Part shown: piece after piece, positions 1-64,000 of the stretch
How positions within the stretch are numbered: the first letter of the stretch is position 1
Layout: each line of letters opens with the position of its first letter
Origin: Bacteroidota bacterium
GTDB lineage: Bacteria; Bacteroidota; Bacteroidia; UBA8524
Direction of reading: 5' to 3'
Assembly (NCBI GenBank): GCA_006226545.1
Contig: SBGR01000085.1
Coordinates: 1-64,000, forward strand
Length of the DNA: 64,000 nucleotides
Notes under the pieces: generated by a model
The model's database searches: none
The model's input: the letters and a program-made list of their open reading frames with translations, nothing else
What the model was told of the DNA's origin: nothing
Translations under genes and position numbers: made by a program

Positions 1-82
1 GTTTTTTTGAGTGTGGTAATTCAAAAATAACTTTGATTCTCTGCTTTTCTTTGGTCAATATCCGTCCTGATTTTCTTAACTT

Positions 83-500
83 AATGACATTGCCCTTCGG
101 GGCCAATACTAGGGACGAAAGAATTAAATCAGAAATCATCGATCAGAAATCAAAAATCACGAAAGGTCCCTTCAACCTTCTCAACTCATAATTAATTCAT
201 TCCGAAGCCCAAGTAGAATTTAACTACTCATCTCTAAATCATAAATCAACGATCAGAAATCACCCCTTTTGTTTCACCCCTTTGGGGTTCCGATTTATTT
301 GAGAAAACCTTTCTGCTACCAATGTTAGACCCCTTCGGGGCCAATGTCATTAGCGAAAGAATTAAATCAGAAATCAAAAATCACGAAGATTCCATTCAAC
401 ATTCAACCTTCACAATTCATAATTACTTCATTCCGAAGCCCATTTAGAATCTGACCACACATCACTAAATCACAAATCATCGATCAGAAATCAAAAATCC
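83..500. repeat. Imperfect tandem duplication, two copies of about 180 bp
   Basis: Copy one begins near 83 and copy two near 321. Both run in the same order: AATG, a short hairpin with a CCTTCGGGG core followed by CCAAT, a GAAAGAATTAAATCAG block, a TTCAACCTTC-like block, AATTCATTCCGAAGCCC or close to it, TAGAAT, and an array of AAATCA-type heptamers. The copies differ by many substitutions and small indels, so the duplication is not recent. About 50 bp between them contains another G/C hairpin near 274-288. Confidence 0.7.
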
Positions 501-521
501 CTTGGCTCCGCGCCCTCTGCC
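469..521. repeat. 7-bp periodic array downstream of the rel gene
   Basis: ATC trinucleotides end at 471, 478, 485, 492 and 499, exactly 7 bp apart. The same register continues as GC-rich heptamers to 521. Read on the minus strand, the GC-rich units are GGCAGAG, GGCGCGG and AGCCAAG, followed by units of the form GATTTNT. The array begins about 4 bp beyond the rel stop codon. Further 7-bp registers occur at 128-158 (ATC ending at 130, 137, 144, 151, 158), 238-261 and 366-382. Confidence 0.8.
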
Positions 522-525
522 TTAA

Positions 526-2748
526 TTATTCATCCAAGTTAATCCGGCGTACATCCGAATGAGGAAGTGAATCTTTAATGGTTTGAATCAGGGTATCCAA
601 GTGTGAAGTATCGTAGATAAACAGGGCTATTTTTCCTTCGAAAGTGCCGTCGTGCGATTCTACCGTAATTGACTTCATGTTCACCTGAAGCTGTCCGGAG
701 ATGGCATCGGTAATTTTGGAGATAACACCAACATCATCGATACCTGTAATCTTGATGCCCGTAAGGAAGGCCTTCTTCTGGAATTGGCCATCAGACCAAG
801 TGGCTTTGATGATGCGGTATCCGTAGTTGGAGGAGAGCTTGATGGCATTCGGGCAATTTGTTCTATGCACCTTAACGCCTTCACCAATGGTGATGAAGCC
901 CACAATCTCATCTCCCGGAATTGGGCTACAGCATTTCGCGAAGCCGTAATCCATTTCCTCCATCTTATCGCCAAAAACCACAGCATCAATCGGTGTTGGC
1001 TTAGTGCTCACCTTTTGTTTGCCTTGCTTGTGCACCTTTGGTTTCTCCTGCTTGTGAGGCGCCTGACGGAATACTTCGTCTAAGTCTAGCTTACTCTTTT
1101 CAAACTCATCGTTGGTGATGGCCGCAAATAGATCGAGCGAAGACTGTATATGCAGGTAATTGGTGAGTATGTTCTGGTTTTCAGTGGTAAATGGGATTCC
1201 AGCCATTTGAAACTTACGTTCCAGCCATTCTTTGCCGGCATTGGCTTGCTCCCTGCGCTCTTCTTTGAGCAATTGTTTGATTTTGGATTTGGCTTTGGCC
1301 GTCACCACAAACTTGAGCCATTCGTCGTTGACCTTCTGCTTCTTGGAGGTAAGGATCTCTACCTGGTCGCCATTGGACAAGGCATAGCTCAAAGGCACTA
1401 ATTTATTGTTCACCTTGGCACCGATACATTTTGAGCCGAGGTCAGAGTGAATTTCAAAGGCAAAATCGAGTGCTGTGGCATTGGCCGGTAGCTTCTTCAA
1501 TTCCCCTTTTGGAGTAAAGACAAAGACCTCATCTGCGAAGAGGTTCAGTTTAAAATCGTCTAAGAAATCAACTGCATTAGCATCTGGGTTATCCAAGATT
1601 TCCCTAACGCGTCCCAACCAATCTTCTAGACCATGTTCGTGTGATCCACCTGCAGCATCCTTGTATTTCCAATGCGCCGCATAGCCCTTCTCAGCAATCT
1701 CATTCATCCGTTTGGTGCGAATCTGCACTTCCACCCATTTTCCTTTCGGACCCATTACTGTGGTATGTAGCGATTCATAACCATTCGATTTGGGGGATGA
1801 AATCCAGTCGCGCAAACGATCCGGATTGGGGTAATAGAAGTCAGTTACCACCGAGTAAACACTCCAGCATGCCGCCTTCTCTTCTTCGTAAGGAGTATCA
1901 ATGATGATGCGAATGGCAAAGAGGTCGTATACTTCCTCGAATGGTATGCCTTGCTTCTTGATTTTATTGAGGATGGAGTAAATCGATTTCGGTCTGCCTT
2001 TTACTTCAAAGGCATAACCCAATCGCTGAAGCTCTTGTTCGATAGGATCGGAGAAAGCGCGGATATACTTGTTGCGCTGTCCTTTGGATTCCTGCAGTTT
2101 TTGAGCGATTTCGAAATACTGTTCCGGCTCGGTGTATTTTATCGCTAAGTCTTCTAACTCCGTCTTGATATTGTATAAACCAAGGCGGTGAGCCAAGGGC
2201 GCGTAGAGGTATAATGTCTCTGAAGCGATTTTCATCTGATTCTTCTTCGACATGCTATCCAGCGTGCGCATATTGTGCAAACGGTCGGCAAGCTTGATCA
2301 AAATAACGCGCACATCCTCTGAGAGGGTGAGCAACATTTTCCGAAAATTCTCTGCCTGAATGGAGTTGGTGCTTTGATCAAAAACACCGGATATTTTGGT
2401 TAGGCCGTCGATGATCTGAGCCACCTTCGGACCAAAACCGTGTTGGATATCTTCTAAGGTGATATGGGTATCTTCAACCGTATCGTGCAAAAGCGCACAT
2501 ACAATGGAAGTGGTGCCTAGGCCGATTTCTTCGGCACAAATTTGAGCAACAGCCAAGGGATGGTAGATATACGGCTCGCCCGATTTACGGCGCATGTCTT
2601 TGTGCGCATCCAGGGCTAAATCAAAGGCCTTTCTGATTTTCTGCTTATCCCCTCTTTCAAGCGTTCTCCTACTAGCCCTCAACAATGAGCGGTAGCGTTT
2701 TAATATTTCTTTTTTCTCGAGTTCGGCAGAAACCTCCTGAAGCACCAT
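526..2748 (-). CDS. relA: Bifunctional (p)ppGpp synthetase/hydrolase (RelA/SpoT family)
   Basis: A 740-residue cytosolic RSH protein that makes and degrades the alarmone (p)ppGpp in the stringent response. The N-terminal HD hydrolase domain keeps His63 (YIYHPLAVA) and the HD pair at 88-89 (LLHDTVEDTH), so hydrolase activity is expected. The synthetase domain spans roughly 240-355, with SNGYESLHTTV and WVEVQIRT. A TGS domain lies near 405-465 (VFVFTPKG) and a C-terminal ACT domain near 668-738. Length and domain order are normal for the single long Rel enzyme of Bacteroidota. Upstream (minus strand) a GACCTTTG box at 2771-2778 differs by one base from TAnnTTTG. Bifunctionality is inferred from the intact HD motif. 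Confidence 0.95.
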   Translation of the reverse strand: MVLQEVSAELEKKEILKRYRSLLRASRRTLERGDKQKIRKAFDLALDAHKDMRRKSGEPYIYHPLAVAQICAEEIGLGTTSIVCALLHDTVEDTHITLEDIQHGFGPKVAQIIDGLTKISGVFDQSTNSIQAENFRKMLLTLSEDVRVILIKLADRLHNMRTLDSMSKKNQMKIASETLYLYAPLAHRLGLYNIKTELEDLAIKYTEPEQYFEIAQKLQESKGQRNKYIRAFSDPIEQELQRLGYAFEVKGRPKSIYSILNKIKKQGIPFEEVYDLFAIRIIIDTPYEEEKAACWSVYSVVTDFYYPNPDRLRDWISSPKSNGYESLHTTVMGPKGKWVEVQIRTKRMNEIAEKGYAAHWKYKDAAGGSHEHGLEDWLGRVREILDNPDANAVDFLDDFKLNLFADEVFVFTPKGELKKLPANATALDFAFEIHSDLGSKCIGAKVNNKLVPLSYALSNGDQVEILTSKKQKVNDEWLKFVVTAKAKSKIKQLLKEERREQANAGKEWLERKFQMAGIPFTTENQNILTNYLHIQSSLDLFAAITNDEFEKSKLDLDEVFRQAPHKQEKPKVHKQGKQKVSTKPTPIDAVVFGDKMEEMDYGFAKCCSPIPGDEIVGFITIGEGVKVHRTNCPNAIKLSSNYGYRIIKATWSDGQFQKKAFLTGIKITGIDDVGVISKITDAISGQLQVNMKSITVESHDGTFEGKIALFIYDTSHLDTLIQTIKDSLPHSDVRRINLDE

Positions 2749-3016
2749 ATATCGCTAATAAATTTACATTCAAAGGTCTGCAAGCACAAGGAATTATGCC
2801 AATGAAGTAAAAAATAAAATGAAGAATCGGATTTCAAATCGAATGGTGTAAACCTGACTAGTATTTAAATTTAGGTAACAGAAGCTTAATCCGGCATTCA
2901 CTTTTAAAGCGCTTTTACATAGCTACTCACTTCATTACAGGCCGTTTAGATCTGTTTTCCAAGTCAGATTCTGAATATTTTGTTTTAATCTTTATTTTGC
3001 GGCAAAATCGATACCT

Positions 3017-4567
3017 ATGAAAAAATTTCTTATGCTGGGCATGTTGTCCCTATTGTTCAGCACAATCGCCTTTGCGCAAGACGCTGATATTGAATTTGGC
3101 GCAATTACAAAAGAGAAGGGATCTCAGGTTATTCTAGCTAATAACGACGACGGTTTATTCACCCTTCGCTTCAGAAAGAAAAAAGTCTTTATTGAATTCT
3201 ACGATTCGGAAGATATGGCTCGCCAATTCACTACTCCAATCAATTTTAAAGACCCTAACGACAACCGTCAACTCTACTTTAAATACGGTTACCTCTACAA
3301 TAATCAGCTCGTTTTATTGGCTTCTTATTACGATAAATCGGAAGACAAAAACATCCTATTCTGTTCTAAGTACAATACCGAAGGCGAGGTTCAAGAAGAC
3401 TGGAAAGAAGTGGCTAGCTTTGAGGCAACCCGTTCTAAAAACGCCGGTGGATATGGCATTCGTTACTCCCCGGATAAAAAGCGCCTTTTGGTTTACGCTG
3501 ACCTTCCTTACAGTAAAAAAGAGAACGAGCGCTATATCTTGTTTTGCTTCGATGCAAGCATGAGCCTGCAATGGAAAAAAGAAATCGAGTTAGATATCCA
3601 GGATAAAAACACCGCGTTGGATGATTATTATATCGATAACCTAGGTAATGTGCATTTGTTAGCACACTCCACTCCTGCTTCACGTAAAGAACGTAAACAA
3701 GCTAAAAAAGCGAAAGAAGACGTAAAGAGTCACTATGTATTCACCTACGATTTCCAGAACGACAAATTGATTTCTCAAGAAATCCGGTTGGAGAATAAAA
3801 CGGTCATCTTTACCGGAATTAGAATCGATACAAGCAACAACGTGTATGTAGCCGGTTTCTACCAAGATAACCTCAAGAAAAAGGCGCGTTTGAGTGGTGT
3901 TTTCTATGCCCGTATGAAGTCTGGCTCCAATGAATTAGATGCCCTATCTACGCGTGAGTTCTCCAAAGATTTTATTAAAAAAATCATCGGTGAAAAAAGT
4001 GCTAAAAAAGGAAGAGAAATCAATACCACCTTCCAGCTTAGAAACGTATTGACAACACAAGACGGCGGTATCGCTCTAGTTGCAGAAGAATACTATGTAA
4101 CTCAGCATTGTACTACCGACCCTAAAACAGGAGCGAGAAGATGTACCAACTATTACCACTACGATGACATTATCATTGTTAACCTGAATAGCGAAGGCGA
4201 TATCACTTGGGCTAATATCATTCACAAAGGCACGGTAACTTCAGGAACGACAACCTACCTATCCGTTTCTTCCTTTTTTGAAAATGGCAAAATTCACTTG
4301 GTGTACAATCAATCACTTTCTGATCATTACGGCTACAACAAAAAAGAGAATTACAAACACTTGAAACGCAAACAAAGAAGATCAAGATTGAGCATTGTAG
4401 CTACCATCGACAAAGATGGCAACATGGCTTTCTCTGATTTGTATAACCATAGCGAAGCGAAATTTTATTTACGTTCTAGACACCTTTCTAGAGTTGGCAA
4501 TGGTACCCTCCTCGGTATTGCAGACGGTCGTAAAAACAAATACAAGATTGCGCGGATCAGACTATAG
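3017..4567 (+). CDS. Secreted protein of unknown function
   Basis: A 516-residue protein that I do not recognise. It starts with a clear signal peptide (hydrophobic stretch ending TIAFAQ at about residue 21), so it should be exported. The mature part is mostly short beta-type segments with repeated hydrophobic/charged alternation and phrases such as QDGGIALVAEEYYV and YDDIIIVNLNSEGDI, which resemble beta-propeller-like proteins common in Bacteroidota. Lys-rich stretches near 215-230 and 330-345 are notable. Two cysteines lie close together near 370-380 (HCTT and RRCTN). It is followed after only 2 bp by a lipoprotein gene, so the two are probably one operon. A TTATTTTG box at 2992-2999 is close to the promoter consensus. 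Confidence 0.8.
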   Translation: MKKFLMLGMLSLLFSTIAFAQDADIEFGAITKEKGSQVILANNDDGLFTLRFRKKKVFIEFYDSEDMARQFTTPINFKDPNDNRQLYFKYGYLYNNQLVLLASYYDKSEDKNILFCSKYNTEGEVQEDWKEVASFEATRSKNAGGYGIRYSPDKKRLLVYADLPYSKKENERYILFCFDASMSLQWKKEIELDIQDKNTALDDYYIDNLGNVHLLAHSTPASRKERKQAKKAKEDVKSHYVFTYDFQNDKLISQEIRLENKTVIFTGIRIDTSNNVYVAGFYQDNLKKKARLSGVFYARMKSGSNELDALSTREFSKDFIKKIIGEKSAKKGREINTTFQLRNVLTTQDGGIALVAEEYYVTQHCTTDPKTGARRCTNYYHYDDIIIVNLNSEGDITWANIIHKGTVTSGTTTYLSVSSFFENGKIHLVYNQSLSDHYGYNKKENYKHLKRKQRRSRLSIVATIDKDGNMAFSDLYNHSEAKFYLRSRHLSRVGNGTLLGIADGRKNKYKIARIRL

Positions 4568-4569
4568 GT

Positions 4570-5520
4570 ATGAAATTTAAACTCATTCAAAAGGCAGCAC
4601 TCATTTTAGCTGCCTTTTCTTTCACTTCTTGTGCATCCATTTTTGGACTTCCCAAACAAACCGTGGTGATGCATACGCAAGACCCTTCTTCTTTGGTTTA
4701 CGTGAATACCGCTAAAGTGGGCCAAGGTGAAATTGTGAAATCACGTATTCGCAAAGACGGACCTGCTCAAGTAGTTATAGAAAGAGAAGGACAAAAAGAA
4801 GATTATGCTGTGCTCATGCCGAGCCATAGATCAGTCATGTTCTACTTATTGCAAATACCAAATACCATTACCATGGGTTTGGGATGGTTCTATGATTTCT
4901 ACAACGAAAAGAATATTCGCTATGCCAGAAATCAGCATTTCGAGAGCCGCGATTTGAGTTATATCCGCTTTGATTCCACCCAATACAGAGGGCTCGTATT
5001 GGATTCCGTATTCATTAACTACGATTCTAACATGGCCCATTTCAAGTATATAAGCTACGATTATGTGCGAAGCGCCGAGCGTCAAAAAATGCTGCGCGAT
5101 AGGGCAATCAAACAAGAAGAAAGCGGATACTCCAAGTACAAACGTCCGAAGGTGGCCCAGCGCAATGGCATTTACGAAATCTCAGACTTCATCAATAGCT
5201 GCGAGAAGTATTTCGCAACCGTTCTGCAGTTAACAGGCGCAGAAGAGCCGGGATTCAATCCGCTGCATTTAAGTTGCAGAGTGAATCAAGGCACCTTGCA
5301 CCGTGTTTTAAATACCTATGGCGATTCTTACCGCTTTGTGGACTTGGAATGCATGTGGTACTTGCATGCTGCCGATGGTACCTTAATTGGGAATTACCTC
5401 ACCCGAATCGAATCAGGGCAGTTTGTAGTAAACAACAAAGACGTGTTGAACGATGCCGTTGCCAATAACTTCTTGGAACTGCAGAAAAACGCCAAGTTCA
5501 TGGCAGCCATGAAGAAGTAA
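4570..5520 (+). CDS. Lipoprotein of unknown function
   Basis: A 316-residue predicted lipoprotein. The N-terminus has a lipobox (FTSC, Cys21) after a hydrophobic segment, so it is likely lipidated and anchored in the envelope. Residues 30-75 (VVMHTQDPSSLVYVNTAKVGQG) resemble the beta-sandwich start of PEGA-like lipoproteins. A single hydrophobic segment near 88-108 (VMFYLLQIPNTITMGLGWFY) looks like a re-entrant or membrane-associated helix. The C-terminal half is soluble in character. It begins 2 bp after the preceding secreted protein's stop, and the pair probably acts together at the envelope. I cannot name a function. Confidence 0.8.
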   Translation: MKFKLIQKAALILAAFSFTSCASIFGLPKQTVVMHTQDPSSLVYVNTAKVGQGEIVKSRIRKDGPAQVVIEREGQKEDYAVLMPSHRSVMFYLLQIPNTITMGLGWFYDFYNEKNIRYARNQHFESRDLSYIRFDSTQYRGLVLDSVFINYDSNMAHFKYISYDYVRSAERQKMLRDRAIKQEESGYSKYKRPKVAQRNGIYEISDFINSCEKYFATVLQLTGAEEPGFNPLHLSCRVNQGTLHRVLNTYGDSYRFVDLECMWYLHAADGTLIGNYLTRIESGQFVVNNKDVLNDAVANNFLELQKNAKFMAAMKK

Positions 5521-5606
5521 TTGAAAGGACTGCAAAAATAACCAGTGGAAGATTCACCTTATTTAATGGACAAATTGAGAAGTAATATTTTCTATCCATT
5601 TATTTA

Positions 5607-5637
5607 TTTGGTTGAATGAAGAAATAAGTTACCTTTG
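5607..5637 (+). promoter_or_regulatory. Promoter of tRNA-Leu
   Basis: TTTG at 5607-5610 is separated by 19 bp from TACCTTTG at 5630-5637. This matches the Bacteroidota primary sigma consensus of TTTG at -33 and TAnnTTTG at -7. Transcription would start a few bases before the tRNA 5' end at 5648. Confidence 0.8.
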
Positions 5638-5647
5638 CGGTCCTTTA

Positions 5648-5729
5648 GCGGGCGTGGCGAAATTGGTAGACGCACTAGACTTAGGATCTAGCGCCGCGAG
5701 GTGTGGGGGTTCGAGTCCCTTCGCCCGCA
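5648..5729 (+). tRNA. tRNA-Leu (UAG anticodon)
   Basis: An 82-nt class II tRNA with a long variable arm. The acceptor stem pairs GCGGGCG (5648-5654) with CGCCCGC (5722-5728), followed by discriminator A. The anticodon stem CTAGA/TCTAG encloses the loop CTTAGGA, giving anticodon TAG at 5682-5684. The T loop is TTCGAGT. The D-loop contains TTGGTAGA. CCA is not encoded. It has its own promoter and an intrinsic terminator, so it is a single-gene unit. Confidence 0.96.
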
Positions 5730-5731
5730 CA

Positions 5732-5763
5732 AAAGGCAAACCCAAAAGGTTTGCCTTTTTTTT
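5732..5763 (+). terminator. Intrinsic terminator of tRNA-Leu
   Basis: An 11-bp stem (AAAGGCAAACC at 5732-5742 with GGTTTGCCTTT at 5748-5758), a CAAAA loop and a run of T to 5763. It lies between the tRNA and the trigger factor start only 27 bp further on. Confidence 0.9.
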
Positions 5764-5790
5764 AAGACATCATTTAAAAACAGCTATACA

Positions 5791-7161
5791 GTGGAAGTAG
5801 CATTTGAAAAAAAGAACGACTTAGAAGCCGTTCTCAAAGTCAACATCAGCAAAGACGATTACGCATCTCGCGTAGAAGAAGAACTGAAAAAAACCCAGCG
5901 CAAAGTGAGTATGCCAGGATTCCGTCCGGGAAAAGCTCCAATGGGCATGGTGAAGAAAATGTACGGTAAAGGCATTTTCGTTGACGAGGTAAACCGTATG
6001 GCATCTGAGTCCTTGTTCGGTTACTTGCAAGAAAACAATATTGAATACCTAGCCCAGCCTATTATGGGTGGCGACAACACTATCGATTTTGAAACAGAAG
6101 GCGACTTCACTTTCAGCTTCGAGATTGGATTGGCTCCAAAGCCTGAATTGAAACTGAGCGAGAAAAACAAAATCACTCGCTATGTTATCAAGGTAGGTGA
6201 TGCAGAATTGGACAAAGAGGTAGAAAACATCCAACGTAGATACGCTACAGAAATGGCTGTTGAAGCATCTGAAGACAAAGACATCGTTTACTTAAACGCA
6301 ACTGAACTTGATGAAAACGGTGCACCATTAGAAGGTGGAGCTGCCGATAAAAACATTTCAACTACCCCTGAGCTTATCAAAGACAAAAAGACTCAAAAGC
6401 AATTATTGGGTGTAAAAATCGGAGATGAATTCACTGCGGATCTTTTCAAAGTATTCAACGACAACGAAAAAGTTATCGCTAGCACTTTAGGTTTGCCTGC
6501 AGAAGCCGTAGCTGACTTGAACAAAAACTTCAGCTTCAAGGTAACCGATATCAAACGTTACCAGCCGGCTGCCCTAGACCAAAACTTGTTCAACCAAGTA
6601 TTTGGCGAAGGTCGCGCAAACAACGAAGAAGAATTCCGTAACCTTTTAAGAGAAGACCTCGAGCGTTACTATGCTTCTGAAGCAAATAACATGTTTGAGC
6701 ATGAAGTAGATCATTTGGTTTACGATATGCACGACTACGATCTTCCAGCTGAATTCTTGAAAAAATGGTTGTTGGAAAACAACGAAGAGTTCACTGCTGA
6801 GAATATTGAAGAGAAATACCAAGGTGAAGCGCGTCAGCTTCGCTACGTATTGTTGAGAAACAAAGTATTGGCTGATAACGAAATTCAAATCAACGCGGAA
6901 GACATCGAAAACATGTCGATGGCCTACTCTGCACAGATGTTGAGCCAGTACGGAATGCCTAATGCAGACGAGGCTTTGATTCGTCAAATTTCTGAAGGCA
7001 ATAAAAAACAAGAAGGTTACCTGAGCCGTATCTCTGATATGGTTGCTCAGCGTAAATTCATGGAAATCGCGGTTACCAAGGTAAAAGCGGTTGACAAAGA
7101 AGTGGGTGTGGAAGAATTCTATGAAATCATCCGCAAACACAATGAGGAGCATAACCACTAA
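5791..7161 (+). CDS. tig: Trigger factor chaperone
   Basis: Ribosome-associated chaperone and peptidyl-prolyl isomerase that meets nascent chains at the exit tunnel. The GTG start at 5791 gives 456 residues. The in-frame ATG at 5701 lies inside the tRNA gene and upstream of a terminator, so it is rejected. The ribosome-binding signature GFRPGKAP is at residues 43-50. A diverged PPIase-like middle domain (about 150-240) and a helical C-terminal substrate-binding domain follow, ending in EEHNH. Sequence similarity to the family is strongest in the first 130 residues, as usual in Bacteroidota. clpP and clpX follow, the classic tig-clpP-clpX order. Confidence 0.93.
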   Translation: MEVAFEKKNDLEAVLKVNISKDDYASRVEEELKKTQRKVSMPGFRPGKAPMGMVKKMYGKGIFVDEVNRMASESLFGYLQENNIEYLAQPIMGGDNTIDFETEGDFTFSFEIGLAPKPELKLSEKNKITRYVIKVGDAELDKEVENIQRRYATEMAVEASEDKDIVYLNATELDENGAPLEGGAADKNISTTPELIKDKKTQKQLLGVKIGDEFTADLFKVFNDNEKVIASTLGLPAEAVADLNKNFSFKVTDIKRYQPAALDQNLFNQVFGEGRANNEEEFRNLLREDLERYYASEANNMFEHEVDHLVYDMHDYDLPAEFLKKWLLENNEEFTAENIEEKYQGEARQLRYVLLRNKVLADNEIQINAEDIENMSMAYSAQMLSQYGMPNADEALIRQISEGNKKQEGYLSRISDMVAQRKFMEIAVTKVKAVDKEVGVEEFYEIIRKHNEEHNH

Positions 7162-7187
7162 GCTCCCATTCTCTATTTGACCATTGT

Positions 7188-7218
7188 AAAACACCTCTTC
7201 GGAGGTGTTTTTTTTTTT
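7188..7218 (+). terminator. Intrinsic terminator after trigger factor gene
   Basis: Stem AAAACACCTC (7188-7197) with GAGGTGTTTT (7202-7211), TTCG tetraloop, followed by a long T run to 7218. Confidence 0.93.
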
Positions 7219-7336
7219 GCCTCGAATCAGCCAAGGTATATTCTGCCAAAGCGACAGCGAAAAGCCGTGGCATACAATTGGTGTGTTCAGCTGCTAAAGA
7301 TTCCTTATTATTGTCACATTAGATATTAAAACCACT

Positions 7337-8017
7337 ATGGATTACGGAAAAGAGTTTCGCAAGTATGCTACAAAACATATGGGCATCAGCAGTTTGAAAA
7401 CGGATACATTTATTTCATCGGTACAAGACATGACCCGCACGGTGATTGAAGAGCGTCCGGTGAACTTTAGAGAAATCGACGTATTCTCTCGTTTGATGGC
7501 AGACCGCATTATCTTCTTAGGCACCGCTATCGATGACTATATCGCCAATATCGTACAAGCACAGATGTTATTCTTGGAAAGCATGGACCAGCGCCGCGAC
7601 ATCCAGATGTACATCAATAGCCCGGGTGGTTCCGTATATGCCGGACTTGGTATTTACGATACCATGCAATACATCGGTCCAGACGTGGCCACCATCTGTA
7701 CCGGTATGGCAGCATCCATGGGCGCTGTTTTACTTTGCGCTGGTGCCGCCGGTAAACGTACCGGATTACGTCACAGCCGCGTGATGATTCACCAACCAAT
7801 GGGTGGCGCACAAGGCCAAGAGTCAGATATCGAAATCACCGCTCGCGAAATCAAGAAATTGAAAAACGAGCTTTACCAAATCTTAGCAGATCACAGCGGA
7901 CAAGACATCAAGAAAATTGAACAAGATGCCGACCGCGATTACTGGATGCGATCAGAAGAAGCCAAAGCTTATGGCATGATCGACGAAGTGCTTATGAAAA
8001 GCCAAGGAGGAAAATAA
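7337..8017 (+). CDS. clpP: ATP-dependent Clp protease, proteolytic subunit
   Basis: A 226-residue serine protease subunit that forms the tetradecameric barrel of ClpXP. The catalytic triad is intact: Ser127 in GMAASMGA, His152 in MIHQPMGG and Asp201 in the ADRDYW segment, with spacing identical to the E. coli enzyme. An N-terminal extension of roughly 30 residues before the conserved core is typical of Bacteroidota ClpP. The gene lies between two intrinsic terminators, so it should have its own promoter. The only candidate box seen is TATTATTG at 7307-7314, one mismatch from consensus. clpX follows at once. Confidence 0.97.
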
Positions 8018-8022
8018 TCACG

Positions 8023-8055
8023 AAAGCCGGAGCCAAACACTCCGGCTTCTTTTTT
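8023..8055 (+). terminator. Intrinsic terminator after clpP
   Basis: Stem AAGCCGGAG (8024-8032) with CTCCGGCTT (8040-8048), 7-nt loop, then a T run to 8055. Confidence 0.93.
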
Positions 8056-8062
8056 GATTCGT

Positions 8063-8070
8063 TAACTTTG
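8063..8070 (+). promoter_or_regulatory. -7 box of the clpX promoter
   Basis: TAACTTTG fits TAnnTTTG exactly and lies just after the clpP terminator. No good TTTG was found 19-21 bp upstream. The implied start site near 8077 argues against translation from the in-frame TTG at 8068. Confidence 0.6.
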
Positions 8071-8130
8071 CAGCGCCTGACGCAACGAAATAGGTATAAA
8101 AGCGCGTCAGTACTAATAAATCAGCATATT

Positions 8131-9369
8131 TTGAAAGGCAAAGAATTACAATGTTCCTTCTGCGGTAGACCAAAATCGCAAACCCTGATGCTCATCAGCG
8201 GAACAGACGGCCACATCTGCAACTATTGCATCGATGAAGCCAATAAAATCATTGAAATCGAATTAGGCCATAGCGGCAAACAACCGAAAGACAAGAGCAA
8301 AAGCAATTTCAAATTGCCAAAGCCGTCTGAGATTAAAACCTATATGGACCAATACGTTATCGGACAGGATGAAGCCAAAAAGGTTTTGTCTGTTGCGGTA
8401 TACAACCACTACAAGCGCATCAAGCAGAAAAAGGCCAAAGGCGATGAAGTGGAATTAGAGAAATCCAATATCCTGATGATTGGTGAAACCGGCACCGGTA
8501 AAACCCTTCTCGCTAAAACTCTCGCTAAAATGTTGGATGTACCATTCTGCATTGCAGACGCAACCGTGTTTACCGAAGCAGGTTACGTAGGCGAAGACGT
8601 GGAAAGCACCATTACCCGCCTCCTTCAAGCGGCAGACTATGATGTTGAAGCAGCTGAACGTGGTATCATCTACATCGATGAGATTGATAAAATTGCCCGC
8701 AAAGGTGATAACCCATCCATCACCCGCGATGTTAGCGGCGAAGGTGTGCAACAAGGACTTTTGAAAATCTTGGAAGGCACCGTAGCCAATGTGCCACCGC
8801 AAGGCGGACGTAAGCACCCGGATCAAAAGTATATTCAGGTGAATACTTCCAATATCCTTTTCGTGGTTGGTGGGGCATTTGAAGGCATCGATAAAATGAT
8901 TGAACGTCGCGTTGCCACTCAGGCCATCGGATTTAAATCGGGTGAGCAAGAGCAATACGATACCAATAACTTATACCAATACGTAAATGCTTCTGACCTT
9001 AGAAGCTTCGGCTTGATTCCGGAGATCATCGGACGTTTGCCTGTGATCACTCACCTGAATCCGCTCGATAAAGAAGCTTTGCGCCGCATCTTGACAGAGC
9101 CTAAAAACGCCCTGATTAAGCAATACATTAAATTGTTTGAGATGGAAGGCGTTGAACTGAGCTTTAGCGATGAGGCCATTGCCGCCATGGTAGAAAAGGC
9201 CTTTGAAAGCAAACTCGGTGCACGTGGATTGCGTGGTATCTGCGAAGCTGTCATGCTAGATTTGATGTACGATAGCAGCGACATGCAAAAGGGCAGCAAG
9301 CTGCACATCGATGAGGCATTCGTAACCAAACAATTGGGTAGCGAAAAACATAAACTGCGTGTAGCCTAA
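8131..9369 (+). CDS. clpX: ATP-dependent Clp protease, ATPase subunit ClpX
   Basis: Hexameric AAA+ unfoldase that feeds substrates to ClpP. I choose the TTG at 8131 (412 residues, beginning [12 protein letters not shown]), because the upstream TTG at 8068 overlaps the promoter box. The N-terminal C4 zinc-binding domain has Cys8, Cys11, Cys30 and Cys33. Walker A is GETGTGKT and Walker B is IIYIDEID. The AIGFKSG segment is the IGF loop that docks onto ClpP, consistent with the neighbouring clpP. Sensor and arginine-finger regions are present ([11 protein letters not shown]). A TTG start is unusual, but no ATG lies near the conserved N-terminus. Confidence 0.95.
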
Positions 9370-9496
9370 AAGCTATACGTTTCCTATTAAAGCGATTTAG
9401 TGTCAGTTAAATGTCATTTATATGACAATAGCCGACGCTAAGTCGCTTTTTCGGTTTTGTTGGCTATCTTGGTCGCAGATTACCCCCCCCTGCCTA

Positions 9497-10831
9497 GTGG
9501 AAAAGAACAATAAGCGAATTATGAACTCGTGGGCCATTTACGACATGGCCAATTCCGTCTATTCCCTTTGTATCGCCACTGCAATCTTCCCTCCTTACTA
9601 TGATGCACTTACCAGTATCCGCGACAAAGACACGGACAAAGTGCTTTTTGATACAGTAAGTTTCATGGGATGGGAACTGAAAAATTCAGTGCTTTATGAA
9701 TACGGACTTTCTGCTGCATTCTTAATCATAGCCTTCTTAGCCCCACTCCTCTCAGGCATTGCCGATTATACCGGTAATAAGAAGAGTTTTATGAAGTTCT
9801 TCGTTTACGTTGGAGCATTGAGCTGCGCGGGTTTGTTCTTCTTTGATAACCCAATGTATGCTGAGCAGTTGGCTCTCAACCCGAACTTTGTACCGGAAGT
9901 AAGCTTCCCTATTATATGCTTTATGCTGGCTACCATTGGTTTCTCGGGTAGTTTTGTTTTCTACAACTCCTACCTGCCCGAAATCTGCACACCGGATCGC
10001 TATGAAAAACTAAGCGCCAAAGGCTTTGCCATGGGTTACGCCGGTTCTGTGGTATTGCTTATCATTAACTTAATCATGATTCAGATGCCCGATTTATTCG
10101 GCATACCGGATAAAGGCACTGCCTCACGTATAGCCTTCCTCACCGTTGGTGTTTGGTGGGCCGGCATCGCTCAAATAACTTTCTACAACCTGCCTTCTAC
10201 TTCCCACAATAGACGGATTACGAAAGAAGTCTTGTTCAATGGATTTAAGGAACTAGCTCGGGTATTCAAATCGCTAAAGGAAGAAACCAAGCTGCGCGGA
10301 TTTTTAATCGCCTTCTTCTTCTTAAGCATGGGTTTGCAAACCGTGATGTTTGTGGCTTCACTGTTTGGAAAAAAGGAGTTAAACCTGGAAACCTCCAAAT
10401 TGATTATTACCGTTTTATTGATACAACTTATTGCGATTCCGGGCTCCTACCTCTTCGCTTATCTGGCCAATAAACGTGGCAATATCAATAGCCTATTCCT
10501 CTCCACCTTTGTTTGGATTGCAGTCTGTTTGGGTGCCTTTTATACTACCCGAGAACAGGAGTTTTACGTATTAGCAGCTGTGGTAGGCTTGGTTATGGGT
10601 GGTGTTCAATCGCTAAGCAGAGCCACTTTTACCCGCTTGCTCTCCCGCGATTACGACAATGCCTCGTATTATTCATTCTACGATGCCACTGAAAAAATTG
10701 CCATCGTGCTTGGCACCCTAGCCTATGGACTTATCGACCATTGGTGGTCTATGCGCTATTCTGTTTTGGCACTGGCCGTATTCTTTGTAATTGCCGCCAT
10801 ATTCCTCTTTCGCGTTCGCAAGGTTCGCTAA
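9497..10831 (+). CDS. MFS transporter, UMF1/Atg22-like family
   Basis: A 444-residue inner-membrane protein with about 12 predicted membrane helices. The GTG at 9497 is preferred over the ATG at 9422, because it places the conserved N-terminus (KNNKRIMNSWAIYDMANS) at the start. That N-terminal NSWAIYDMANS signature, followed by FPPYY, is characteristic of the UMF1 (Atg22-like) branch of the major facilitator superfamily. The substrate is unknown; related proteins are often annotated as permeases without evidence. The gene is flanked by clpX and a thiolase gene on the same strand. A C8 homopolymer upstream (9483-9490) separates the alternative starts. Confidence 0.85.
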   Translation: MEKNNKRIMNSWAIYDMANSVYSLCIATAIFPPYYDALTSIRDKDTDKVLFDTVSFMGWELKNSVLYEYGLSAAFLIIAFLAPLLSGIADYTGNKKSFMKFFVYVGALSCAGLFFFDNPMYAEQLALNPNFVPEVSFPIICFMLATIGFSGSFVFYNSYLPEICTPDRYEKLSAKGFAMGYAGSVVLLIINLIMIQMPDLFGIPDKGTASRIAFLTVGVWWAGIAQITFYNLPSTSHNRRITKEVLFNGFKELARVFKSLKEETKLRGFLIAFFFLSMGLQTVMFVASLFGKKELNLETSKLIITVLLIQLIAIPGSYLFAYLANKRGNINSLFLSTFVWIAVCLGAFYTTREQEFYVLAAVVGLVMGGVQSLSRATFTRLLSRDYDNASYYSFYDATEKIAIVLGTLAYGLIDHWWSMRYSVLALAVFFVIAAIFLFRVRKVR

Positions 10832-10853
10832 ACAAGGCCTACCTTAAAGTGGC

Positions 10854-10883
10854 TTGGAGTGTTCTAGTGAACCCTTACCTTTG
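10854..10883 (+). promoter_or_regulatory. Promoter of the thiolase gene
   Basis: TTGG at 10854-10857 is followed after 18 bp by TACCTTTG at 10876-10883, an exact TAnnTTTG. The ATG is at 10890, only 6 bp after the box, so the message is probably leaderless or nearly so. Confidence 0.7.
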
Positions 10884-10889
10884 CCACCA

Positions 10890-12089
10890 ATGAAAACGGT
10901 ATACATCATCGACGCTGTTCGTACAGCGGTAGGAAAATACGGCGGAACATTGGCTACAGAACGTCCAGACGACCTCGCAGCCTTTGTGATTAAGTCGATT
11001 ATAGAACGTAACCCTTCAGTAGATTATAGCGAAGTGGAAGACGTGATTATGGGCGCGGCCAACCAAGCCGGAGAAGACAACCGTAATGTGGCACGTATGG
11101 CCGCATTGCTTGCAGGATTACCCACCAATGTTCCGGGCATTACAGTAAACCGTCTTTGCGCCTCCGGGTTGCAAGCTGTGATCCAAGCGGCTCAAGCCAT
11201 TCAGTTAGGCATGGGCGATTTATACCTTGCCGGCGGTGTGGAAAGCATGAGTCGTGCTCCATTTGTGATGGCAAAGGCTGAAAAAGCGTACGATCGTGTT
11301 CCGGAAATTTACGATACAACCATTGGGTGGCGTTTTACCAACAAACGTTTGGCCGATATGTATTACCCCTATTCCATGGGTGAAACAGCTGAGAATGTAG
11401 CTGAGCGATGGAATATCACCCGTGAGATGCAAGATCAATTTGCCTACGAAACTCAGGTGAAATACCAAAAAGCACACGAGGCAGGCAAATTTGCCAATGA
11501 GATTGCGGCTTACCGCATACCTCAACGCAAAGGCGGCGACCTTGTATTTGATAAAGATGAACATCCTCGTTTATCTACCGTTGATGTATTGGGTAACTTA
11601 AAGGCCTCATTCAAAAAAGACGGAACCGTAACAGCGGGCAACTCTTCCGGTGTTAACGACGGTGCTTCGATGTTGCTATTGGCCTCTGAAGAAGCAGTAA
11701 AACGGTATAACTTGAAACCAATTGCGCGGTATGTGAGCTTTGGTGCTGCCGGGGTTGATCCGGCTATCATGGGTGTTGGACCGGTTCCTGCTTCGCAGAA
11801 AGCCATGCAAAGAGCGGGATTAACAGCCAAGGACCTAAGTTTGGTTGAACTAAACGAAGCCTTTGCCGCACAAAGCTTGGCGTGCATCCGCGACTTAGAA
11901 TTGAATCCGGAATTGGTGAATGTAAACGGCGGCGCAATTGCCATTGGTCACCCATTGGGCGCTTCCGGCGCACGTATCTCTACAACCCTATTGCACGAGA
12001 TGCAGAAACGTGACGGTGCCCGCTACGGCCTAGCAACCATGTGTATTGGTGTTGGTCAAGGACTCGCAGCCATCTACGAGAAACTATAA
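10890..12089 (+). CDS. Acetyl-CoA C-acyltransferase (thiolase)
   Basis: A 399-residue thiolase that cleaves 3-ketoacyl-CoA with CoA, or condenses two acyl-CoA units. The nucleophile is Cys90 in NRLCASGLQA. The C-terminal histidine (GGAIAIGHPLGASG) and second cysteine (TMCIGVGQG) motifs are intact. The GEDNRNVARMAALLAGLP stretch is the pattern seen in 3-oxoadipyl-CoA / 3-ketoacyl-CoA thiolases (PcaF/FadA-like), so a degradative role is more likely than PHB synthesis. No other beta-oxidation gene is adjacent. The ATG at 10890 is chosen over an ATG at 10854 because of the promoter and the conserved N-terminus (KTVYIIDAVRTAVGKYGG). Confidence 0.92.
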   Translation: MKTVYIIDAVRTAVGKYGGTLATERPDDLAAFVIKSIIERNPSVDYSEVEDVIMGAANQAGEDNRNVARMAALLAGLPTNVPGITVNRLCASGLQAVIQAAQAIQLGMGDLYLAGGVESMSRAPFVMAKAEKAYDRVPEIYDTTIGWRFTNKRLADMYYPYSMGETAENVAERWNITREMQDQFAYETQVKYQKAHEAGKFANEIAAYRIPQRKGGDLVFDKDEHPRLSTVDVLGNLKASFKKDGTVTAGNSSGVNDGASMLLLASEEAVKRYNLKPIARYVSFGAAGVDPAIMGVGPVPASQKAMQRAGLTAKDLSLVELNEAFAAQSLACIRDLELNPELVNVNGGAIAIGHPLGASGARISTTLLHEMQKRDGARYGLATMCIGVGQGLAAIYEKL

Positions 12090-12090
12090 C

Positions 12091-12139
12091 AGCAGAGGGC
12101 GGAGAGCTGAGAGCGTAGAGCTTGGAGCAAAGAGCCCTT
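12091..12139 (+). repeat. 7-bp tandem repeat array (AGCNNAG units)
   Basis: Seven consecutive units begin at 12091, 12098, 12105, 12112, 12119, 12126 and 12133: AGCAGAG, GGCGGAG, AGCTGAG, AGCGTAG, AGCTTGG, AGCAAAG and AGCCCTT. The array starts 1 bp after the thiolase stop codon. The same motif family occurs on the opposite strand just after the rel gene at 501-521. Confidence 0.85.
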
Positions 12140-12149
12140 GGAAAGTCAT

Positions 12150-12186
12150 AAAAAAAGCCCTCTTTTGGAGGGCTTTTCTATTTTTA
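12150..12186. terminator. Bidirectional intrinsic terminator
   Basis: Stem AAAAGCCCTC (12153-12162) with GAGGGCTTTT (12168-12177). A-rich sequence on the left and T-rich on the right serve both the thiolase gene and the converging DUF4920-like gene. Confidence 0.88.
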
Positions 12187-12197
12187 AATCGATTCGA

Positions 12198-12647
12198 TTA
12201 TTTGATAATCACGCCGTTGGCTTCGAATTCAAATTCGACCTTAGGCTCAGTGATGGCATCAATCTCTTCTTTGGATTTGCCTTCGTCTTCAGCTAGGTGC
12301 TTCAAACGGTCTACTGAAGTAGTATTTACTCTGGCAGTACCTTGAGCGATGGCTGTTTTACCTGAAGCATCTTTAGGTAACTTGAAAGCATGGTCTTTGG
12401 TGATTACACGCATAGACTTGCCGTTTGGCATTTCTACCGTATACCAGCATCCTTCAGATTGGCAAACCTTCTGAACGGTGCCACTGATTTTTCCATTGAA
12501 CTCTTTGTTCTCACCCATGGAAGTCAAAAATGCTTCTACAGACTGAGCGCCATCTTCGGTGATGGTTTCACCAAAATTACCGGTTGATGGAGTTTGAGAA
12601 CAGGCGGCCAACATAGCGGCTGCGAAGATGAAAATGAACTTCTTCAT
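12198..12647 (-). CDS. DUF4920-like lipoprotein
   Basis: A 149-residue small lipoprotein with lipobox LAAC (Cys16) after a short hydrophobic signal. The core GKISGTVQKVCQSEGCWYTV, with two cysteines five residues apart followed by a KDHAFKLPKD segment, resembles the DUF4920 family, a small OB-like domain of unknown function in Bacteroidota. The paired cysteines could bind metal or form a disulfide. Its start codon overlaps the stop of the S46 peptidase gene by one base (TAATG), which implies translational coupling and co-expression with that secreted peptidase. Confidence 0.8.
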   Translation of the reverse strand: MKKFIFIFAAAMLAACSQTPSTGNFGETITEDGAQSVEAFLTSMGENKEFNGKISGTVQKVCQSEGCWYTVEMPNGKSMRVITKDHAFKLPKDASGKTAIAQGTARVNTTSVDRLKHLAEDEGKSKEEIDAITEPKVEFEFEANGVIIK

Positions 12648-14806
12648 TATTTTACAAGATTTAATTCGTTGATGATGTTTCCAGCTCCGTGGAACTTATC
12701 AATAATAAACAAAACGTAGCGGATATCCACGTTGATACAACGCTTGTATTTCGGATCGAAAACAAGGTCGCCACTCATGGCTTCCCAGTTACCGTCGAAT
12801 GCTAATCCAATCAACTGACCGCTACCATTGATTACCGGTGAACCTGAGTTACCGCCGGTGATATCGTTGTTGGTAATGAAAGCTACCGGCAATTCGCCTT
12901 TGGTATTGGCATATTGACCGTAGTCTTTCTTCTTGTACAAATCGATCAAACCTTGTGGTAGGTCAAACTCGTAATCGCCCGGTACGTATTTCTCCATCAC
13001 ACCTTCAATGGTAGTGTAGTAGTTGAAATGAACCGCGTCTTTTGGATCGTAGGATTGTACGCTACCGTAGGTCAAACGCATGGTAGAGTTAGCATCCGGA
13101 TACTGTACCAACTTCGCATCCATTTCTTGCATGCCTTTTACAAAGCTGCGCATGTAGATGGCTTTTGAATCGTGGTAAGCTTTGATCTGTGTTTCAAATT
13201 TCGCTTCGTAGTGTTCTACAAAACTTCTAGCGTATTGGTAAGCCGGGTCTTTTTCTAATTTCTTCAAAGAAGGCTTAGCCAAGAACTCATTTACTTTATC
13301 CAAGCTAGTAAACATGGATTTCTTAAATACCTCTTCAGCGTATTTCTCAAAAGCTTGTTTTGGGCTCAGTTTCTTGTATTTCTTCAAGATCTGGTTCACC
13401 AATTCAGCACGTTGCTCAGCTGGAACACCTTCGTAGTAAAGGTTCAAGGTAGCTGCCATGATGCGTTGATCTACCACGGTATTGTAAGAAGTATAGAATC
13501 TACCGATGTTCTTTTTGAAGTTATCGATGGTCTTCTGAAGGTTCTCATCGCTGATGTCTTTTTTCGCTAATGAGTCTCTCAATTGCTTGAAGAAGTTAGC
13601 GTTTCTTGCTACTACTGAGCTTAAGATACCTTCTCTTAAGTAGTAAGGTTGGCTTGCAACGCCTTTGTATGTATTGTGTGCTTGACGCAAGTTGTTCAAT
13701 ACGTTTTCAAATTCAGGTTTACCTGCAGCCCAAGCAGAGAATTTTTCCTCGTTGGCTTTTTTGAAATCGATTACTTTCAAACGTTTCACCTGCTCAGTCA
13801 TGCCGATGTAGTTTTTCCAGTAGTTAGCTACTTGTGCATAGTTGGAAGTCAAGAGTAAACGAACTGAATCGTCTTTTTTCATTTCTTCCAACATGATTTT
13901 CAAGCGAGCATCACGCAATCTGATGAATACCGGGTTGATGTCTTCTACCTGTACTTCCAATTCGAAAGAGGTAGCATAACGGTTTGTTCTGCCCGGGAAA
14001 CCCATTACCATAGCGAAATCACCTTCTTGAATTCCTTTCAAAGAAACCGGAAGGGAATGAGCAGGTTTAAACGCTACGTTTTCTTCGCTGTAAGCCGCAG
14101 GCTCATTGTCTTTACCTGCATAGATACGGAACATGGAGAAGTCGCCGGTATGACGAGGCCACATCCAGTTATCGGTATCTCCACCGTATTTACCGATGTT
14201 CTGAGGAGGAGTTCCTACCAAACGGATATCGGTATAACGCTTCATCACGTAAAGGATGAATTGGTTATCGTTAAAGAGGCCTCTAACCATACACATGTAT
14301 TTGCCTTCTTCACTTGCTTTCGCTTCGATAGCCTGAGAAAGTTCGCTGATTTTAGCACTACGTTCTTTTTCGCTAAGGCCTTCGAGGTTAGGCAAGATTT
14401 GATCTGATACATCTTCCATGCGGTTCAAGGTGGCTACCCACATGCCGCTGGCCGGACGCTCTTCTGCCATACTTTTAGCGAAGAAACCATTGTCCAAGAT
14501 ATTGTCTTGTTTCGTGCTGAGTTTGGCAATAGCCCCGTAACCACAGTGGTGGTTAGTCAATACCAAACCTTTGTCGGAAATGATTTCTCCTGTACAACCT
14601 CCATTGAACCAAATCACAGCATCCTTTAGGCTGGAATTGTTCACGCTGTAAATTTGCTCCGGGGTAAGTTTCAACCCAAGACGCTGCATTTCAGCATAGT
14701 TGTAATCTTTTAATAAAATAGGTAGCCACATTCCCTCGTCAAAGGAATTGGCCCTTGAACCTAGTAAGGTCAACGTAGCGACCAAAGTTGTAAAAATGCG
14801 TTTCAT
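12647..14806 (-). CDS. S46 family dipeptidyl peptidase (DPP7-like)
   Basis: A 719-residue exported serine exopeptidase of the S46 family, which releases dipeptides in the periplasm for peptide-based nutrition. A signal peptide covers about the first 19 residues. The chymotrypsin-fold motifs are present: NHHC (His86/87) and GGNSGSPV with nucleophile Ser654. The residue 18 after the serine, in FDGNWE, is Gly. From family knowledge DPP7 has Gly here, while DPP11 has Arg and prefers acidic residues, so I infer DPP7-like specificity for hydrophobic P1 residues. The long helical insertion (about 280-560) typical of S46 is present. The gene shares a TAATG junction with the DUF4920-like gene. Confidence 0.92.
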   Translation of the reverse strand: MKRIFTTLVATLTLLGSRANSFDEGMWLPILLKDYNYAEMQRLGLKLTPEQIYSVNNSSLKDAVIWFNGGCTGEIISDKGLVLTNHHCGYGAIAKLSTKQDNILDNGFFAKSMAEERPASGMWVATLNRMEDVSDQILPNLEGLSEKERSAKISELSQAIEAKASEEGKYMCMVRGLFNDNQFILYVMKRYTDIRLVGTPPQNIGKYGGDTDNWMWPRHTGDFSMFRIYAGKDNEPAAYSEENVAFKPAHSLPVSLKGIQEGDFAMVMGFPGRTNRYATSFELEVQVEDINPVFIRLRDARLKIMLEEMKKDDSVRLLLTSNYAQVANYWKNYIGMTEQVKRLKVIDFKKANEEKFSAWAAGKPEFENVLNNLRQAHNTYKGVASQPYYLREGILSSVVARNANFFKQLRDSLAKKDISDENLQKTIDNFKKNIGRFYTSYNTVVDQRIMAATLNLYYEGVPAEQRAELVNQILKKYKKLSPKQAFEKYAEEVFKKSMFTSLDKVNEFLAKPSLKKLEKDPAYQYARSFVEHYEAKFETQIKAYHDSKAIYMRSFVKGMQEMDAKLVQYPDANSTMRLTYGSVQSYDPKDAVHFNYYTTIEGVMEKYVPGDYEFDLPQGLIDLYKKKDYGQYANTKGELPVAFITNNDITGGNSGSPVINGSGQLIGLAFDGNWEAMSGDLVFDPKYKRCINVDIRYVLFIIDKFHGAGNIINELNLVK

Positions 14807-14829
14807 TTAGTTAGAATTTCGAGTGCCGA

Positions 14830-14860
14830 CAAATTTAAACTTTTACGCAGCTTAAGCACA
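14830..14860 (-). promoter_or_regulatory. Promoter of the S46 peptidase gene
   Basis: On the minus strand TAAATTTG (14837-14830) matches TAnnTTTG. A TGTG at 14860-14857 lies 19 bp upstream, one mismatch from TTTG. The predicted start is roughly 15-20 bp before the ATG. Confidence 0.6.
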
Positions 14861-15011
14861 TCGAATGCTAAATCTTTCAAGACTTATGCAGATTATTCCT
14901 ACAGAATGGGGATAAAGCTTATCGTTAATTTAATAATTCCTTAATAATCGCCGAAAAAATCTTCTTCACCTTTGCATCCGATATAAATGCATTTCAGGTA
15001 ATACCACGGAG

Positions 15012-16139
15012 ATGAACGCAAAAAAGAAGAATAAAATGAAACTTAACTACACCAATCCAATCATGGATTTGGTGGGTAAAGAGCGAAACTTTTTAGTAAT
15101 CGTACTAGTCGGCTTCCTCTTGGCAGCTGCGTTCTTTAACAACTTCTACATTGCCATGTGGATAGGTTTTGCCTTTGCAGCGTATTCTGCCATCGCTAAT
15201 GACAGTATCCAGACCATTGGTACCTTCATCGGGTCTAACATGAACACGAAATGGTATCACCTATGGCTTTATATCGGTGGCATTTTTTTGGTCGTAGTAA
15301 CTGCCAGCTTTTTAATCTTTGATGGCGACGTGAGTTGGCAGCGATTGGCGCCTAAAAATGGAGTTGATCTTTACCCTTTACCTGAGAATTTCTCCTTTCT
15401 TCAAATAGCTGCTCCACTCGTATTGCTTATTCTTACCCGACTGAAAATGCCGGTGAGTACAACCATCTTATTGCTCAGTTCATTCTCTGCTAAAGTAAGT
15501 GGAATTGAAGCCATGTTGATGAAAAGTGTGGGCGGTTATGTGCTCGCATTTGTATTAGCAGTAATTGTATGGTACGGCTTAAACTCGGTCATTAAAAAGT
15601 ACTTTAAAAAGAGAAAAGCGAGTAAAGGCTGGATGATCTTTCAATGGACTATCTCCGGAATACTCTGGGCCGTTTGGATTATGCAGGATGCCGCCAATAT
15701 CGCGGTTTACCTACCTCGTCAATTGAGCTGGCCGGAATTCATCGCTTTTAGCTTGTTTATCTTCGGTGGATTAGGTGTATTGTTCTACCAGAGAGGGGAT
15801 AAAATTCAGCAAATTGTAACCAAGAAAACAAAAATCTCCGACGTTAGGGCAGCAACCTTGGTTGATATGGTTTACGCCTTGATCATGATTTACAAATTAC
15901 TCGACTCCACCATTCCAATGAGCACCACATGGGTATTCTTAGGTCTATTGGGTGGTAGAGAAATTACCTTGAATTACATGCGCAACAAGAGCGGTAGCGA
16001 GCATAAGAGTAAAGCCATCAAAATGGCGTTAAGAGATGCGGGTAGCGCTTTACTAGGATTAATCATCTCCATCCTACTCGCCATGGGTATCAACGATGGC
16101 ATTCGCCAGGATGTAATGCGCACCTTTGGCTTGCTCTAA
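15012..16139 (+). CDS. PiT-like membrane transporter (divergent)
   Basis: A 375-residue integral membrane protein with about 9-10 hydrophobic helices. Two segments look like degenerate forms of the inverted-repeat signature of PiT inorganic phosphate transporters: SAIANDSIQTIGTFIGSN near 55-75 (compare GANDVANA) and MQDAANIAVYLPR near 225. Helix-breaking MPVSTTILLLSS and IPMSTTWVFLGLLGG segments resemble the PVSTTH motif. This internal duplication supports a PiT-type fold. The substrate (phosphate, sulfate or other) cannot be decided. An alternative start is the ATG 24 bp downstream (MKLNYTNP). The gene ends with a 4-bp overlap with the converging MATE gene. Confidence 0.65.
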   Translation: MNAKKKNKMKLNYTNPIMDLVGKERNFLVIVLVGFLLAAAFFNNFYIAMWIGFAFAAYSAIANDSIQTIGTFIGSNMNTKWYHLWLYIGGIFLVVVTASFLIFDGDVSWQRLAPKNGVDLYPLPENFSFLQIAAPLVLLILTRLKMPVSTTILLLSSFSAKVSGIEAMLMKSVGGYVLAFVLAVIVWYGLNSVIKKYFKKRKASKGWMIFQWTISGILWAVWIMQDAANIAVYLPRQLSWPEFIAFSLFIFGGLGVLFYQRGDKIQQIVTKKTKISDVRAATLVDMVYALIMIYKLLDSTIPMSTTWVFLGLLGGREITLNYMRNKSGSEHKSKAIKMALRDAGSALLGLIISILLAMGINDGIRQDVMRTFGLL

Positions 16140-17479
16140 CGAGTAAGTTTATTAAATCGCCAGTACAATAAGATTGCGGATATGGATAGGCCAAGTAATA
16201 GCCCTATCCATATTCCAATTATAGTGAGGTCTGTATAAAACCCGAGCACATAAGCTACGGGTAATCCAATTACCCAATACGCGAAAAGTGTTATTAATGT
16301 CGGTCTTTTTACATCGGCTATGCCACGTAAAACACCCAACCCAATAGCTTGGATACCATCAGAAAGTTGAAATAAGGCTGCAATAAGCAATAAACTGGCT
16401 GCCCATTGTTGAACCACCGGTTCATCAATATACAAGGCTGCAATTTCCTGCCTAAAAATGGCCAAAGCGGTTCCACAAAGTAGCATCCATGCTGCTCCTA
16501 GTAGAATAGCCGATTTACCTGCTAACCGCACATCTTTGCGTGAAAAGCCACCATGGGCAGCTCCTACTCTAATTCCGCCGGCTGCAGCAAAGCCGGTAAC
16601 TGCCATGTAGGTTAAGGCTGCTGTATTAATGGCAATTTGATGCGCTGCTTGCTCAGCAACACCAATCCATCCCGCCATGATCATCGCACCACCAAATGCA
16701 GCAATTTCAAAAAAGTATTGAAAGCCTGAGGGAATGCCCATCGCTAAAACCTTACGGGTAAATGTGGCTACCAAAACAGGCTTCTGAACTACATACCTAT
16801 GCAACGCCTTAGCCTTGTGAACATACCAAATCATGGCCACCATCATCAAAATGCGGGTTATCAAGGTAGCATAGCCTGCTCCGTCTAGCCCTAATTTCGG
16901 AAATCCCCAGTTACCGTAGATCATCAACCAATTTAAAAACGCATTGCAAGGAACGGCAAGCAGGGTTATAACCATTGAAGAACGTGTAAAGGAAAGCCCA
17001 TCAGCAAACTGTTTAATAGATAGAAAAACAACCATCGGCAGCACAGAAAAAGTAATGATGCGCAAATAGGAGACGGCCAGTTCTTCTACTTCTGCATGCT
17101 GGTTCAGAATCCCAAACTGGTAGGATACCAGGAAAAGCAGCGTTTGTATAATGAGCGATACCGCCACCGAAGAGCGATAGGCCCCTCGAAGTATTCCGGC
17201 TGTTTCAGCATAGTCTTTTCTAGCTGAAGCCATGGATACCAATGGAGAAATGGCGGTAGATAGTCCGAAACCAAAAACAGTTAAAAGAAAGAAAACGGCA
17301 GAGCTTGCTCCTGAAGCGGCAACCGGAACCTCACCCAATTTTCCTACCATGGCCGTATCTACCACACCCATAGACACCTGACCAACTTGCCCAATAATAA
17401 TAGGCCAGGCTAACAGTGCCGTAGCTTTGAAATGGCTTCGGTACTGATTCCAAAATCCAACTAAATTCATGTTATTCAA
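16136..17479 (-). CDS. MATE family efflux transporter
   Basis: A 447-residue, 12-helix multidrug and toxic compound extrusion protein, expected to export cationic drugs or metabolites using a H+ or Na+ gradient. The opening WPIIIGQVGQVSMGVVDTAMVGKLGE is typical of NorM-like MATE members. Repeated halves with a second FQYFFEIAAFGGAMIMAGWIG-like segment are seen. The start overlaps the rRNA methyltransferase stop by 8 bp, so the two genes are probably cotranscribed. The C-terminus converges on the PiT-like gene. Confidence 0.92.
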   Translation of the reverse strand: MNNMNLVGFWNQYRSHFKATALLAWPIIIGQVGQVSMGVVDTAMVGKLGEVPVAASGASSAVFFLLTVFGFGLSTAISPLVSMASARKDYAETAGILRGAYRSSVAVSLIIQTLLFLVSYQFGILNQHAEVEELAVSYLRIITFSVLPMVVFLSIKQFADGLSFTRSSMVITLLAVPCNAFLNWLMIYGNWGFPKLGLDGAGYATLITRILMMVAMIWYVHKAKALHRYVVQKPVLVATFTRKVLAMGIPSGFQYFFEIAAFGGAMIMAGWIGVAEQAAHQIAINTAALTYMAVTGFAAAGGIRVGAAHGGFSRKDVRLAGKSAILLGAAWMLLCGTALAIFRQEIAALYIDEPVVQQWAASLLLIAALFQLSDGIQAIGLGVLRGIADVKRPTLITLFAYWVIGLPVAYVLGFYTDLTIIGIWIGLLLGLSISAILLYWRFNKLTR

Positions 17480-18653
17480 CGTAAAGTAAGAGACCTTTAA
17501 GGTATTCTCCTTCCGGGTGATAGATATTCACCGGGTGGTCCATAGGTTGACTCAGGTGAGCCAGAATCCTGACATTCCTTCCCACATCGGCCGCCGCACC
17601 AAACACAATTTTCTGGAATAGCACCTTGTCTACGTTCTGAGAACAAGAAAAGGTAAGTACCAATCCACCAGGTTTAATGCGCTTAAAGCCCAGCATGTTC
17701 AGCTCTTTATAGCCACGGGTTGCGTTCTCCACCTTGCGTGCATTTTTAGCGAATGCCGGTGGATCTAAGATAATGATATCGTAAAAATCGCGAGGTGCTT
17801 GCTTGAGGAAGTCAAAGCAATCGGCCACATAGCTCTGGTGTCTATCGCTAAAGCCATTGATTTCAACGTTTTCATCGCACATGGTGATGGCCGCCTGACT
17901 GCTGTCTACCGAGTGTACTTCTTTGGCACCGCCGGCTAGGGCGTATACACTGAAGCCTCCGGTATAGCAGAATGTATTGAGCACGTTTTTGCCTTCGCTA
18001 AAGCCGCCTGCAATTCTTCTGTTTTCTCTTTGATCGAGGAAGAATCCTGTTTTCTGGCCTTTTTCAAAATCGACCAAAAGTTTAACGCCGTTCTCTTTAA
18101 CCTCAACCGGAAGTTCACGCGGCTCTGTGAGCCAGGTGATTTCTTCGTTTACCTGCTCTAGAATCTGTGAGCTCTGTTTGGTCTTAAGGTAGACGTGTTT
18201 GAAGCCTAGCGAAAGGAAGGCATCCTTTAAAACAGGAATAAGCTTTTCGGTTCCTTTGATTAACAACTGAACCACCAAGCTATCGCCGTAGGCATCGGCA
18301 ATGATGCCCGGACAGAAATCGCCTTCGGCATGAAGCAAGCGGTAGCAATCTGTTTCTTTGAAATCGAGCACCTGCTGACGAACAGCCATCGCTCGTTGTA
18401 TTTTGGTTTTCCAGTAATCGGTATCGATGGTCCTCCCTTCCGGGTCAAACTCAAATACCCGACAAACGATCTGGCTATAAGGGCTAAAGAAGCCAAAGCC
18501 TAAAATACGTCCGTCGTTGGAATGCACCTCAACGATATCGCCATTTTCCGCTTTAGGCAATACCTCTACCGCCCCGGAAAAAATCCAGGGATGGCGATGC
18601 ACAAAGGCACGCTCTTTCTTAGGCTTCAGTATTAACTGCGGAAAAACGCTCAT
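17472..18653 (-). CDS. 23S rRNA (cytosine-5)-methyltransferase RlmI-like
   Basis: A 393-residue class I SAM-dependent methyltransferase of the RlmI/RlmK family. An N-terminal PUA-type RNA-binding region (about 1-75, LKPKKERAFVHRHPWIFSGAVE) is followed by the central domain. The SAM-binding motif is VLNTFCYTGGFSVYA and the catalytic motif IILDPPAFAKN. The FSCSQNV segment near residue 330 supplies a family cysteine. Methylation of C1962 in 23S rRNA is the role of E. coli RlmI; the exact target here is inferred. It begins 6 bp after yidC and overlaps the MATE gene. Confidence 0.88.
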   Translation of the reverse strand: MSVFPQLILKPKKERAFVHRHPWIFSGAVEVLPKAENGDIVEVHSNDGRILGFGFFSPYSQIVCRVFEFDPEGRTIDTDYWKTKIQRAMAVRQQVLDFKETDCYRLLHAEGDFCPGIIADAYGDSLVVQLLIKGTEKLIPVLKDAFLSLGFKHVYLKTKQSSQILEQVNEEITWLTEPRELPVEVKENGVKLLVDFEKGQKTGFFLDQRENRRIAGGFSEGKNVLNTFCYTGGFSVYALAGGAKEVHSVDSSQAAITMCDENVEINGFSDRHQSYVADCFDFLKQAPRDFYDIIILDPPAFAKNARKVENATRGYKELNMLGFKRIKPGGLVLTFSCSQNVDKVLFQKIVFGAAADVGRNVRILAHLSQPMDHPVNIYHPEGEYLKGLLLYVE

Positions 18654-18659
18654 CGTTGC

Positions 18660-20546
18660 TTAGTTCTTTTTATTGGATTGACGGTCTTTTTGAGCCAATT
18701 GTTGTTGTTTGGCCATGTTCTCCAAACGCTCTTGGAATTTCGATTTTTTAGTTGGCTTCTTCTTGTTCTCTTGAATCTTAGCATGAATCTTATCGTCGTT
18801 CACAAAGCGGCGGATAATGGCCTGTTGAGCGAAAGTGATCATGTTAGACAAGAAATAGTAGTAGCTCAAACCTGCTGAGTAGCGGTTAAAGAATCCTAAG
18901 AAGACGATTGGCATGATATAACCCATGTACTTCATCTGACCGGAGATACCGGAGATTTGGTTGTTCATGCGGGTATAGATCAAGGTGGAAATGGTCATTA
19001 ACAAGGTGAACAAACTCACGTGATCACCGTAAACGAAATCCAATACCGGCACCTTACCGAAAGTCCAGATGGAGTCGAAAGTAGATAAGTCATCTGCCCA
19101 CAAGAAGCTCTGCTGACGCAATTCAAAGGATACCGGGAAGAAGTTAAACAAAGCGAAGAGAATCGGCATCTGCAACAACATCGGTACGCAACCACCCAAC
19201 GGGCTAACGCCTGCTTTGCGGAACAACTTCATGTTCTCAGCTTGAAGTTTCTGCGGGTCGTTACCAAACTTCTCCTTGATTTCATCCATCTCCGGCTTGA
19301 TCACACGCATTTTAGCGGTAGAGATATAAGATTTATAAACCAGTGGAAGTAGGCCTAATTTGATAATCAAGGTTAACAAGAGAATGATAATACCGAAGGA
19401 AGCGATATAATCGTTCAAGAAGTTAAATACCGGGATAACAATACCGCGGTTCACCCAGCCAAATACACCCCAACCCAAAGGAACTAAGTCGGTCATGTTA
19501 TAGCCAACAGCTTCCAAGGTCTCGTAGTGGTTTGGACCAAAGTAGAAACGCATGTTGTATACGTTTTCTTTGCCTCCATTGTACGGGAGGTAAGCATTTG
19601 CTTTCGCTGTTTTAACGTGCTGCTCATCCGTGGCAGGAGCTATTTCCAGGCTCGCATTTTCAAACCCGGTTTCGTTCATTGCAATCAAAGTGCTGTTAAA
19701 GAACTGCTGTTTGAATGAGATCCATTGCAAGGCTGCATCGGCATCTTGCTTTTCGAAGTTACGTGCGCTTAGCTCGTCTACTTCATTGCCGGTATACGCA
19801 TAATAAACGGTAGAACGTTCACGCTCATTTTGAATATGGCGTTCTTGCTTCGGCATTTCTATCTTCCAGTTCATGGATAGGTAGTTGGCGCTGCGCGAGA
19901 TCACCTGATCGAAACCACCGGTTACCACGTCGTAGCCTACTTCGAAGCTATTCGGGTAAATGGTATAACGTTGTTCGATATAGACATTCTCATTCAACTG
20001 CGCACGCATGCTGATGGTAGCAGAATCGCCACTCAATACCGTATTGCCTGCACTAGGCTTGAAGAATAAGTCGGCCGTGCTGATTTGTCTGCCGTCTGTG
20101 GTAGCGAAGGTATAGTCTAGTTGATGCTCAGTTCCCTTAAAGAGGTATAAAGGATCTTTGATGGTATCGCCTTCGGCATTGGCTCTTTTGTATGGTTTGA
20201 GTAAGATGGAATAAGGAACACCCCCTTTGCTGGCCAATTCGATGCGAAGTAGTTCGTTTTCCAAAACCACGTGCTCGTCTGTGCCGGTACCTAAAGCGGT
20301 AAACATGCCCATACGTTGGCTGTTTTGAATTGAATCTTCTACGATGCGGATGCTATCCGGGCGGGCATCAAGTGTTACCTGTGCCTGCACCAGCGAATCT
20401 TCCTTAACTTCTCTCTGCAAAGCCGCAATGCTGTCTTGCTCGCGTTTTCTTTGTTCCAGCTCCTCAACTGTTGGCTGATTGATGAAAATTGTTCCTATTA
20501 AAATCAGGAATATCAGTGACAGCCCAATAATCGAATTTCTATCCAT
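18660..20546 (-). CDS. yidC: Membrane protein insertase YidC
   Basis: A 628-residue inner-membrane insertase that places proteins in the membrane alone or with SecYEG. An N-terminal transmembrane helix (about 6-24) is followed by a large periplasmic P1 domain (about 60-350). The conserved 60-kDa inner-membrane core comes next, with helices near 365-390 and 435-590, and motifs such as SPLGGCVPMLLQMPILFALF. The tail is rich in Lys and Gln (KKPTKKSKFQERLENM), consistent with ribosome contact. Length is normal for Bacteroidota. It heads a leftward operon with the rRNA methyltransferase and MATE genes. Confidence 0.96.
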   Translation of the reverse strand: MDRNSIIGLSLIFLILIGTIFINQPTVEELEQRKREQDSIAALQREVKEDSLVQAQVTLDARPDSIRIVEDSIQNSQRMGMFTALGTGTDEHVVLENELLRIELASKGGVPYSILLKPYKRANAEGDTIKDPLYLFKGTEHQLDYTFATTDGRQISTADLFFKPSAGNTVLSGDSATISMRAQLNENVYIEQRYTIYPNSFEVGYDVVTGGFDQVISRSANYLSMNWKIEMPKQERHIQNERERSTVYYAYTGNEVDELSARNFEKQDADAALQWISFKQQFFNSTLIAMNETGFENASLEIAPATDEQHVKTAKANAYLPYNGGKENVYNMRFYFGPNHYETLEAVGYNMTDLVPLGWGVFGWVNRGIVIPVFNFLNDYIASFGIIILLLTLIIKLGLLPLVYKSYISTAKMRVIKPEMDEIKEKFGNDPQKLQAENMKLFRKAGVSPLGGCVPMLLQMPILFALFNFFPVSFELRQQSFLWADDLSTFDSIWTFGKVPVLDFVYGDHVSLFTLLMTISTLIYTRMNNQISGISGQMKYMGYIMPIVFLGFFNRYSAGLSYYYFLSNMITFAQQAIIRRFVNDDKIHAKIQENKKKPTKKSKFQERLENMAKQQQLAQKDRQSNKKN

Positions 20547-20562
20547 GGTTTTCTTGAGGGCG

Positions 20563-20570
20563 CAAAGGTA
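20563..20570 (-). promoter_or_regulatory. -7 box of the yidC promoter
   Basis: Minus-strand TACCTTTG (20570-20563) is an exact TAnnTTTG, 16 bp before the yidC ATG. No convincing TTTG was seen at the expected upstream distance. Confidence 0.6.
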
Positions 20571-20696
20571 AATTTTTTAAAGCAGACGGCCTTCCCATTT
20601 AGCGCCGTATTTTTCGCTTTTATCGAGCCTTCATTTTCTGCTCACTTTACGGTTCTTATTCGGGCAATTTCGAACCTTCGTGCTACAAAATTTACC

Positions 20697-20704
20697 TACT
20701 TTTG
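20697..20704 (+). promoter_or_regulatory. -7 box of the uvrA promoter
   Basis: TACTTTTG matches TAnnTTTG. TTCG at 20677-20680 is a possible weak upstream element. The uvrA ATG is at 20721. Confidence 0.55.
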
Positions 20705-20720
20705 TTAGCCTTTTTAGAAG

Positions 20721-23570
20721 ATGAGCAGAGAAGAATTAGCGCCCTTTGTGGAAGAAGGTTCCGTAGAAGTAATTGGAGCCAGAGAACATAATCTGAAAAA
20801 CATTGACGTTAGCTTTCCGCGCAACCAGCTGGTGGTCATCACCGGATTGAGTGGCAGCGGTAAATCGTCGTTGGCTTTTGATACCATACATGCAGAAGGA
20901 CAACGCCGCTACATGGAGAGTTTCTCGGCCTATGCCCGCCAGTTTATGGGTAATATGGAAAGACCCGACGTTGATAAAATCAACGGACTAAGCCCGGTTA
21001 TCTCCATTGAACAGAAGACAGTAAGTCGCAATCCGCGTTCAACCGTGGGCACCATCACCGAGATTTACGATTTCCTCCGTTTGCTTTATGCTCGTATTGG
21101 AAGAGCGTATTCTTATGTGAGCGGACAGGAAATGGTGCGTTTTAGCGAAGAGCAAATCAAAAACACGCTCTTGGAAAAATACGAAGGGCGGAAAATCTAT
21201 TTGCTCGCGCCGGTTGTAAAAGGCAGAAAAGGACATTACCGCGAGTTATTTGAGCAACTGCGTAAGCAAGGCTATCAGAAAGTGAGAGTAGACGGAGAGG
21301 TTATGGACATGAAAGCCAAGATGCAGGTGGATCGCTATAAAATCCACGATATAGAAGTAGTGATTGACCGCTTGGAGGTAACCGAGAAGTCAAAGGTTCG
21401 CTTGAGTCAAAGTCTGCAAACCGCATTGAAAGTGGGTAAAGGCATTGTTGGAGTGGAATTGGAAGATACCGAAGTGTTTGCCTTCTATTCCAAGTTTCTC
21501 ATGGACCCGGAATCGGGTATCTCTTACGACGAACCACAACCGAATACATTCTCCTTTAACTCGCCTTACGGCCATTGCCCGAAATGCCACGGTATTGGAA
21601 CAGTGAGCGAAGTGAGTATGGATCACTTAATTCCAGATCCGAAAGTGAGCATCAACCGTGGGGGCTTGACTCCTTTGGGTGAATTGAAAGAAAACTGGAC
21701 CTTCCAGCAATTAAGGGCCATCGCTAAAGCCTATAAATTCAGCTTAGCAGATCCGATAGAAAAGATTCCTGAAGAAGCCATGAGCATCATCTTGCACGGA
21801 TCTGAAGAAACCTTTTCTGTCAACTATACCTATTCCACCGGCCGTAAGCAGGTTTACAACAGCAATTTCGAGGGAATTATCCCGATGATTGAGCGCAGCT
21901 TCCACGAGAAATCATACGATGCCATCTACCGTTGGGCTGAAGAATTCATGACAGAAACAGAATGTCCGGAATGCCATGGCGACCGTCTCAAACAAGAATC
22001 ACTTCACTTCAAGGTTGGCGATAAAAGCATAGCGGAATACAGTCGCATGAACATTGGCGACCTACGCAAGGAGCTTGACGGTTTAGAAGAAAAGCTCAAT
22101 GCACGCGAACAAATCATCGCTACAGAGATATTAAAAGAAATCAACGGCCGACTCGGTTTCTTGCTCGACGTGGGTTTGGAATACTTGAGTTTGAACAGTC
22201 CGGCAAAGATCTTATCCGGAGGTGAGGCGCAACGTATTCGTTTGGCTACACAGATTGGCTCACAGCTGGTTGGGGTAATGTATATCTTGGATGAGCCTTC
22301 TATTGGCTTGCACCAACGCGATAACCACAAACTTATCCAATCGCTTAAAAACCTCCGAGACTTGGGCAATACGGTAGTTGTTGTAGAGCACGACAAAGAG
22401 ATGATGGAAGAGGCGGATTACGTTATCGATATTGGGCCGGCTGCCGGTATTCACGGCGGACATGTTGTGGCCCAAGGAAGCTACCAAGATATTCTGAAGG
22501 CCGATACCGTCACTGCCGCCTACCTCAACGGTAAAATGGAAATTGCAGTACCATCCGAACGACGCAAAGGAAACGGCAATACGCTCCTCCTTGAAGGCTG
22601 CACAGGCCATAACCTGAAAAACGTGAAAGCTGAATTTCCACTTGGAACCTTCATCTGCGTAACCGGAGTTTCGGGAGGAGGAAAGTCATCGCTCATCAAT
22701 GAAACGCTCTACCCTATTCTGAGTCAGCATTTCTATAAATCGCATAAAAAACCGTTACCGTATAAAAAGATCAAGGGCTTGGAGCATTTGGATAAGGTTA
22801 TAGAAATTGACCAAAGTCCGATTGGCCGCACACCAAGATCAAATCCGGCAACCTATGTTGGCGTTTTTGACGATATCCGTAAGCTCTTTGCAGAATTACC
22901 GGAAGCCAAAATTAGAGGATACAAACCGGGTAGATTTTCTTTCAATGTAAAAGGTGGCCGTTGTGAAACCTGCAAAGGTGGAGGCATGCGCTTGATTGAA
23001 ATGAACTTCTTACCGGATGTGTATGTGCGTTGTGAAGAGTGTGGAGGCAAACGTTATAACCGCGAGACTTTAGAAGTGCGTTACCGGGGCAAATCCATTT
23101 CAGATGTATTGAACATGGACATTGAACACGCGGCAGAATTCTTTGAGAACATGCCACAGATTCACCGTAAGATTAAAGCGATGGCCGACGTAGGTTTAGG
23201 TTATATCACTTTAGGACAAAGCTCTGTTACCTTATCCGGTGGAGAAGCTCAGCGCGTGAAATTGGCTACCGAGCTTTCTAAAAAAGACACGGGTAATACC
23301 TTCTATATTTTAGATGAGCCAACTACCGGATTGCATTTTGAAGACGTGCGCGTATTGCTGGAAGTATTGGAGCAATTGGTACAAAAGGGCAATACCGTGC
23401 TTGTGATTGAACATAACCTGGATGTAATCAAAGTGGCTGATCACGTTATTGACTTAGGGCCGGAAGGTGGAACAGGTGGCGGTGAAATTATCGCCGTTGG
23501 AACACCGGAAGAGATTGTGAAAGTAAAACGCAGTTATACCGGTAAGTTTTTAAAACCTGAATTGGCTTAG
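20721..23570 (+). CDS. uvrA: Excinuclease ABC subunit A
   Basis: A 949-residue ABC-type ATPase that scans DNA for bulky lesions and loads UvrB in nucleotide excision repair. Walker A motifs are GLSGSGKS (42-49) and GVSGGGKSS, with signature motifs LSGGEAQRIRLA and LSGGEAQRVKLA. Zinc-binding motifs CPKCHG, CPECHG and CETCKGGG / CEECGGKR are intact. Length is normal for a single-copy UvrA. The last codons overlap the converging histidine kinase stop by 4 bp, and no terminator hairpin separates them. Confidence 0.97.
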   Translation: MSREELAPFVEEGSVEVIGAREHNLKNIDVSFPRNQLVVITGLSGSGKSSLAFDTIHAEGQRRYMESFSAYARQFMGNMERPDVDKINGLSPVISIEQKTVSRNPRSTVGTITEIYDFLRLLYARIGRAYSYVSGQEMVRFSEEQIKNTLLEKYEGRKIYLLAPVVKGRKGHYRELFEQLRKQGYQKVRVDGEVMDMKAKMQVDRYKIHDIEVVIDRLEVTEKSKVRLSQSLQTALKVGKGIVGVELEDTEVFAFYSKFLMDPESGISYDEPQPNTFSFNSPYGHCPKCHGIGTVSEVSMDHLIPDPKVSINRGGLTPLGELKENWTFQQLRAIAKAYKFSLADPIEKIPEEAMSIILHGSEETFSVNYTYSTGRKQVYNSNFEGIIPMIERSFHEKSYDAIYRWAEEFMTETECPECHGDRLKQESLHFKVGDKSIAEYSRMNIGDLRKELDGLEEKLNAREQIIATEILKEINGRLGFLLDVGLEYLSLNSPAKILSGGEAQRIRLATQIGSQLVGVMYILDEPSIGLHQRDNHKLIQSLKNLRDLGNTVVVVEHDKEMMEEADYVIDIGPAAGIHGGHVVAQGSYQDILKADTVTAAYLNGKMEIAVPSERRKGNGNTLLLEGCTGHNLKNVKAEFPLGTFICVTGVSGGGKSSLINETLYPILSQHFYKSHKKPLPYKKIKGLEHLDKVIEIDQSPIGRTPRSNPATYVGVFDDIRKLFAELPEAKIRGYKPGRFSFNVKGGRCETCKGGGMRLIEMNFLPDVYVRCEECGGKRYNRETLEVRYRGKSISDVLNMDIEHAAEFFENMPQIHRKIKAMADVGLGYITLGQSSVTLSGGEAQRVKLATELSKKDTGNTFYILDEPTTGLHFEDVRVLLEVLEQLVQKGNTVLVIEHNLDVIKVADHVIDLGPEGGTGGGEIIAVGTPEEIVKVKRSYTGKFLKPELA

Positions 23571-26500
23571 TCTTTCAACAAAGGCACCCGAACGGTAAAT
23601 CGGGTACCCTGCCCTTCTTTGGTTTCAAAGAAGATTTGTCCTTCACAGCTTTCAATAATCTGTTTGGATATCGCTAAACCTAGGCCCATGCCTGAGTTTT
23701 TGGTGGAGAAACTTGGCGAGAAAATTTTAGACGCAATTTCCTCCGGAATGCCACTGCCATTATCGGTAATACATACCTCAGCCCAATTGCCATTGCGGTT
23801 GATGTCTACGCTAATTTGCCCTGCTCTATCATCCGGAATCGACTGAATGGCGTTTTTAACGATATTGTTAAACACCCGCGAAAGTTGGTCTTTATCGGCC
23901 ATCACGGTGAGCTGTTCATTGCCTGAAGAATAGGTAAGCGTGAGGTTTTCAGTATTGAAATACAACTCCACCACAGAGTTGATCACAGAGGTCAATTCAA
24001 ACTCTTCTTTTTTGGCCGTAGGCATTTTAGCGAAAGAAGAGAATTCGGTAGCCAACAAAGAGAGGCTATCAATCTGATCAATTAACACGCCCGTAACCCT
24101 GCGGAAGGTGTCATCAATATTATCCCTACGGTCCGCCCAAGCCCGTTGCAAATGCTGTACACTTAGCTTCATTGGCGTTAGCGGATTTTTAATCTCATGG
24201 GCAATCTGTTTAGCCATTTCCTTCCACGCACCTTCCCTTTCGCCTTTGGCCAATAAATCAGCACTTTCTTCCAACTTACTCAACATGCTATTGTACTGCC
24301 GCACTAACTGCCCTATCTCATCGTTCTGCCGCCATTCCAATCGCTCATTCACTCCACCCAAGCGGGTTTCAGAAAGCTTTCTTTGAATGTAGGTAAGCGG
24401 ACGCGTTATGCGCTGTGAAATGATATACGCCACCACACCCGCCAAGAGGAAAAGGAAAACATAAATATTGATGAAACTCTCCAAGAAGTCGGAAAGCTCC
24501 AATTCCAGTTCACGCTCATTGGAGAAGAATGGGATATTCAGGTAGCCTAAAAGCTGGTGTTGGCTATCAAACACGGGCACATAAGCTGCCAAGAAAAAGA
24601 GCTGTCCTATTCGCTCTTCTTGAAAGTGTTGTGATCTGGATTCCGTTTCAATCTTGGCATAAGCCGATGGATGGATCTTATTCAGTAATAGTCCGTTTTG
24701 GAAGATCCGCATCTGCGTGGAAGCCCGAAGCGTACCGTTCAAATCGTAAAAGTTGATATCTGTATTGTAATACTCGGCAAGCTGGTTCAGGTAAGCAGAA
24801 AGCTGATCCGGATAATACATCATTTGGTCAAAATGGTTTTCGTTTTCAATGGCGCCAAGCACCGACTTCACTTTGGAATCCAATCGATCAAACTGACGTT
24901 CAGCGTATTTAAACCGGATATATTCAAAGGTAAAATAGCCTGTCAGCACCATGGCCATCAATACCAAGCCAATGGTAACCATCTGAATACGGGTACTGAA
25001 AAATAGCCCACGGTATGAGCGGAAAGGCAGCATCCGTCTGAACCTCAAAGAGAACGAAGCCCATTGCCGGCGTTTAATGCCAAAACGTGCACTGGCTAAA
25101 CGCATGTAGCTGAAGAAAATATTCAGCACAAATACCAAGGCAGAGAATAAGGTGAAGATTAGGAAGAGGAAAGAGAATACACTAAACGGCACCAACCATG
25201 AATCGCGTTCTTTTGAAACCACCACCATGAGCTGCCCTTCCTTCTTGGTGATGTAATGGGAGTAATTGTCTTGAATGGTGAATACCTCGTCTAAATCGTC
25301 AAAGTTATTGTTGAGCGAATACGGGAATGAACCACTTTGAGTAATTAGGTAATTGTTTTGGTAGATGGCGTAGGAGTAGCGACTCATATCCGTTTTACCA
25401 TCGTCTGTCTGAGCCAAGAGCTCGGTAAAGATTTTCTCATCTTGAACAAACTTGGGTTTTAAAACGATGAATAGGTAGCCGAGTTTTCCTTCCGGCCCGC
25501 GCACTTCATAGCGAGCCATATAACCGTAACGCAGTGTTGGATCGTTGATGAAGTAGAAATGATTGCTGAGCGTACTTTGCGTTTTCGTATTGTATACCTG
25601 ATCCAAAAATTGGAAAGGGTAATCGTTACGTTCTTTAAAGTGACCCCCGTAAGGGTCGTAGTCGTAGATATCAATGTCGTAGCGCGACAGATATCCTGTA
25701 AAATAGAGCTGCTTAATTCGCTTTTCCAGCTGACTTTTCAGCAAGAGTGAATTGCGGAAATAGTCAATGATAAAGCGGTCTTGTTCCAGTTGCGACTCCA
25801 CCTGCAAGAAAACAGATTCAGCTCGAGGGTCTTTTGGTGAGGAAACGCGGTTTGCAATTTCCACCCGTTGGTTTCGCTCTTTATCGTGCATGCTTCGGTA
25901 GAACAAATTGCTAGCGAAAATGGCTACGATAAACAGGACGCTGATGCTTTGCTGAAAAGAGTTCTGATTTATTACCAGCTGGTACGTGATAAAGATGGCG
26001 ATCCCATAGGAAACAGACTGTATCTGTAAAACCCAATCCAGCCAGCCTAAGGCATAACACACAGGCAAACTCACTAGAATACTCACCACAAAGAAGGAGA
26101 GCAATCGCCAATTACTGATTTGGTATGTTCCGGATAGTAAAACCACCATGTTCACCAGGAGGAATTGTGCCGTTAAGAACATGGCTGCGATGGTGAGACC
26201 GATGAGCGTATAGCCGCCCGATTCTAGAATTGTGGTGACATCAAAATTTAATGTCGAATCTTGAATGAGCGAGTGGATTTGACCTAAACAAACCAAAGTG
26301 AAAACGTAGGAAACAAACACCAATAATCCGGTATAACCGATCGCCTCGCGTTTTGTCAAAGTTTTGGTACGTGTTCCTCTAACGTGTGAGTTCACTCCTT
26401 TAAATGCACTAAACGCAATCAGAAACAACAGCACCGTATCAAGGAATAGGTCGCCTATGGAAGGAATGAAACTCGATCCAGAATACACATCTGTAGTGAA

Positions 26501-27301
26501 GAATTCGTGGGAATAGATAAAGAATGGATAGTCAAACACGAAGGATAAGACCCGAATCAGTACAATAATTCCACTTACGCTAACCCATGCCTTAAAGTAG
26601 CCAAACCTCGATTCCAATACATCAAACAGCTGCAGCAAAAAGGCCGAAAAGAGAACCAGTCCAATGAGGAGAGCCAGGTAAACATACCAACTTGTTTCAT
26701 TGGCATAAGGCTCTGCAAAATGAACAAAGATTGGATTGGGTGTGAGGTTGGAAGAAATTTGTATATATCCCGACTTTGGTTCGAATCCAAAGAGGGCTTG
26801 CGAATTGATGTTCAGATCACGGTTAAACCCTTCTACCAACAGTGGGTTTTTACTCACTTGGTAGGTTCGGTAGAGCGGGTACAGCAACATGATTTGCTGA
26901 TTGTTTAAGGTCTTTACCTCGTAAAAATGAATGCCCCGCTTGATGTGCGCGATGCCTGTGCCACTCGAATCAAAATAGGGCTGGATATCGCTATCTACTG
27001 CCAAGCTCGACCAATAGCGCAGCTGGCCATCTTCTTCCACCAAGGCCATGCTCCGGTTATGGCGCAAGGCATTTAGCACATCTTCTCTAAAGATTCCTGC
27101 TCGGATTAAGGCCAACAAGGTATCGTTCTCCCAAATTCGATCGAATTGGCTTTTACTGATATCCAGTTGCCGTGCTATCCGCTTTCCATATTCATCGGTG
27201 CGGTCTGTATTCGCTTCAAATTCAGATATACTTCCCATCAACGCGATGAATAGCATCGAGCTGAAGAGTGTCCACCAAATTCTAAGCGTAAACTTTTTCA
27301 T
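23567..27301 (-). CDS. Large NtrY-like sensor histidine kinase
   Basis: A 1244-residue membrane sensor kinase. After an N-terminal helix and an exported domain, about 7 membrane helices fall between residues 210 and 450. A second exported region, another helix pair near 690-770 and a third sensor region (about 790-920) follow. A HAMP domain (ITRPLTYIQRKLSETRLGGV) precedes the dimerisation helix, with phosphoacceptor His1035 in QIAHEIKNPLTPMK, a phrase typical of NtrY-type kinases. The ATP-binding boxes NNIVKNAIQS, DNGSGIP and GMGLGLAISK are intact. The length is far above the usual 500-800. No response regulator is adjacent. It starts 1 bp after the ABC permease stop. Confidence 0.9.
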   Translation of the reverse strand: MKKFTLRIWWTLFSSMLFIALMGSISEFEANTDRTDEYGKRIARQLDISKSQFDRIWENDTLLALIRAGIFREDVLNALRHNRSMALVEEDGQLRYWSSLAVDSDIQPYFDSSGTGIAHIKRGIHFYEVKTLNNQQIMLLYPLYRTYQVSKNPLLVEGFNRDLNINSQALFGFEPKSGYIQISSNLTPNPIFVHFAEPYANETSWYVYLALLIGLVLFSAFLLQLFDVLESRFGYFKAWVSVSGIIVLIRVLSFVFDYPFFIYSHEFFTTDVYSGSSFIPSIGDLFLDTVLLFLIAFSAFKGVNSHVRGTRTKTLTKREAIGYTGLLVFVSYVFTLVCLGQIHSLIQDSTLNFDVTTILESGGYTLIGLTIAAMFLTAQFLLVNMVVLLSGTYQISNWRLLSFFVVSILVSLPVCYALGWLDWVLQIQSVSYGIAIFITYQLVINQNSFQQSISVLFIVAIFASNLFYRSMHDKERNQRVEIANRVSSPKDPRAESVFLQVESQLEQDRFIIDYFRNSLLLKSQLEKRIKQLYFTGYLSRYDIDIYDYDPYGGHFKERNDYPFQFLDQVYNTKTQSTLSNHFYFINDPTLRYGYMARYEVRGPEGKLGYLFIVLKPKFVQDEKIFTELLAQTDDGKTDMSRYSYAIYQNNYLITQSGSFPYSLNNNFDDLDEVFTIQDNYSHYITKKEGQLMVVVSKERDSWLVPFSVFSFLFLIFTLFSALVFVLNIFFSYMRLASARFGIKRRQWASFSLRFRRMLPFRSYRGLFFSTRIQMVTIGLVLMAMVLTGYFTFEYIRFKYAERQFDRLDSKVKSVLGAIENENHFDQMMYYPDQLSAYLNQLAEYYNTDINFYDLNGTLRASTQMRIFQNGLLLNKIHPSAYAKIETESRSQHFQEERIGQLFFLAAYVPVFDSQHQLLGYLNIPFFSNERELELELSDFLESFINIYVFLFLLAGVVAYIISQRITRPLTYIQRKLSETRLGGVNERLEWRQNDEIGQLVRQYNSMLSKLEESADLLAKGEREGAWKEMAKQIAHEIKNPLTPMKLSVQHLQRAWADRRDNIDDTFRRVTGVLIDQIDSLSLLATEFSSFAKMPTAKKEEFELTSVINSVVELYFNTENLTLTYSSGNEQLTVMADKDQLSRVFNNIVKNAIQSIPDDRAGQISVDINRNGNWAEVCITDNGSGIPEEIASKIFSPSFSTKNSGMGLGLAISKQIIESCEGQIFFETKEGQGTRFTVRVPLLKD

Positions 27302-27302
27302 G

Positions 27303-28388
27303 TTATTTGAGTCTTACGTCGAGCGAGTCGCGCAAGGCATTCCCTACAAAATTAAAACTCATTACAAGCAACATAATGGCCAAACCCGGAACCAAAGCAA
27401 GGTAAGCTGAATCCAATACGATATAGCCAAAATGTTCTTTGATCATTTGTCCCCAAGAGGCCACCGGGGCTTGAACCCCTAAACCTAGGAAGCTCAATCC
27501 TGCTTCGAGCAAGATGGCCGAGGCAAAATTTGCTGCCGCCACTACGGTTAAGGGGCCGGTGAGGTTAGGCAAAATATGCCTGAACAAGATGCTACCATGC
27601 CCTATTCCCAGCACCTTGGCTGATTCCACAAATTCCTTTTCCTTCAAGCTCATCACCTGACCTCTAACCAAACGAGCAACATCCACCCACATACTCATAC
27701 CAACTGCTACAAAAATTTGCCAAAAGCCTTTGCCTAAAACCAGCGTAAGCGCGATGACCAAAAGCAGGGTTGGCAAAGACCAAATAACGTTGATCAACCA
27801 CATGATGGCTTTGTCTACCCATCCACCGAAATAACCGGCAAGGCTACCTAAGACTATTCCTAAAAGCAGTGAAATGGCCACGGCAATCAAACCTACGGCG
27901 AGAGAAATTCGAGCGCCTAGCAGCATTCTACTGAGCATATCCCGTCCAAAGCGATCCGTACCAAGGTAAAACGTTCGGTTTTCAATATAGGCTTTAGCAA
28001 AGCTGAGACTGTCTTGGGCCAAGGGATATTGCGCTACGGCTATGTTGAGCTTTTCACCTGGGATGCCTTCGTCGAGGTAATCAAATGCATAGGGTTTACC
28101 ATCATTCCAGTACCAAGAATCGATAACGTATTCTTTGAACGATGCCGGTCTGCCGGTAAAAAAATCGCTAAAACTTACCGGCTCTGTAGCGATTGGCTCC
28201 TTTAATATCCAAGCCTGAAAGCCGGGTAAGCGCGTGCTGATTTGCAATTGGATGGCGTTCGCATTCGGACTTTTATCCGGAGCGAAGAAAACAGCAAAGA
28301 TTCCAAAAAAGGCAGTGAGCAGGATGAAACCCAGGCCAATCATTCCCAGTGGATTCTTGCGGTATTTCTTCCAAAAGGATAGGCTCAT
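27303..28388 (-). CDS. ABC transporter permease (DppC/OppC family)
   Basis: A 361-residue inner-membrane permease of the peptide/nickel ABC importer class. It has one N-terminal helix (about 14-34), a long periplasmic loop and five C-terminal helices. The cytoplasmic EAA-type loop for ATPase contact is EFVESAKVLGIGHGSILFRHILPNL. The N-terminal WKKYRKNPLGMIGLGFI is typical of DppC-type subunits. No substrate-binding protein, partner permease or ATPase is near, so its partners must be elsewhere. It overlaps the small upstream gene by 4 bp (ATGA). Confidence 0.88.
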   Translation of the reverse strand: MSLSFWKKYRKNPLGMIGLGFILLTAFFGIFAVFFAPDKSPNANAIQLQISTRLPGFQAWILKEPIATEPVSFSDFFTGRPASFKEYVIDSWYWNDGKPYAFDYLDEGIPGEKLNIAVAQYPLAQDSLSFAKAYIENRTFYLGTDRFGRDMLSRMLLGARISLAVGLIAVAISLLLGIVLGSLAGYFGGWVDKAIMWLINVIWSLPTLLLVIALTLVLGKGFWQIFVAVGMSMWVDVARLVRGQVMSLKEKEFVESAKVLGIGHGSILFRHILPNLTGPLTVVAAANFASAILLEAGLSFLGLGVQAPVASWGQMIKEHFGYIVLDSAYLALVPGLAIMLLVMSFNFVGNALRDSLDVRLK

Positions 28389-28654
28389 CCCTTCACGGTA
28401 TTTAGGTAATCAAATCCTTTCGATGTAATCTGGAAACGGTAATGTTGCAATTTGTCGGTATCGTAAACAAAGCTTTTTTTCCATTGATCCGGCCCATCCG
28501 GAATGAGGATATACATCAGCTTCTTTCTCGCTAACGAACGCAGGCAGTCGCGGAGGATATACTCATCTGCAGAATACTCTTCTTTCAAGTGAAGGTATGA
28601 CTCCGGGTGAAAGAGTTTATCCAGTATTTCTTCTTCAAATCGGTCTAATTCCAT
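28385..28654 (-). CDS. Small conserved-looking protein of unknown function
   Basis: An 89-residue soluble acidic/basic protein that I do not recognise. The composition (SYLHLKEEYSADEYILRDCLRSLARKKLMYIL, then ITSKGFDYL) suggests a small winged-helix-like fold, with a C-terminal TSKG turn like those of PadR or MarR-type domains; this is an inference only. Its start overlaps the glycosyltransferase stop by one base (TAATG) and its stop overlaps the permease start (ATGA). It is thus locked between two coupled genes and likely real despite its size. [Motif given in part: residues about 20-50.]. Confidence 0.65.
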   Translation of the reverse strand: MELDRFEEEILDKLFHPESYLHLKEEYSADEYILRDCLRSLARKKLMYILIPDGPDQWKKSFVYDTDKLQHYRFQITSKGFDYLNTVKG

Positions 28655-29769
28655 TATTGCTTACGCCCTTTCCACTCAAACTTAACAAATGTACCCAAAA
28701 CCCCAATGACCACCACATACACAACCTGAAAGAGCTCCGAAACAAAGAAATATTTTCGCTGTTTTTCTTGGGCAAAAAATGAAAGAATTTGTCCAAAAAA
28801 CACAAACTCCAAAAAGGACTTCCCTGCTAAAAATAACAAACCAGGAATAGCCCAATACAAGCTAAATGGAAGAATCAGGATGCCGCTCAGTGCAAAGCAA
28901 GCAGCGAAGTAGGCGATAAAAAGATCAAGTGTTACCCTTTTGTCTTTGTATTGGGTAGCCTTAGAAGACCACCTGCTGCGTTGTGAAAGAAAAGCTGTGA
29001 GTGAGTCTTTGGTTTCGGTATAAACAAGGGCTCTTTTGTCTTTCAAGAAATGAACAGCTTGCCTTCCATAAGTAGCATAAATTTTATGCATTAAAAATTC
29101 GTCGTCGCCACTCATTAGGTGGGCATTGTCTTCAAAGCCATTCACTTGATGAAAAGCCGATTTACGGTAAGCCAAGTTTGCACCATTACACATGTTTGGC
29201 CGATTCATTTGGATGGAAGCTGCGCCAATTGCAATGAGGCCTGAAAACTCCAATTCTTGCCAGCGGTGGAAGAAACCACCCTTCCCCTCCAATTGAACAG
29301 GACCTGAAATAAGTTGTGTAGTTTCATTGGCTTGTTCAGCGAAAGCCCTTAACCATCCCGAACCGAACTGTACATCAGAGTCGGTGCACAGTATAAATTC
29401 GTTTTGAGCGAGTTCTATACCCGTTTGAATTGCTGCTTTTTTAGCGATGCCCTTGCTCTGCACACAACGCGCCCAAGGCTGTTGTTCTGACCATGCTTTT
29501 GCTAACTGAAACGACCTATCTTCCGAATGATCATCAATCAAAATGAGTTCAACTGTAATTCCATCGCTATCCAAGTTTTCAAAACATTGAAATAACCGTG
29601 GTAGCGATTGCGCTTCATTGCGGAAAGGAACCAAAATGCTGAAACTGGCAAATTCTGGTTGTTGAACCGGAACAGACAGCTTGGTCTCCTTCCAACCTTT
29701 CATATAGGAAAGAAACAAACGAGCATACAAGAAGAATAGGATGATTCCCAGACTGCTAAGTACCCACAT
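28654..29769 (-). CDS. Membrane glycosyltransferase family 2
   Basis: A 371-residue membrane GT2 enzyme. An N-terminal helix precedes a GT-A domain with FSILVPFRNEA, ELILIDDHSED and the DxD-type motif CTDSDVQFG. The acceptor region has MSGDDEFLMHK and QRSRWSSKA (a Q/RXXRW-like motif). Two to three C-terminal helices follow. The acceptor is unknown. I choose the ATG at 29769 (MWVLSSLG) over the one at 29802, although both overlap the upstream flippase-like gene. The pairing with that gene suggests joint work on lipid-linked or exported glycans. Confidence 0.85.
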   Translation of the reverse strand: MWVLSSLGIILFFLYARLFLSYMKGWKETKLSVPVQQPEFASFSILVPFRNEAQSLPRLFQCFENLDSDGITVELILIDDHSEDRSFQLAKAWSEQQPWARCVQSKGIAKKAAIQTGIELAQNEFILCTDSDVQFGSGWLRAFAEQANETTQLISGPVQLEGKGGFFHRWQELEFSGLIAIGAASIQMNRPNMCNGANLAYRKSAFHQVNGFEDNAHLMSGDDEFLMHKIYATYGRQAVHFLKDKRALVYTETKDSLTAFLSQRSRWSSKATQYKDKRVTLDLFIAYFAACFALSGILILPFSLYWAIPGLLFLAGKSFLEFVFFGQILSFFAQEKQRKYFFVSELFQVVYVVVIGVLGTFVKFEWKGRKQ

Positions 29770-30724
29770 CTTTTGAACGGTTGAAGAGAAATAGAATTCC
29801 ACCGGTTAAGGCTGGAACTAACATATTGACAAGCCAAATTGAATACGTTACACTCAAAATAATCAAGTCGTTTTGAAGGTAAGGAGCGAAGGTTTTAAGA
29901 GCTACACTTCCGCGCACCGTCACTTCAGAAATGGCTAAAGTGGGTAAAAGGGTTTGGGTTAAAAACATGGCTGCGAGCGAAACCATGGTTTGAAAAAAAG
30001 TGATATCGCTATGAAAGGCTTTAAAGAAGAAAAAATACTGCAAAGCAAAAACCAGATAACGCCCTATTGAAATCAACATCACTGAGGCTAGGCGCGACTT
30101 TTCTAACTTCTTTATCGCTATAAAATAACGCAACAACTTGCGGGGTACCTTTACCAATCGAAACAGCCAACTCAAGCGATCCAGGTTAAAATACAAAAAC
30201 AGCAACGCCGATGTGGTGATGAAAAAGCTGGTCCAGGTTACCCAAGGCCAAGGATTTTGGTCGTAGAGGTAGATGATGGAAGCAAGTCCAAATAAAACCG
30301 TACAAAGCAGCTGAGCGATATTACCCGACATGGTGAGCAAGGCTCCTTCGATCTTCTTGTCTGTTTTTAGGTAAACCAATCGACCGGCAAATTCTCCCAC
30401 TCTATTCGGGGTGAAAAAACCAATAAATACACCAGCCAAGATGGCTCTATAGGCAGGGAAAAAACGAACCTTTTCATAATCGGCAATCAGTAATTTCCAT
30501 TTGAGGGCTTCTGCACCCCAGTTGAAAAAGACCAACGAAACTCCGATGACCAACCACGTAATATTCACTTGAACCAAACCTTCTTTGAATCGAGTGATAA
30601 AGGTGCTAAAGTCTTCTTTCAGAAAGAGTTCATTGTAGAGTAATGCAATGGAAAGGGCAAATACTGTGAATTTCAGTATTTGAATAAAGAGCCTCTTATT
30701 GAATTTCGCTTTTAGCCTTTTCAA
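29756..30724 (-). CDS. Flippase-like / lysylphosphatidylglycerol synthase TM-region protein
   Basis: A 322-residue integral membrane protein of the UPF0104 / LPG-synthase transmembrane family. It has about 8 hydrophobic helices and the family phrases FFTPNRVGEFAGRLVYL and GNIAQLLCTVLFG. The family is thought to move or modify lipids and lipid-linked sugars. The start is a TTG at 30724, since no ATG lies near the N-terminus. It is divergent from ruvC and overlaps the glycosyltransferase gene, suggesting a shared pathway. Confidence 0.82.
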   Translation of the reverse strand: MKRLKAKFNKRLFIQILKFTVFALSIALLYNELFLKEDFSTFITRFKEGLVQVNITWLVIGVSLVFFNWGAEALKWKLLIADYEKVRFFPAYRAILAGVFIGFFTPNRVGEFAGRLVYLKTDKKIEGALLTMSGNIAQLLCTVLFGLASIIYLYDQNPWPWVTWTSFFITTSALLFLYFNLDRLSWLFRLVKVPRKLLRYFIAIKKLEKSRLASVMLISIGRYLVFALQYFFFFKAFHSDITFFQTMVSLAAMFLTQTLLPTLAISEVTVRGSVALKTFAPYLQNDLIILSVTYSIWLVNMLVPALTGGILFLFNRSKDVGT

Positions 30725-30731
30725 ATTGCCT

Positions 30732-30739
30732 TAACTTTG
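30732..30739 (+). promoter_or_regulatory. -7 box of the ruvC promoter
   Basis: TAACTTTG matches TAnnTTTG exactly and ends 6 bp before the ruvC ATG at 30746, which implies a leaderless or near-leaderless message. The upstream element is not clear. Confidence 0.6.
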
Positions 30740-30745
30740 TCTGAG

Positions 30746-31330
30746 ATGAGTAATACGGCAAGCTATGATAAAATCATCCTTGGCATCGACCCGGGAACAA
30801 ATATAATGGGTTATGGCTTGCTTGGCTGCAAGGGTAAGCAGTTTGAGCTAATTAACAGTGGTGTAGTACATCTGGGCAAATTGGATAACCACGCCTTAAA
30901 GCTTCAAAAGATCTTCGAGCGAACCCTCTACCTCATCGATACCTATAACCCGGATGAGTTGGCTATTGAAGCCCCATTCTTCGGTAAAAACGTACAATCC
31001 ATGCTCAAGTTAGGCAGGGCACAAGGCACTGCCATGGCGGCTGCCTTATACCGTAACATGCCCATCTTTGAGTATGCTCCTAAGAAAGTGAAGTCGTCCA
31101 TCACCGGTAGTGGAAATGCCTCCAAAGAACAAGTAGCGGCTATGCTTCAGACTTTATGCAAATTTGAAGAAATGCCGGCTTACCTCGATGCCACCGATGG
31201 TTTGGCTGTAGCTGTATGCCATTTCTTCCAAGGAACGGCAGTCAGCACGGGCTTAAATACCAAGAAAAAGACCGCAAAAAAAGGAAGCTGGGATAGCTTC
31301 CTTAAAAATAATCCGGATCGAATCGTTTAA
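30746..31330 (+). CDS. ruvC: Holliday junction endonuclease RuvC
   Basis: A 194-residue dimeric resolvase that cuts Holliday junctions in recombination with RuvAB. The RNase H-like fold carries the first catalytic Asp (Asp15 in ILGIDPGTN), Glu in LAIEAPFFGKN and the C-terminal DATDGLAVA acidic pair. The family motif GRAQGTAMAAA and the KKVKSSITGSGNASKEQV loop are present. The ATG at 30746 is chosen over the TTG at 30737, which overlaps the promoter. A Lys-rich tail is slightly longer than usual. Confidence 0.95.
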   Translation: MSNTASYDKIILGIDPGTNIMGYGLLGCKGKQFELINSGVVHLGKLDNHALKLQKIFERTLYLIDTYNPDELAIEAPFFGKNVQSMLKLGRAQGTAMAAALYRNMPIFEYAPKKVKSSITGSGNASKEQVAAMLQTLCKFEEMPAYLDATDGLAVAVCHFFQGTAVSTGLNTKKKTAKKGSWDSFLKNNPDRIV

Positions 31331-31719
31331 TACTTTTCTCGAATGGCGGTAGCCATCGCTGCTAGCTCATCTTGACTAGGATTCAATTTCGCTCGTGTAA
31401 AATTGCAATCGTCCATTTTATTGATTGGAATAAGATGCACGTGTGCATGAGGCACTTCCAAACCAATAACTGCAACACTAACCTTTACACAAGGAACAGT
31501 TAGTTTAATGGCCTTCGCCACTTGCTTAGCGAAAACATGAATGGCAGCCAGTTCATCATCTTCCATGTCGAAGATATAATCCACCTCTTTTTTGGGGATG
31601 ACAAGGGTATGTCCCATCACCAAAGGGTTAATATCTAGGAAGGCTAAAAATTGATCATTCTCTGCAATTTTATGGCAAGGAATTTCACCGGCAATGATTT
31701 TAGAAAAGATTGTAGCCAT
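31327..31719 (-). CDS. HIT family nucleotide-binding protein
   Basis: A 130-residue histidine-triad hydrolase/transferase, probably acting on adenosine-phosphoramidate-type substrates. The triad motif is HAHVHLIP near residue 93-100. The opening TIFSKIIAGEIPCHKIAE and the MGHTLVIPKKEVDYIF segment are standard for Hint-like proteins. The start overlaps the greA stop by one base (TAATG), so it is translationally coupled to greA. It converges with ruvC, overlapping by 4 bp at the 3' ends. Confidence 0.93.
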   Translation of the reverse strand: MATIFSKIIAGEIPCHKIAENDQFLAFLDINPLVMGHTLVIPKKEVDYIFDMEDDELAAIHVFAKQVAKAIKLTVPCVKVSVAVIGLEVPHAHVHLIPINKMDDCNFTRAKLNPSQDELAAMATAIREKY

Positions 31720-32192
31720 TACCTGCCGATTTCCAATACTTCCAATTGAATGATACCTGCAGGTACCGATATCTCAGCCTTGTCTCCCACTTTTTTACCT
31801 AATAAGCCTTGGCCTATTGGTGAAGAAGAAGAGATTTTACCCGTTTTAAGGTCGGCTTCTTTTTCGGTTACGATGGTATAGGTTAAATCCTTGTTGGTTT
31901 TTAGGTTCTTCACCTTAACCTTGCTCAGAATCATAACCTTCGAATTATCCATTTTGGATTCATCCAAGACACGGGCTCTAGAGAGCAAATCTTCCATCTG
32001 TGCAATCTTGGCTTCAAGCAGGCCTTGTGCTTCTTTTGCCGCATCGTATTCTGCATTCTCCGACAAATCTCCTTTGTCTCGAGCTTCGGCAATCTGTTGT
32101 GAAATGGAAGGACGGTCGACGGTTTTCATCTGATGAAGCTCTTGCTTCAGATTATCCAGACCTTCTTGAGTGAAATATTGAATGTCTGCCAT
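31719..32192 (-). CDS. greA: Transcription elongation factor GreA
   Basis: A 157-residue factor that stimulates RNA polymerase to cleave backtracked transcripts. The N-terminal coiled coil (about 8-75) carries the acidic tip in ARDKGDLSENAEYDAAKE, and the C-terminal FKBP-like domain ends with IQLEVLEIGR. Length is normal. It forms a two-gene unit with the HIT protein gene. No TAnnTTTG box was found between its ATG and the PorV-family terminator, so its promoter is uncertain. Confidence 0.95.
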   Translation of the reverse strand: MADIQYFTQEGLDNLKQELHQMKTVDRPSISQQIAEARDKGDLSENAEYDAAKEAQGLLEAKIAQMEDLLSRARVLDESKMDNSKVMILSKVKVKNLKTNKDLTYTIVTEKEADLKTGKISSSSPIGQGLLGKKVGDKAEISVPAGIIQLEVLEIGR

Positions 32193-32226
32193 AGTATTCT
32201 CTTTTTGTGTGTTATCTAAGGGCTCT

Positions 32227-32262
32227 AAAAAAAAGAAAAGCCCCGGGCTAACCCGGAACTTT
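32227..32262 (-). terminator. Intrinsic terminator after the PorV-family gene
   Basis: On the minus strand, CCGGG and CCCGG pair around a 4-nt loop (32243-32256), flanked by G/C and followed by a T-rich run (A-run at 32227-32239 on the plus strand). It closes the receptor / secreted protein / PorV transcript. Confidence 0.85.
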
Positions 32263-32286
32263 CCTCGAAGATATTAATAATTCTTA

Positions 32287-33399
32287 TTAGTCTTTATCGG
32301 CAAGCAATAAACGCACGCCAAAAGTGTGAATTCCATTAAATGGATTGGTGCTGCGGTAAGCATAGTCAAATCCAAATTTATTGTCGTTCTTCTTTGACAA
32401 AGGAATATCAATGCTAAATCCACCGGCAAAACCAGTTAATGCAGTTGTTCTGCCTTCCGGTCCTAATTCTTGGAAGATGCCGTCTTCATAAGCATATCCT
32501 ACACGGAAATGAAGGAAGTTTTTGTAGGAATACTGTGTTCCCAAAACAAACTGGTTTTTGGAGAATGAATTCGATACAAAGTTTGCTGCAGCAGTCAATT
32601 TGTGGAAATAAGTATTGGAATCAGAATCCAAACGGAAATCGTAAGATGCTCCGATATTTACCTGTGACGGTAAGTTAAAAGTAGCAACACGGTTCTCTAC
32701 GGTATTATCGTAGTTGTTGTTTCCGTTGATTCTAGCTTTGATGGATAGACCGTCGCCACTGAACTTCATATCCGGACCCACGTTTCTTACGCTGATACCA
32801 AATTTGATGTCGTTTTGTTTGATGCTCTTTCTTCCCGGCTTGGTAGAGGTTTGGTACTGTACACCGGCGTCTAAAGCAAAACCTGAAGCAGTAACGTCTT
32901 CAATTGCTTGGTTTACCACCTTTACCTGCAAGCCACCACTGATAGAGTTAGAGAATTGCTTCGCATAACCCAATCCTAAATTGATGAACTGCGGGGAGAA
33001 AGTACCGATACCGCCATCCGGGTTCTCTACTGTTGTACGTTCAATTTCACCGAAACTGAAGTTGTTGATTGATAGAGACAATGCTCCACTTTCACCAACA
33101 CGTTGAGCGATACCAAAGCTATTGATATTGATACCGGTTGGAACTAACCAATTGGTACGTGAAAAAATAACTTCGGTTTTCGGGGTATAAGCCAATCCGG
33201 CAATGTTTAACTGTGAGGATTCCAAGCCGCGTACACCTGCAGTATTTACGCCATTCCAACCGGACAAACGTCCGTAGCTGTGAATAAGCAACTCGGTAGC
33301 ACCCGCTTGACCAGCACGGTCTGGATTACCTGCCTCTGCCTGAAAAACCAGGCAGGCGGCAGCTAATACGCTTAAACTTCTTTTTATAACTGTATTCAT
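32287..33399 (-). CDS. PorV/PorQ family outer-membrane protein
   Basis: A 370-residue beta-barrel protein with a signal peptide (cleavage near 23, FQAEAG). The N-terminal GATELLIHSYGRLSGWNGVNTAG and LSINNFSFGEIERTT patterns, and the terminal NPFNGIHTFGVRLLL, fit the PorV/PorQ (UPF0164) group. In T9SS, PorV is the shuttle that carries cargo from the translocon. This protein is the last of a three-gene set with a TonB-dependent receptor and a large secreted protein, 25 bp downstream of the latter. Whether it is the general PorV or a dedicated paralog cannot be told from sequence alone. Confidence 0.82.
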   Translation of the reverse strand: MNTVIKRSLSVLAAACLVFQAEAGNPDRAGQAGATELLIHSYGRLSGWNGVNTAGVRGLESSQLNIAGLAYTPKTEVIFSRTNWLVPTGININSFGIAQRVGESGALSLSINNFSFGEIERTTVENPDGGIGTFSPQFINLGLGYAKQFSNSISGGLQVKVVNQAIEDVTASGFALDAGVQYQTSTKPGRKSIKQNDIKFGISVRNVGPDMKFSGDGLSIKARINGNNNYDNTVENRVATFNLPSQVNIGASYDFRLDSDSNTYFHKLTAAANFVSNSFSKNQFVLGTQYSYKNFLHFRVGYAYEDGIFQELGPEGRTTALTGFAGGFSIDIPLSKKNDNKFGFDYAYRSTNPFNGIHTFGVRLLLADKD

Positions 33400-33423
33400 T
33401 GTTTCGTTCAGCTAAGGTTAATA

Positions 33424-36400
33424 TTAGAAGGAGTCGAGGTCAATCTGACGCATTACACCGAACCACTTCACTGTTTTCTCACCAAGATCACCGGCGTCGA
33501 TATGAACAATGTACATACCTGATGCAATTGGCACATTCACTTGGTTTTTCAAATCCCAATCAACATAAGTTGCTTCATCGTCTTTCTTAATCTGACGAAC
33601 CAATGTCCCGTTTACGGTAAATACGTTGATGGTGCACTTGTTAGGAAGGTTGGTGATTTTCACCCTGTTATCCAACTGGCTACCTTCATACTGAGAGTAA
33701 GCATAGTAAGGATTCGGAACAACTTTAATTAAATCCAACGCATTCTTACCTGCCTCTTGGCTCACCTGTGGAGCAATATCAGCAGTATTGAAGCGGTAGT
33801 ATGGCATATTATTGTTCTGAGGTGTTGCACCTGCGTCACCATTGTAAGTTCCGTATTGTCTCTTCACTTGCAGACGGATTTTAACCTCTGTTGGAGGAAC
33901 ACCATCTTTCATGGAGTAACCTTGAGCAATAATTGGAGGCATTACCCACATTGCTTGAGCAAATACACGACGGATTTCATTGCTGCTTCCAGTATTCAAT
34001 TTCGTCAAGTATTCATTTCCTTCATCGTATACCGGTCCGGTATAGCCTGCGAAGTTTTTGCGGCCCATCAAGTAGATATAATGTTTACCACCAATTGAAA
34101 CGTTAGAACCGGAAGTAAAGTTAGATGTAGGGTTCCAGATCATGTCGCTACCATTCTCACCAGATAAGTAAGAATCTTCACCGAACATGATGTTCATACG
34201 CTCACCTGTTTCCAAGTTGATTGCGTAACCTGGGAACCAGCTACGGCCGGTTTCGCCGTTTGTCATCGGTTTTAAGTCAATATCCAAAGAAGGGCTTCTT
34301 CTTGGGCTATGTTTAGGTGCATTACCTAAAGCCAAAGCTGGATCTTCAGACATTTCAAGTACAACGGCTCTAGTCCATTTTGTGCGATCTGGAGTTAATA
34401 CAAACTCAACACTTTGCAAGTCGGAAAGGCGGTTGTCGAAACCTACCTGGCTACCTGCGTAGGCAATACCATAAGTAGCGTTAGTTGGAGTTGAGTAGAT
34501 CGCTCTTGAAGCCAAAGCATAAGGAGCAATGATTCCACCTAAGATTCTTTCGTAACGTTCGAATGGATCCATAGACTCACCTCCGATATCGAAGTCGTCT
34601 GTATAATCTTTTGCGTTAAAGCTATTATTACGTCCGCGGTTACCTGAACGAATCCAGTTTAACCAAACAATGTTACCGTCGTTATCAGGTAAACCTGTTA
34701 ACCACTGTCGAGCATCATCTTGCCAGATAATTTCAGCATCGATAAATCCGTTCGCATCATCAAGTTCATTCAATGGGAAGCCTGGGCTAACCGCTTGAAC
34801 AACGCTTACAGAAATACCCCATTTCGCAATTACTTGTTCGTTTAGTACGTGGATATCACGGTCTGAGAATACGGTATCTTGATCTGTCGTATTGATTAAC
34901 ATCCAAACAGTTTCTTCATCAATCAATGAATCAGATCCTTGACCGGCTGTTAATGTTGAATCAATCATTCTGAATTCAAAGTCTGCTACCGGTACTTTTA
35001 ATGGATCAACCACTTTAATGTTTACCGGACCATGTCCTCCCAAGTAAATTGGAGTTTTAGCGACGTATGGTGCTCTTAAGATTTCAGAAATGGTTTCATT
35101 GGTTAAGCGAAGTGAAACGCCACCGTTTCCTTTACCTTCAATACGCTGAATACGCGGACCGTCTTCGTAACCAGCCACAGACTGAATACCACCTAATTTA
35201 GGTTCAGTTTTGTGTGGGATACCACGGTAAGTCACAACGTTCAAACGACCTTCCAAATATTGAACCGGTTCGTTTGGATCGTTCACACAAGTAGCGTAAG
35301 CCAAAACTACGTAGTAGTAGCTCTTGAAGTTTACAAGTTGGGTATTACCTGTAGCGAATAAGTCATCCTCTACTTTGAATGAGTGTTGAATACCTAAGTT
35401 GGCACCGTCTACTTTAATTTTTGGAATATTAACTCCAAGGTCCGGATCCAACTCTTGGTTGATTACTCGAGCATACTCATCTCTAAGGTCAACTTGGTAA
35501 GCTAGACGAGCTCTCTCAATGTTATCCAATTCACCGGTACTTACCAATGCATCGCGCAACTGGTAAATTTTATACCCTTGGAAACGGTAGTTCAACATAC
35601 CATTTGATCCTTCAGTTGAAGCAAAGAAGTTCTCAATGTCCTTCAATTTTCTAGTAGAATCAATCATGGTAATAACCAATTCTCTATCCAATTCTTGAAT
35701 AGACAAGGTTGGTGCTGGAGGACCATCAGGAATTTGGAACTTGTTATTGAAGAGTTTCTGTGCTTTATCTGATGCCAATTTCAAGAGGTTCAATGAACCT
35801 GTTGCACCACCGGTAGTGGTCTTAGCCCAAACAACACCCACTGTAACGTAGTTCACTGCACCTGGCTTCAGGTTAAATGGACCAGCTGATTGCAAGTAGC
35901 GACGGTCACCCGGTGTGTTACCGGCAGATTTCTCATGCCATGAACCCGGGTTGGTTGGATCGCCTGGGAACATGTAGCTGGTGATATTACCTTGTTGGTA
36001 ACCGTTACCTTGATCGGTGATGAATGAACCATCTTTCCAGATACCTCTTAAGTAACCATAGTAGTGTTCAGCAGTTACCGGGTTACCGATAACAGAGAAG
36101 TCGTTATTGTAGTAAACGAATTTGGTCAAACCAATTTCATTACCTGCTGAGTCACGTGGACCTTCAAAGAAGGTAGTACCAACTGAAGGTGGGTTCAAGC
36201 CGTAACCCAAGATACCTTCATCATCGTCATCACCGTTATAGCAGAAACCTAAATTTCTAGCGGTATCCACACCTACGTAGTCATCAGAATAGTTACCTAA
36301 ATCCGCGTCAACCCATTGTCCGAAATAGCAATTTCTAATTTCATCGAATGAACGGTTGGTGATTTTGGTTTTGTAGAAGGTCATGTTATTCACCTCGTCG

Positions 36401-37194
36401 TTTGTAGCGAAGGCAAATGCAATAGTCTGCAATTCAATACCAATTGGAATACCACCTGTTTCAGTGTGAATGTTTCCTTTGTCATTGTAAACAAAGAACA
36501 ACATTTGGTCAGGCTGATCTTTTGGTAAGTTTCTATCTGCCGGTCTGGTTGGATCCAAAATAGGGTAATCCATGTTGTTTGGATCATAAGCACCATCCCC
36601 GTCAGCATCAAAGAATGGAGCTAAGATTTTAGGTTCTCCATAAAACTGATCACCGTTACCTGGATAAGTAAGGATGTCATCAGGTGCTGTGCTGGCATCT
36701 CCTGCATCAACATAGTCTTCAATATCCTGACGTTGAACTTTCCAAATCTTGTCGTAAGCACGGCAACGGCTTTGGTCAATTTCTCCAGAGGTTGTATCCA
36801 ACGGACCAGGGAAATAATCGGAACCACCCTGACGGTAAGTCATGGCGGCCACCTTTAAGTTACCTCCTACGTCAACACCACCTACCCAGATTGCTCCGGC
36901 AAACATGGAGTTTTTACGGATACTTCCTTCGGTGGTAACCTTTGGAATCTCGTAGCGTGCTACTGAGTTCAAATCCCACCACATGTCGCCACCGTTCAAA
37001 ATACGGGCACGCACGTTGTTAATGTCAATATCTACTTGGAAAGTAGCCGGTAAACATCCGGCTGCCTTACGTTGTAGCAGATCGCTTCCTCCCTTTCTAG
37101 AGGAGCCGCCTATAATTTCTTTCGCAGAGCTGGTTTGAATACCGGCCGTCGCGAATAAGGCGAGTGCTAATCCTTTTATAATTATGCTTTTCAT
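33424..37194 (-). CDS. Very large secreted protein with FlgD-like C-terminus
   Basis: A 1256-residue exported protein that I do not recognise by function. The ATG at 37194 is chosen because a signal peptide (KSIIIKGLALALFATAGIQ) begins there; the TTG at 37215 is less likely. The bulk is Asp/Gly/Asn/Pro-rich beta structure with Ca-binding-like DADGDGAYDPN near 210. The C-terminal 90 residues (VVPNPYYAYSQYEG, then ITNLPNKCTINVFTVNGTLV and ASGMYIVHI) form a FlgD/T9SS-like Ig module, but the tail ends VKWFGVMRQIDLDSF. That is unlike the usual type A sorting tail. It sits between a TonB-dependent receptor and a PorV-family gene. Confidence 0.85.
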   Translation of the reverse strand: MKSIIIKGLALALFATAGIQTSSAKEIIGGSSRKGGSDLLQRKAAGCLPATFQVDIDINNVRARILNGGDMWWDLNSVARYEIPKVTTEGSIRKNSMFAGAIWVGGVDVGGNLKVAAMTYRQGGSDYFPGPLDTTSGEIDQSRCRAYDKIWKVQRQDIEDYVDAGDASTAPDDILTYPGNGDQFYGEPKILAPFFDADGDGAYDPNNMDYPILDPTRPADRNLPKDQPDQMLFFVYNDKGNIHTETGGIPIGIELQTIAFAFATNDEVNNMTFYKTKITNRSFDEIRNCYFGQWVDADLGNYSDDYVGVDTARNLGFCYNGDDDDEGILGYGLNPPSVGTTFFEGPRDSAGNEIGLTKFVYYNNDFSVIGNPVTAEHYYGYLRGIWKDGSFITDQGNGYQQGNITSYMFPGDPTNPGSWHEKSAGNTPGDRRYLQSAGPFNLKPGAVNYVTVGVVWAKTTTGGATGSLNLLKLASDKAQKLFNNKFQIPDGPPAPTLSIQELDRELVITMIDSTRKLKDIENFFASTEGSNGMLNYRFQGYKIYQLRDALVSTGELDNIERARLAYQVDLRDEYARVINQELDPDLGVNIPKIKVDGANLGIQHSFKVEDDLFATGNTQLVNFKSYYYVVLAYATCVNDPNEPVQYLEGRLNVVTYRGIPHKTEPKLGGIQSVAGYEDGPRIQRIEGKGNGGVSLRLTNETISEILRAPYVAKTPIYLGGHGPVNIKVVDPLKVPVADFEFRMIDSTLTAGQGSDSLIDEETVWMLINTTDQDTVFSDRDIHVLNEQVIAKWGISVSVVQAVSPGFPLNELDDANGFIDAEIIWQDDARQWLTGLPDNDGNIVWLNWIRSGNRGRNNSFNAKDYTDDFDIGGESMDPFERYERILGGIIAPYALASRAIYSTPTNATYGIAYAGSQVGFDNRLSDLQSVEFVLTPDRTKWTRAVVLEMSEDPALALGNAPKHSPRRSPSLDIDLKPMTNGETGRSWFPGYAINLETGERMNIMFGEDSYLSGENGSDMIWNPTSNFTSGSNVSIGGKHYIYLMGRKNFAGYTGPVYDEGNEYLTKLNTGSSNEIRRVFAQAMWVMPPIIAQGYSMKDGVPPTEVKIRLQVKRQYGTYNGDAGATPQNNNMPYYRFNTADIAPQVSQEAGKNALDLIKVVPNPYYAYSQYEGSQLDNRVKITNLPNKCTINVFTVNGTLVRQIKKDDEATYVDWDLKNQVNVPIASGMYIVHIDAGDLGEKTVKWFGVMRQIDLDSF

Positions 37195-37222
37195 GGTTTT
37201 TTTCTCCTTAATCAAATTGGTT

Positions 37223-40200
37223 TTAGAAATCCAGTTTAATGTTTAATCTGATTCTCCTTGGTAACCCGTAATAACCAGGATTAGCGAGTGCGGTATTGTA
37301 AAGGTCAACGAAAGACTCAGCGTTTACAGCTGCTTCTACTGCTTGACGACCGATTGCTGAGTTCAAGTATCCATCAGTTTCAGCAGATCCGGTGTATGGG
37401 TGGACAGCGCGGATGTTTTGAATATTGAGGAAGTTCTGAACCCATAGGGTGAACATCAGTCGGCCATATTTCACTTGACCATCTTTGTTTTTACCTAACT
37501 TAACTCTGTAGCCTTTGTAAATCTGCATATCGTTCTGCAATTGCCATGGTAAACGAGATCCGAAAGGTGTTCCTTTTATCGGACTTCTTACCACTACTCC
37601 TGCTTGAACGTTTGGAGTTGGATTTTGGTTGGCTGTGTATGGCAACCCAGAGAAAGCATTTAAGATCATACCGATACCGGCGTTCTCAAAAATCTTCTTA
37701 CCCTTTACGATTGGGCCATTGTAGTCTTTTCCACCTTGGTACTCAAAGAACAAGTTCAATTTCACGTTGTGACGGATATCGATGTTCAATGGGAATAGGT
37801 TACGCAAGTTTGGTTGACCAGCAGAAATCAAAGACTGTTGAGAGTTTGTTCCTGAACCGGTACCATCTGCATACTGCAAGGTATAGTTCGCATCCATGTT
37901 CAAGTTACCTGCGTCACGTAATTCGTATTCGATACGGAAGCCTTTAATGGTAGCAAAGTCAATGTTTGCGTAAGAAATATAGTGGTTAGGGTATGCGTAG
38001 TTGAAGCGGTAAGCCTGAATCAAGTTACGCTGCTCACGGTAGTTAGCGATTAAGCTCAAACCAGAGTTATCAGTCAATTTCTGTTTGAAACCAATCTCGT
38101 AATCGGTAGTAACCTGAGGTTTCAAATCCGGGTTATTCAACACGTTGGTTGGAGTATAACGCAAGTAATAGAAATCGTTGATTGGAGTGAAGATATTACT
38201 TGGGCGCTGAGCGATAACGTCGTAGTTAGCGAAGAAACGTGCTTCAGAACTAATTGGGAAGTCGAACCAAATACGTGGCAACACGTTGATTTGTGGCTCG
38301 TATGATTTAAACGATGCTGCACCTACAACTTCGTTGTCAGCATCAACCAAATAAGGCTGAATAGTACCACGTGTGGTTGCGTTAGCTAACAATACAGGGT
38401 CTTGAATTTGAATACCGTCTTTGTTATACCATACGTTGTTGTTACGGTAACCCACAATAGCAGTAGGGTTATTGGTATTGTTAACGTATACGTAGTAATC
38501 TTCGTTTACACCACCTGGATGTGAAACCGCATTACCGTTCAATTCTTTTACCTCACCAGCTGTGCGGATTGGGTAAAGTGAGAATGGATCTCTCAATACA
38601 GGTTGGTTCGCATCAAAACGCTCAATACGCAAACCGATACGGAAGATCAGGTCTTTAAAGGCAAATTTATCTTGAATAAATGCTGCAGTGTAAATTGGCA
38701 TGAAGGCACCAATTGTGCGGTTTTGAGGATCTTCAGTAAAGGCTTCGATGCTTTTCTTGCCACGAACCTTGTTGCCTAAGTAATCGTAACCGTAGTAAGT
38801 AACGATGGAGTTACCGTTGTTTAATAACTCATCAGCACTGAACATATCTAATCTGAAATCTGAAGGACTGTATGAGTTAACATCAATCAAAGTAGAGTTG
38901 TTCACCGGATTTCCGTAAACATCCACTTGGTTGTTCTCAATCAGGTACTTTCTAAAGTTTCTATCGAATGTAGATTGAGTGGTAGGATCGATAACTGCAT
39001 TAAAACGAACGGTATCTTTAAATACCCCGTTTTCGTCGTATTGGAAAATTGGATTGCTTTCATCTAAACGCATTCCATTACCAACTCTCGCAGACAACTG
39101 CCACATCAATTGCCACAAATTATTTGCACCAACGCCATAACCGCGAGAAACACGTTGCTCGTAGTAGATACCGAATTTCAAATCGTGGCCTTTGATACTA
39201 GCCTCACCTACTGCGTTCAATGAATACTGCTCGCTTTGCGACTTGCTATAACCTGAAATGATGGTACCCACGTTAGTCCACATGTTGGAGTAAATTCCGA
39301 TTGGGTTACCACCATTCACCAAACCTGCCTGGCTAGCTCTCAATTGAGAGAAGCTTTGTACACGACCATCAAGATAGTCGTAGTAGTTTGAGGTATAGTT
39401 AGCACGAATAGGGTTTTTGGTATTGGAACGATCGAAAGCGTAAAGTGTATCAGCGAAACCGTTTTGTTTGAAGTAGTTCTTCATCCAAATGGTATCTCCA
39501 TCTACAATGTATCTGTCGCCACCGCCGTTAGGACCATCACCTGTACCGGTGTATTCAAAAGATGGTCTGTAGTAAGTTTTGAATTGACCTACATAACCGT
39601 AATCAAAGATACGATCTTGGTGAACCGCGTCTTGTTGTGTTTGCCAAGTAGACTGGTATTGCAAACTCACTGAGTAGAATGCTTTGTCAACCAGACGCTT
39701 TTTAACTTCTTTTTTGCTTGGGTCTACCGGAGCAACCAACTTTTGAGTGAATGTTAAGTAACTCAATAAGCTGGTGGTAAGGGTTTGAGCGTTATTGCTA
39801 TAGTTGAAAAGTGAGTTTCTATAGCTATAACCTACGTTATTGATGTGGTTAAAAGTACCACCCATAATGATGCTGATGCGATCATTTGGTGCGAAGTTGA
39901 TATCACCTACTAAGTTCACTGAATAGGTAGGGATATTCAATTTGGCCGATACTTTCTCCAAATCATCTTGTGTAATGAACTCAGCACTAGGCACGAAACC
40001 TGAACCAATTGGAGAAAGACGCAATGGCGATTCTTCCAATTCTTTCAACTTCGCATCTTTAACTTTCCAGATTCCGATAGCGGATGGAGAGTTATCAGCA
40101 GAATAGTTGAAGTTACCAGCAAAGGAATAACCTAAGATGGCTCTTTCGTTTTGTTTGCCTTTGTTTTTAATGTACAACGGACCGGTGAAATAGGTCTCAA

Positions 40201-40948
40201 TCTGATTGAAATGGTACTTGTCGAACAAGCTAGAAGTAATTACTTCGACACCACCTCTGAAACGGGTTGATGGCGGAGGAGTAGTAATCGTAATCGCACC
40301 ACCGGTAAAGTCACCGTATTCAGCAGGGATACCACCGATAATTACGTTGGTCTGCCCAATACCGTTCTGTGGTAAGGAAGTTACGCCAATTACACGAACA
40401 CCGTTGATGTAGTAAGCCGTACCTGAAGAACGAGCTCCACGGAAGCTTGGTGTTCCTCCATCCAAACTAAATACACCTGAACCCAGGTTAGCGATGGAGT
40501 TTGTGTTACGGTTTGGTACTTTCTTGATTTGATCTCCATCCAAAGTTTTACCGTTATCGTCAGCCCGGATAATCGGGTTACGGTATTCTTTGATTTTAAC
40601 CTCATCAATTTGCACCCCTGCCTCGTCCATTTCAATGTCGAGGAAGGTAATTTGATCCGGTTTTACCAATACATCTCTGATTTCCACTTTCGCATATCCT
40701 ACGAAAGAGGCCAACACAGTATACTTACCCGGTACCAAGGCGGAAATGGAATATTTACCATCCAAATCACTAACCGCTCCACCCGCGTTATAACCATTCA
40801 ATTGAACGGCGATATTCACGAAATCAAGGGTTTGCTTGGTTTTTGCATCTTTTACAACACCACGGATTTCACCCCTCTGCGATTGCGCAAAGGCCGTAGA
40901 TGTAAGCAAAAGAAGAAAGATTAAACTTGCGTAAAGCTTCCTAATCAT
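37223..40948 (-). CDS. TonB-dependent receptor with carboxypeptidase-regulatory-like domain
   Basis: A 1241-residue outer-membrane receptor. Signal peptide to about 22 (TSTAFAQ). A carboxypeptidase-regulatory-like beta-sandwich follows (about 25-105, GEIRGVVKDAKTKQTLDFVNIAV), then the plug (about 120-235) and a long barrel ending RIRLNIKLDF, a terminal aromatic as in OM barrels. It has no TonB-box lipoprotein (SusD) partner next to it. Instead it leads a set with a 1256-residue secreted protein and a PorV-family protein, 28 bp apart. The imported substrate is unknown. It is among the largest receptors of the class. Confidence 0.92.
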   Translation of the reverse strand: MIRKLYASLIFLLLLTSTAFAQSQRGEIRGVVKDAKTKQTLDFVNIAVQLNGYNAGGAVSDLDGKYSISALVPGKYTVLASFVGYAKVEIRDVLVKPDQITFLDIEMDEAGVQIDEVKIKEYRNPIIRADDNGKTLDGDQIKKVPNRNTNSIANLGSGVFSLDGGTPSFRGARSSGTAYYINGVRVIGVTSLPQNGIGQTNVIIGGIPAEYGDFTGGAITITTPPPSTRFRGGVEVITSSLFDKYHFNQIETYFTGPLYIKNKGKQNERAILGYSFAGNFNYSADNSPSAIGIWKVKDAKLKELEESPLRLSPIGSGFVPSAEFITQDDLEKVSAKLNIPTYSVNLVGDINFAPNDRISIIMGGTFNHINNVGYSYRNSLFNYSNNAQTLTTSLLSYLTFTQKLVAPVDPSKKEVKKRLVDKAFYSVSLQYQSTWQTQQDAVHQDRIFDYGYVGQFKTYYRPSFEYTGTGDGPNGGGDRYIVDGDTIWMKNYFKQNGFADTLYAFDRSNTKNPIRANYTSNYYDYLDGRVQSFSQLRASQAGLVNGGNPIGIYSNMWTNVGTIISGYSKSQSEQYSLNAVGEASIKGHDLKFGIYYEQRVSRGYGVGANNLWQLMWQLSARVGNGMRLDESNPIFQYDENGVFKDTVRFNAVIDPTTQSTFDRNFRKYLIENNQVDVYGNPVNNSTLIDVNSYSPSDFRLDMFSADELLNNGNSIVTYYGYDYLGNKVRGKKSIEAFTEDPQNRTIGAFMPIYTAAFIQDKFAFKDLIFRIGLRIERFDANQPVLRDPFSLYPIRTAGEVKELNGNAVSHPGGVNEDYYVYVNNTNNPTAIVGYRNNNVWYNKDGIQIQDPVLLANATTRGTIQPYLVDADNEVVGAASFKSYEPQINVLPRIWFDFPISSEARFFANYDVIAQRPSNIFTPINDFYYLRYTPTNVLNNPDLKPQVTTDYEIGFKQKLTDNSGLSLIANYREQRNLIQAYRFNYAYPNHYISYANIDFATIKGFRIEYELRDAGNLNMDANYTLQYADGTGSGTNSQQSLISAGQPNLRNLFPLNIDIRHNVKLNLFFEYQGGKDYNGPIVKGKKIFENAGIGMILNAFSGLPYTANQNPTPNVQAGVVVRSPIKGTPFGSRLPWQLQNDMQIYKGYRVKLGKNKDGQVKYGRLMFTLWVQNFLNIQNIRAVHPYTGSAETDGYLNSAIGRQAVEAAVNAESFVDLYNTALANPGYYGLPRRIRLNIKLDF

Positions 40949-40999
40949 ACTAGTTATGAGTTAATTATAAAATTCGATAAGCGGTATTTTACAGGCGAC

Positions 41000-41031
41000 C
41001 AAAATAAGACTAGTTTAACCAATAATCCAAG
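41000..41031 (-). promoter_or_regulatory. Probable promoter of the receptor operon
   Basis: Minus-strand TTATTTTG (41007-41000) is one base from TAnnTTTG. CTTG (41031-41028) lies 20 bp upstream, one base from TTTG. The predicted leader is about 45 nt. Confidence 0.5.
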
Positions 41032-41041
41032 CAAGGTCTGG

Positions 41042-41989
41042 TCAAATTTCATCTTCACTTAACATGGCACTAATCTTAGAGAGAAGGACTTCAGCGATTT
41101 TTTTATAAGATGAAAAGGTCCAACCGGCTACATGGGGAGTAAAACGCACCTTCGGGTGAGCTTTTAATCGCTCAAAACGATCTTTCTCCTCAGTATTCAG
41201 CTGTGCAATCTTTTCATTTTCCAATACATCAAGTCCGACTCCCAGGATAATACCCTGTTCCAATCCCCACAAAACGTCTTGCGTTTTCATGATTCCACCA
41301 CGTGCAGTATTTAGCAAGAAAATTGGTTTCGCTAGCGATTCAAGTAGCTGTTTATCAATTAAATGCTCATTACCGCCTTCCAATGGAACATGGAAAGACA
41401 ATACGTCGGCCTGCTTCAAGACCTGTTCGAATAACGCTGGCTCTGCACCATAGGTTGGAATGATATTCGGATTTTTATCAAAGTAAATGACGTTGGAATC
41501 GAAACTCATTAATCGTTTTGCAAACTGAGATCCTGTATTACCGAAGCCAATTATTCCAATACATAATTCAGAAAGTTCGTAACCACGATTCCCTTCACGG
41601 TCCCACTTGCCTGACCGAATCTCGGCATCAGACTTACCTATGTTTCGGCATAAATCCAATAAAAGACCCATCGCCATTTCAGCCACAGCATCTCGATTTC
41701 CTTCAGGTGCATTAATGCAACGAATACCCTTCTCCTTGGTAGCCACTAGATCAATATTATCCATTCCGGCTCCCGCACGAGCCACAAATAATAGCGAAGA
41801 TCCAGCATCCAAAATTTCTCGATCGATTTGAATTTTAGATCGGACCACTAACCCTGTATAAGATGCCAACTGGTTTAGAACATCTGCTCGGGTAATATCC
41901 GGTCTATAATCAAAATCAATGTTTAGTTGATGAAATCCTTCCATCAAAGCGGAATGTATATCATCAACAATGAGAATTCTGTGCCTCAT
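41042..41989 (-). CDS. 2-hydroxyacid dehydrogenase (D-3-phosphoglycerate dehydrogenase-like)
   Basis: A 315-residue NAD-dependent D-2-hydroxyacid dehydrogenase. The Rossmann motif GIIGFGNTGSQFAKR lies near 145-160. The catalytic Arg region (LLNTARGGIM), Glu region (VLENEK) and His (PHVAGWT near 290) are present. The dense ARAGAGMDNID and NAPEGNRDAVAE motifs fit the SerA family, lacking a C-terminal ACT domain. The physiological substrate (3-phosphoglycerate or another 2-oxoacid) is not decided. The ATG at 41989 (MRHRILIVDD) is preferred to a TTG at 42007. Confidence 0.88.
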   Translation of the reverse strand: MRHRILIVDDIHSALMEGFHQLNIDFDYRPDITRADVLNQLASYTGLVVRSKIQIDREILDAGSSLLFVARAGAGMDNIDLVATKEKGIRCINAPEGNRDAVAEMAMGLLLDLCRNIGKSDAEIRSGKWDREGNRGYELSELCIGIIGFGNTGSQFAKRLMSFDSNVIYFDKNPNIIPTYGAEPALFEQVLKQADVLSFHVPLEGGNEHLIDKQLLESLAKPIFLLNTARGGIMKTQDVLWGLEQGIILGVGLDVLENEKIAQLNTEEKDRFERLKAHPKVRFTPHVAGWTFSSYKKIAEVLLSKISAMLSEDEI

Positions 41990-42021
41990 AAGGTTATGAT
42001 ATGTCAAAGAACGGAATTCTT

Positions 42022-42041
42022 CTGACTTCCACCCAAGTCAG
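42022..42041. other. Stem-loop between murI and the dehydrogenase gene
   Basis: A perfect 7-bp stem CTGACTT / AAGTCAG (42022-42028 with 42035-42041) with a 6-nt loop, lying between the stop of murI and the start of the dehydrogenase gene. No T run follows on either strand, so it is not a standard intrinsic terminator. It could be an mRNA processing or stability element. Confidence 0.5.
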
Positions 42042-42092
42042 TAGAATAACGGGTTTGACAGCTAAACGAGTGAATAAATGAAATGCGTTGCA

Positions 42093-42902
42093 TCATGCCC
42101 AAAGATTCATTTCCCTAAGGTGAATCTCTTCCGGGAAAAAGATTCGGGCGGTCTGTTCAAAGGATTCTGTAAAGTCAGAAACATAAAACTCATGTTCTCC
42201 TTCCCTGTTATCGGATAACAGCTTTTTGGAAGTAAGTTCTTGTTGCACCGCTAATGCCACGGCGTGTGCTGAATCTAAAATTTGCACCTTGCCTTTGTAG
42301 TAGTTTTCAATCTCCTTTTGAATCAACGGATAATGGGTGCAGGCCAAGATTAAAGCATCGATGTTATCCAGATTCTTTTTAGCGAGGTATGAATTGATGA
42401 TGGTTTGGGAGATTTTATTATTGAAAAATCCCTCCTCAATCATCGGTGCTAGTAATGGGGTGGCTAATTCTGTAGATAGTAGTTCAGGATGAGACTTAAG
42501 TATCCGTTTGGTATAGACGCGTGTGCTAACTGTTCTTTTGGTAGCAATAACACCAACCTTCTTAACAGTTTGTTGTTTTCCCAATTCCTTAACTACAGGG
42601 TCAATCACGTTAATTGGAATAGCCAAGCGGCCACATGCCTTTTTCACTTCATTAAAAGCAACAGCAGAAGCGGTATTGCATGCAACTACCACCATTTTGC
42701 AGTCTTTGCCCAGAAGAAAATGGCTTATCCCCTTAGCATAATGTTGAATAGCCTTAGCAGATTTGTCGCCGTAGGGTAAATGTGCTGTATCACCGAAGTA
42801 TACAATTCGTTCATTAGGCAATAGCTTTTGAATAGCATTAGCTACTGTAAGGCCGCCAATACCTGAATCAAATATTCCTATGGCTTGTTTTTTTGATTGC
42901 AT
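42093..42902 (-). CDS. murI: Glutamate racemase
   Basis: A 269-residue cytosolic racemase that makes D-glutamate for peptidoglycan. Both catalytic cysteines are present: Cys75 (VVACNTASA) and Cys188 (LACTHYPL). The opening GIFDSGIGGLTVANAI and YFGDTAHLPYG are canonical. The start codon immediately follows the T run of a hairpin terminator belonging to the upstream skp-like gene, and no promoter box is visible. Expression may therefore depend on read-through. It belongs to the conserved bamA-skp-skp-murI neighbourhood. Confidence 0.96.
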   Translation of the reverse strand: MQSKKQAIGIFDSGIGGLTVANAIQKLLPNERIVYFGDTAHLPYGDKSAKAIQHYAKGISHFLLGKDCKMVVVACNTASAVAFNEVKKACGRLAIPINVIDPVVKELGKQQTVKKVGVIATKRTVSTRVYTKRILKSHPELLSTELATPLLAPMIEEGFFNNKISQTIINSYLAKKNLDNIDALILACTHYPLIQKEIENYYKGKVQILDSAHAVALAVQQELTSKKLLSDNREGEHEFYVSDFTESFEQTARIFFPEEIHLREMNLWA

Positions 42903-42930
42903 AAAAAAAGCCGTCTTATCGACGGCTTCA
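42903..42930 (-). terminator. Intrinsic terminator directly before murI
   Basis: On the minus strand AGCCGTC (42927-42921) pairs with GACGGCT (42915-42909) around a 5-nt loop, then a run of seven T ends exactly at the murI ATG. Confidence 0.85.
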
Positions 42931-42948
42931 AAATTGCGAAAATTCTTT

Positions 42949-43473
42949 CTATTTAGTGCTCAAGCCTAATTTCTTGCGCACCGCATTCATCAAATTGTCT
43001 TTCTCTGACATATGCCAAAACAAATTTGAACCTGCATCTACAATGAAATCGTATTTCTGTTCCTTACTCACCTCTGCACATGCATTTTTCATTTTAGTGA
43101 TTAAAGGCTCCATTAATTTATTTTGGTATTCCATGAGCTCCTTTTGCGCATTCTGACTGAAAGTCTGAATGTTCTGGTACATGCTCTCCAATTCATTTTG
43201 AGCTAATTCCAAGTATGATTTTGGGATATCTGGTTTAGCTTGATCTCTTTGAAACTTGGTTGACTTAGCATCAAGTTCATCCTGCATGCTTGAGATAGTC
43301 TTTTTATACTCTTCACTACGTTTGTTAATTTTAGTTAGCACAGAATCATACTCCGGCATTTCTAACAATAAGCTATCCCCGTAAATGAAGCCGATTTTAG
43401 ACTGGGCTTCCGCAAAATTCTGCGCTGCAAAAATTACAAAGGCCAGCAGCAAGGCTCTCATCATTGTTTTCAT
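42949..43473 (-). CDS. Skp/OmpH family periplasmic chaperone (second copy)
   Basis: A 174-residue exported protein of the OmpH/Skp family, which shields unfolded outer-membrane proteins in the periplasm. The signal peptide ends near 24 (AEAQ). The core SKIGFIYGDSLLLEMPEY and a long helical, heptad-rich arm (about 45-125) match the trimeric Skp architecture. The ATG at 43473 is chosen; an upstream TTG at 43482 is less likely. It follows the first copy by 17 bp from this start (8 bp to the longer start) and ends before a terminator. Confidence 0.88.
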   Translation of the reverse strand: MKTMMRALLLAFVIFAAQNFAEAQSKIGFIYGDSLLLEMPEYDSVLTKINKRSEEYKKTISSMQDELDAKSTKFQRDQAKPDIPKSYLELAQNELESMYQNIQTFSQNAQKELMEYQNKLMEPLITKMKNACAEVSKEQKYDFIVDAGSNLFWHMSEKDNLMNAVRKKLGLSTK

Positions 43474-43490
43474 CGTTTGCAATATTACAT

Positions 43491-44078
43491 TTAATTCTTC
43501 GGTGATTCATCAGGTAAGTCAGGATCCCCTCCGCTATTGTTGGAGTTTCCCTTTTTATCTTCTGATGGAGTAATCCCCATTTCTTCTAACACTTCATCAC
43601 TCCGGTCGTATTTAGGGTTTGTAAATAACATACTCACCGAACCGGCCTTATCAAATATGAAATCCAGTGCATTGTCTTTTGCCACCTTCTGGATCGCATC
43701 AAAAATTTTATCTTGTATTGGCTTTATCAGTTCCTGTCTCTTTTTGAACAGTTCTCCGTTAACACCAAATTTATCTTTCTGAAACTTCGCTAAATCCTTT
43801 TCTTTTAAATCGATGGCACTCAGTCGTTGTTTCTTAACCTCGTCTACCAAGAAGATTTTCTCGGCTTCGTAATCCGATTTCAATTTCTGGATTTCAGCTT
43901 TCTTCTTTTCAATGTCCTTCTGCCATTCCTGTGCCAACAAGTCTAGCTGCTTCTGTGCACTTGCATATTCTGGCATCTTACCCAGAATATACTCTGTATC
44001 AACATACGCAAAACGTTGCGCTGAGGTTGGAGCCACGTAGCAAAAAATTGCCAAAAGAATTAAAACTATCTTTTTCAT
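43491..44078 (-). CDS. Skp/OmpH family periplasmic chaperone (first copy)
   Basis: A 195-residue exported chaperone of the OmpH/Skp family. Signal peptide to about 20 (APTSAQ). The conserved RFAYVDTEYILGKMPEYASA opening is followed by charged coiled-coil arms (about 40-120). The tail (SEDKKGNSNNSGGDPDLPDESP) is low-complexity and absent from the second copy. It is 12 bp downstream of bamA, so it should be translated from the same message and serve the BAM complex directly. Confidence 0.9.
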   Translation of the reverse strand: MKKIVLILLAIFCYVAPTSAQRFAYVDTEYILGKMPEYASAQKQLDLLAQEWQKDIEKKKAEIQKLKSDYEAEKIFLVDEVKKQRLSAIDLKEKDLAKFQKDKFGVNGELFKKRQELIKPIQDKIFDAIQKVAKDNALDFIFDKAGSVSMLFTNPKYDRSDEVLEEMGITPSEDKKGNSNNSGGDPDLPDESPKN

Positions 44079-44090
44079 GGTTAATAGGTT

Positions 44091-46607
44091 TTAAAATTGC
44101 TGGCCAATAAAGAAGTGGAATTGACCTTTGTTGGACGTAGGCGAGTATGGATTCGTATCAAAGCCATAACCGTAGTCCAAGCCAAGCAAACCAAACATAG
44201 GCAAAAATACACGAACCCCAGCACCTGCAGAGCGAAGCAGGTTAAACGGACTATAATCTTTGCCATTCAAGAAGTTGTTTCCAGCTTCAGAAAAGATATG
44301 TCCGTAAATAGTTGCTTGCGGATTTAAGCTTAATGGGTAACGTAGCTCAGCTGTAAACTTATTGTAGATGGTTCCGCCAATTTGGGTATTGGTCGCCAAG
44401 TTAATTGGAGTAACGGAGTTATCGCGGTATCCACGCAGGGCAACAAGTTCACGCCCATCTAGGTTAAAGCCGATCAAACCGGCACCACCCACATAAAAAC
44501 GTTCAAATGGAGAACTTCCAATAGCGGAATTAAAGTGACCTAAGAATCCGAATTTCGCTTGGGTAGCTAAAACCAATTTGTCAAATAGTGTGGTATACCA
44601 AGCCGCCTCAAACTTCCATTTGTGGTATTCAATCCAGCGGTATTTCTCTTGCTCAGTCGCATTGGAATAATCTTTACCGCTCAACAATGAGAACGGTGGT
44701 GTGATTTGTAGCGACAAAAGGAAGGAAGATCCACTTCGTGGGTAAATTGGCTGATCTACCGAGTTACGACTCAAGGCAATTCTCAAGTTAACGTTATCCG
44801 ATGTTCCGGAAGCGAATGAGAATACGCTATTAAAATTATCAAGTACGTATCGTTGGTAGGTCAATCCATAACTGATGGAGAAATAATCGTCAGGCCATTT
44901 CAATAAGCGACCTAAACCTACGGTAACACCTGTAATGGTAATCGACTGTCTATTGTCCTCTCCTTTTCTAACTCCATTTGTTTGAATAGAGCGGAAAACG
45001 CTTACCGAAAACGATTGCGGTCTTTTACCTCCAAACCATGGTTCTGTAAAGGAGGCATTATAAGATTGGAAATAAGTTCCATTAGACTGTGCACGAATAC
45101 TCAATCGCTGACCATCACCTGCTGGAATAGGGGTCCATTCTCCCCGTTTGAACATTTTCTTGGTTGAGAAATTGGTCAAGTTTAATCCCAGTGTTCCTAC
45201 TACAAACCCAGCTCCAAAACCTCCGGATAATTCAATCTGATCTGAAGGACGTTCTTCAACTGTGAATTCAATATCTACTGTCCCTGCTGTATAGTTCGGT
45301 TTTGGATTAACGTCAATCTTCTCTGGATCAAAGTAACCAAGCGCGGCCAATTCTCTAACAGACCTTTGAATGTCTGAACGACTGAATTTCTGCCCAGGTC
45401 TAATTCTTATCTCTCTGAGAATAACATAGTCGCTGGTTTTAGTATTGCCGCTAACTGTTACCTTGTTTACAATTGCTTGTGGGCCTTCCGTAATTCGAAT
45501 TTGAATGTCAATGCTATCATTTTCTACACGGACTTCAACCGGTACAATGTTAAAGAAGAGGTAACCATCATCCATGTAAATCGATGAGATGTCTGAGCTG
45601 GTTGGACTCATAAAGAGTCTACTTTCCAACCTGGCGATATCGTAAACGTCACCTTTTTTAATACCCAACAAAGTATCCAAGAACCCTGAACGGTACTTGG
45701 TATTTCCTTGCCAAGTGATGTCCCTAAAGTAATACTTAGCGCCTTCCTCAACCCAAATAGTGATACCCACACGGTTATCCGCCGTAGGGTAAATAGAGTC
45801 CTTAAGAATCTTGGCATCTCTATAACCTTTGGTATTGTAATAGGCCACTAAGCCTTTTTTATCTTCACGGTAAGCTTCTTCAACAAATTTGGAACGTTTA
45901 AAACGGAAGAGAAATTTCTCTTTAGTTTCGCCTAAGGCCCTTTTAAGTTGACGGTCTGTTAGGCCTTCATTTCCTTCAAACTGAATTTCTGATATTTTCG
46001 TTCTATTCCCCGGATCAACGTCAATAACAAGGATAACCATGTTTTTTCTGTCGGGAGCAGCAACAGTGCTGAGCGTCACTTTTACATTGAGGTAACCTTT
46101 ATCGATATAATGTGTCTTTACTTCATTTTCTGTTTTTTGAAGCAAATTTTCGGTCACCATATCCCCTCCTTGGAGGCTTAACTCTTCTCTTAAGTTTTTG
46201 GCTTTGGATTTCCGAAGTCCCCTAATTTCAAATTCATAGAGCCTTGGATTCTCCTTCACTTTAAAACGCAGGTAAACCTTGTTCTCTTTAATCTCATCCA
46301 AGATAACTTGAACGTCAGTAAACAGTTTTTGATCCCATAGCTTTTGAACTGCCATGGTTATTTCATCACCCGGAATGGTAATTTTTTGACCTGTATAAAG
46401 TCCTGTAAAAAGTTTTACAATGTTAGGGTCAAGGTAGTTAACCCCGTCTACTTGAATGCCGCCAATCTCGTATTTCTTTGGTGTTTGAAAATTAAGCGGG
46501 AGGTAAGGGTACAATTCCGTCTTTCCCGTGTCAAGCTGCGCATTGACGGAAAAGAAGGAGGTACAGAAAAGTAGGGCAAGGAGAATTCTCGCTAGTTTTT
46601 GCATCAT
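44091..46607 (-). CDS. bamA: Outer-membrane assembly factor BamA
   Basis: An 838-residue Omp85 protein, the core of the beta-barrel assembly machinery in the outer membrane. Signal peptide to about 24 (FFSVNAQ). Five POTRA domains occupy about 45-450 (for example KISEIQFEGNEGLTDRQL and IVNKVTVSGNTKTSDYVILREI). The barrel contains family loop segments near 470-838 and ends GQFHFFIGQQF with a terminal Phe. The start overlaps the uppS stop by 4 bp. Two Skp genes follow in the same operon. Confidence 0.96.
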   Translation of the reverse strand: MMQKLARILLALLFCTSFFSVNAQLDTGKTELYPYLPLNFQTPKKYEIGGIQVDGVNYLDPNIVKLFTGLYTGQKITIPGDEITMAVQKLWDQKLFTDVQVILDEIKENKVYLRFKVKENPRLYEFEIRGLRKSKAKNLREELSLQGGDMVTENLLQKTENEVKTHYIDKGYLNVKVTLSTVAAPDRKNMVILVIDVDPGNRTKISEIQFEGNEGLTDRQLKRALGETKEKFLFRFKRSKFVEEAYREDKKGLVAYYNTKGYRDAKILKDSIYPTADNRVGITIWVEEGAKYYFRDITWQGNTKYRSGFLDTLLGIKKGDVYDIARLESRLFMSPTSSDISSIYMDDGYLFFNIVPVEVRVENDSIDIQIRITEGPQAIVNKVTVSGNTKTSDYVILREIRIRPGQKFSRSDIQRSVRELAALGYFDPEKIDVNPKPNYTAGTVDIEFTVEERPSDQIELSGGFGAGFVVGTLGLNLTNFSTKKMFKRGEWTPIPAGDGQRLSIRAQSNGTYFQSYNASFTEPWFGGKRPQSFSVSVFRSIQTNGVRKGEDNRQSITITGVTVGLGRLLKWPDDYFSISYGLTYQRYVLDNFNSVFSFASGTSDNVNLRIALSRNSVDQPIYPRSGSSFLLSLQITPPFSLLSGKDYSNATEQEKYRWIEYHKWKFEAAWYTTLFDKLVLATQAKFGFLGHFNSAIGSSPFERFYVGGAGLIGFNLDGRELVALRGYRDNSVTPINLATNTQIGGTIYNKFTAELRYPLSLNPQATIYGHIFSEAGNNFLNGKDYSPFNLLRSAGAGVRVFLPMFGLLGLDYGYGFDTNPYSPTSNKGQFHFFIGQQF

Positions 46608-47347
46608 GAGCTGGTCTGTTCGCTGGTTTTTCCGAATCTTCTTTCTCTTTTTTGATAATCAAGTATTGCCCTATATAAATCATCCCTTCTAAAGTCGGGC
46701 CAAAGTATGTCAGTAAAGTAAAGTTCGCTGTAAGCAATTTCCCAAAGCAAGAAATTGCTAATGCGTAATTCACCACTTGTTCTGATTAATAACTCGGGTT
46801 CCGGGATATTATGAGTCGACAAATATTTAGTGATAAGTTGGTCATTGATATCATCTGATTTCAATTGTCCATTGAAAACATCTTCAGCTATTTGTTTAAC
46901 AGCTTTAGTGATGTCCCATTTGGCTGAATAACTCAAAGCGAGCACTAGGGTCATCCCATCATTTGAAGAAGTTTCTTTTATCGCATCATCTAAGTTCTTC
47001 CTGCAAGAATCCGGTAAGGACTCCAGATGACCTATGGCATCAAGGCGGATATTATTCTTATTGAGCGTTGGTAATTCCTTCTGAATTGTTTTAACCAAAA
47101 GGTCCATCAAGGCATTTACTTCTGCTTGTGGTCTTGACCAGTTTTCGGTTGAAAAGGCATATAGGGTTAAGTACTTTACTCCAAGCTCCGCACAAGCCTC
47201 AGCCGTTTCACGAACTGCTGTTACACCATGTTGATGTCCAAAAATTCGGAACTTACCTTTTCCCTTTGCCCACCTTCCATTGCCATCCATGATAATGGCA
47301 ACGTGTTGAGGCAACTTCTCCTTTACAATCTGTTCCTTTAAGTTCAT
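46604..47347 (-). CDS. uppS: Isoprenyl transferase (undecaprenyl diphosphate synthase)
   Basis: A 247-residue cis-prenyltransferase that makes the C55 lipid carrier for peptidoglycan and O-polysaccharide. The catalytic Asp is Asp21 in IIMDGNGRWAKGKG. The TLYAFSTENWSRP and LLIRTSGELRISNFLLWEIAYSEL-type motifs are intact (given in part). The ATG at 47347 is chosen over a TTG at 47356. A strong promoter precedes it, so it heads the uppS-bamA-skp-skp transcript. Its product supports the polysaccharide genes further right. Confidence 0.96.
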   Translation of the reverse strand: MNLKEQIVKEKLPQHVAIIMDGNGRWAKGKGKFRIFGHQHGVTAVRETAEACAELGVKYLTLYAFSTENWSRPQAEVNALMDLLVKTIQKELPTLNKNNIRLDAIGHLESLPDSCRKNLDDAIKETSSNDGMTLVLALSYSAKWDITKAVKQIAEDVFNGQLKSDDINDQLITKYLSTHNIPEPELLIRTSGELRISNFLLWEIAYSELYFTDILWPDFRRDDLYRAILDYQKRERRFGKTSEQTSS

Positions 47348-47362
47348 TACGGACAATCAGCG

Positions 47363-47393
47363 CAAATTTAAAACGCGAAAATAAGCTTTCAAG
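47363..47393 (-). promoter_or_regulatory. Promoter of the uppS-bamA operon
   Basis: Minus-strand TAAATTTG (47370-47363) fits TAnnTTTG, with CTTG (47393-47390) 19 bp upstream. The ATG is about 16 bp after the box. Confidence 0.7.
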
Positions 47394-47404
47394 CTAAACT
47401 ATAC

Positions 47405-48238
47405 TCAGTAATTTGAAAAGCCGCAACGAATTGGGGTAAATCGATAAGATAATGTGATTCCAGCCATTAGGTACCAATCCTTGGCATTTGGGTTTCCACG
47501 AAGGTCTCCGGAATCTGCTTTTCTTTCAAAAGGCTCCACTCCCGCTGACCGATCCGACAATTGCACGGCCGTATTGCCTTGCTTTTCCAAAAGAAGTGCA
47601 AAATCGGGATACGTTTTACTTACATCATCCAAGTAATCCGTAAAGGTTTTTCTAAATCCTATTTCAGCACCTAGAACCCAATTCTCCGTGAATGCAATTC
47701 TATACCCAATACCCAAAGGGATTGAGATTCCGGCAAGAAGGTAATTTCTTCCCCCATCCAACTTCTGACCTTCCGTGCCATAACGATGCAGTTCTACGAT
47801 TGTCCCGTTATACCGTGTTTTCGGATTAAAATAAAACACATTTAAACCGGTAAAAACATAAGGGGTAGACTTGTGTTCTCGCGGACGGATTCCAAACTTT
47901 CTATAATTGAATTCAAGTCTATTATCCAATTCCCAAATAGGCGAGAAGAAATCTAAGTTTCGATTTTTGTACTCCGAAAAATTGTAATCACCTCCACTAA
48001 TTTTAGCGTAGTTGATACCGAAGCGGTATGACCACGTTGAAGTGAAGTTATATTTACCAAAAGCTCCTGCACTAAAATTCGTTTCTGACGGTACAATTAC
48101 CCGGGCTAAATCGCCGGCATAATTAGACCCACCAAGGAAACCACCCACCTCCCATTTCTGAGCAGATACGGTCTGAATCATTAAAATACAGAAAAAGCTT
48201 AAAAGCCTAAAACGAATAGCATTTAACACGATTTCCAA
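47405..48238 (-). CDS. DUF6089 (PorG-type) outer-membrane protein, copy 3
   Basis: A 277-residue beta-barrel protein of the DUF6089 group, to which the T9SS component PorG of Porphyromonas belongs. Signal peptide ends near 27 (MIQTVSAQ), then KWEVGGFLGGSNYAGDLAR, the family's N-terminal GGSNY-GDL motif. Further shared elements are YVFTGLNVFYFNPKTRY, SIPLGIGYRIAF and the FRKTFTDYLDDVS block. The start is TTG (48238) or GTG (48229). It overlaps the stop of copy 2 by about 32 bp and is the copy nearest uppS. Confidence 0.82.
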   Translation of the reverse strand: MEIVLNAIRFRLLSFFCILMIQTVSAQKWEVGGFLGGSNYAGDLARVIVPSETNFSAGAFGKYNFTSTWSYRFGINYAKISGGDYNFSEYKNRNLDFFSPIWELDNRLEFNYRKFGIRPREHKSTPYVFTGLNVFYFNPKTRYNGTIVELHRYGTEGQKLDGGRNYLLAGISIPLGIGYRIAFTENWVLGAEIGFRKTFTDYLDDVSKTYPDFALLLEKQGNTAVQLSDRSAGVEPFERKADSGDLRGNPNAKDWYLMAGITLSYRFTPIRCGFSNY

Positions 48239-49067
48239 GAATTGTATAGGTAATCGTTATTCCACCATAGGCGTACCAATCAGTTGTTTTTGAGTTTCCA
48301 CGCGCAGGACCAACAAATGTTATAGGATCGTAATCTCTTGTTGCCTGCACATCTGAAGAAGAACGGTCTGCTAATACTCTAGAGTATCCACCGTCTTCCA
48401 ATTTACCATAATTTTGCTCTAAGATACCTGGCTCAACATAGGTAAGGCTGACGTCATCCAGGTAATCATTAAATGTCTTTCTTAATCCGTATTCTAAAGT
48501 TACAGACCAGTTTTTAGCCAGTCTCATCTTTAATCCACCTCCAAAGGGAATTGCAAACTGTGTAAGATTGTATTTCTTGCGGTCTTGAAACTGTGTTGTG
48601 CCTTGGCCTTCCGTTCCTAGAGGCTGCAATTCTATCCAACGGTCAACATAATATGCCTTCGGGTTGTATTTGTAAACTGCTAAACCTGCAAAAAGGAATG
48701 GGGTAAAACCTTTGCCTGAACCCACTGTAAGTGTAGGGTTATAGCCGAAAATATTCCACTCTACATTTCCTCCAAATTCAAAGAGTTCAGAACGAAAACT
48801 GAGGTTTCTTTCTTTACTAAAGGTACTAGTAGAATTGGAATCAGCTCCAGAGATTCGACCGTAATACGCATTACCTTTCAAAGTGATATAGTCATTGATA
48901 TTAAATCGCCCAACAAGACCTCCGGCAAAATAGATGTTGTCAAATCTGTTTTCTGACAACTCTCCCATGTAATTAGATCCTCCCAGCATTATCCCCACCT
49001 CTACTGATTTCTGAGCGTATGAACTCAGGCCAATTGTCAATAATAGTATAGTAAAAATTCTTCTCAT
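48207..49067 (-). CDS. DUF6089 (PorG-type) outer-membrane protein, copy 2
   Basis: A 286-residue member of the same barrel family. Signal peptide to about 19 (GLSSYAQ), then VEVGIMLGGSNYMGELSE. FTPFLFAGLAVYKYNPKAYY, IPFGGGLKMRLAKNWSV and the LRKTFNDYLDDVSLTY block are shared with the other copies. The ATG at 49067 is chosen because it begins the signal peptide; the longer frame to 49100 is less likely. A strong terminator stands between copy 1 and this gene, so it may have separate transcription. A one-mismatch TACTATTG box is at 49105-49098. Confidence 0.82.
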   Translation of the reverse strand: MRRIFTILLLTIGLSSYAQKSVEVGIMLGGSNYMGELSENRFDNIYFAGGLVGRFNINDYITLKGNAYYGRISGADSNSTSTFSKERNLSFRSELFEFGGNVEWNIFGYNPTLTVGSGKGFTPFLFAGLAVYKYNPKAYYVDRWIELQPLGTEGQGTTQFQDRKKYNLTQFAIPFGGGLKMRLAKNWSVTLEYGLRKTFNDYLDDVSLTYVEPGILEQNYGKLEDGGYSRVLADRSSSDVQATRDYDPITFVGPARGNSKTTDWYAYGGITITYTILGNRVKCYSF

Positions 49068-49106
49068 ACCCTGGTTTAGTAACGAAACTCTGGATTGCAA
49101 TAGTAT

Positions 49107-49140
49107 AAAAAAAACGGGTTAAGCGAACTTAACCCGTTTG
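49107..49140 (-). terminator. Intrinsic terminator after DUF6089 copy 1
   Basis: A 12-bp perfect stem (49112-49123 with 49128-49139) with a 4-nt loop, read on the minus strand with a run of eight T at 49114-49107. It is one of the strongest hairpins in the window. Confidence 0.93.
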
Positions 49141-49162
49141 CGAATATAATTTAAATCTCTTA

Positions 49163-49954
49163 TTAATTACATCTGTAAGGACGGATGGTCTTGTACAAGG
49201 TGATACCTGTAAAATAGTACCAGTCATTGTTATTTGAATTTCCACGTAAACTTGTAGCTGAAACAGGTTTACCTGTTCTATTGCTCAACATTGCCGCATC
49301 ACTACCCGGAGCAGCATTGACATTGTAAGTTGTACTTACATCATCAAGGTAATCTGTAAATGTAAGGCGAGGGCCAAATTCGAAACCTAAGGTCCAATTT
49401 TTAGAAATATTGTATTTAATACCGAGTCCAAAAGGAATGGCGATTTTAATTGGGCTGTAGGATTTTCCTGGTTCTGTTTCCACACCAGCAAGAGCAACAC
49501 GGTCACCATTTAAAAACGCTTTTGGTGAAGAATAAGCTGCTGCCACTCCACCAAATATGTATGGTGCGAATTTGTACTTTTTAGAACCCGCAATGTATTT
49601 CATTAAGTTCACTTCCAACATACCTGAAAGCTCAAAAACCGGAGCATGAAAACTTAAATTACGAGCTTTACGATCTACATCTTCCTGGCTTGAACCTGGG
49701 TTGTTTAAACGGTCATACGCAGCAATGTAACCAATATTGAAGTTACCTCTTAATGAAAAATGAGGATTCATATTCAATCTTGCTAAAACACCACCTGCAG
49801 GGCGAGTACCCCTAAGGCCATTCACTGCCGTAGGTGTTAAGTCACCACGGTAAAAAGACGCTCCCGCAAATACACCTAGATCGTAATCTTGTGCTTTAGT
49901 CATAGTAACACTGGTTCCCAGGATAAGAGCCAGAATGAAGTACTTCAGTTTCAT
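49163..49954 (-). CDS. DUF6089 (PorG-type) outer-membrane protein, copy 1
   Basis: A 263-residue barrel protein. The ATG at 49954 begins a clean signal peptide (KLKYFILALILGTSVTMTKAQ, cleaved near 21); the TTG at 50005 is rejected. The mature N-terminus DYDLGVFAGASFYRGDL is the most diverged of the three, GAS rather than GGSNY. It keeps FAPYIFGGVAAAYSSPKAFL and the RLTFTDYLDDVSTTYN block. It has its own promoter (49993-50027) and terminator, so it is a single-gene unit between nadK and copy 2. Confidence 0.8.
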   Translation of the reverse strand: MKLKYFILALILGTSVTMTKAQDYDLGVFAGASFYRGDLTPTAVNGLRGTRPAGGVLARLNMNPHFSLRGNFNIGYIAAYDRLNNPGSSQEDVDRKARNLSFHAPVFELSGMLEVNLMKYIAGSKKYKFAPYIFGGVAAAYSSPKAFLNGDRVALAGVETEPGKSYSPIKIAIPFGLGIKYNISKNWTLGFEFGPRLTFTDYLDDVSTTYNVNAAPGSDAAMLSNRTGKPVSATSLRGNSNNNDWYYFTGITLYKTIRPYRCN

Positions 49955-49992
49955 TATAGGTTGATTTTTAATACTTTCAATGTCGAGTGCTG

Positions 49993-50027
49993 CAAATATA
50001 TGCAATAATTATCGATATAAGTTCAAA
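49993..50027 (-). promoter_or_regulatory. Promoter of DUF6089 copy 1
   Basis: Minus-strand TATATTTG (50000-49993) fits TAnnTTTG. TTTG (50027-50024) lies 23 bp upstream, slightly wide. The leader is about 30 nt. Confidence 0.55.
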
Positions 50028-50045
50028 GTTTTTAACTCATGCTGA

Positions 50046-50927
50046 TTAATTTCTCACGTCAACTCCCCAATGAAGTTTTGAACGCAAGGTTCTAAGGTAG
50101 CTCGACTGATTAAGCTTCACTAAGTTGACCGTAAATGGGGCCTTTTTAATGGCCATTTCCACATCGTATCCGATGCTTACTGAACGGCTGTCCATACTGA
50201 CCAAAAAACTGCTACTCCTTCCCTCTACTTCAAAGGTCAACTCACTTTCGTCAGAAATGATGATAGGCCTCACATTTAAATTATGCGGTGAAACCGGTGT
50301 AACCGCGAATGAAGCAGATTGAGGAAACATAATTGGCCCACCACAACTTAGCGAATAACCTGTAGACCCCGTAGGAGTTGCTATTATTAACCCGTCTCCC
50401 CAATAGCTATTCAAAAACTCACCATTAATGAATGCGTGAACAGTAATCATGCTGGAGGTGTCGTTTTTGTGAATTACAAAGTCATTCAGACCGAATGGGG
50501 TATCTCCAAATAGCTTCTCCTTGCAATCCAAATACAATAAGCTTCGCTTATCTAATGTGTAACTTCCATGCAAAAGTTCATCAATCGCATAGTAGATATC
50601 ATTCTTTGAAACACTCGCTAGAAAGCCTAGCCTACCAAGGTTAATCCCAATTACAGGAATACCTCGATCTTTTATCAAAGTTGCAGTTTCGAGCAATGTT
50701 CCATCGCCCCCTAAACTCATCATAAAATCAAAGGAGCTGATCTCATCATCCCCATCTTTGAAAATATTCCCCTTTAACTTACCCGACTTTCCTTTCTTGA
50801 TTACATCATAGAATTCTTCTTCGACAAAGACATCTACGCCTTTGTTTCGAAGCAAGTCGACGAGGAAAACGCAAAATTCCAGCGATTCCTCATTCAATAC
50901 TTTCTTTCCGTAAACCCCGATTTTCAT
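50046..50927 (-). CDS. nadK: NAD kinase
   Basis: A 293-residue ATP-dependent NAD kinase that makes NADP. The GGDGT motif is at 73-77 with catalytic Asp75, GLNDFVIHK supplies the Asn-Asp pair and PTGSTGYSLSCGGP is intact. Length is normal. The start overlaps the preceding BamA/TamA-like stop (ATGA). nadK next to DUF6089, uppS and bamA is a conserved order in Bacteroidota, not a metabolic link. Confidence 0.95.
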   Translation of the reverse strand: MKIGVYGKKVLNEESLEFCVFLVDLLRNKGVDVFVEEEFYDVIKKGKSGKLKGNIFKDGDDEISSFDFMMSLGGDGTLLETATLIKDRGIPVIGINLGRLGFLASVSKNDIYYAIDELLHGSYTLDKRSLLYLDCKEKLFGDTPFGLNDFVIHKNDTSSMITVHAFINGEFLNSYWGDGLIIATPTGSTGYSLSCGGPIMFPQSASFAVTPVSPHNLNVRPIIISDESELTFEVEGRSSSFLVSMDSRSVSIGYDVEMAIKKAPFTVNLVKLNQSSYLRTLRSKLHWGVDVRN

Positions 50928-52306
50928 ATTGGCGCGGTAAAGTGAATATAAAGTTGGCGCAATCCCAAATTATTTAAAGAGTATTCAAATCTAATAACCC
51001 TATCATAATATGAGGCAATGTCTAACCCGATACCATAACCTGATAACCAGCGATTTCTGTAATCATTGTGGTAATCGTATAATCCGCTGGAAAAAACCTG
51101 GCCGGCATCGGCGTAAAGCGTGAGGAAAATTGATGTTGGCGCTTGTTTGAAGAACTTGCTTTTAATCCACGGCAACTTAACCACATCATTGAAAAGTCTG
51201 TACTTCAAATTGCTTTTGAACAAAACAAAATGCTCGGCATCCATTACATAATCTTCAAATCCTCTAAGCACATATTTATAACCAATCGCTTGGTATAAAT
51301 TATAAGGCTGAGCTCCAAATGACACTTTACTTCTTGCACCAATTCCGCCAAACCAATTTCCACCGAGTCCAAAGAACTTCTCTAGATTTAATCTACTTGA
51401 TACATGAAAATCCTTGGCCTCTAGTAAATACCTCGGTTCAAGATCCCATTCTATGAAATGACCTTTAAGCGGATAGTAAACGATGTCTCGTTTATCCCAT
51501 TTCAAAACATAAAAAAGTTTCAAGGAGTTCTGCTTGTCTCTTCCTCCAGCCAAGTAGTTTGGATTATTCTCGGCATTTAATACTGTATCTGTCACTCCAA
51601 TTTCTTCCCAACCCAATAAGATTTGATGCCTCAAACTCAACTTCGGACGAATATGTAATGATAAATCAAAGTGCCCTTGCCTGTAGGCCCTTCGATTTGG
51701 ATCAAATAAGAACTTCAATTTATTACTGTCTGTTCTAAACCAAAGTTCCCTGGCATTGGTATAGCCGGCTTGCACTTGCAAGCCTAAACTACGCTTGCCG
51801 TCAATAAATGGGACAAAATAATCTGCCTCCAGCTGATTTCGATACCCAAGTATCAATTTCAAATTGAGCTTTTCTGCTCTCCCTCTGAAATTCTGATGTT
51901 GAATGCTTATTCCCGCATTCACCCGACTAATATCCTTTGTCTGCCACCACACATTAAAGTTCCGGTCTGCATAGGATATGGACGGAAATGTCCAGATATA
52001 CCATCGCTCTGTAACTGAAATTTTGATGCTTAGTTGTTTGACAGATGTGTCTACCTCAAACTCCACCGTATTAAATAGTCCGGTATTAAAAACCATATTC
52101 CGGCTGTATTCAAGCGAATATGCTAAGGATTCAGAGGGTATACTATCGCCGACTTTAAAATTAAGCTCCCGAAGAATGATGTAGTTTTTAGTTTTGAAGT
52201 TTCCTTCAATCTGAATTTGCTCAATACGGTAATCTTCCTGTGCAGCAACAAACAGCACAAGATTAAAAAATACCAAAAGAAAAAGTGCTCTGAGCGAACT
52301 AATCAT
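50924..52306 (-). CDS. BamA/TamA-like outer-membrane protein
   Basis: A 460-residue exported Omp85-superfamily protein with signal peptide to about 22 (LFVAAQ). A single POTRA-like domain (about 25-105, YRIEQIQIEGNFKTKNYII) precedes a 16-strand-type barrel ending RQLYIHFTAPI. It is shorter than BamA, with only one POTRA, so it is more like TamA or a Bacteroidota-specific variant. Client proteins are unknown. It lies between the CBS-domain gene and nadK and is probably transcribed with both. Confidence 0.82.
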   Translation of the reverse strand: MISSLRALFLLVFFNLVLFVAAQEDYRIEQIQIEGNFKTKNYIILRELNFKVGDSIPSESLAYSLEYSRNMVFNTGLFNTVEFEVDTSVKQLSIKISVTERWYIWTFPSISYADRNFNVWWQTKDISRVNAGISIQHQNFRGRAEKLNLKLILGYRNQLEADYFVPFIDGKRSLGLQVQAGYTNARELWFRTDSNKLKFLFDPNRRAYRQGHFDLSLHIRPKLSLRHQILLGWEEIGVTDTVLNAENNPNYLAGGRDKQNSLKLFYVLKWDKRDIVYYPLKGHFIEWDLEPRYLLEAKDFHVSSRLNLEKFFGLGGNWFGGIGARSKVSFGAQPYNLYQAIGYKYVLRGFEDYVMDAEHFVLFKSNLKYRLFNDVVKLPWIKSKFFKQAPTSIFLTLYADAGQVFSSGLYDYHNDYRNRWLSGYGIGLDIASYYDRVIRFEYSLNNLGLRQLYIHFTAPI

Positions 52307-52307
52307 A

Positions 52308-52970
52308 TTAGAGGTCGAGGTACTTCATCAATTGATCGTACCTGCTTTTCAGTCCGCTAATATCATCTTCATTGAAGTAGGATGCTACTACCTTGTAATT
52401 ATATCGCTCAAAAGTGGAGCGAATCGCTTGAATATCTCGGGTATTTAACTTGACATGTACCTGAAGTACTGAACTTTGATCAGGAGAGCTTAACTGTACG
52501 CTCAAAACCTTGGCATTGTTGTATTCTACCAGTCTAGCAATTTCTGATAAGCTATAATCGGATGCACCCATTTCAAGTGTGATGATACTCCCCGCTTCGC
52601 TGAACCCGGATAATTGAGCAAAGTGTTTAATAAGATCTTTCGCAGCAATTATTCCAACAAATTCTTCTTGGTGGTTCACCACGGATATAACGGTGGAATT
52701 TACCTCGGCAAAGATCTTCACTATCTCAAAAAGGTGCTGATCATCGTAAATCTTAGCGGCTAACGCGGTATTGATGTAAGTATCAATCTTCTTTGATTTG
52801 GGTTTTACATCCATGATGTCGGCCGTGCAGATATAACCCAAATGCCGACTCCCATCCACTACGGGAAGGAAAGCGACATTGCTCTCATTCAAAATCTCGA
52901 GCGCCATTTGAACGCTATCCGATTTCTTCAGAGGGAATAACCTGTTCGATAAATACTCATTCGCTAACAT
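52308..52970 (-). CDS. CBS-domain protein
   Basis: A 220-residue cytosolic protein with a tandem CBS pair (about 1-125: LFPLKKSDSVQMALEIL, then ISVVNHQEEFVGIIAAKDL) and a C-terminal ACT-like domain (about 140-215). CBS pairs usually bind adenine nucleotides and regulate an attached or partner activity. The ATG at 52970 (MLANEYLSN) is chosen; an upstream frame to 53036 lies inside the amidotransferase gene and lacks similarity. It stands at the head of the nadK group. Confidence 0.85.
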   Translation of the reverse strand: MLANEYLSNRLFPLKKSDSVQMALEILNESNVAFLPVVDGSRHLGYICTADIMDVKPKSKKIDTYINTALAAKIYDDQHLFEIVKIFAEVNSTVISVVNHQEEFVGIIAAKDLIKHFAQLSGFSEAGSIITLEMGASDYSLSEIARLVEYNNAKVLSVQLSSPDQSSVLQVHVKLNTRDIQAIRSTFERYNYKVVASYFNEDDISGLKSRYDQLMKYLDL

Positions 52971-53013
52971 CAATACAAACAAATACAAAAAATCAGCCAG
53001 TAGAAAGTATACG

Positions 53014-53595
53014 TCAAGAAACGCGCAAATTCTCAATATGTTTCAGCCACAACGAAATCATTTCTTTGCCTTTGGCTGTCAAAATGGCCTCCGGATGAAA
53101 CTGGTAGCCCCAAATTGGTAATGAGCGATGTGCAAAAGCCATCGGTAAATTGGATTCCGTCTGTGCGGTAATTTCCAATTCTTCCGGAACAGATTCCAAA
53201 ACCAAACTGTGGTAACGGCAAACTTGCGCCTCTGCTCCTAGGCCTTTAAACATAGCATGCTGGTTTAATCTTATTTCACTCACCTTTCCATGCACCGGAA
53301 TTGGCGCTTTCACCAGCTTTGCGCCAAAATGCAGGCCTAGCGCCTGAAACCCCAAGCAAACACCGAGAATCGGATATCGCTTTGCAATGACTTCAATAAA
53401 TTCCATTAAAACACCAGATTGCTCCGGTCTAGCCGGTCCGGGAGAAAGCACCACAGCATCAAAATTTCGTTGCAATAGTTCGTCAACAGATTCACAATCA
53501 TTTCGAACCACAAGTACTTCTGCTCCACCCTCTTCTAAGTAATCTCGAAGGTTGTAAGTGAATGAATCGTAGTTATCGAAAAGCAGAATTTTCAT
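53014..53595 (-). CDS. Anthranilate/aminodeoxychorismate synthase glutamine amidotransferase (TrpG/PabA)
   Basis: A 193-residue class I glutamine amidotransferase that supplies ammonia to a chorismate-using partner. Catalytic Cys80 (GVCLGFQAL), His167 and Glu169 (YQFHPEAIL) are intact. The opening LLFDNYDSFTYNL and VLSPGPARPEQSG are standard. No TrpE or PabB neighbour is present, so it could serve either pathway. It is 4 bp overlapped with the aminotransferase gene at its start, but its link to polysaccharide synthesis is doubtful. Confidence 0.9.
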   Translation of the reverse strand: MKILLFDNYDSFTYNLRDYLEEGGAEVLVVRNDCESVDELLQRNFDAVVLSPGPARPEQSGVLMEFIEVIAKRYPILGVCLGFQALGLHFGAKLVKAPIPVHGKVSEIRLNQHAMFKGLGAEAQVCRYHSLVLESVPEELEITAQTESNLPMAFAHRSLPIWGYQFHPEAILTAKGKEMISLWLKHIENLRVS

Positions 53596-54728
53596 TCAAA
53601 CGCATTCATAACTTCTATCACGTAAGCGATGTCTTCTTCGCTGTGGATGGTAGAGATGGGCAAGCTCAATATGCTGCTATGTATTTCCTTCGCTAGCTTA
53701 AAATCGTTATCGTCTAGCTTCCAACCCTTTTTAGCGAAAACATCCTGAATGGATTTTTGATCGCATGGCGCAATGGGATAATGAATTTCTGTTTTTATAC
53801 CGTGCTCCAAAAGGTAGGCTTTCAATTCATCCCTGCGTGCATGACGAATAGGGTAAATATGGTAAACCTGCTCCGTATTGTGATCCGGCGCCGGCAATAT
53901 AAATTTGCTTGAATCTAGGCCCTCCCGGTACAATTCCGCCAAAGCCCTTTTGTGTTCAGTAATCTCATCCAAGGCTTCCAATTTGATGCGCAACATGGCC
54001 GCATGCAACTCATCTAACCTCGAATTATCACCAACAAATTCGTTCTTGTACTTGATATTGGAGCCGTAATTACGCCACGCTTTGAGTTTGGCATAATCGG
54101 CTTCGTTCACCACGCTTAATCCACCTGCATCACCCAAGGCACCCAAGTTTTTTGTTGGGTAAAAGCTAAATGCACCAAAACCAAAAGTACCGGTTGCCTC
54201 ACATTTATAGGTTGCGCCGTGCGATTGCGCACAATCTTCAATTAAGACCAAATTATACTTGTTGCACAATTCCATAATGGGGTCCATTTCACATGGACGA
54301 CCATACAAATGCACCACCATTATCGCTTTGGTTTTAGTTGTTATCTTCTCTTCAATACGACTAGGATCAATCAGGTACGTGTGAATATCAGGTTCCACAA
54401 ATACCGGCTTATAACCTGAGTTAAGAATGGCGTTGATGGTAGCGATATAGGTATTTGAGGGAACAATCACCTCGCTATCCGCCGGCCAATCTTGTATTTT
54501 CAATGGAAGCTCCAAAGCATCCAAGCCCGAAGCCACCCCCAGGAAAAAATTGGAACCGATATAGTCGTTGAATTCCTGCTCAAAAGCAGTCACTTCATTG
54601 CCTAATACGAACCAGCCAATCTCCAAAAGCGATTTGAACTTGGCTTCGTAGGCATCGCGAAATGGCGCGTTCAGGCCACTTAAATTTTCATACTCAATGT
54701 TCCGGATAGGCTTCATCGATGTAGTCAT
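53592..54728 (-). CDS. DegT/DnrJ/EryC1 aminotransferase (FdtB/QdtB-like)
   Basis: A 378-residue PLP-dependent nucleotide-sugar aminotransferase. The catalytic lysine is Lys193 in FSFYPTKNLGALGD, and SGLDAL, EDCAQSHGA and NYGSNIKYKNEFVGDNSRLDELHAA motifs (in part) are canonical. Partnered with the downstream-coupled ketoisomerase, it should form dTDP-3-amino-3,6-dideoxyhexose (Fuc3N or Qui3N type) for surface glycans. It overlaps the ketoisomerase gene by about 35 bp (or 23 bp from the internal ATG at 54716). Confidence 0.9.
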   Translation of the reverse strand: MTTSMKPIRNIEYENLSGLNAPFRDAYEAKFKSLLEIGWFVLGNEVTAFEQEFNDYIGSNFFLGVASGLDALELPLKIQDWPADSEVIVPSNTYIATINAILNSGYKPVFVEPDIHTYLIDPSRIEEKITTKTKAIMVVHLYGRPCEMDPIMELCNKYNLVLIEDCAQSHGATYKCEATGTFGFGAFSFYPTKNLGALGDAGGLSVVNEADYAKLKAWRNYGSNIKYKNEFVGDNSRLDELHAAMLRIKLEALDEITEHKRALAELYREGLDSSKFILPAPDHNTEQVYHIYPIRHARRDELKAYLLEHGIKTEIHYPIAPCDQKSIQDVFAKKGWKLDDNDFKLAKEIHSSILSLPISTIHSEEDIAYVIEVMNAFE

Positions 54729-55065
54729 TAATATCGTACGGAGTTGAAGCGAGCACCAATAAAACGGCTCCTTCGGTAAAATGGTGCATGGTATGCCAAT
54801 CGTGACGGTCTACATACAAGGCCGTACTTGGACTATCCAATAAGAAGTCTTCAGTTCCCTTTCCATTGTTAGAAGAGACAATACAAGAACCGTGAATGCA
54901 GATGAGCAATTGGTCTGTATGCTTGTGTCTATGTCCGCCGCGGACCACATCCGGCTTGCCGTGGATATAGTATACCCGCTTCACTTCAAAAGGAAGTTCT
55001 TTTTCAATTACGCGAAGTTCACCGCGGTTGTCAGAGAAGGCTTTAATCTGAATAATATGCGCCAT
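54694..55065 (-). CDS. dTDP-6-deoxy-hexose 3,4-ketoisomerase (FdtA/QdtA-like)
   Basis: A 123-residue WxcM-like cupin enzyme. The metal/substrate-pocket histidines are in GGHRHKHTDQLLI and DRHDWHTMHHF, consistent with the sugar 3,4-ketoisomerase family that converts dTDP-4-keto-6-deoxyglucose for a 3-amino sugar. FdtA and QdtA differ in product stereochemistry, which cannot be decided by eye. The gene has its own promoter and may be almost leaderless. It leads the transcript that includes the aminotransferase gene. Confidence 0.85.
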   Translation of the reverse strand: MAHIIQIKAFSDNRGELRVIEKELPFEVKRVYYIHGKPDVVRGGHRHKHTDQLLICIHGSCIVSSNNGKGTEDFLLDSPSTALYVDRHDWHTMHHFTEGAVLLVLASTPYDINDYIDEAYPEH

Positions 55066-55072
55066 GTGCCGA

Positions 55073-55080
55073 CAAAAGTA
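55073..55080 (-). promoter_or_regulatory. -7 box of the ketoisomerase gene
   Basis: Minus-strand TACTTTTG (55080-55073) fits TAnnTTTG, 7 bp before the ATG. A CTTG-like element is 22 bp upstream. The message is predicted to be leaderless or to have a leader of only a few bases. Confidence 0.6.
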
Positions 55081-55097
55081 AACAATCCCACACGCGA

Positions 55098-56099
55098 CTA
55101 TGCAAGTCTGGGTGGAAATATTCTACCAAGTATATTTCGCTTAACCCAAGCAATATGCCCAACCAAAAGTGATTCTTTTCTATACGATTTAGCATCGCCA
55201 GTTGCGTGGAAATCATCGCTAGGAAAATCTTTATGCAGCTCTTCTCCTTTGCTTTTTAGCGATTGGATATACGGTTTGTAAAATAGATTCTTCACCGCAT
55301 CGCTCAGCGAATAAGACCTAGGAGCGAATATGGCTTTCCATCCTTCGTAGACCTTCACTCCGTGAAAATGGAAGAATACAACAGGGAAAGTATGACCATC
55401 TGCTTTGCCCATAAGTTGATTAGTGCTGTTTAGGCTGAATTCGTATTGCTGACAATTCCAAGGCGCCACACCTCCACCTAAATGGTTCAGTTCATGGACA
55501 GAAGGAAATCGAGTAGTCCAATCGTCGAGGTATTTTTGATCGCCAAACTTGCCGTCTTCTACCCTGGCATAACACCATTCTAGGCAGCGCTCTCTCCACC
55601 ACTGCAGCACTTCTCTTCCTTCCGGATTATTCTTAAAATACATGAACTGTACGCAGTATTTCCCTCGGAGAAAAGACTGGTCGTAGCGACGCGTATAGCG
55701 ATGGGAGGTGATGAGTACGGATTTCCCACTGGCCTCCATCTCATCTATGAGGACACGCGGATTATGGTAAAAGCGAAGGTCTGCATCCAAATAGGTGCAG
55801 TTCTCCACCTGATAATGATCTAAAACATATTGAATGGTACTTGAGGTACAGGTCCAGCAGTATTCTGCCCTGCTGCGTTCCGGCTTTACCTTGAGCAATT
55901 GTTCATCTTCAAAATCGCTCAAAGAAATAACCGTCATGTGCTCTAATGCCAATCGATTCAGCACTTCCTCTGCTTTGGCATTGAAGGCAAACACATACAG
56001 GTGAAAGTCATCGCAATGGGCCACCAATGAATCGTACATCACCAATCCTCGGCTGAGATAATTGGAATCGAAAAGGGTACAAAAATTCAGGCGACTCAT
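55098..56099 (-). CDS. Glycosyltransferase (nucleotide-diphospho-sugar fold)
   Basis: A 333-residue GT-A-type protein. The DxD motif is CTYLDADLRFYHNP near 100. The opening NFCTLFDSNYLSRGLVMYDSL is like GT8/GT32-type enzymes that read NDP-sugar. The ATG at 56099 shares an ATGA overlap with the methyltransferase upstream; a longer frame to 56162 is rejected. The donor and acceptor are unknown. Confidence 0.8.
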   Translation of the reverse strand: MSRLNFCTLFDSNYLSRGLVMYDSLVAHCDDFHLYVFAFNAKAEEVLNRLALEHMTVISLSDFEDEQLLKVKPERSRAEYCWTCTSSTIQYVLDHYQVENCTYLDADLRFYHNPRVLIDEMEASGKSVLITSHRYTRRYDQSFLRGKYCVQFMYFKNNPEGREVLQWWRERCLEWCYARVEDGKFGDQKYLDDWTTRFPSVHELNHLGGGVAPWNCQQYEFSLNSTNQLMGKADGHTFPVVFFHFHGVKVYEGWKAIFAPRSYSLSDAVKNLFYKPYIQSLKSKGEELHKDFPSDDFHATGDAKSYRKESLLVGHIAWVKRNILGRIFPPRLA

Positions 56100-56812
56100 T
56101 TCTTTCTCACTAAAATGATATTGTCGAGGTAGAAGTCGCGACTCCTCCCAAACAAAGGCCAAAACAGGCTCCAGAATAGGTTAAACGGAGCGATAAGCAA
56201 CAAGGTGAACAGCAAATTCACCACGCCTGATTTAGTTAAGGTCTGCTTGTAGATAAAGGTAGTGAGCAATTGCACTACTGCTCTGATATCATTCACGCTT
56301 TTACGGTGTTCCACCACCTCAAAGCCATGCTTTTCCATCAGGTGTTGAAGTCCAAATGAACTGTATCTAGCGAAATCGTAGGGCTGTTCATGTTCGTCCC
56401 AAGCAAAAGGAACCGTAAGCAGCAATTTACCTCCGGGTTTCAGCACACGGGCTATTTCAGCTAAAAACTCGTCTGGATTAAAAACATGTTCCAGCACTTG
56501 ATTGCATAAAGCTGAATCGAAGTGATTTTCGCTAAAAGGAAATGTAGTGCCGTCGTAGTAAACATCGATATCCTCACCTTCGTGCGAATGGCCCGGGTTT
56601 TCAATGTCCATCCCGAGGTAGCTCTTGGTATGAAACAATGAGCGGTAAGGTTTTCTGCCACATCCCACATCAATCAGATCTCCATCTAACTGCTGTGCAA
56701 GCTCTTTCATGTGATGGAATAATCCCTTTCTAGCGAAGTAGAACGGATTGATAAACAAGCCCAAGAATCCGGGATTAAAATCTTCTTTGTACTTTATCTC
56801 TCTGAAGCCCAT
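56096..56812 (-). CDS. Class I SAM-dependent methyltransferase
   Basis: A 238-residue methyltransferase with motif I LIDVGCGRKPYRSLF near 45 and FDSALCNQVLEHVFNPDEFLAEIARVL-type motif IV (given in part). The PFAWDEHEQPYDFARYS region is common in polysaccharide-cluster methyltransferases. A C-terminal hydrophobic pair (about 205-225, LLFTLLLIAPFNLFWSLF) suggests membrane association. The start overlaps the TIGR04325-like gene by one base (TAATG). Confidence 0.85.
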   Translation of the reverse strand: MGFREIKYKEDFNPGFLGLFINPFYFARKGLFHHMKELAQQLDGDLIDVGCGRKPYRSLFHTKSYLGMDIENPGHSHEGEDIDVYYDGTTFPFSENHFDSALCNQVLEHVFNPDEFLAEIARVLKPGGKLLLTVPFAWDEHEQPYDFARYSSFGLQHLMEKHGFEVVEHRKSVNDIRAVVQLLTTFIYKQTLTKSGVVNLLFTLLLIAPFNLFWSLFWPLFGRSRDFYLDNIILVRKK

Positions 56813-57603
56813 TACTGTTTACGGCGGTAAAAATAACTTTTGAATTCCGAATTGACATTAAAGATATCGGGACATAAAATGGACTTCTCCAGTTTGTAAT
56901 CCGACATAAAGGTCTTGAATTTACGTTCCGAGAAGAACCAAGCCGGGTAACTCGCCTCGTATATATCAGGAGAAATATGTTGAACGGTTAGTCGGTCTTT
57001 GTCCCCCTTGATCACCGGATGTTTATCGATAAGTATGGCCTCCGGATTAAACGCCTTTAACTCCTTGAGCACCTCATAAGGTTTATCCAAATAAGGTAAG
57101 ACACAGCCCAAGATGATGACATCGTATGGACCATAAACCCAAGCTTCCTTGAGGTTACTGGCAAAATGGAGCTTATCTGTTTCAAACTCAGCTTTGCCTA
57201 AATCGCTAAACGACTCTTGCTCTACAATCACCCAATTCAAATTCAGGTTGGGGAATAGCTTCTTCACCGGGTAGTAGTGAGAACCCAAGGCCCCGCCGAA
57301 GTCGAGCACTTGTAAGTTACTCTTCTTCTGGGCTAGCTCATTCAGCCAAGGAAGTAAATCCCATTGAAAATCATCCCGGTAGGTTTGTCCATCGCGCTCG
57401 TAATTGGCCTTACCATCGCGAACAGCACGGCTAGCTTCTACCACTTTTTGCGTGATGCCGTCTTGATCGTAGCCTTTGGAATCAGCCGTTGCCGCTTCCC
57501 AAGAAGGGTAATCGCCAAAATAGCCGTAACCGGATTTTGCTGATTTTCGCTTAAGCCATTGAATGACCAGCCAACGTAAAAGGCCTCTGTAACGCATGCG
57601 CAA
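56812..57603 (-). CDS. TIGR04325-like methyltransferase
   Basis: A 263-residue putative methyltransferase. SGYGYFGDYPSWEAATADS near 25 and VLDFGGALGSHYYPVKKLF near 95 match the TIGR04325 group found in O-antigen-type clusters, as far as I recall it. The SAM site is poorly conserved in this family, so enzyme activity is inferred. It is 23 bp downstream of the glycosyltransferase gene. No separate promoter was seen. Confidence 0.7.
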   Translation of the reverse strand: MRMRYRGLLRWLVIQWLKRKSAKSGYGYFGDYPSWEAATADSKGYDQDGITQKVVEASRAVRDGKANYERDGQTYRDDFQWDLLPWLNELAQKKSNLQVLDFGGALGSHYYPVKKLFPNLNLNWVIVEQESFSDLGKAEFETDKLHFASNLKEAWVYGPYDVIILGCVLPYLDKPYEVLKELKAFNPEAILIDKHPVIKGDKDRLTVQHISPDIYEASYPAWFFSERKFKTFMSDYKLEKSILCPDIFNVNSEFKSYFYRRKQ

Positions 57604-57626
57604 CGAATTAACGCAGAAAGCGCGAG

Positions 57627-58511
57627 TTAAAAAAACCGGCCTAAACCTAACTTACGGAGTATGGCGGTTCGTCGCGTTTGTTTAAAAAATTTAGCGAAAG
57701 CCTTATAGGCGGCGGCAGATTCTTTCACCTCGTTTGGAAATACCGGCATCTGGTTGGCTAGGTAGGGATCAAAAAGATCTGTTTTCTCACTGTGTGTGCC
57801 TGAAGCGTCGTTACCCAGGTTGCGTATAAGTGATTTACCCGGATAAAGTGTCAATTTATCGGCCAGCAAGGCAGAGGCATACCAGCGAACGGCCCAGCTG
57901 TGGTTCTCCCCTTTCACTTGCCTTTCGAGCATGCGGGTATAAGGATAGCTGTTTTCAAAGTCGAAGCGTTTGTTCAGACCCTTAGCTTTTATCTGTTCCA
58001 ACAGCACATTTCCATCGGCATTAAAAATCTCCCATCCCCGGCGCCAAGTAGCCCAGCCCCAGCAGTCGGCACCTTTTAAAAAGAAGCTAGTAGGAAGATC
58101 TTGGATGGGATAGCTATAGGCATGAATGGAAATCACTTCCTCCACATTTTTGTATTGATCGAGTGCTGACTGCATATAGCCCAAGAAAAAGGGCGAGCAT
58201 TGCATATCGTCTTCGAGCACAATGACCGAATCATGTTTCGCTAAGATTTGCGAAACCCCTTCAATTATTGACTTACTGAGGCCTTTGTTCTTATCCGACT
58301 CTATTATTTGAACCGACCTAAACCCTTCAACCGTCTTTAAATACCTCCTCACCTCGGCTACCGCCGGCGCATGTTCTTGCGTTTTGGCCGCATCTGAAAA
58401 GAAAAGCACATCCAGCTCTTCAGCCCCCGGGTTCCTTTTCAGGCTCTCCACGGTCTGCTCCAGGTGCCAAGGTCTATTGTAACAAAATATGGCGAGGGGT
58501 GCAGTAATCAA
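57627..58511 (-). CDS. Glycosyltransferase family 2-like protein
   Basis: A 294-residue GT-A glycosyltransferase. The opening [20 protein letters not shown] and the acidic [15 protein letters not shown] motif (EDD as the DxD) are found in sugar transferases of polysaccharide loci. [14 protein letters not shown] near 150 is an aromatic-rich acceptor segment. It shares an ATGA-type overlap with the epimerase gene. Donor sugar unknown. Confidence 0.82.
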
Positions 58512-59572
58512 ATCATTCTTCTAGTTAACGATTCATAAATCTCTTTCAGAATCGCATCCACGTCATACTTTAATGACCATTCAGGATAGTGTTTCTCAAA
58601 TTTAGTAATGTCGCTAATCCACCAAATATGATCACCAACGCGATTCTGCTCTGCATAACTGTAATTCATGCTTTTACCAGTGATTTCTTCCGACATAGCA
58701 ATTGCCTCTTTCATCGAACAGTTACTAAATCTTCCTCCGCCAATATTGTAGACTTCGGCAACCCGTGGATTTTTATAAAAATGATGGAATGCGCTCACAA
58801 GGTCATTACTGTGAATATTGTCGCGAACCTGTTTTCCCTTGTAACCAAAGATTGTGTAATGCTTGCCGCTAACTGCACATTTCATCAGATAGGCTAGAAA
58901 ACCATGAAGCTCAGCGCCTGAATGATTTGGGCCGGTAAGGCAGCCTCCTCGGAAAATTCCAGTTTTCATGTTGAAATACCTGCCATATTCTTGCACAAGC
59001 ACGTCTGCCGCCACTTTTGATGCTCCAAACAAGGAGTGCAAAGTTTGATCAATGCTCATGTTCTCACTGATACCATGTTTAAAGTATTCGTGATCTTCTG
59101 CAATTTCCCAGCGGTTCTCCAATTCAACCAGTGGTAAATAATTTGGTCTATCACCATATACTTTATTGGTTGAAGTAAAAATAAACACCGCTTCTGGCGC
59201 AAATTGTCTAGTAGCTTCAAGCAGATTTAAAGTGCCATTTGCGTTCACCGAAAAATCGGTAAAAGGTTCTTTTGCTGCCCAATCGTGAGAAGGCTGAGCT
59301 GCCGTATGAATAATCAACCCTAATGAAGTATTGTACTTTTGAAAAATCGCGAAGATTTCATCCTGATTTCGGATATCAGCCGTCTCCAAAGTATAGTTAG
59401 GGTACTTTTCTTTAAGTTCTTCACCTTTCCATTTGGTAGAGGCATCTTGTCCAAAGAAATAAGACCGCATGTCATTATCAATACCTACCACCTGATGGCC
59501 TAACTCACAAAAATATCTAACCGACTCAGAGCCGATTAATCCGGATGCTCCGGTAACAAGAACTGTCTGCAT
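58508..59572 (-). CDS. NAD-dependent nucleotide-sugar epimerase (RfbE-like)
   Basis: A 354-residue extended SDR protein. The NAD-binding motif is [12 protein letters not shown] at 5-16. [15 protein letters not shown] resembles CDP-paratose/tyvelose 2-epimerases. The usual active-site YxxxK reads FGASK ([12 protein letters not shown]), with Phe in place of the catalytic Tyr. The Ser/Thr region ([10 protein letters not shown]) is intact. The [11 protein letters not shown] and [12 protein letters not shown] motifs place it in a polysaccharide-cluster branch. It is divergently placed from the FkbM gene; a GATATTTG box at 59597-59590 is one base from consensus. Confidence 0.82.
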
Positions 59573-59631
59573 TACTAGTATTTTAGGGGCAAATATCCGA
59601 AACTATCTATATACTTGTCAAAAAGTTTACA

Positions 59632-60429
59632 ATGAATATTCTCCGGCCAATTTTATACTTCTTAATCCGACTCTATTCTTGGCCTTTTCGCTTTCCAATG
59701 GTTCTCAAAGTCACTTTTCAAAAATTGAGAAGAGATACATTTTGGAACTACTACGACAATGTTTTCCTACTTGACTATCCGCATATTAAAAGGGCTTGCT
59801 CGTTAATTAAATCGGAGAAGAATCCTATTGTTTTTGATATCGGAGGTGGCCAAGGTACCACGTTGAAACTCTTTAGGGAGGAATTACCTCATGCCCAAGT
59901 TGAGTTGTTTGAACCCATCAGCAGTAACTTCAAAATCATTAAAGATCAATTTGGCGGGAATAAAGGGATTAAGTTGAATCAACTAGCCTTGGGACATGAA
60001 GAAGGCGAAACGACCATTCATATTGCAGACAGGGTCACTTCTTCTTCATTGTTGGAGTTAAATCCCGAAGCTCATGAAAAAGGCTCCTATCTGGCAGACG
60101 CCTTAAAGCCCGTAAGGGAAGAGTCTATTCAGGTCAAGCGCGTTGAATCTTTCATTAAGCAATATGAAAAAATCCACCTTATGAAACTCGATGTTCAAGG
60201 ATTTGAATTAAACGTACTTAAGGGCGCAGGTGAAGAATTGAAAAAGGTAAAATACATTATAATGGAAGTGTCCAATCACGATGGTTATAGTGGCGCTCCT
60301 TTGTACCATGAAATTGATGCCTGGATGCGTGAAAACAATTTTGAACTGGCTGATTTATTCCCGGGCATTAAAGAATCCGGCTTTTTGAAAGAATGGGATT
60401 GTATATTCTTGAATAAGCTATGGAAGTAG
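59632..60429 (+). CDS. FkbM family methyltransferase
   Basis: A 265-residue SAM-dependent methyltransferase. The SAM motif is VFDIGGGQGTT near 68 and the family's LMKLDVQGFELNVLKGA is near 180. An N-terminal hydrophobic stretch (about 4-20) may anchor it to the membrane. FkbM-type enzymes methylate sugar or lipid hydroxyls; the substrate is unknown. It overlaps the next gene by 10 bp and begins a rightward four-gene unit. A TATACTTG box at 59610-59617 is one base from consensus. Confidence 0.85.
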   Translation: MNILRPILYFLIRLYSWPFRFPMVLKVTFQKLRRDTFWNYYDNVFLLDYPHIKRACSLIKSEKNPIVFDIGGGQGTTLKLFREELPHAQVELFEPISSNFKIIKDQFGGNKGIKLNQLALGHEEGETTIHIADRVTSSSLLELNPEAHEKGSYLADALKPVREESIQVKRVESFIKQYEKIHLMKLDVQGFELNVLKGAGEELKKVKYIIMEVSNHDGYSGAPLYHEIDAWMRENNFELADLFPGIKESGFLKEWDCIFLNKLWK

Positions 60430-61571
60430 AGATTATTGAGTATGCCAACCCGGGGCATTTTACCCTTGTAGATTCTGTAGCTCGTATCTTCAGCTCTGAA
60501 TCAAAAAATCAAGTAAGTTTATCCGTAAGACCTCATCACACCGACAATGCTCATAAACTAATCGTACGGTTGCAACGAAGTAACCTAAACACGAATAGTT
60601 TCTCCTTTAACAAAGTCACAGATTCGGTTAAGGTTATCATCACCCCAGAGCATGAACTCGACTATCTCTTGAATTGCACTGACAAAGGGAGAACTTGGAT
60701 GTTTGTACACAATATTGATGACTGGTTTGACTTAGGGGTATTGAAAGGGTTTCGTCAAGCAACAGACGCTTTTTTGAAAGACAAGAATCCTAAACTAGCC
60801 TATTTCTTACTTAAACGTGTATTTAGAGATAATCCTAAGAAGAGAAAGGCGGTTGAACGTATTATAGCAGATGCCCATTCTTACTTTGTGGTGATTAATA
60901 ACACCCTGCGAGATGAATTAGCCAAGCTGGTTCCGATTGAGAAAATAAAAGTAATTCCATTTTCAGTTTACGATGCTTCATTGAAGGATTTAAGCACAGA
61001 AAACCAGAAGATCAGAATAGCAATTCCAGGATTACTTTCGCAAAAACGACGCGACTATACCAGCGTGTTTAAATCGATGGAAACTTGGTCTGAAGAACTA
61101 CTTTCTAAAATCGAGATTGACTTATTAGGTGGCATTAGTGATGCCGCTGGAGAACGTTCTGCCGAAGTAGTTAACTATGCTGAAAAGCTGATAAAGCAAG
61201 GTTATCCCATAATTCTAAGGAACAGCACCTATATAGAGCTTGATGAATTTGACCATGAATTAAGTAAGGCCGATATTATTCTAGGAAACCTAAATATTGA
61301 CCAAGGTGGCGGAAGTAAATATGGTAAAACTAAAGAGTCCGGTATTCCATTTACTATGATTCGTGCTGCTAAACCAGGTATTCTTCCGGTAGGATATAGT
61401 ACGATTCAGGAGGTTCAGACTTCAACAGTGTTTGTAGAAGATTATTATCTACTTTCCGAAGTACTTTGTAAGATGATTGACACCTCAGAAATAAAAAACC
61501 TGAAGTCCGTGGCGTTAGATAATTCACAATTTTTTAAAGATAAAAATATATACCAACAGATATGGGAATAA
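60420..61571 (+). CDS. Probable glycosyltransferase, GT-B-like
   Basis: A 383-residue protein without a motif I can name firmly. The N-terminal half has alternating beta-alpha character with FVHNIDDWFDLGV, and the C-terminal half has IAIPGLLSQKRRDYTSV and KESGIPFTMIRAAKPGILP, a pattern like the nucleotide-binding half of GT-B glycosyltransferases. Its position between an FkbM methyltransferase and a second methyltransferase-like gene, with 10-bp overlaps at both ends, supports a glycan role. Other options include an unknown sugar-binding enzyme. Confidence 0.6.
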   Translation: MEVEIIEYANPGHFTLVDSVARIFSSESKNQVSLSVRPHHTDNAHKLIVRLQRSNLNTNSFSFNKVTDSVKVIITPEHELDYLLNCTDKGRTWMFVHNIDDWFDLGVLKGFRQATDAFLKDKNPKLAYFLLKRVFRDNPKKRKAVERIIADAHSYFVVINNTLRDELAKLVPIEKIKVIPFSVYDASLKDLSTENQKIRIAIPGLLSQKRRDYTSVFKSMETWSEELLSKIEIDLLGGISDAAGERSAEVVNYAEKLIKQGYPIILRNSTYIELDEFDHELSKADIILGNLNIDQGGGSKYGKTKESGIPFTMIRAAKPGILPVGYSTIQEVQTSTVFVEDYYLLSEVLCKMIDTSEIKNLKSVALDNSQFFKDKNIYQQIWE

Positions 61572-62251
61572 TTACTACTCTAGGGGAAAAATTGCACATC
61601 CCTTCACTTGAAAAACTTGGACGTGATTTTGATATTAAAAAACAGATACGCCTATACAATACCAGACAAAAAGAACTAGAAGAGTATTGGAAAGAAAACC
61701 CGAATCCATCAAATGTTGAAGCCCCTCATACATTAAAACAAAAAACAATCCTAGAGATAAAATCAAAATACAACACCCAAGTTCTAATTGAAACTGGAAC
61801 ATACTTGGGTAAAATGATGGAATCTATGCAGCCTCATTTTAAGAATCTATATTCTATTGAGATTAGCCAATACTTGAATCACAGAGCAAAAAAACTTTTT
61901 GGAAAACACACAAACCTAAATTTTGTCTTAGGAGATAGTGGTGCAATGATGAAATCAGTAATTGATCAATTAAATGAACCCATACTGTTTTGGTTAGATG
62001 GACACTACTCTGGAGGAATAACTGGAATGTCTGATGTAGAAACACCAATTGCCGCTGAGTTAAAAGCAATTTTTTCTCATCCCTTAGCCGAAAAACATGT
62101 CATTTTAATTGATGATGCAAGAATGTTTAATGGCACACGCGATTATCCTTCCATTGATGAATTGAAAGAATTTATAAAATCTCAGCGTCCAGATTTTTCT
62201 TACTTCGAAATCTTGAACGATATTGTGATTCTAAAATCTGATAACCTATGA
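61562..62251 (+). CDS. SAM-dependent methyltransferase-like protein
   Basis: A 229-residue protein with a Rossmann-like methyltransferase core: VLIETGTYLGKMMESM near 75, LYSIEISQYLNHRAK near 98, LNFVLGDSGAMMKSV and ILFWLDGHYSGG, then HVILIDDARMF. This resembles the macrocin O-methyltransferase-like group seen in glycan clusters. The N-terminal 60 residues are helical and charged. The gene is visibly A/T-rich compared with its left neighbours. It overlaps both adjacent genes (10 bp and 4 bp). Confidence 0.7.
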   Translation: MGIITTLGEKLHIPSLEKLGRDFDIKKQIRLYNTRQKELEEYWKENPNPSNVEAPHTLKQKTILEIKSKYNTQVLIETGTYLGKMMESMQPHFKNLYSIEISQYLNHRAKKLFGKHTNLNFVLGDSGAMMKSVIDQLNEPILFWLDGHYSGGITGMSDVETPIAAELKAIFSHPLAEKHVILIDDARMFNGTRDYPSIDELKEFIKSQRPDFSYFEILNDIVILKSDNL

Positions 62252-63210
62252 AATTAAAGAATTTAATCACATTAAGTGCTTTTGGCATTCTAACATCAAT
62301 CGGCGCAAATGCCCAAGACTTAAGTGCTGGTTTAAAAGTTTACTTAAAATTTGATGGAAACATCGCTGATAGTAGTGGCTTAGGGAATAATCCTCTCTCA
62401 CAATCTGGATCATATACAAATGATAAGTTTGGAAATTCAGGAAGTGCTTTAAGGTTAAACTCATCTAATAGTGAATCATTATTTATTGCTGATAATTCTA
62501 TCTTATCTGCCCAATATACGGTTTCATGTTGGGTTAAAATGGAATCACTTCCCTCTACCAATGACCAAATGGTGATTTCTTCATTAGGAGGAAACACAAA
62601 GGAAAGTGGTTTAAGTATGACAAATAACTACTACGGTTATTCTGGCTGGGGGAATTATACTACCTCTCAAAATAGTTCCTATGCATATGCAAATGGTACT
62701 CTTCCTAATACTGGAGAATGGCATCACTTAATTAGTGTCAGGGATAATAACAGCATTAAACTTTATGTTGATGGAACTCTTCAAAGTTCATTTTCCGCTT
62801 CAGAATCCACAATTTATTCCGGAGGCAACCTCGGTTTGTTTATTGGCAAACGTGCGGATAATAGCGCATTTGCAAATATTAGCATTGATGAATATCGCTA
62901 CTATTCGAGAGCAATATCTAGCACAGAAGTTCAGATTCTGTATTCAATATCTAATGAAGTAAATACGCCGAATGTGCTAAGCATTCACTCCTTCCCGAAT
63001 CCAAATACAGGCACATTTACTTTACAACATGAAAATGTTAAACCACTTTCAGAATTCAAGATTTTTAATATTGCAGGTATTGAATTGACTGATGCCACTA
63101 TTGAAGCGACAGAAGGTCAGGCCAAAATTTCAATTCACAGCAAAGGAATTTACTTCGTCGAAGTTAGAACCAGTAATTTAATTCTGCGTTCCAAGGTAAT
63201 AATTCACTAA
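62248..63210 (+). CDS. LamG-domain secreted protein with T9SS sorting domain
   Basis: A 320-residue exported protein. Signal peptide to about 22 (SIGANAQ). A LamG/concanavalin-like domain (about 28-225: LKVYLKFDGNIADSSG, WVKMESLPS, GEWHHLISVRDNNSIKLYVDG) is a carbohydrate-binding fold. The C-terminal about 75 residues are a type A T9SS sorting domain: FPNPNTGTFTLQ, FKIFNIAGIEL and SKGIYFVEVRT with a basic end. It should thus be secreted and anchored on the surface. It is strikingly A/T-rich, and starts 4 bp before the methyltransferase-like stop, so it is the end of a glycan operon. Confidence 0.85.
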   Translation: MKLKNLITLSAFGILTSIGANAQDLSAGLKVYLKFDGNIADSSGLGNNPLSQSGSYTNDKFGNSGSALRLNSSNSESLFIADNSILSAQYTVSCWVKMESLPSTNDQMVISSLGGNTKESGLSMTNNYYGYSGWGNYTTSQNSSYAYANGTLPNTGEWHHLISVRDNNSIKLYVDGTLQSSFSASESTIYSGGNLGLFIGKRADNSAFANISIDEYRYYSRAISSTEVQILYSISNEVNTPNVLSIHSFPNPNTGTFTLQHENVKPLSEFKIFNIAGIELTDATIEATEGQAKISIHSKGIYFVEVRTSNLILRSKVIIH

Positions 63211-63238
63211 CCTGACTTATAAGTTTTCAATTTAAATG

Positions 63239-63262
63239 GCCGCCTAGTGCGGCTATTTTTTT
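63239..63262 (+). terminator. Intrinsic terminator of the rightward glycan operon
   Basis: Stem GCCGC (63239-63243) with GCGGC (63249-63253), 5-nt loop and a T run to 63261. It overlaps the last codons of the converging flippase gene. Confidence 0.82.
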
Positions 63263-64000
63263 AACACTCGATTCCAAGATTGAATCAATAATAAATTAAC
63301 GTCTTCACTTAGCTTAAACCCTAAAGTTAGTCCTGAAAAGAGAACTAAAAATCCAGTACTCTGTAATACTAAGTTGATCCATTTGCTATCCGTTAAGCCA
63401 AGCTGAGAACCCACTATAATGGCAATAAAAGCAAAAGCCAAAGTAAGTAGCGTTTTGAAATTAAATGGTTGAAAACCAAACTTTATCCAAAGGAATACAT
63501 ACCTCACCAAATTAAATAAGCTAAAGGAGGCCAAATTAGAGATGGCCGAACCTTGAATGCCATAAGCCTTAATAAGGAAATAGTTGGTTGGTAAAAAAGT
63601 CAGTACCAAAACTACATACGACAAGAAATTAAACTTCCAGTATTTACTGTTATGCAGAATCTCAGCGTTTTGTCCAAATCCTAAGTCAATAATACGGGCA
63701 ATACCCAGCAGAAGAACAACTTCCTTAACACCGCTGTAATTCTCGCCTAGCACGGATAAAATAAAGTCTATGTTTACCCAAATTCCTCCAAATAATAGTA
63801 GTGCTGCGAGAAGTTGATTTATAGCGGTTTTTTTATAGATATCGTGTATTAAATTCAAATCCTTGTCCTTCCATGCTTGAGATATAACTGGAGCCGCAAT
63901 TGCACTTAAACTTCTATAGGGGACTTGAATAATAGTACTAATAAAATGACCTGTTTGATAGACCGCAACACTTCCAAGCCCAGCCAATGATCCAATGAAA
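63253..64000 (-). CDS. Polysaccharide flippase (Wzx/MATE-like), partial
   Basis: The C-terminal about 249 residues of an integral membrane protein; the reading frame stays open across the right window edge, so the N-terminus lies outside. About 7-8 membrane helices are visible. The first visible segment (SLAGLGSVAVYQTGHFIS, then VPYRSLSAIAAPVISQAW) matches oligosaccharide flippases of the Wzx/MVF superfamily, which move lipid-linked sugars across the inner membrane. The stop codon lies inside the terminator of the converging glycan operon. Together with uppS and the transferases it completes a typical Wzx-type pathway. Confidence 0.82.
   Translation of the reverse strand, partial: FIGSLAGLGSVAVYQTGHFISTIIQVPYRSLSAIAAPVISQAWKDKDLNLIHDIYKKTAINQLLAALLLFGGIWVNIDFILSVLGENYSGVKEVVLLLGIARIIDLGFGQNAEILHNSKYWKFNFLSYVVLVLTFLPTNYFLIKAYGIQGSAISNLASFSLFNLVRYVFLWIKFGFQPFNFKTLLTLAFAFIAIIVGSQLGLTDSKWINLVLQSTGFLVLFSGLTLGFKLSEDVNLLLIQSWNRVLKK

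Follow-up and report, generated by a model that had tools for sequence, protein, structure and literature searches.

We identified a set of three genes, encoding a TonB-dependent receptor (T), a giant, putatively secreted protein (G), and an outer membrane barrel of the PorV/PorQ family (P), which is an ancient unit kept together across Bacteroidota. The set was analyzed in a window of 64,000 nucleotides from a Bacteroidota genome (assembly GCA_006226545.1, contig SBGR01000085.1, positions 1 to 64,000). We lean towards the view that the three proteins make up one outer-membrane surface system, in which G would be exported by the T9SS, anchored by P, and used by T as a SusD-like partner.

The gene set in the window

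The three genes lie on the minus strand in the transcriptional order T-G-P, with intergenic gaps of 28 and 24 bases. Their strand and lengths agree with the first-pass annotation, which was made from the sequence alone: T (37223..40948) has 1241 residues, G (33424..37194) has 1256, and P (32287..33399) has 370. G starts with an ATG at 37194, which is preceded by AAGGAG, and an alternative TTG at 37215 would give a protein of 1263 residues. The terminator that had been proposed after the set was also found, as a strong terminator-like hairpin on the same strand (32233..32266) with a 15-pair stem, a 4-base loop, and a T run. The promoter proposed before the set fared less well and could not be demonstrated. 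The sole sigma-70-like match at this position overlaps the start codon of T, the 93-base gap upstream of T has only one weak Bacteroidota -7-like TATTTTG, and the 10 promoter-like sites found in the region are fewer than the 18.7 expected from shuffled sequences. Close to the triplet, at 42949-48238 of the window, are genes for two Skp-like proteins, BamA, UppS, and the T9SS protein PorG (168 bits).

The assignment of T to the TonB-dependent receptors, already made in the first-pass annotation, is supported by its domain matches and by homologues found at the same position in relatives. Its layout consists of a Sec signal peptide, a CarboxypepD_reg-like domain (residues 28-118, above the cut-off at 1.2e-14), a plug (residues 135-217), and a barrel. 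The plug match is weak in the window (18 bits vs a cut-off of 23.9), and it is above the cut-off in several relatives, one of which has a barrel match at 5e-22. The set has no SusD, as had been noted: G has neither a SusD match nor a lipobox, and there is only one weak SusD_RagB match in the whole genome.

Conservation across Bacteroidota

A scan of contigs with G gave 249 relatives, of which 80 were kept as Bacteroidia loci. These loci have 72 P genes, with G directly upstream in 71 cases and both G and T in 67. The T-G-P arrangement is interrupted at contig ends, by a frameshift, and in one case by a T located about 1 kb away. Across the phylum, the profile of G matched 105 of 297 genomes, and we took 40 such regions, chosen by G alone. 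There, G and T are directly upstream of every P gene found (38/38). The first-pass annotation had held that a joint role would be contradicted if the genes were rarely adjacent in relatives; they are adjacent almost without exception in both sets. The genes share a strand, follow the order T-G-P, and are separated by gaps with a median of about 22 bases. Apparently incomplete loci mostly reflect the end of a contig, a frameshift (L044), or a separate copy of G, and locus L132 of the phylum-wide set has a complete T-G-P.

The neighborhood of the triplet is much less stable. The greA gene is found near it in 41/44 Bacteroidia loci and HIT in 39/44, but this is the case in only 5/40 regions of the wide set, and only 2/44 relatives have bamA within the 10 kb flank that was retrieved. 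Since T, G, and P remain linked while their flanks differ, the three genes have been held together as their context changed.

A few loci have other arrangements of G. In L068 and L069, a second copy of G directly follows P (order T-G-P-G), while in L039, L072, and L078 G occurs without T and P nearby.

The giant, putatively secreted protein and its CTD

G has the features of a T9SS substrate, namely a Sec signal peptide (identified by visual inspection of the sequence, without lipobox) and a C-terminal Ig-like CTD with matches to PorZ in both profile and fold. The CTD covers about residues 1152-1256 (33424..33741, minus strand), is FlgD/Ig-like, and has the tail KWFGVMRQIDLDSF. The C-terminus, described in the first-pass annotation as FlgD-like and ending in WFGVMRQIDLDSF, matches FlgD weakly. 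The best profile match of this region is PorZ (4.5e-9), and its score with the type A CTD model (TIGR04183) is 22.2 bits, just under the cut-off of 23. Distant G-type members fall on either side of this cut-off, and PorZ is the best match of the CTD in 6 of the 7 distant members tested. A tail of the type KWxGVMRxxDLDSF is conserved in most of the Bacteroidia members.

The AlphaFold2 model of G (residues 57-1256, mean pLDDT 84.7) is rich in beta structure. Its best match among solved folds is PorZ (5m11), over 120 columns. The following matches are partial and have high rmsd, concern carbohydrate-active beta-sandwich domains of the GH94/GH116 type, and are too weak in this predicted structure to give the body of G a function. 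A sequence search of G and of P against the PDB gave no match. The N-terminal module of G, about residues 54-507 (35674..37035, minus strand), recurs in a short protein with an ordinary type A CTD in the same genome (G000:C6). In this genome of 3.45 Mb, the type A CTD model has 132 matches, which is a very large set of T9SS cargo for such a size. Between residues 296 and 325 of G, six acidic residues (D296, D298, D304, D305, D310, and D325) are invariant across 28 sequences of the wide set and could be a metal site.

P is a distinct subfamily of PorV-like barrels

The placement of P in the PorV/PorQ family by the first-pass annotation holds, with 132.5 bits for NF033709 (cut-off 90). Its scores are well below the cut-offs of the equivalog models for PorV (NF033710, 67.9 of 250 bits) and PorQ (NF033711, 70.8 of 220 bits), and the NCBI models label it only as a PorV/PorQ family protein. 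The structural model of P (pLDDT 85.0) is predicted to have a PorV-like, FadL-type barrel fold. Its best match in the PDB is the PorV chain of a substrate-bound T9SS translocon (8gl6_F, E 1.4e-15, TM 0.67), followed by a second PorV (6h3i_F, TM 0.66), with FadL and BamG ranking lower. The P proteins of the orthologous triplet form their own clade (100/99) in a tree built from 108 proteins of the PorV family. This clade is separate from those of PorV (100/99) and PorQ (100/100), and the barrels of other T-G-P operons are in a neighboring clade. The genome of the window encodes its own PorV, next to porU on another contig, and its own PorQ (on contig C22), as well as SprA and PorU. It has a fourth PorV-family protein (G000:C33:44250-45149; L089 8155-9159) that is not PorV, PorQ, or PorV2 by the NCBIfam cut-offs and whose gene has no CTD gene directly upstream.

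The triplet duplicates and diverges as a set

We listed and paired the PorV-family genes and the G-type CTDs of 16 genomes. A PorV-family gene is found at most 400 bases downstream of 60 of the 75 G-type CTDs, a count that leaves out one further pair (G013:C3). The control, made with the 150 top-scoring ordinary type A CTDs listed in four genomes, has no such gene directly downstream (0/150), a contrast that describes two CTD classes and not a count over all CTDs, since the G-type profile was trained on members of the triplet. In two loci, L171 and L201, two consecutive PorV-family genes follow the gene of a CTD protein.

In 40 regions around PorV-family genes, we found 41 P-type genes, of which 26 belong to complete T-G-P operons and the others include PorV, PorQ, and PorV2-like genes. 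The triplets total 29 in four genomes, and the unit has been duplicated whole in distant lineages. Among these 29, the within-genome distances of T, the CTD, the body of G, and P are correlated (Spearman 0.60-0.79, permutation p 0.0005), which indicates that the parts of the triplet diversified together and were not swapped.

Distribution of T9SS and SusD

SprA is present in all the genomes that have G (105/105), vs 228/297 overall, an association (hypergeometric 3.8e-16) that is inflated by relatedness and is partly phylogenetic because a single family accounts for many of the SprA-negative genomes. Among 25 triplet genomes tested for SusD_RagB, 12 have no match. The SusD-rich genome G162 (61 matches) also has a triplet, showing that the triplet does not simply replace SusCD.

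A putative surface receptor complex

Several precedents bear on how the three proteins may work. In Porphyromonas gingivalis, PorQ anchors PorZ (PMC5562754), and the CTD of PorZ is not removed (PMC5562754, PMC10202324). In Flavobacterium johnsoniae, substrates with a type B CTD each depend on a cognate PorP/SprF barrel, whose gene is usually downstream; the barrel also sets the final location of its substrate (PMC12618676). By analogy, G and P appear to combine these two precedents, a PorZ-like CTD and a PorV-family barrel paired one to one with its substrate. G would reach the periplasm by Sec and then pass through the outer membrane via the T9SS (SprA), where its PorZ-like CTD would be taken up by its own barrel P instead of the general shuttle PorV. 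P would then retain the uncleaved CTD and thereby anchor G at the cell surface, much as PorQ does with PorZ. Stable anchoring is suggested by the PorZ/PorQ analogy, and cleavage of the CTD by PorU could still occur. Once at the surface, over or beside T, G would capture a ligand that T imports, a role equivalent to that of SusD for SusC. Since a TonB-dependent receptor is the third constant member of the set, a surface receptor complex with G in the role of SusD is its most likely function. We infer both the physical complex and the uptake; the latter depends on T being a TonB-dependent receptor, whose plug score in the window is below the cut-off. At the level of comparative genomics, the best-supported reading is the one proposed in the first-pass annotation, in which the secreted partner is handled by the PorV-type protein, given the linkage, the duplication of the whole set, the co-occurrence with SprA, and the PorV fold.

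The same data can be read in other ways. P could be a dedicated secretion shuttle only, which would collect G at SprA and hand it on; PorU would then process G into a released or LPS-attached protein and T would import what G makes available. PorV itself is a transient shuttle (PMC5562754), and P has the predicted PorV fold. However, the G-type CTDs resemble that of PorZ, which stays in place (PMC10202324), and the genes for P and G come in one-to-one pairs, as in type B systems (PMC12618676), instead of one shuttle serving all cargo. We therefore find this role of P unlikely. The orthologous single-copy triplet might otherwise be an envelope-building or attachment module like PorZ/PorQ, where G would handle a cell-surface glycan and the part of T would be secondary. 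The single orthologous copy per genome in most Bacteroidia loci would suit such a module, as would the PorZ-like CTD of G, the weak match of part of G to carbohydrate-active beta-sandwich folds, and the vicinity of bamA, skp, and porG in the window. Yet, other lineages have many diverged copies whose G bodies vary, which fits a ligand-specific system, and the bamA neighborhood is conserved in few relatives, which makes us regard the module as quite improbable.

We also considered membership in the BAM machinery, with P as a BamG-like FadL barrel and the set as a part of the adjacent complex. BamG is a FadL-family barrel that holds a surface protein (PMC12611786, PMC12578637), and bamA is 3 kb from T in the window. 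We rejected this explanation, whose probability we take to be minimal: the model of P fits PorV (TM 0.66-0.67) better than BamG (TM 0.45-0.49), bamA is rarely near the triplet in relatives (2/44), and BamH is a lipoprotein, whereas G has a T9SS CTD.

Significance and comparison with known systems

Returning to the proposed receptor complex anchored by P, we see about an even chance that, in addition to type A (PorV) and type B (PorP/SprF), the T9SS has a third combination of signal and carrier, represented by this set. Here, a PorZ-type CTD would be permanently retained by a dedicated barrel of the PorV family, and it would be used phylum-wide for receptor complexes in which a T9SS-exported protein replaces the SusD lipoprotein. 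If so, the presence of up to about 20 PorV-family genes in many Bacteroidota would be explained, the cognate pairing of CTD and barrel would hold for the type A fold as well as for type B, and the T9SS would take part in assembling TonB-dependent uptake complexes. The set also makes testable the suggestion (PMC10202324) that a dedicated PorV-like barrel shields the CTD from cleavage. We found no published description of the set in the literature, in a search that had most subscription journals and all preprints outside its scope, and the triplet looks like an undescribed alternative to SusC/SusD uptake pairs.

The triplet shares traits with four known systems and differs from each of them. As in PorZ/PorQ, a PorZ-type CTD is carried by a putative surface protein whose likely holder is a barrel of the PorV/PorQ family, but G has no similarity to PorZ beyond the CTD, P is not PorQ, and a TonB-dependent receptor is added. 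The type B substrates with PorP/SprF similarly have a dedicated barrel encoded directly downstream of each of them, whereas the CTD of G has the type A/PorZ fold, P belongs to the PorV family, and a TonB-dependent receptor is encoded upstream. P has the predicted fold of PorV and the CTD of G is FlgD/Ig-like, as in PorV and its type A substrates; however, PorV carries every type A cargo protein and is produced in excess (PMC5562754, PMC12618676), while P is tied to one partner and is in a separate clade. Finally, the set resembles SusC/SusD in that a TonB-dependent receptor is encoded with a presumed surface partner, with many diverged copies in some genomes, but G is neither a lipoprotein nor SusD-like and has a T9SS-type signal and a barrel of its own.
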